Assembly: GCA_937905915.1 (NCBI GenBank)
Contig: CALCVR010000220.1
Span: 1-8,477 of the forward strand
DNA length: 8,477 nt
DNA from: an uncultured Eubacteriaceae bacterium
GTDB taxonomy: Bacteria; Bacillota; Clostridia; Oscillospirales; Acutalibacteraceae
Direction: 5' to 3'
Shown here one piece after another: positions 1 through 8,477 of the stretch (its first letter is position 1; each line of letters opens with the position of its first letter). The position numbers and the translations under genes are program-made. Below the pieces are notes generated by a model that saw only the letters and a list, made by a program, of their open reading frames with translations, did not search any database and was not told the origin of the DNA.

Positions 1-120
1 CATAGGGGATAAAAAGATGTGCAACAGAAGCTTGCCTGTTGTAGAGGCATAGCTGTTATGTGAAAAAAGTTCACTTAGTCTAGTTTTGCATAAGTGCAAA
101 CACACGAGGAGATGAAAAGA

Positions 121-384
121 ATGGTACCGGAGGAGACTTGCATTGTATCAGAAGGATTGATGTTTCGTTTAGACTACTATTTATTTTCAAGAGAGCAAAA
201 ACGCTATGAGATCGAGGTTATCAAAACCAGCATGGTGGGTTTGCAGGAGCGAGCCAAGAGTTATTTACCTGTATGCTCTCAGGAAAAGGCACAGGAAATC
301 ATTAAGATATTGGCTCGCGGCAGTGTAACACCTACCTGCCTAGATGACACCATACATGATCTAAAAGTGCTCTATTTATCCTAA
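121..384 (+). CDS. Small DUF6514-like protein of unknown function
   Basis: An 87-residue soluble protein with no signal peptide or membrane segment. The C-terminal part, with a helix rich in K/E/A followed by the pattern VTPTCLDDTIHDL, resembles from memory the small clostridial family DUF6514, whose members end in a similar VTP...L.D.I.D stretch. No function is known to me. The frame is also open from a GTG at 94, but ATG at 121 is preferred because GAGGAG at 106-111 sits 9 bases before it; the ATG at 112 touches that motif and is too close. The protein is complete, with its stop at 384. Only the gene call is firm; the family assignment rests on recall of the C-terminal pattern. Confidence 0.72.
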   Translation: MVPEETCIVSEGLMFRLDYYLFSREQKRYEIEVIKTSMVGLQERAKSYLPVCSQEKAQEIIKILARGSVTPTCLDDTIHDLKVLYLS

Positions 385-389
385 AGAGC

Positions 390-542
390 ATGAGGGAGGA
401 CACAATCTCACTTGCCCGTTGGGGGAATGAGATAGAAGGCACTCTCGATGGCAAAGAATTGAGAGACTATCGCATAGAGCAAATGAGCTGTGAAATGACG
501 GAAGATACAGAGATCCAAACGACAATCGCCAACGAATCATAG
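390..542 (+). CDS. Doubtful 50-residue ORF
   Basis: An ATG five bases after the preceding stop opens a 50-codon frame with an acidic, hydrophilic product (begins MREDTISLARWGNE). The composition is protein-like, and the short gap would suit a co-transcribed gene. Against it, there is no good ribosome binding site before the ATG and I recognise no family. It could equally be a decayed gene remnant. Confidence 0.27.
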   Translation: MREDTISLARWGNEIEGTLDGKELRDYRIEQMSCEMTEDTEIQTTIANES

Positions 543-745
543 TAGGAAAAACGGAGATTGCTCTTAGATTTTTTGTCAGCAGCGGTTTAAAATAAGTCAG
601 CCCAACTGCTGCAAAAAAGAAATGTGTTTTGCTGCATAACAAAAGAAAATCCTGCCAAACTAATGACCAAGCAACATTTTCCGAAGATGGTCTAGGAGAA
701 GCGGAATAACCGCTTTGCAGGAATTTTCAAAGAAGTGCAAAACGG
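543..745. other. Stretch with no recognisable gene
   Basis: No convincing coding frame on either strand. An imperfect inverted repeat (GCAGCGGTT at 579-587, AACTGCTGC at 604-612) could form a hairpin, but it is followed by A residues rather than T on the plus strand, so I do not call it a terminator. The open minus-strand frames here have no ribosome binding site and no family resemblance. Confidence 0.5.
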
Positions 746-775
746 GCATATTTTCCGCCAGCCTAGGCAAAAATA
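746..775 (+). promoter_or_regulatory. Candidate sigma-F/sigma-G promoter
   Basis: GCATA at 746-750, a 15-base gap, then GGCAAAAATA at 766-775 fit the forespore sigma-F consensus (GYWTA, N15, GGNNANANTW). The gene downstream is SpoIIQ-like, and spoIIQ is a sigma-F gene in B. subtilis. The start of transcription would fall near 781-783, which leaves a very short leader with the ribosome binding site at its 5' end. That is a weakness of the call. Confidence 0.45.
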
Positions 776-782
776 AGGCTGG
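758..782 (+). promoter_or_regulatory. Inverted repeat overlapping the ribosome binding site
   Basis: CCAGCCT (758-764) and AGGCTGG (776-782) form a perfect 7-bp stem with an 11-base loop. The right arm runs into the GGAGG at 781-785. In a transcript coming from upstream the hairpin would partly cover the ribosome binding site. In a transcript started at the candidate sigma-F promoter the left arm would be absent. Confidence 0.4.
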
Positions 783-796
783 AGGTGCATGATTCG

Positions 797-1561
797 ATGA
801 GCAATCTGCGTTTTGAGAAAAGCAAATTCGGAAAGTTCTGGTCAGGCAAAGGGTTTTATATTGCGTTGGCGGTCTGCATGGTAGCGGTCGGCGGCGCAGC
901 ATGGTCAGCCTTCGGCGGAGGGGATTCGTCCCTGATGGAAAGCCAAGTGGATGACTATAGTTCACAGGTGGTGGTAGACTGGGGAGCATCCCAAGCGGTG
1001 GACAATCCTGCCAGCGATATCCCGATTGTAGTCAGTGACCCTGGAGATTTGGAACCGGAAGAGTCGGAATCAGAATCCAGTACCACAGCGGTACAGGCTC
1101 CTGCCGAACCGGAGGAACCGTCTAAGGCCCCTGCTTCCAATCAGGATGATGACAAACAGGCAGCGGTGATGTACCCAGCCGGTCAAAACGTCATGAAAGA
1201 GTTCAGCGGAGATGAATTGGTTTACTCCCAGACCCTCAAAGATTGGCGGGTGCATGACGGCGTAGACTTTGAAGTGGAAAAGGGTACGGCTGTCAAAGCC
1301 ATGACCGACGGCACCGTTACCGATGTGCGCGAGGATCCTATGTGGGGTACGGTGGTGGAGATCGATCACAATGGCGGCGTTGTGGCTACCTATTGCGGGT
1401 TAACCAAGAATGTAGCTGTCAAAAAGGGCGATACTGTTACAACCAGTCAACAGCTGGGCGCTGTGGGAGAGATCCCTTGTGAGATTGCGGAGGCATCCCA
1501 TTTGCATCTTAAAGTCACCAAAGACGGTCAGATTATCGACCCTGTGACCTTACTTCAGTAA
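797..1561 (+). CDS. spoIIQ: SpoIIQ-like M23 (LytM) peptidase-family protein
   Basis: A 254-residue protein with a basic N-terminus, one membrane segment (about residues 17-36), an acidic Ser/Glu/Pro-rich linker (about 50-120) and a C-terminal LytM domain. In B. subtilis SpoIIQ sits in the forespore membrane, binds mother-cell SpoIIIAH across the intermembrane space and is needed for engulfment and sigma-G activity. Here the metal-ligand motifs look intact: HDGVD (H...D) and a final HLH. B. subtilis SpoIIQ is degenerate at these positions, whereas C. difficile SpoIIQ is reported to keep them, so peptidase activity is possible. ATG 797 is chosen (GGAGG at 781-785, 11 bases away); a GTG at 785 lies inside that motif. 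The spoIIID gene nearby supports the sporulation role. A generic M23 membrane protein is the alternative. Confidence 0.78.
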   Translation: MSNLRFEKSKFGKFWSGKGFYIALAVCMVAVGGAAWSAFGGGDSSLMESQVDDYSSQVVVDWGASQAVDNPASDIPIVVSDPGDLEPEESESESSTTAVQAPAEPEEPSKAPASNQDDDKQAAVMYPAGQNVMKEFSGDELVYSQTLKDWRVHDGVDFEVEKGTAVKAMTDGTVTDVREDPMWGTVVEIDHNGGVVATYCGLTKNVAVKKGDTVTTSQQLGAVGEIPCEIAEASHLHLKVTKDGQIIDPVTLLQ

Positions 1562-1723
1562 CAAAACGTCAAAAAAGGCGGGCGCTGTTTTTTTGCAAGC
1601 ACTCTATCATCTATCCCAGATGGCAGAGATGCGCCTTGGTTCAGTGCGGCTTAGACTGCCTGAATCAGGGAGGAAAAACAGCCTCGCCTTTTCGCAGTAT
1701 TTCACGGGAATTGACAATGTCCA

Positions 1724-1752
1724 TTGACGAATAGAGAGGCATGCTTTATCAT
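1724..1752 (+). promoter_or_regulatory. Sigma-A promoter for the deoR-ppa pair
   Basis: TTGACG (1724-1729), a 17-base spacer and TATCAT (1747-1752), about 20 bases before the DeoR gene start. A second TTGACA at 1711-1716 has no matching -10 box at proper distance. Confidence 0.6.
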
Positions 1753-1773
1753 GATATATGAGGTGATTTTGCG

Positions 1774-2535
1774 ATGTTTGCAGAGGAGCGGCACCGAAAA
1801 ATTGTGGATCTGTTGCATGCCGATGGAACAGTCAAGGTGAAACAACTGAGCGAGATGTTCCAAGTCAGCGAGGATTGTATCCGGAAGGACCTTTCTTATC
1901 TGGAGAAAATGCAGTTGGTGAAACGCATCTATGGAGGAGCGGTGTTGCCGCGGGAGATGACGTTGGATCCGGCCTTGGCCAAACGGAAAATTGAAGATGA
2001 TCAGGGGAAGAGGATCATTGCTCAAAAAGCGCTTTCCCTTATCCAGCCCGGGGATACTGTTTTCCTGGATATCTCTACTATCAATGCCATTTTGGCAAGG
2101 CTTCTGCTGCAAAGCGGCAAAAGAGTGACGGTGGTTACCAATATGCTTGAGATTATAGAGGGATTTGCGACCCAAAGCAATGTCACTCTCATCGCTACCG
2201 GCGGCACATTCAATCAATTTTGCGATGGCTTTATTGGAAGCATTTGCATTGACGCCATTTCTCAATACCGGTTTGACCTAGGATTTCTGGGAGCGGTGGG
2301 AGCTGATGCCTATCAAAACAGCACTTACTCTTATGAAGCGGAGGAAGGGCTCACCAAACGAGCCATTGTAAGGGCAAGCCGCAAGGCTTATTTGCTTCTG
2401 GAGGAGAAGAAATTCAGCCGGGACGGCAATTATCAAGTATTGCCGCTAAGCGACTTTGCCGGCGTTATCACGGAAAAATCACCGGAACCGAAGGTGCTGG
2501 AGGCTTTAAAAGGGCTTAACATAAAGGTGTTATAA
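1774..2535 (+). CDS. DeoR-family transcriptional regulator
   Basis: A 253-residue protein with the two domains of the family. The N-terminal winged helix (about residues 3-57) shows ERHRKIVDLL, VKQLSEMFQVSEDCIRKDL and the wing motif YGGAV. The C-terminal DeoR sensor domain (about 75-235), related to ribose-5-phosphate isomerase-like folds, has the typical GDTVFLDIST, GGTFNQ and FLGAVGAD segments. Family members are usually repressors of sugar or nucleoside use that are released by a phosphorylated sugar; the effector cannot be read here. The ribosome binding site GAGGTGA lies 7 bases before the ATG. The pyrophosphatase gene starts 50 bases downstream with no terminator between, so co-transcription is likely. 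No sugar-use genes are adjacent, so the regulon is unknown. Confidence 0.88.
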   Translation: MFAEERHRKIVDLLHADGTVKVKQLSEMFQVSEDCIRKDLSYLEKMQLVKRIYGGAVLPREMTLDPALAKRKIEDDQGKRIIAQKALSLIQPGDTVFLDISTINAILARLLLQSGKRVTVVTNMLEIIEGFATQSNVTLIATGGTFNQFCDGFIGSICIDAISQYRFDLGFLGAVGADAYQNSTYSYEAEEGLTKRAIVRASRKAYLLLEEKKFSRDGNYQVLPLSDFAGVITEKSPEPKVLEALKGLNIKVL

Positions 2536-2585
2536 TCCCAATAGATGGTAAAATACAAGCGAAAAGGCACGGAGAAGGAGACTGT

Positions 2586-3158
2586 ATGATGAATATTTGG
2601 CATGATATAGAGCCGGAACGGGTAAACGAAAATGACTTTATGTGCGTCATCGAGATCCAAAAGGGCGGAAAGAACAAATATGAGCTGGATAAAAGCACAG
2701 GGCTTTTGCGCCTGGATCGCATTTTATATACTTCTACCGTCTATCCAGCCAACTACGGATTTATTCCCCGCACCTATGCCGACGACAAGGATCCCTTGGA
2801 CGTTTTGGTGCTATGCTCTGAACCCTTAATCCCTCTTTCGCTGGTACAGTGCTATCCCATCGGCGTCATCAAGATGATCGACGGCGAGCAGGCCGACGAG
2901 AAAATCATCGCCATTCCCTTCCAGGACCCCACCTATAACTGCTACCGGGATATCCAAGGAATCCCCCGCCATATACTGGACGAAATGATGCATTTCTTTG
3001 AAGTGTATAAAACCCTGGAGCATAAGGTAACCACTGTCCGGGAAGTATGCGGACGGGAGGAAGCGGTACGGGTCATCGCACGTTCTATTGAAAGTTATCA
3101 GAAGATTTTTGGCCAAAACAAGGCGGGGCAGAAGGACAAACGCAAAAAAGAAGGCTAA
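2586..3158 (+). CDS. ppa: Inorganic pyrophosphatase, family I
   Basis: A 190-residue cytoplasmic enzyme that hydrolyses pyrophosphate to two phosphates and so pulls biosynthetic reactions forward. Family I signatures are present: KNKYELDKSTGLLRLDR, the YPANYGFIPRTY segment, and DDKDPLDVLVL, which holds the metal-binding DxDPxD aspartates. The length is typical of bacterial family I enzymes; the last 15 residues form a Lys-rich tail. Two ATG codons stand in a row (2586 and 2589), with GGAG repeated at 2571-2580, so the start may be three bases later. It follows the DeoR gene closely and probably shares its transcript. Many Firmicutes use family II enzymes instead, but family I occurs in clostridia. 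Confidence 0.93.
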   Translation: MMNIWHDIEPERVNENDFMCVIEIQKGGKNKYELDKSTGLLRLDRILYTSTVYPANYGFIPRTYADDKDPLDVLVLCSEPLIPLSLVQCYPIGVIKMIDGEQADEKIIAIPFQDPTYNCYRDIQGIPRHILDEMMHFFEVYKTLEHKVTTVREVCGREEAVRVIARSIESYQKIFGQNKAGQKDKRKKEG

Positions 3159-3162
3159 AAAC

Positions 3163-3190
3163 TTGTGATAAAGACACAAAATTATATAAT
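3163..3190 (+). promoter_or_regulatory. Weak upstream promoter candidate
   Basis: TTGTGA (3163-3168), a 16-base spacer and TATAAT (3185-3190). The -35 box is part of a small inverted repeat TTGTG/CACAA. It could give a second, upstream start for the HPr-like gene, but AT-rich intergenic DNA often shows such matches. Confidence 0.27.
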
Positions 3191-3257
3191 GTAAATTGTG
3201 CAAAAACAACTAGAATCGTTTATTCTGCCGAAATTTGCTAAAATGCAAAAAACCTAT

Positions 3258-3286
3258 TTGACAGGTGGGAATAGGCCGTGTATAAT
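3258..3286 (+). promoter_or_regulatory. Consensus sigma-A promoter
   Basis: TTGACA (3258-3263), exactly 17 bases, then TATAAT (3281-3286): a perfect match to the vegetative consensus. It drives the HPr-like gene, with a leader of roughly 80 bases. Strong constitutive expression is expected. Confidence 0.85.
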
Positions 3287-3376
3287 AAAAACAGAAACAG
3301 AGATTAGCAAAAAGAACCACTCCCTGTTATCCCCACCATTCATCTATGGATAATATTTGCAAAGGAGAGATTGTAT

Positions 3377-3595
3377 ATGGTAACCATCAAAAAGTTTGAA
3401 TCCATTGAAGAGATCCAGGAGCTGCAGAAATTAGCCTGCAAAGTGCCGGAGGATGTATTTCTCCATTCCCAGGATGACTCTGTGATGGTAGATGCAAAAT
3501 CCTTTATCGGCCTGTTCACCTTGGATTTCAGCAAACCCGTTAAGGTGGTCACTGAATCGGAGTTTATCCATAAGGAGCTCCGCAAAGAGGAATAA
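3377..3595 (+). CDS. HPr-like (PTS phosphocarrier fold) protein lacking the active histidine
   Basis: A 72-residue protein whose second half, VMVDAKSFIGLFTLDFSKPV, matches the HPr region around the regulatory serine (Ser42 here, equivalent to Ser46). The N-terminal GLHARPA loop that carries the phosphorylated His15 in real HPr is missing; in its place is a polar helix-like stretch (EEIQELQKLACK). It therefore cannot act as a normal phosphocarrier of the sugar phosphotransferase system. A Crh-like regulatory role through serine phosphorylation is a guess. ATG 3377 is chosen over the TTG at 3371 because GGAG in AAAGGAGAG (3361-3369) lies 9 bases before it. The gene has its own promoter and terminator. 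Confidence 0.75.
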   Translation: MVTIKKFESIEEIQELQKLACKVPEDVFLHSQDDSVMVDAKSFIGLFTLDFSKPVKVVTESEFIHKELRKEE

Positions 3596-3616
3596 TCCCC
3601 ACAACCCCCAAATAAT

Positions 3617-3657
3617 AAACGGAAGGAACTACTGTGTTTCTTCCGTTTTTCTTTTTT
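3617..3657 (+). terminator. Rho-independent terminator after the HPr-like gene
   Basis: AAACGGAAG (3617-3625) pairs with CTTCCGTTT (3640-3648). The stem extends inward through GAAC/GTTT to a 6-base loop and is followed by a T-rich tract to 3657. It isolates spoIIID transcription from the HPr-like gene. Confidence 0.87.
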
Positions 3658-3675
3658 AGAGGGGTTTTGTCCGTC

Positions 3676-3707
3676 AGCATAACCCAAAGAGCACCTTGCA
3701 TATACAT
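3676..3707 (+). promoter_or_regulatory. Possible sigma-E promoter of spoIIID
   Basis: CAGCATAA near 3675-3682 and CATATACAT at 3699-3707 loosely fit the mother-cell sigma-E pattern (-35 containing ATA, -10 like CATACAAT). spoIIID is a sigma-E gene in B. subtilis, and this is the only interval between the upstream terminator and the gene. The match is imperfect. Confidence 0.35.
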
Positions 3708-3739
3708 AAGACAATTGGAACTTCGGGGAGGGCTTTTAT

Positions 3740-3871
3740 GTGAAGGGAATTATGGAAGAACGGGCGATTGAGCTTGGTACCTATATCATCGAGCATAAAG
3801 CAACCGTCCGTGCAGCTGCCAAACAGTTTGACATCTCTAAGAGCACCGTACATACGGTTGTGGCAATCTAG
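3740..3871 (+). CDS. spoIIID: spoIIID, 5' part (interrupted by the element)
   Basis: GTG at 3740, with GGGGAGGG at 3725-3732 as ribosome binding site, opens a 43-codon frame. Residues 1-38 match the N-terminal half of SpoIIID, the mother-cell DNA-binding protein that switches gene expression between sigma-E and sigma-K: EERAIELGTYII, TVRAAAKQFDISKSTVH. After His38 the frame reads five foreign codons (TVVAI) to a TAG at 3869. The break falls inside the recognition helix of the helix-turn-helix, so this fragment should not bind DNA normally. Joined at the shared ACCGTACA to the segment starting at 7545, it gives a complete 95-residue SpoIIID. The frame was below usual ORF-length limits, so it is easily missed. 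Confidence 0.93.
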   Translation: MKGIMEERAIELGTYIIEHKATVRAAAKQFDISKSTVHTVVAI

Positions 3872-3880
3872 AACGGTTTG
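3817..3880 (+). other. attL: left recombination junction in spoIIID
   Basis: The crossover lies in ACCGTACA (3845-3852), which is repeated at the right end, with CA at 3851-3852 as the likely central dinucleotide. To the left is spoIIID sequence (attB half). To the right is the element half-site TACGGTTGT (3853-3861) and an outer GAACG (3871-3875) followed by GTTT. Confidence 0.85.
3845..3852 (+). repeat. 8-bp direct repeat ACCGTACA, left copy
   Basis: Identical to 7539-7546. The bases on both sides differ (C versus A before, T versus C after), so identity is exactly 8 bp. The two copies are 3,694 bp apart. Confidence 0.93.
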
Positions 3881-3886
3881 GATGAA

Positions 3887-4132
3887 CTAAAAGTCATGGC
3901 GAGTTCCGCAGTCGCTGCCCATGGTTTCAAAAACGTGTATGATCTCTTCAATTTTAACAAAACAATAAGGATCATCTAAGCTATCATCCTCAAGGATAGC
4001 TTTTATTTTTTCTAGAGCAATATAACACTCCATTTCAAAGATATCTTTTATTCCAACTTCCAGGTCTGGAAAAGATATTACGATAGATTCATCTTCTAAT
4101 AATTTTTGCAAAATACCAGCATATAATTCCAT
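3887..4132 (-). CDS. Small acidic protein of unknown function, left end of element
   Basis: An 81-residue acidic, soluble protein (MELYAGILQKLLEDES at the start, DCGTRHDF at the end). I do not recognise a named family. From memory, short clostridial proteins with an ECY.AL..I..I and CF.KIEEI pattern and a final G.RHDF are found near mobile elements. AGAAGG stands about 8 bases before the ATG at 4132. It is transcribed from TTGACT/TATAAT and is divergent from the XRE gene. Its stop lies 35 bases inside the left junction, and no terminator follows, so its transcript may run antisense into the spoIIID 5' part. Candidate roles are an element-maintenance or regulatory partner of the XRE protein; none is shown. 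Confidence 0.7.
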   Translation of the reverse strand: MELYAGILQKLLEDESIVISFPDLEVGIKDIFEMECYIALEKIKAILEDDSLDDPYCFVKIEEIIHVFETMGSDCGTRHDF

Positions 4133-4149
4133 AAAATAAACCTTCTTAG

Positions 4150-4166
4150 TACGTTTATGTAACGTA
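4150..4166. promoter_or_regulatory. Palindromic candidate operator
   Basis: TACGTT (4150-4155) and AACGTA (4161-4166) form a perfect 6-bp inverted repeat with a 5-base gap. It abuts the -10 box of the minus-strand promoter. A third half-site TACGTT is at 4202-4207. Position and symmetry suit binding by the XRE protein encoded next door. Confidence 0.5.
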
Positions 4167-4195
4167 TTATATACCTATAATTATGCTAAAGTCAA
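4166..4195 (-). promoter_or_regulatory. Sigma-A promoter of the left-end acidic protein gene
   Basis: Read on the minus strand: TTGACT (4195-4190), an 18-base spacer, TATAAT (4171-4166). The start of transcription would fall inside the palindrome at 4150-4166, so a bound repressor would block it. A plus-strand TATAAT at 4176-4181 could serve the XRE gene, but it has only a weak -35 box. Confidence 0.65.
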
Positions 4196-4229
4196 GTAAA
4201 ATACGTTTTATTAATGTGAGACTTTAGTT

Positions 4230-4490
4230 ATGAAGAAAATTTCTTTCCAGGAAAATAAAAATATCATCTACCGTCATCTTAAATTGGCGCGGGTTCAGAA
4301 GGGATTGTCCCAAAGTCAGTTGGCCGCCAGAATGCAGCTGATGGGAGTCAATATGGATCAACAGATGATCAGCAAAATTGAAAATAACCACCGCATTGTC
4401 ACCGATTATGAACTTGCTTGCTTTTGTATTATTTTGAAGCAGGATGTTACTAATCTTTTAGAGGACTTTTATAAACACCATGTAGAATAA
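4230..4490 (+). CDS. XRE-family helix-turn-helix regulator
   Basis: An 86-residue protein that is nearly all one Cro/C1-type HTH domain (about residues 13-75): LKLARVQKGLSQSQLAARMQ, then QQMISKIENNHRIVTDYELACF. The recognition helix lies around QMISKIENNHR. Such single-domain proteins commonly control phages and mobile elements, bind as dimers to short palindromes and often regulate their own gene. The neighbouring palindrome at 4150-4166 is the natural candidate site. The ribosome binding site before ATG 4230 is poor (GTGAG at most), suggesting low expression. A terminator follows directly. It probably governs the divergent acidic-protein gene; control of the recombinase is possible but not shown. 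Confidence 0.88.
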   Translation: MKKISFQENKNIIYRHLKLARVQKGLSQSQLAARMQLMGVNMDQQMISKIENNHRIVTDYELACFCIILKQDVTNLLEDFYKHHVE

Positions 4491-4504
4491 TCAAAAAGGC
4501 CAAT

Positions 4505-4544
4505 AAAAAAACTCTCGTCTGAAATTTCAAGACGAGAGTTTTTT
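4505..4544. terminator. Bidirectional terminator between XRE and glycosyltransferase genes
   Basis: AACTCTCGTCT (4510-4520) pairs with AGACGAGAGTT (4530-4540), an 11-bp stem, flanked by an A-run on the left and a T-run on the right. It serves both convergent genes. Confidence 0.92.
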
Positions 4545-4553
4545 ATTGCGCGG

Positions 4554-5606
4554 CTACCGACAAAGCAGTTCATCCAACTTTTGCAAAATAGACGCGTTGT
4601 AATCCTCCAACCGGTTAGGGGTCTTAGGTGCTTTCTGAAAAGACGTTAAAGCGCTTACCATATCGTCAACGCCGGGCACAAAGATGTCGTATTTTTCCAA
4701 ATGTTTTGCAGCGAGGATTTTTAATCCTAAAACGCGGGCTTCCTGAACGGTAACAGGTTGTCCCTCAAAACGGGAAGGCACAACCAAAGCGTCCATTTGA
4801 TCCATATAAGGGTAAGGGTTGGGGCGGCTTCCCAGCATAGTGACTTGGGATTTCAGATGATATTCAGCAATCAATTGCTCCAATTGACTGCGGTCAGGGC
4901 CATCGCCGATAAAATAAAGATGGAGATCTTGGCGGGATTTAGAGGCTTTTGAAAAGTCCTTTAACAGCAAATCGAAGCCTTTCTGATGACACATACGTCC
5001 CACTGCCACAAGATTGCAGCAATGCGGGTTGACAGAAAAATCGATTTTTTCCTCCTTTTTCTCTAAAATCCCTGACACGTCGATGTAGTTGGGGATGGCA
5101 AAAACCGGTTTGTCCTGGATGCCCGTCAATTGACGGAAAGGCGGCACAATACCTTTTGATACCGCTACAAACTCATCAAAGTAAGAAAACTTACGTTTGA
5201 AAAAAGCAAAAAGAATGCGATACTTACAATTATACTTGTATTTCGCCCCAAGGTCATTGTGGCAAAAAAGGATATGTTTATCAGCAGGACAACGTAAGCA
5301 GTCCAAAGCCGTTTCGTTATGATCGCCGCCAAAGTCGATGGCGACGTCGTAATGCTCTGTGATTTTGGGACGGGGAAAGAAGCGATGCAACAGGCCAAAG
5401 GGCACAAAGCGGCACCAGTAAGGCAGGCGGGAAGTATAGTGAATGCAAACTTCTGGAGGAAAAGAACTTTCAAAAAAGCCGTCCCGATCGCAAAGATAGA
5501 GATCGATATGGTATTTCGTCAAGTCGATATGGCAAAGCAGATTTAGGAGGGCGCGTTGGATCCCGCCTACACCTAAATCTCGTTGGAATATGGCGATACG
5601 CCTCAT
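4554..5606 (-). CDS. Glycosyltransferase family 4 protein (element cargo)
   Basis: A 350-residue retaining glycosyltransferase with GT-B fold. The N-terminal domain begins RRIAIFQRDLGVGGIQRALL, the usual acceptor-side start with its glycine-rich loop. The C-terminal nucleotide-sugar domain shows VAVGRMCHQKGFDLLL, YFIGDGPDRSQLE and the EX7E motif in EGQPVTVQE, whose glutamates contact the donor. There is no signal peptide or membrane segment, so it is cytoplasmic and probably acts at the membrane face. Donor and acceptor cannot be told; enzymes of this type build surface polysaccharides or glycolipids. The start at 5606 is chosen because GGAGGT is 7 bases upstream; 25 further in-frame codons lie before it. 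It is unrelated to mobility and is the only metabolic cargo of the element. Confidence 0.9.
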   Translation of the reverse strand: MRRIAIFQRDLGVGGIQRALLNLLCHIDLTKYHIDLYLCDRDGFFESSFPPEVCIHYTSRLPYWCRFVPFGLLHRFFPRPKITEHYDVAIDFGGDHNETALDCLRCPADKHILFCHNDLGAKYKYNCKYRILFAFFKRKFSYFDEFVAVSKGIVPPFRQLTGIQDKPVFAIPNYIDVSGILEKKEEKIDFSVNPHCCNLVAVGRMCHQKGFDLLLKDFSKASKSRQDLHLYFIGDGPDRSQLEQLIAEYHLKSQVTMLGSRPNPYPYMDQMDALVVPSRFEGQPVTVQEARVLGLKILAAKHLEKYDIFVPGVDDMVSALTSFQKAPKTPNRLEDYNASILQKLDELLCR

Positions 5607-5865
5607 GAGGGTTACCTCCATGAATACAAAAGATAGATAGGAAAATGGAAAAGAAATTTGTTCCCTTATCAGTTTCGGCAAACAAAAAGGACTTTATGCC
5701 TTCAAACCAAAGGCTTTTTGAATACAAAACGCAAATAAAAAAACGCGGAAACGGCATACGGTTATCTTTCATTATAAGGGAGAAAAACAAGGATTGTCAA
5801 TTACAATCAGGGAGGCATAAAGCGGACAAGCTGCCGATATATATGGGACTGAGGGGTGGTATTTT

Positions 5866-6000
5866 ATGCAAAAGAAAGCCTTACATATTACCTTCCACAA
5901 TCCCAATTCCCCGGAAAAGACAGCGCGGTTTCTTGTAAGGATGCTGGCAAAGGCGGCGGTGGCGGGGCAGAAACAGGATAGGAAGGGGGAAGCCTTGTGA
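5866..6000 (+). CDS. 44-residue protein coupled to the recombinase
   Basis: ATG at 5866, with GAGGGG about 9 bases upstream, opens a 44-codon frame: MQKKALHITFHNPNSPEKT, then an Arg/Lys/Ala-rich helical tail. Its stop overlaps the recombinase GTG start by four bases (GTGA, 5997-6000), which implies translational coupling. Small proteins beginning with an HITFHNPN-type stretch are, to my recollection, frequent just before serine recombinases of Clostridia, but I know no proven function. A recombination directionality factor or a leader peptide setting recombinase dosage are the obvious possibilities; both are inference. It is too short for most gene callers. Confidence 0.72.
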   Translation: MQKKALHITFHNPNSPEKTARFLVRMLAKAAVAGQKQDRKGEAL

Positions 6001-6452
6001 AAATAGCAGCCTATTGCCGCGTGTCCACCGATAAGGAGGATCAACTCAATAGCCTAGAGGCGCAAAAGAAATTCTTTGAGGAATTCGCCCAGAAAAATGG
6101 GCATCGGCTGCTCCACGTTTATGCCGATGAAGGGATTAGCGGAACGAAAGTGAAAAACCGTCACGCTTTTCTAGAGATGATGGAGCAGGCGGAACAAAAA
6201 AAGTTCGATATGGTGGTGGTCAAAGACATCAGCCGGTTTGCCCGCAATACAGTGGATTTGCTTACCAGTACCCGTCGTCTCAAAGCCCTGGGCATTGAGA
6301 TGCTGTTTCTCACCTCCAACCAGACGGTACTGGGCAATTCGGAATTTGTGTTGACGGTATTTGGCGCCTTGGCCCAAGAAGAAAGCGCCAATACCTCCAA
6401 ACGAGTCAAGTTTGGGAAAAGATGCAACGCCCAATTTCGTGTTTGGGTATGA
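5997..6452 (+). CDS. Large serine recombinase, N-terminal catalytic part (frame broken)
   Basis: Residues 1 to about 135 are the resolvase-type catalytic domain: AAYCRVSTDKEDQ with nucleophile Ser10, YADEGISGTK, VVKDISRFARNT with the conserved arginines, and the start of the long E helix (LAQEESANTSKRVKFGK). The enzyme cuts both DNAs through a phosphoserine link and rotates the halves at a 2-bp core. After KFGKRCNA the frame runs out of homology and stops at 6452. The continuation is in the +1 frame. GTG 5997 is the start, coupled to the 44-residue gene. SpoIVCA, which removes skin in B. subtilis, belongs to the same superfamily. Alone, this part lacks the DNA-recognition domains. Confidence 0.88.
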   Translation: MKIAAYCRVSTDKEDQLNSLEAQKKFFEEFAQKNGHRLLHVYADEGISGTKVKNRHAFLEMMEQAEQKKFDMVVVKDISRFARNTVDLLTSTRRLKALGIEMLFLTSNQTVLGNSEFVLTVFGALAQEESANTSKRVKFGKRCNAQFRVWV

Positions 6453-7446
6453 CAAGACCAAGGGAGATTACTTCCATCTCCACGTCAATCCTAAAGAGGC
6501 TCGTGTGGTGCGGCAGATTTTTAGACTTTATGTGGAGGAAGGGATGGGGGCGGCTAAAATTGCTTCCCTCCTCAATGAACAGGGGGAATGTACCAAACGC
6601 GGCTATGACTTTAGCCAAAACGCAGTGATGCGCATTTTACGCAATCCTATTTATGTGGGGAAAGTGGTCAACGGGAAACAGGAAGTGTCCGATTTCCTCA
6701 CCAGCCAAAGAAGGGACAAAGATCCATCCGATTGGATGGTGACCGACAATCCACAATTGTGCATTGTGGAGGATTCCCTGTTTGAAGCGGCACAAACCAT
6801 TTTATCGGAACGGGCAAAAGCCGTCAAAAAAGGAAAAAAGCCAAGCAGTCAGCACTTGTTCAGTACCCTGATTCAATGCGGGAATTGTGGACATACCTTT
6901 CGCCGGTTTGTGCGGACCTATCGAAATACCACCATCCGGTGGATTTGCGGCGGCCGGAATGCAAAAGGGGCGGACAGTTGTCCCAATGCCATTGTACTGG
7001 ATGAACGGCAGTTGGAACAAGAGATCTTAACCTATCTGAAACAGATGCTGGAAAGTGAAACAGATGCGTGTGCTGCCTTTGACAAAGAGGTCCGGAGCAT
7101 ATTGGGTCAAAGAGGGATGGGGGAAACCCGGAAAGTTTTAGAGGAAACCTGCAAACGCCTGAAAAGAAACAGGGAAAAATGCTTGGATCTATATGAAAAC
7201 GGCGTCATCAGCCTAACGGAATTACAGGAACGCACCGGAAGAATCCTGTGCCAGTTGAGCGAAGCCCAAGAGCGGCTGGAAAGGATGCAGTCTCCTTCCC
7301 GATTAACAGTACAGCCGGATACTTTTTCCCTTCAGGACATGTTGCTCCCAGGACATCTAAACAATGCCATGCTCAAACATCTGATTGATACCATTTCCGT
7401 AGACCAGGAGGGGCAGGTGGACGTTTATTTGAAATCCCTGGCTTAA
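6361..7446 (+). CDS. Large serine recombinase, C-terminal DNA-binding part (frame broken)
   Basis: Homology begins at about 6430; the codons from 6361 are only an open frame opposite the N-terminal part. It holds the 'recombinase' domain (NPKEARVVRQIFRLY, KIASLLNEQG, ILRNPIYVGKVVNGKQEVSD), then a zinc ribbon (CGNCGHTF, later ICGG and DSCPN) and a long charged coiled coil, about 7070-7310, of the kind that controls synapsis and direction in serine integrases. With the N-terminal part, the whole gene would encode about 482-488 residues, a normal family length. No ribosome binding site precedes an internal start, so independent translation is unlikely. The gene is followed by a terminator and then the right junction. 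Confidence 0.86.
   Translation: MAPWPKKKAPIPPNESSLGKDATPNFVFGYDKTKGDYFHLHVNPKEARVVRQIFRLYVEEGMGAAKIASLLNEQGECTKRGYDFSQNAVMRILRNPIYVGKVVNGKQEVSDFLTSQRRDKDPSDWMVTDNPQLCIVEDSLFEAAQTILSERAKAVKKGKKPSSQHLFSTLIQCGNCGHTFRRFVRTYRNTTIRWICGGRNAKGADSCPNAIVLDERQLEQEILTYLKQMLESETDACAAFDKEVRSILGQRGMGETRKVLEETCKRLKRNREKCLDLYENGVISLTELQERTGRILCQLSEAQERLERMQSPSRLTVQPDTFSLQDMLLPGHLNNAMLKHLIDTISVDQEGQVDVYLKSLA
6411..6435 (+). other. Frame break in the recombinase gene
   Basis: The upstream frame reads KFGKRCNA; the downstream frame resumes at PNFVFGYDK (CCC at 6430). Related clostridial recombinases, as I recall them, have about five extra residues (like EKGRV) between these blocks. A loss of about 17 bases explains both the missing residues and the +1 shift. 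A GGGAAAAG run lies here, but it fits no programmed-shift site I know. Confidence 0.75.
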
Positions 7447-7453
7447 AAGAGCG

Positions 7454-7489
7454 AAAAAAGCGGCGGCGCAGTTGTGCCGCTGCTTTTTT
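7454..7489 (+). terminator. Terminator after the recombinase
   Basis: The run AAAAAAGCGGCGGCGCA, a short loop and TGCCGCTGCTTTTTT form a GC-rich stem with one mismatch and a 2-base bulge, ending in six T residues. It lies about 50 bases before the right junction and would stop element transcripts from entering the spoIIID 3' part. Confidence 0.82.
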
Positions 7490-7516
7490 ACTTTAAAAAC
7501 ACGCAACAAAAATCCT

Positions 7517-7575
7517 AAAATCGTTCGGAATGGTGACAACCGTACACAAAGATGTATCAGAACGGCTCAAGTATG
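7517..7575 (+). other. attR: right recombination junction in spoIIID
   Basis: The element half-site has ACAACCGTA at 7536-7544 and an outer AAATCGTTC (7518-7526). The likely crossover dinucleotide CA is at 7545-7546, followed by spoIIID sequence. The direct orientation relative to the left junction means recombination deletes the element rather than inverting it. Confidence 0.85.
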
Positions 7576-7721
7576 TGGATCGGCAGCTTTATCAGGAGGT
7601 AAAAACCGTGTTGGACACCAACAAAGCCCAACGGCATATCCGTGGAGGCATGGCCACACGGCGCAAATACAAAAAAGATTACGACCAATCTTCAGAGGAA
7701 TCCGAAGCATCGTCCTGTTGA
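7530..7721 (+). CDS. spoIIID: spoIIID, 3' part (separated by the element)
   Basis: True spoIIID sequence runs from 7545 (CAC AAA GAT) to the TGA at 7719-7721. It encodes the rest of the recognition helix (HKDVSERL) and the C-terminal basic region with RHIRGGMATRRKYKKD, closely matching RHLRGGEATKLKYKKD of B. subtilis SpoIIID. The ATG at 7530 is element DNA and has no ribosome binding site, so this part is probably not translated on its own. Rejoined to residues 1-37 from the left part, it gives a 95-residue protein ending EASSC. A strong terminator follows at 7742. Confidence 0.92.
   Translation: MVTTVHKDVSERLKYVDRQLYQEVKTVLDTNKAQRHIRGGMATRRKYKKDYDQSSEESEASSC
7539..7546 (+). repeat. 8-bp direct repeat ACCGTACA, right copy
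   Basis: Matches 3845-3852. It is read in the same codon phase in both spoIIID parts (ACC GTA CA-), which is why excision restores the frame exactly. Confidence 0.93.
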
Positions 7722-7741
7722 CACAGGTTTCCTGCGGCACA

Positions 7742-7805
7742 AATAAAGTCCTCCTTCTCCCAAGGACATCGTCATGGAGAAGGGGGGCTTTATTGTGTTT
7801 TTTTT
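7742..7805 (+). terminator. Strong terminator after spoIIID
   Basis: A 19-base arm starting AATAAAGTCC (7742-7760) pairs, with a few G-T or mismatched positions, with GGAGAAGG...CTTTATT (7776-7794) across a 15-base loop, followed by GTG and a run of eight T residues. Confidence 0.9.
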
Positions 7806-8094
7806 CATAAGAAGGATACCGCAGGCTATGAAATATTTTCTAAAAGACATGTTTTGTGTAAAACAAGATCACTGATCTTTGGCAAAATTGATGATGCTTA
7901 TGGGATTCTCCTATGATAAAATCGGTCAATTGGAGGTGCTTTTTTGCCGGCCTTGCCCTTGTAGGCTACAATATGGTATAATAAAATCCATAGTATGGAT
8001 GTATGAGCATAGGCGGCCTTGTTTTGGGGTAGGATAAAAACAAGTCTACTCGTCACCGGCTCCGCCCTGCCCGAGAGAACCAGGAGGTGCCCCC
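7806..8094. other. Intergenic region before thyX
   Basis: No coding frame of note. It holds very short frames without ribosome binding sites and the thyX promoter candidate. No riboswitch or RNA gene was recognised. Confidence 0.5.
7953..7982 (+). promoter_or_regulatory. Promoter candidate for thyX
   Basis: TTGCCC (7953-7958), an 18-base spacer and TATAAT (7977-7982). The leader to thyX would be about 105 bases. Confidence 0.55.
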
Positions 8095-8477
8095 ATGCCA
8101 AACGTAACATTAATTTCCTATACTCCAGATCCAGAGAGGACGGTGGCCGCCGCTGCCCGGCTTTGTTATTCCCCTTCTACCATCGACCAGGTGATGGAGC
8201 AAATGGATGACCAAAAGACGGCCTCTTTTTTGGATATGCTGACTCAAATTGGGCATCAATCCCCTATAGAGCACGCCTCCTTCACCTTTGGGATTGAAGG
8301 GGTATCCCGATCTCTGTTGGCCCAAATCACCCGGCATCGTATTGCTTCCTTTAGCGTCCAAAGCCAGCGGTATGTGGATGAAGCCGGATTCGACTATGTG
8401 ATCCCGCCTGAGATCCAAGGAGATGAACAAGCAGAAACACTTTTTTTGCAGGCTATGGAGTCAGCCAAACAGTCCTA
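8095..8477 (+). CDS. thyX: Flavin-dependent thymidylate synthase ThyX (3' end outside window)
   Basis: 127 codons are visible and the frame is still open at the window end; the family is usually 210-260 residues. ThyX makes dTMP from dUMP using methylenetetrahydrofolate, with FAD and NADPH doing the reduction. Diagnostic motifs are present: GHQSPIEHASFTF (residues 53-65, FAD-side loop) and the ThyX signature RHR...S at residues 80-90 (RHRIASFSVQSQR). AGGAGGT lies 6 bases before the ATG. It is a housekeeping gene with its own likely promoter and no visible link to the sporulation genes. Open minus-strand frames over this region are shadows. Confidence 0.95.
   Translation, partial: MPNVTLISYTPDPERTVAAAARLCYSPSTIDQVMEQMDDQKTASFLDMLTQIGHQSPIEHASFTFGIEGVSRSLLAQITRHRIASFSVQSQRYVDEAGFDYVIPPEIQGDEQAETLFLQAMESAKQS

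What the first reader, a model, noticed from the sequence alone, without database searches (positions are those of the whole stretch)
3740..7721. spoIIID is split by an excisable skin-like element and is restored in frame by precise removal
Seen directly: a 43-codon SpoIIID N-terminal part at 3740 and the matching C-terminal part at 7545-7721. Both have ACCGTACA at the break in the same codon phase, and a serine recombinase lies between. The joined product has 95 residues and aligns along its whole length with B. subtilis SpoIIID. Known systems of this kind split sigK (skin) or spsM and are excised in the mother cell. I do not recall a described spoIIID case, though I cannot check the literature. 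Because SpoIIID itself controls the sigma-E to sigma-K step, a DNA switch here would gate late mother-cell expression one stage earlier than skin does. The break cuts the recognition helix, so neither part should work.
Basis: partly seen in the sequence, partly recalled or inferred. Interest (0 to 1): 0.95.

Follow-up and report, generated by a model that had tools for sequence, protein, structure and literature searches.

The report
spoIIID split by excisable recombinase element
In this bacterium and in at least 24 related Clostridia the sporulation regulator gene spoIIID is cut in two at the same codon by a DNA element with a recombinase gene; the element is predicted to be cut out precisely during spore formation to rebuild the gene, a kind of DNA switch so far described for other sporulation genes.

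Summary
Confirmed and extended. The window holds spoIIID as two halves (3740-3853, 7545-7721) around a 3.7-kb element with a large serine recombinase gene, a 44-aa ORF, an HTH gene and a glycosyltransferase. The element ends form a dyad-symmetric attP around a CA in the His38 codon. In 25 further genomes with this recombinase clade SpoIIID was found only as halves (both halves in 24). All 25 loci with both halves, window included, rejoin in frame. An uninterrupted metagenomic SpoIIID (P0001) equals the product predicted for relative G151 in all 94 residues after the initiator. Close pairs show strong purifying selection. Against: the window's own recombinase is frameshifted (a near-identical intact copy, P0222, exists); no excised circle was found; no rejoined copy was found for a second genus; sporulation timing is inferred and the promoter scan did not support it. 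Recombinase and SpoIIID distances are uncorrelated, so the elements seem to move between hosts. No paper retrieved describes a spoIIID case. It works like skin, with a new target gene one step earlier in the mother-cell cascade.

The parts
3740..3853 (+). spoIIID 5' half, codons 1-38 (GTG start; its reading frame runs on to a stop at 3871)
   Evidence: Pfam PF12116 E 8e-15; frame
3677..3707 (+). sigma-E-like promoter block of spoIIID (GCATAAC ... CATATACAT), conserved in window, G151 and G020
   Evidence: alignment; the fixed regex itself did not hit the window; the consensus is recalled; a hint only
3845..3852 (+). attL core ACCGTACA; likely crossover dinucleotide CA at 3851-3852
3853..3879 (+). 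element-side arm of attL (one half of the attP dyad)
   Evidence: 27-nt inverted pair with 7518-7544, 74% complementary; majority consensus of 25 such arms
3887..4132 (-). 81-aa ORF, function unknown, 98% identical in G151
4230..4490 (+). HTH_3 regulator, 86 aa
   Evidence: Pfam E 6e-8
4554..5606 (-). GT4-type glycosyltransferase cargo gene, 350 aa, also in G151 and G020
   Evidence: Pfam; 81% and 72% identity; dN 0.12, dS 1.60 against G151
5866..6000 (+). 44-aa ORF with an FHNPN-type motif, overlapping the recombinase start; candidate recombination directionality factor
   Evidence: related ORF upstream of the recombinase in 20 of 28 loci, judged by eye; no Pfam match
5997..7446 (+). large serine recombinase (Resolvase, Recombinase and zinc-ribbon domains), frameshifted in this contig by an out-of-frame 17-nt deletion relative to G151
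   Evidence: intact near-identical copy P0222
7518..7544 (+). element-side arm of attR (other half of the attP dyad)
   Evidence: majority consensus of 26 such arms
7539..7546 (+). attR core ACCGTACA; likely crossover dinucleotide CA at 7545-7546
7545..7721 (+). spoIIID 3' half, from the His38 codon to the stop
   Evidence: Pfam PF12116 E 6e-22

Best explanation
The window holds spoIIID split at codon 38 by a 3.7-kb element with its own large serine recombinase gene, and site-specific recombination at a CA dinucleotide would likely excise the element and rebuild a full 95-residue SpoIIID in the sporulating mother cell. Shown by sequence: both halves, the shared core, the attP-like arms, the recombinase domains, and SpoIIID found only as halves in 25 other genomes that carry this recombinase clade. 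Supported by one metagenomic protein: that the rejoined gene exists with the exact predicted sequence, in the species of G151 or a very near one. Inferred: that the small FHNPN protein sets the direction towards excision; that excision happens after sigma-E becomes active, in the mother cell only, so the spore keeps the element; and that control cannot rest on SpoIIID itself, unlike skin of C. difficile and B. subtilis. In this very contig the recombinase is frameshifted, so this allele is a recent loss, a sequencing error, or needs a recombinase supplied from elsewhere.
For: Halves, core and in-frame joining. Of the 14 genomes with a clade recombinase in the family sample, 12 have only split SpoIIID; so have all 13 order-sample genomes that were picked because a half lay beside the recombinase. 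All 25 loci with both halves, window included, rejoin at STVH|KDV without a stop, with attP arms of majority consensus AAACCGTTC...ACAACCGTA-CA-TACGGATGT...GAACGGTTT; CA is the only stretch shared by attL and attR in all 25. P0001, uninterrupted, equals G151's joined product at 94 of 94 residues after the initiator. Window against G020: 19 nucleotide differences and no amino-acid change in 81 codons. In 11 of 26 loci the 3' half has no in-frame start between the nearest upstream stop and codon 39. The recombinase hits of all 25 relatives show no stop inside. SpoIVA is present in 15 of 15 split genomes tested. Solved relatives of the recombinase include YokA, the integrase of SPbeta.
Against: The window's own recombinase is broken. 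P0001 is one 736-base contig and could come from a strain that never had the element. A search with the joined product of a second genus (G153; G025 and G233 differ from it by one residue each) found nothing above 80% identity among the best 120 listed. No attP circle in viral contigs with two patterns. A fixed sigma-E-like pattern upstream of the small ORF or recombinase hit only 2 of 28 loci (0.36 expected), so sporulation control has no support from sequence. The FHNPN ORF was not found in 8 of 28 loci (for G058 and G725 little upstream sequence was in hand). Two genomes with the recombinase, G112 and G040, have an intact spoIIID, and some high-scoring recombinases of the class sample (L221, L224, L228) have no spoIIID half within their loci.
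Confidence: 0.82

Rival explanations
1. The insertion has permanently destroyed spoIIID, and these lineages have lost or rewired sporulation; the halves are remnants.
For: The window's recombinase is frameshifted; no rejoined copy was found for the G153 genus.
Against: Both halves are under strong purifying selection in the close pairs compared, 25 of 25 loci rejoin in frame, spoIVA is present in 15 of 15 genomes tested, the recombinase hits of the 25 relatives have no stop inside and an intact near-copy of the window's own exists.
Confidence: 0.08
2. The element is an ordinary integrating island that uses the invariant spoIIID codons as a landing site and excises at random or under stress, without a developmental role; sporulation proceeds in the few cells that have lost it.
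For: Recombinase and SpoIIID distances are uncorrelated (Mantel rho 0.01), so the elements seem to move; the CA is invariant in 77 of 77 intact genes; no sigma-E signal upstream of the recombinase; cargo is varied.
Against: Inference: random loss alone would leave spores without the element, whereas 25 genomes keep it with no intact copy found; retention fits excision confined to the mother cell. Recombinase and glycosyltransferase of the small elements of the window and G151 are under constraint, and the small ORF is kept in window, G151 and G020.
Confidence: 0.2
3. The halves act as two separate polypeptides.
For: The window's 3' half has an in-frame ATG five codons upstream of the His38 codon.
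Against: The break lies inside helix 34-48; 11 of 26 3' halves lack an in-frame start between the nearest upstream stop and codon 39; what follows the 5' half varies in sequence and length.
Confidence: 0.03
4. Assembly chimera.
For: The window is a contig without a held genome.
Against: The same arrangement lies inside a 2.54-Mb contig (G020), and 21 genomes have both halves on one contig and strand.
Confidence: 0.01

Closest known systems
skin elements in sigK (B. subtilis, C. difficile)
   Same: Split mother-cell regulator gene, serine recombinase in the element, precise excision that restores the gene (PMC5025042, abstract start and passages; rest recalled).
   Different: The gene here is spoIIID, upstream of sigK. 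Skin excision itself needs SpoIIID in C. difficile and, as cited there, in B. subtilis, which a spoIIID element cannot use. Of 15 split-spoIIID genomes tested, 10 have a full-length sigK-like gene and 3 have it in two pieces.
gin element in gerE (B. cereus ATCC10987), with recombinase GirC and 42-aa RDF GirX
   Same: Non-phage island in a small mother-cell regulator gene; short core; small RDF (PMC5595907, first part and passages).
   Different: Other gene and host group; gin has three recombinase genes and 28.6 kb, the window element one and 3.7 kb. Kinship of GirX to the FHNPN ORF was not tested.
SPbeta in spsM, vfbin in spoVFB, yin in yabG
   Same: Intervening elements in sporulation genes (list in PMC10747680 passages). 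The recombinase profile matches solved YokA (SPbeta) over positions 48-477 of 501.
   Different: Other genes; those elements are described there as prophage or prophage-like.

Membership tests
sporulation-gene intervening element (skin-like) | lies inside a sporulation gene | tested here: met
   Pfam and NCBIfam SpoIIID halves
sporulation-gene intervening element (skin-like) | precise joining at a short shared core restores the reading frame | tested here: met
   25 of 25 loci with both halves; uninterrupted protein P0001
sporulation-gene intervening element (skin-like) | element encodes its own serine recombinase | tested here: met
   no stop inside in the hits of 25 relatives; frameshifted in the window itself, with an intact near-copy in the protein database
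sporulation-gene intervening element (skin-like) | no intact copy of the gene elsewhere in the genome | tested here: met
   none found in 25 relatives (drafts); the window's own genome is not held
sporulation-gene intervening element (skin-like) | recombination directionality factor | tested here: inconclusive
   candidate ORF in 20 of 28 loci by eye, no family match
sporulation-gene intervening element (skin-like) | excision confined to sporulating mother cells | not testable with these tools
   no reads or expression data; the promoter scan gave no support
skin proper | splits sigK | tested here: not met
   the split gene is spoIIID
large serine integrase | Resolvase, Recombinase and zinc-ribbon domains; attP dyad with a central dinucleotide | tested here: met
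   activity not tested

The most novel reading that the evidence does not exclude
spoIIID is a class-wide landing site for a mobile family of recombinase-bearing islands that survive by leaving only the doomed mother cell; some hosts have domesticated a minimal 3-4 kb version, and a few (G151, G135, G531) have both spoIIID and sigK split, so that two DNA excisions would have to follow one another in one cell, the first under a control that does not need SpoIIID.
Probability: 0.6. Interest if true: 0.88.

Novelty: new variant of a known kind. Interest (0 to 1): 0.82.

Why it matters
It moves the known kind of DNA switch from sigK to its upstream regulator and shows it as a recurrent and apparently spreading system in Clostridia. 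A named species with a held genome (Solibaculum mannosilyticum) makes it directly testable. It also predicts that excision must be controlled without SpoIIID, and it warns that spoIIID may be scored as missing or as a fragment in such genomes.

Tried and rejected
Looked for attP circles in viral contigs with two patterns: none. Recombinase C part in viral contigs: three 32% relatives. Phage records: the best match, MT838016.1, proved to be a piece of an integrated spoIIID element with a 3' half beside the recombinase, not a free circle. Plasmids: all 500 matching records under 60% identity, at most 33% in the 8 rows listed. DeoR protein as a kinship marker: uninformative. sigma-E-like pattern (fixed regex, mononucleotide shuffles): 6 of 25 upstream of spoIIID against 0.29 expected, but 2 of 28 upstream of the recombinase operon against 0.36, so no claim for the latter. 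The dN values are not quoted, because some are non-zero without amino-acid changes; raw differences are given instead. A first conservation script found no sites and was redone (77 of 80 loci used, 3 dropped by its filters). Papers: the searches listed no spoIIID case; supplements could not be read, so surveys of integrase target sites may list it.
Full report
OBSERVATION. Both spoIIID halves are present at the stated places and are recognised by Pfam and, below its full-length cut-off, by NCBIfam. The 8-mer ACCGTACA occurs on the + strand at 3845-3852 and 7539-7546 in the same codon phase; joining gives a 95-residue SpoIIID without a stop; the two cores start 3,694 nt apart. Between them lie an 81-aa ORF of unknown function, an HTH_3 gene, a GT4-type glycosyltransferase, a 44-aa ORF and a large serine recombinase. 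The recombinase is frameshifted in this contig: G151 has 39 nt between the two conserved blocks where the window has 22.

ATTACHMENT SITES. The element-side sequences at the two ends are imperfect inverted repeats of each other (3853-3879 and 7518-7544, 74%), so the circle would carry a dyad-symmetric attP. 26 left arms and 25 right arms share a majority consensus, from which a few loci (such as G468 and G747) depart. What attL and attR share differs between loci, from 2 to 12 nt, and only CA is common to all 25 loci with both halves; this is the likely crossover dinucleotide, inside the His38 codon. In 77 intact spoIIID genes, out of the 80 named loci, this CA is invariant.

RECURRENCE. In 250 genomes of the family of Caproiciproducens faecalis (G007, as the tool groups it) the window's recombinase C part found 16 hits in 14 genomes (E at most 7e-51), apart from other serine recombinases (next E 4e-30). 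Of the 30 recombinase loci fetched there, 11 have the SpoIIID 3' half beside the recombinase. Of those 14 genomes 12 have only split SpoIIID and 2 (G112, G040) an intact gene; in G233 recombinase and halves lie on three contigs. In a SpoIIID census of 398 genomes, 336 have a match. Besides these 12, 10 had a single weak partial match; in 7 of the 10 (L141-L147) the break and the arm look the same, and no second half was found. In 394 genomes of the order, 30 recombinase loci were fetched; 15 have the 3' half (3 of them repeats of G135, G224 and G047) and one the 5' half: 13 new genomes. In none of these 13 was an intact copy found; both halves were found in 12, and in G418 only the 3' half. 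G493 has a second 5'-half-like match, and G162 and G409 a further weak one. In 391 genomes of the class 5 more have a spoIIID half beside the recombinase among 17 loci looked at; L221 and L224, high-scoring, have none within their loci; these genomes were not tested for an intact copy. Of the 24 relatives with both halves, 21 have them on one contig and strand; G233, G058 and G486 have them on different contigs. Distances between halves run from 3.0 kb (G020) to about 35 kb (G531).

THE REJOINED GENE. A search of about 5.8 billion proteins with the window's joined product gave, as top hit, P0001: 95 aa on one 736-base metagenomic contig, 94% identical to the query; the other 119 listed are at most 82%. 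P0001 equals G151's joined product at all 94 residues after the initiator, and the window's at 88 of 94. So the uninterrupted allele exists in nature, either excised or never occupied. The same search for the genus of G025, G153 and G233 found none.

CONSTRAINT. Window against G020: 5 + 14 nucleotide differences and no amino-acid change over 38 + 43 codons; G025 against G153: 7 + 22 differences and one change; the distant pairs in the same call differ more. SpoIVA is present in 15 of 15 tested, out of 25 split genomes. P0222, 488 aa, matches the window's two recombinase pieces at 136 of 137 and 338 of 339 residues, so an intact near-copy exists. P0224, on a contig of 2,541,474 bases, is named from Solibaculum mannosilyticum; this is the length of G020's contig.

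MECHANISM. The break falls after residue 38 inside helix 34-48 of an AlphaFold model of P0001 (mean pLDDT 91), which by its place in the helix-turn-helix is the recognition helix (recalled anatomy; solved relative 2l0k), so neither half should bind DNA. In 11 of 26 loci the 3' half has no in-frame start between the nearest stop and codon 39. The recombinase has the domains of large serine integrases and its profile matches solved YokA, the SPbeta integrase, over most of its length. A related small ORF with an FHNPN-like motif lies upstream of the recombinase in 20 of 28 loci, counted by eye (24 regex hits, 4 of them judged chance; two of the 28 loci, G112 and G040, are not spoIIID loci). By analogy with GirX (42 aa) and CD1234 it is the candidate directionality factor; this is inference. 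In C. difficile skin excision needs SpoIIID through its RDF; here that would be circular, so sigma-E alone or another signal is predicted. sigK, in 15 split genomes: a full-length sigK-like match in 10, of which 2 pass the NCBIfam cut-off and 8 are assigned by score and start position against the sigma-E-like hits; two pieces in 3 (G151 on two contigs, G135, G531); no clear sigK in 2 (G415, G638).

EVOLUTION. On a quick tree of 39 recombinases the 25 spoIIID-linked and the 9 linked to a second gene are strongly clustered by target (4 changes over all groups, shuffled mean 12.9), but the spoIIID group needs 2 changes and is not shown to be one clade. Recombinase and SpoIIID distances in 24 genomes are uncorrelated (rho 0.01; 869 of 2000 permutations as high), so the elements seem to move between hosts. 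Cargo of larger elements includes restriction-modification-like and VapE-like genes (G133), riboflavin genes (G552) and signalling genes (G531) (10 proteins scanned, 2 without a family).

NOVELTY. Known split sporulation genes listed in 2023 are sigK, spsM, spoVFB and gerE, with yabG added there (passages of PMC10747680). PMC6957869 (passages) notes that almost all such elements sit in mother-cell-specific genes. No spoIIID case appeared in the searches; subscription papers and supplements are not covered. Papers were seen as passages (PMC6957869, PMC5595907 with its first part, PMC10747680, PMC5025042, PMC12056005); all others as search listings.

On rereading the calls I changed the plain count from 25 to 24 relatives (one has only a 3' half), stated that the 13 order genomes were picked by adjacency, and added the sigK cut-off, the extra weak matches and the loci without a spoIIID half.

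Noticed in passing
L136:1169-1639 and L136:9308-9688 (G025); 3' part also beside sister recombinases in L135 (G040), L137 (G233) and in several of L174-L185 and L226-L235: A second gene, Cys-rich and about 275 aa when intact, its 3' part without Pfam or NCBIfam match, is split (residues 1-156 and 151-275, 7.7 kb apart in G025) beside a sister clade of the recombinase; G025 thus has two split genes.
   Followed up: partly
G151 (C69, C88), G135 (C21), G531 (C1): sigK-like gene also in two pieces in 3 of 15 split-spoIIID genomes, so two excisions would be needed in one mother cell.
   Followed up: partly
attR of L124, L126, L127, L129, L130, L132, L133, L134: In these elements the recombinase reading frame ends right at the attR core and its stop codon TAA is completed by spoIIID sequence, so excision would change its C-terminus.
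   Followed up: no
L238 (MT838016.1), 2113-3772: A GenBank record called Bacteriophage sp. from human faeces is a piece of an integrated spoIIID element: recombinase 49% identical, followed by a SpoIIID 3' half.
   Followed up: yes
L204 (G552): The 7.8-kb element in spoIIID carries RibD-like and RibBA-like riboflavin genes.
   Followed up: no
G112 C15 and C11; G493 C10 and C23: G112 has an intact spoIIID plus a weak second N-terminal match (E 1e-9), and its clade recombinase sits at a contig end. G493 has two 5'-half-like matches.
   Followed up: no
window 785-1561: SpoIIQ-like M23 peptidase gene upstream of spoIIID (NCBIfam E 7e-20, below its cut-off).
   Followed up: no
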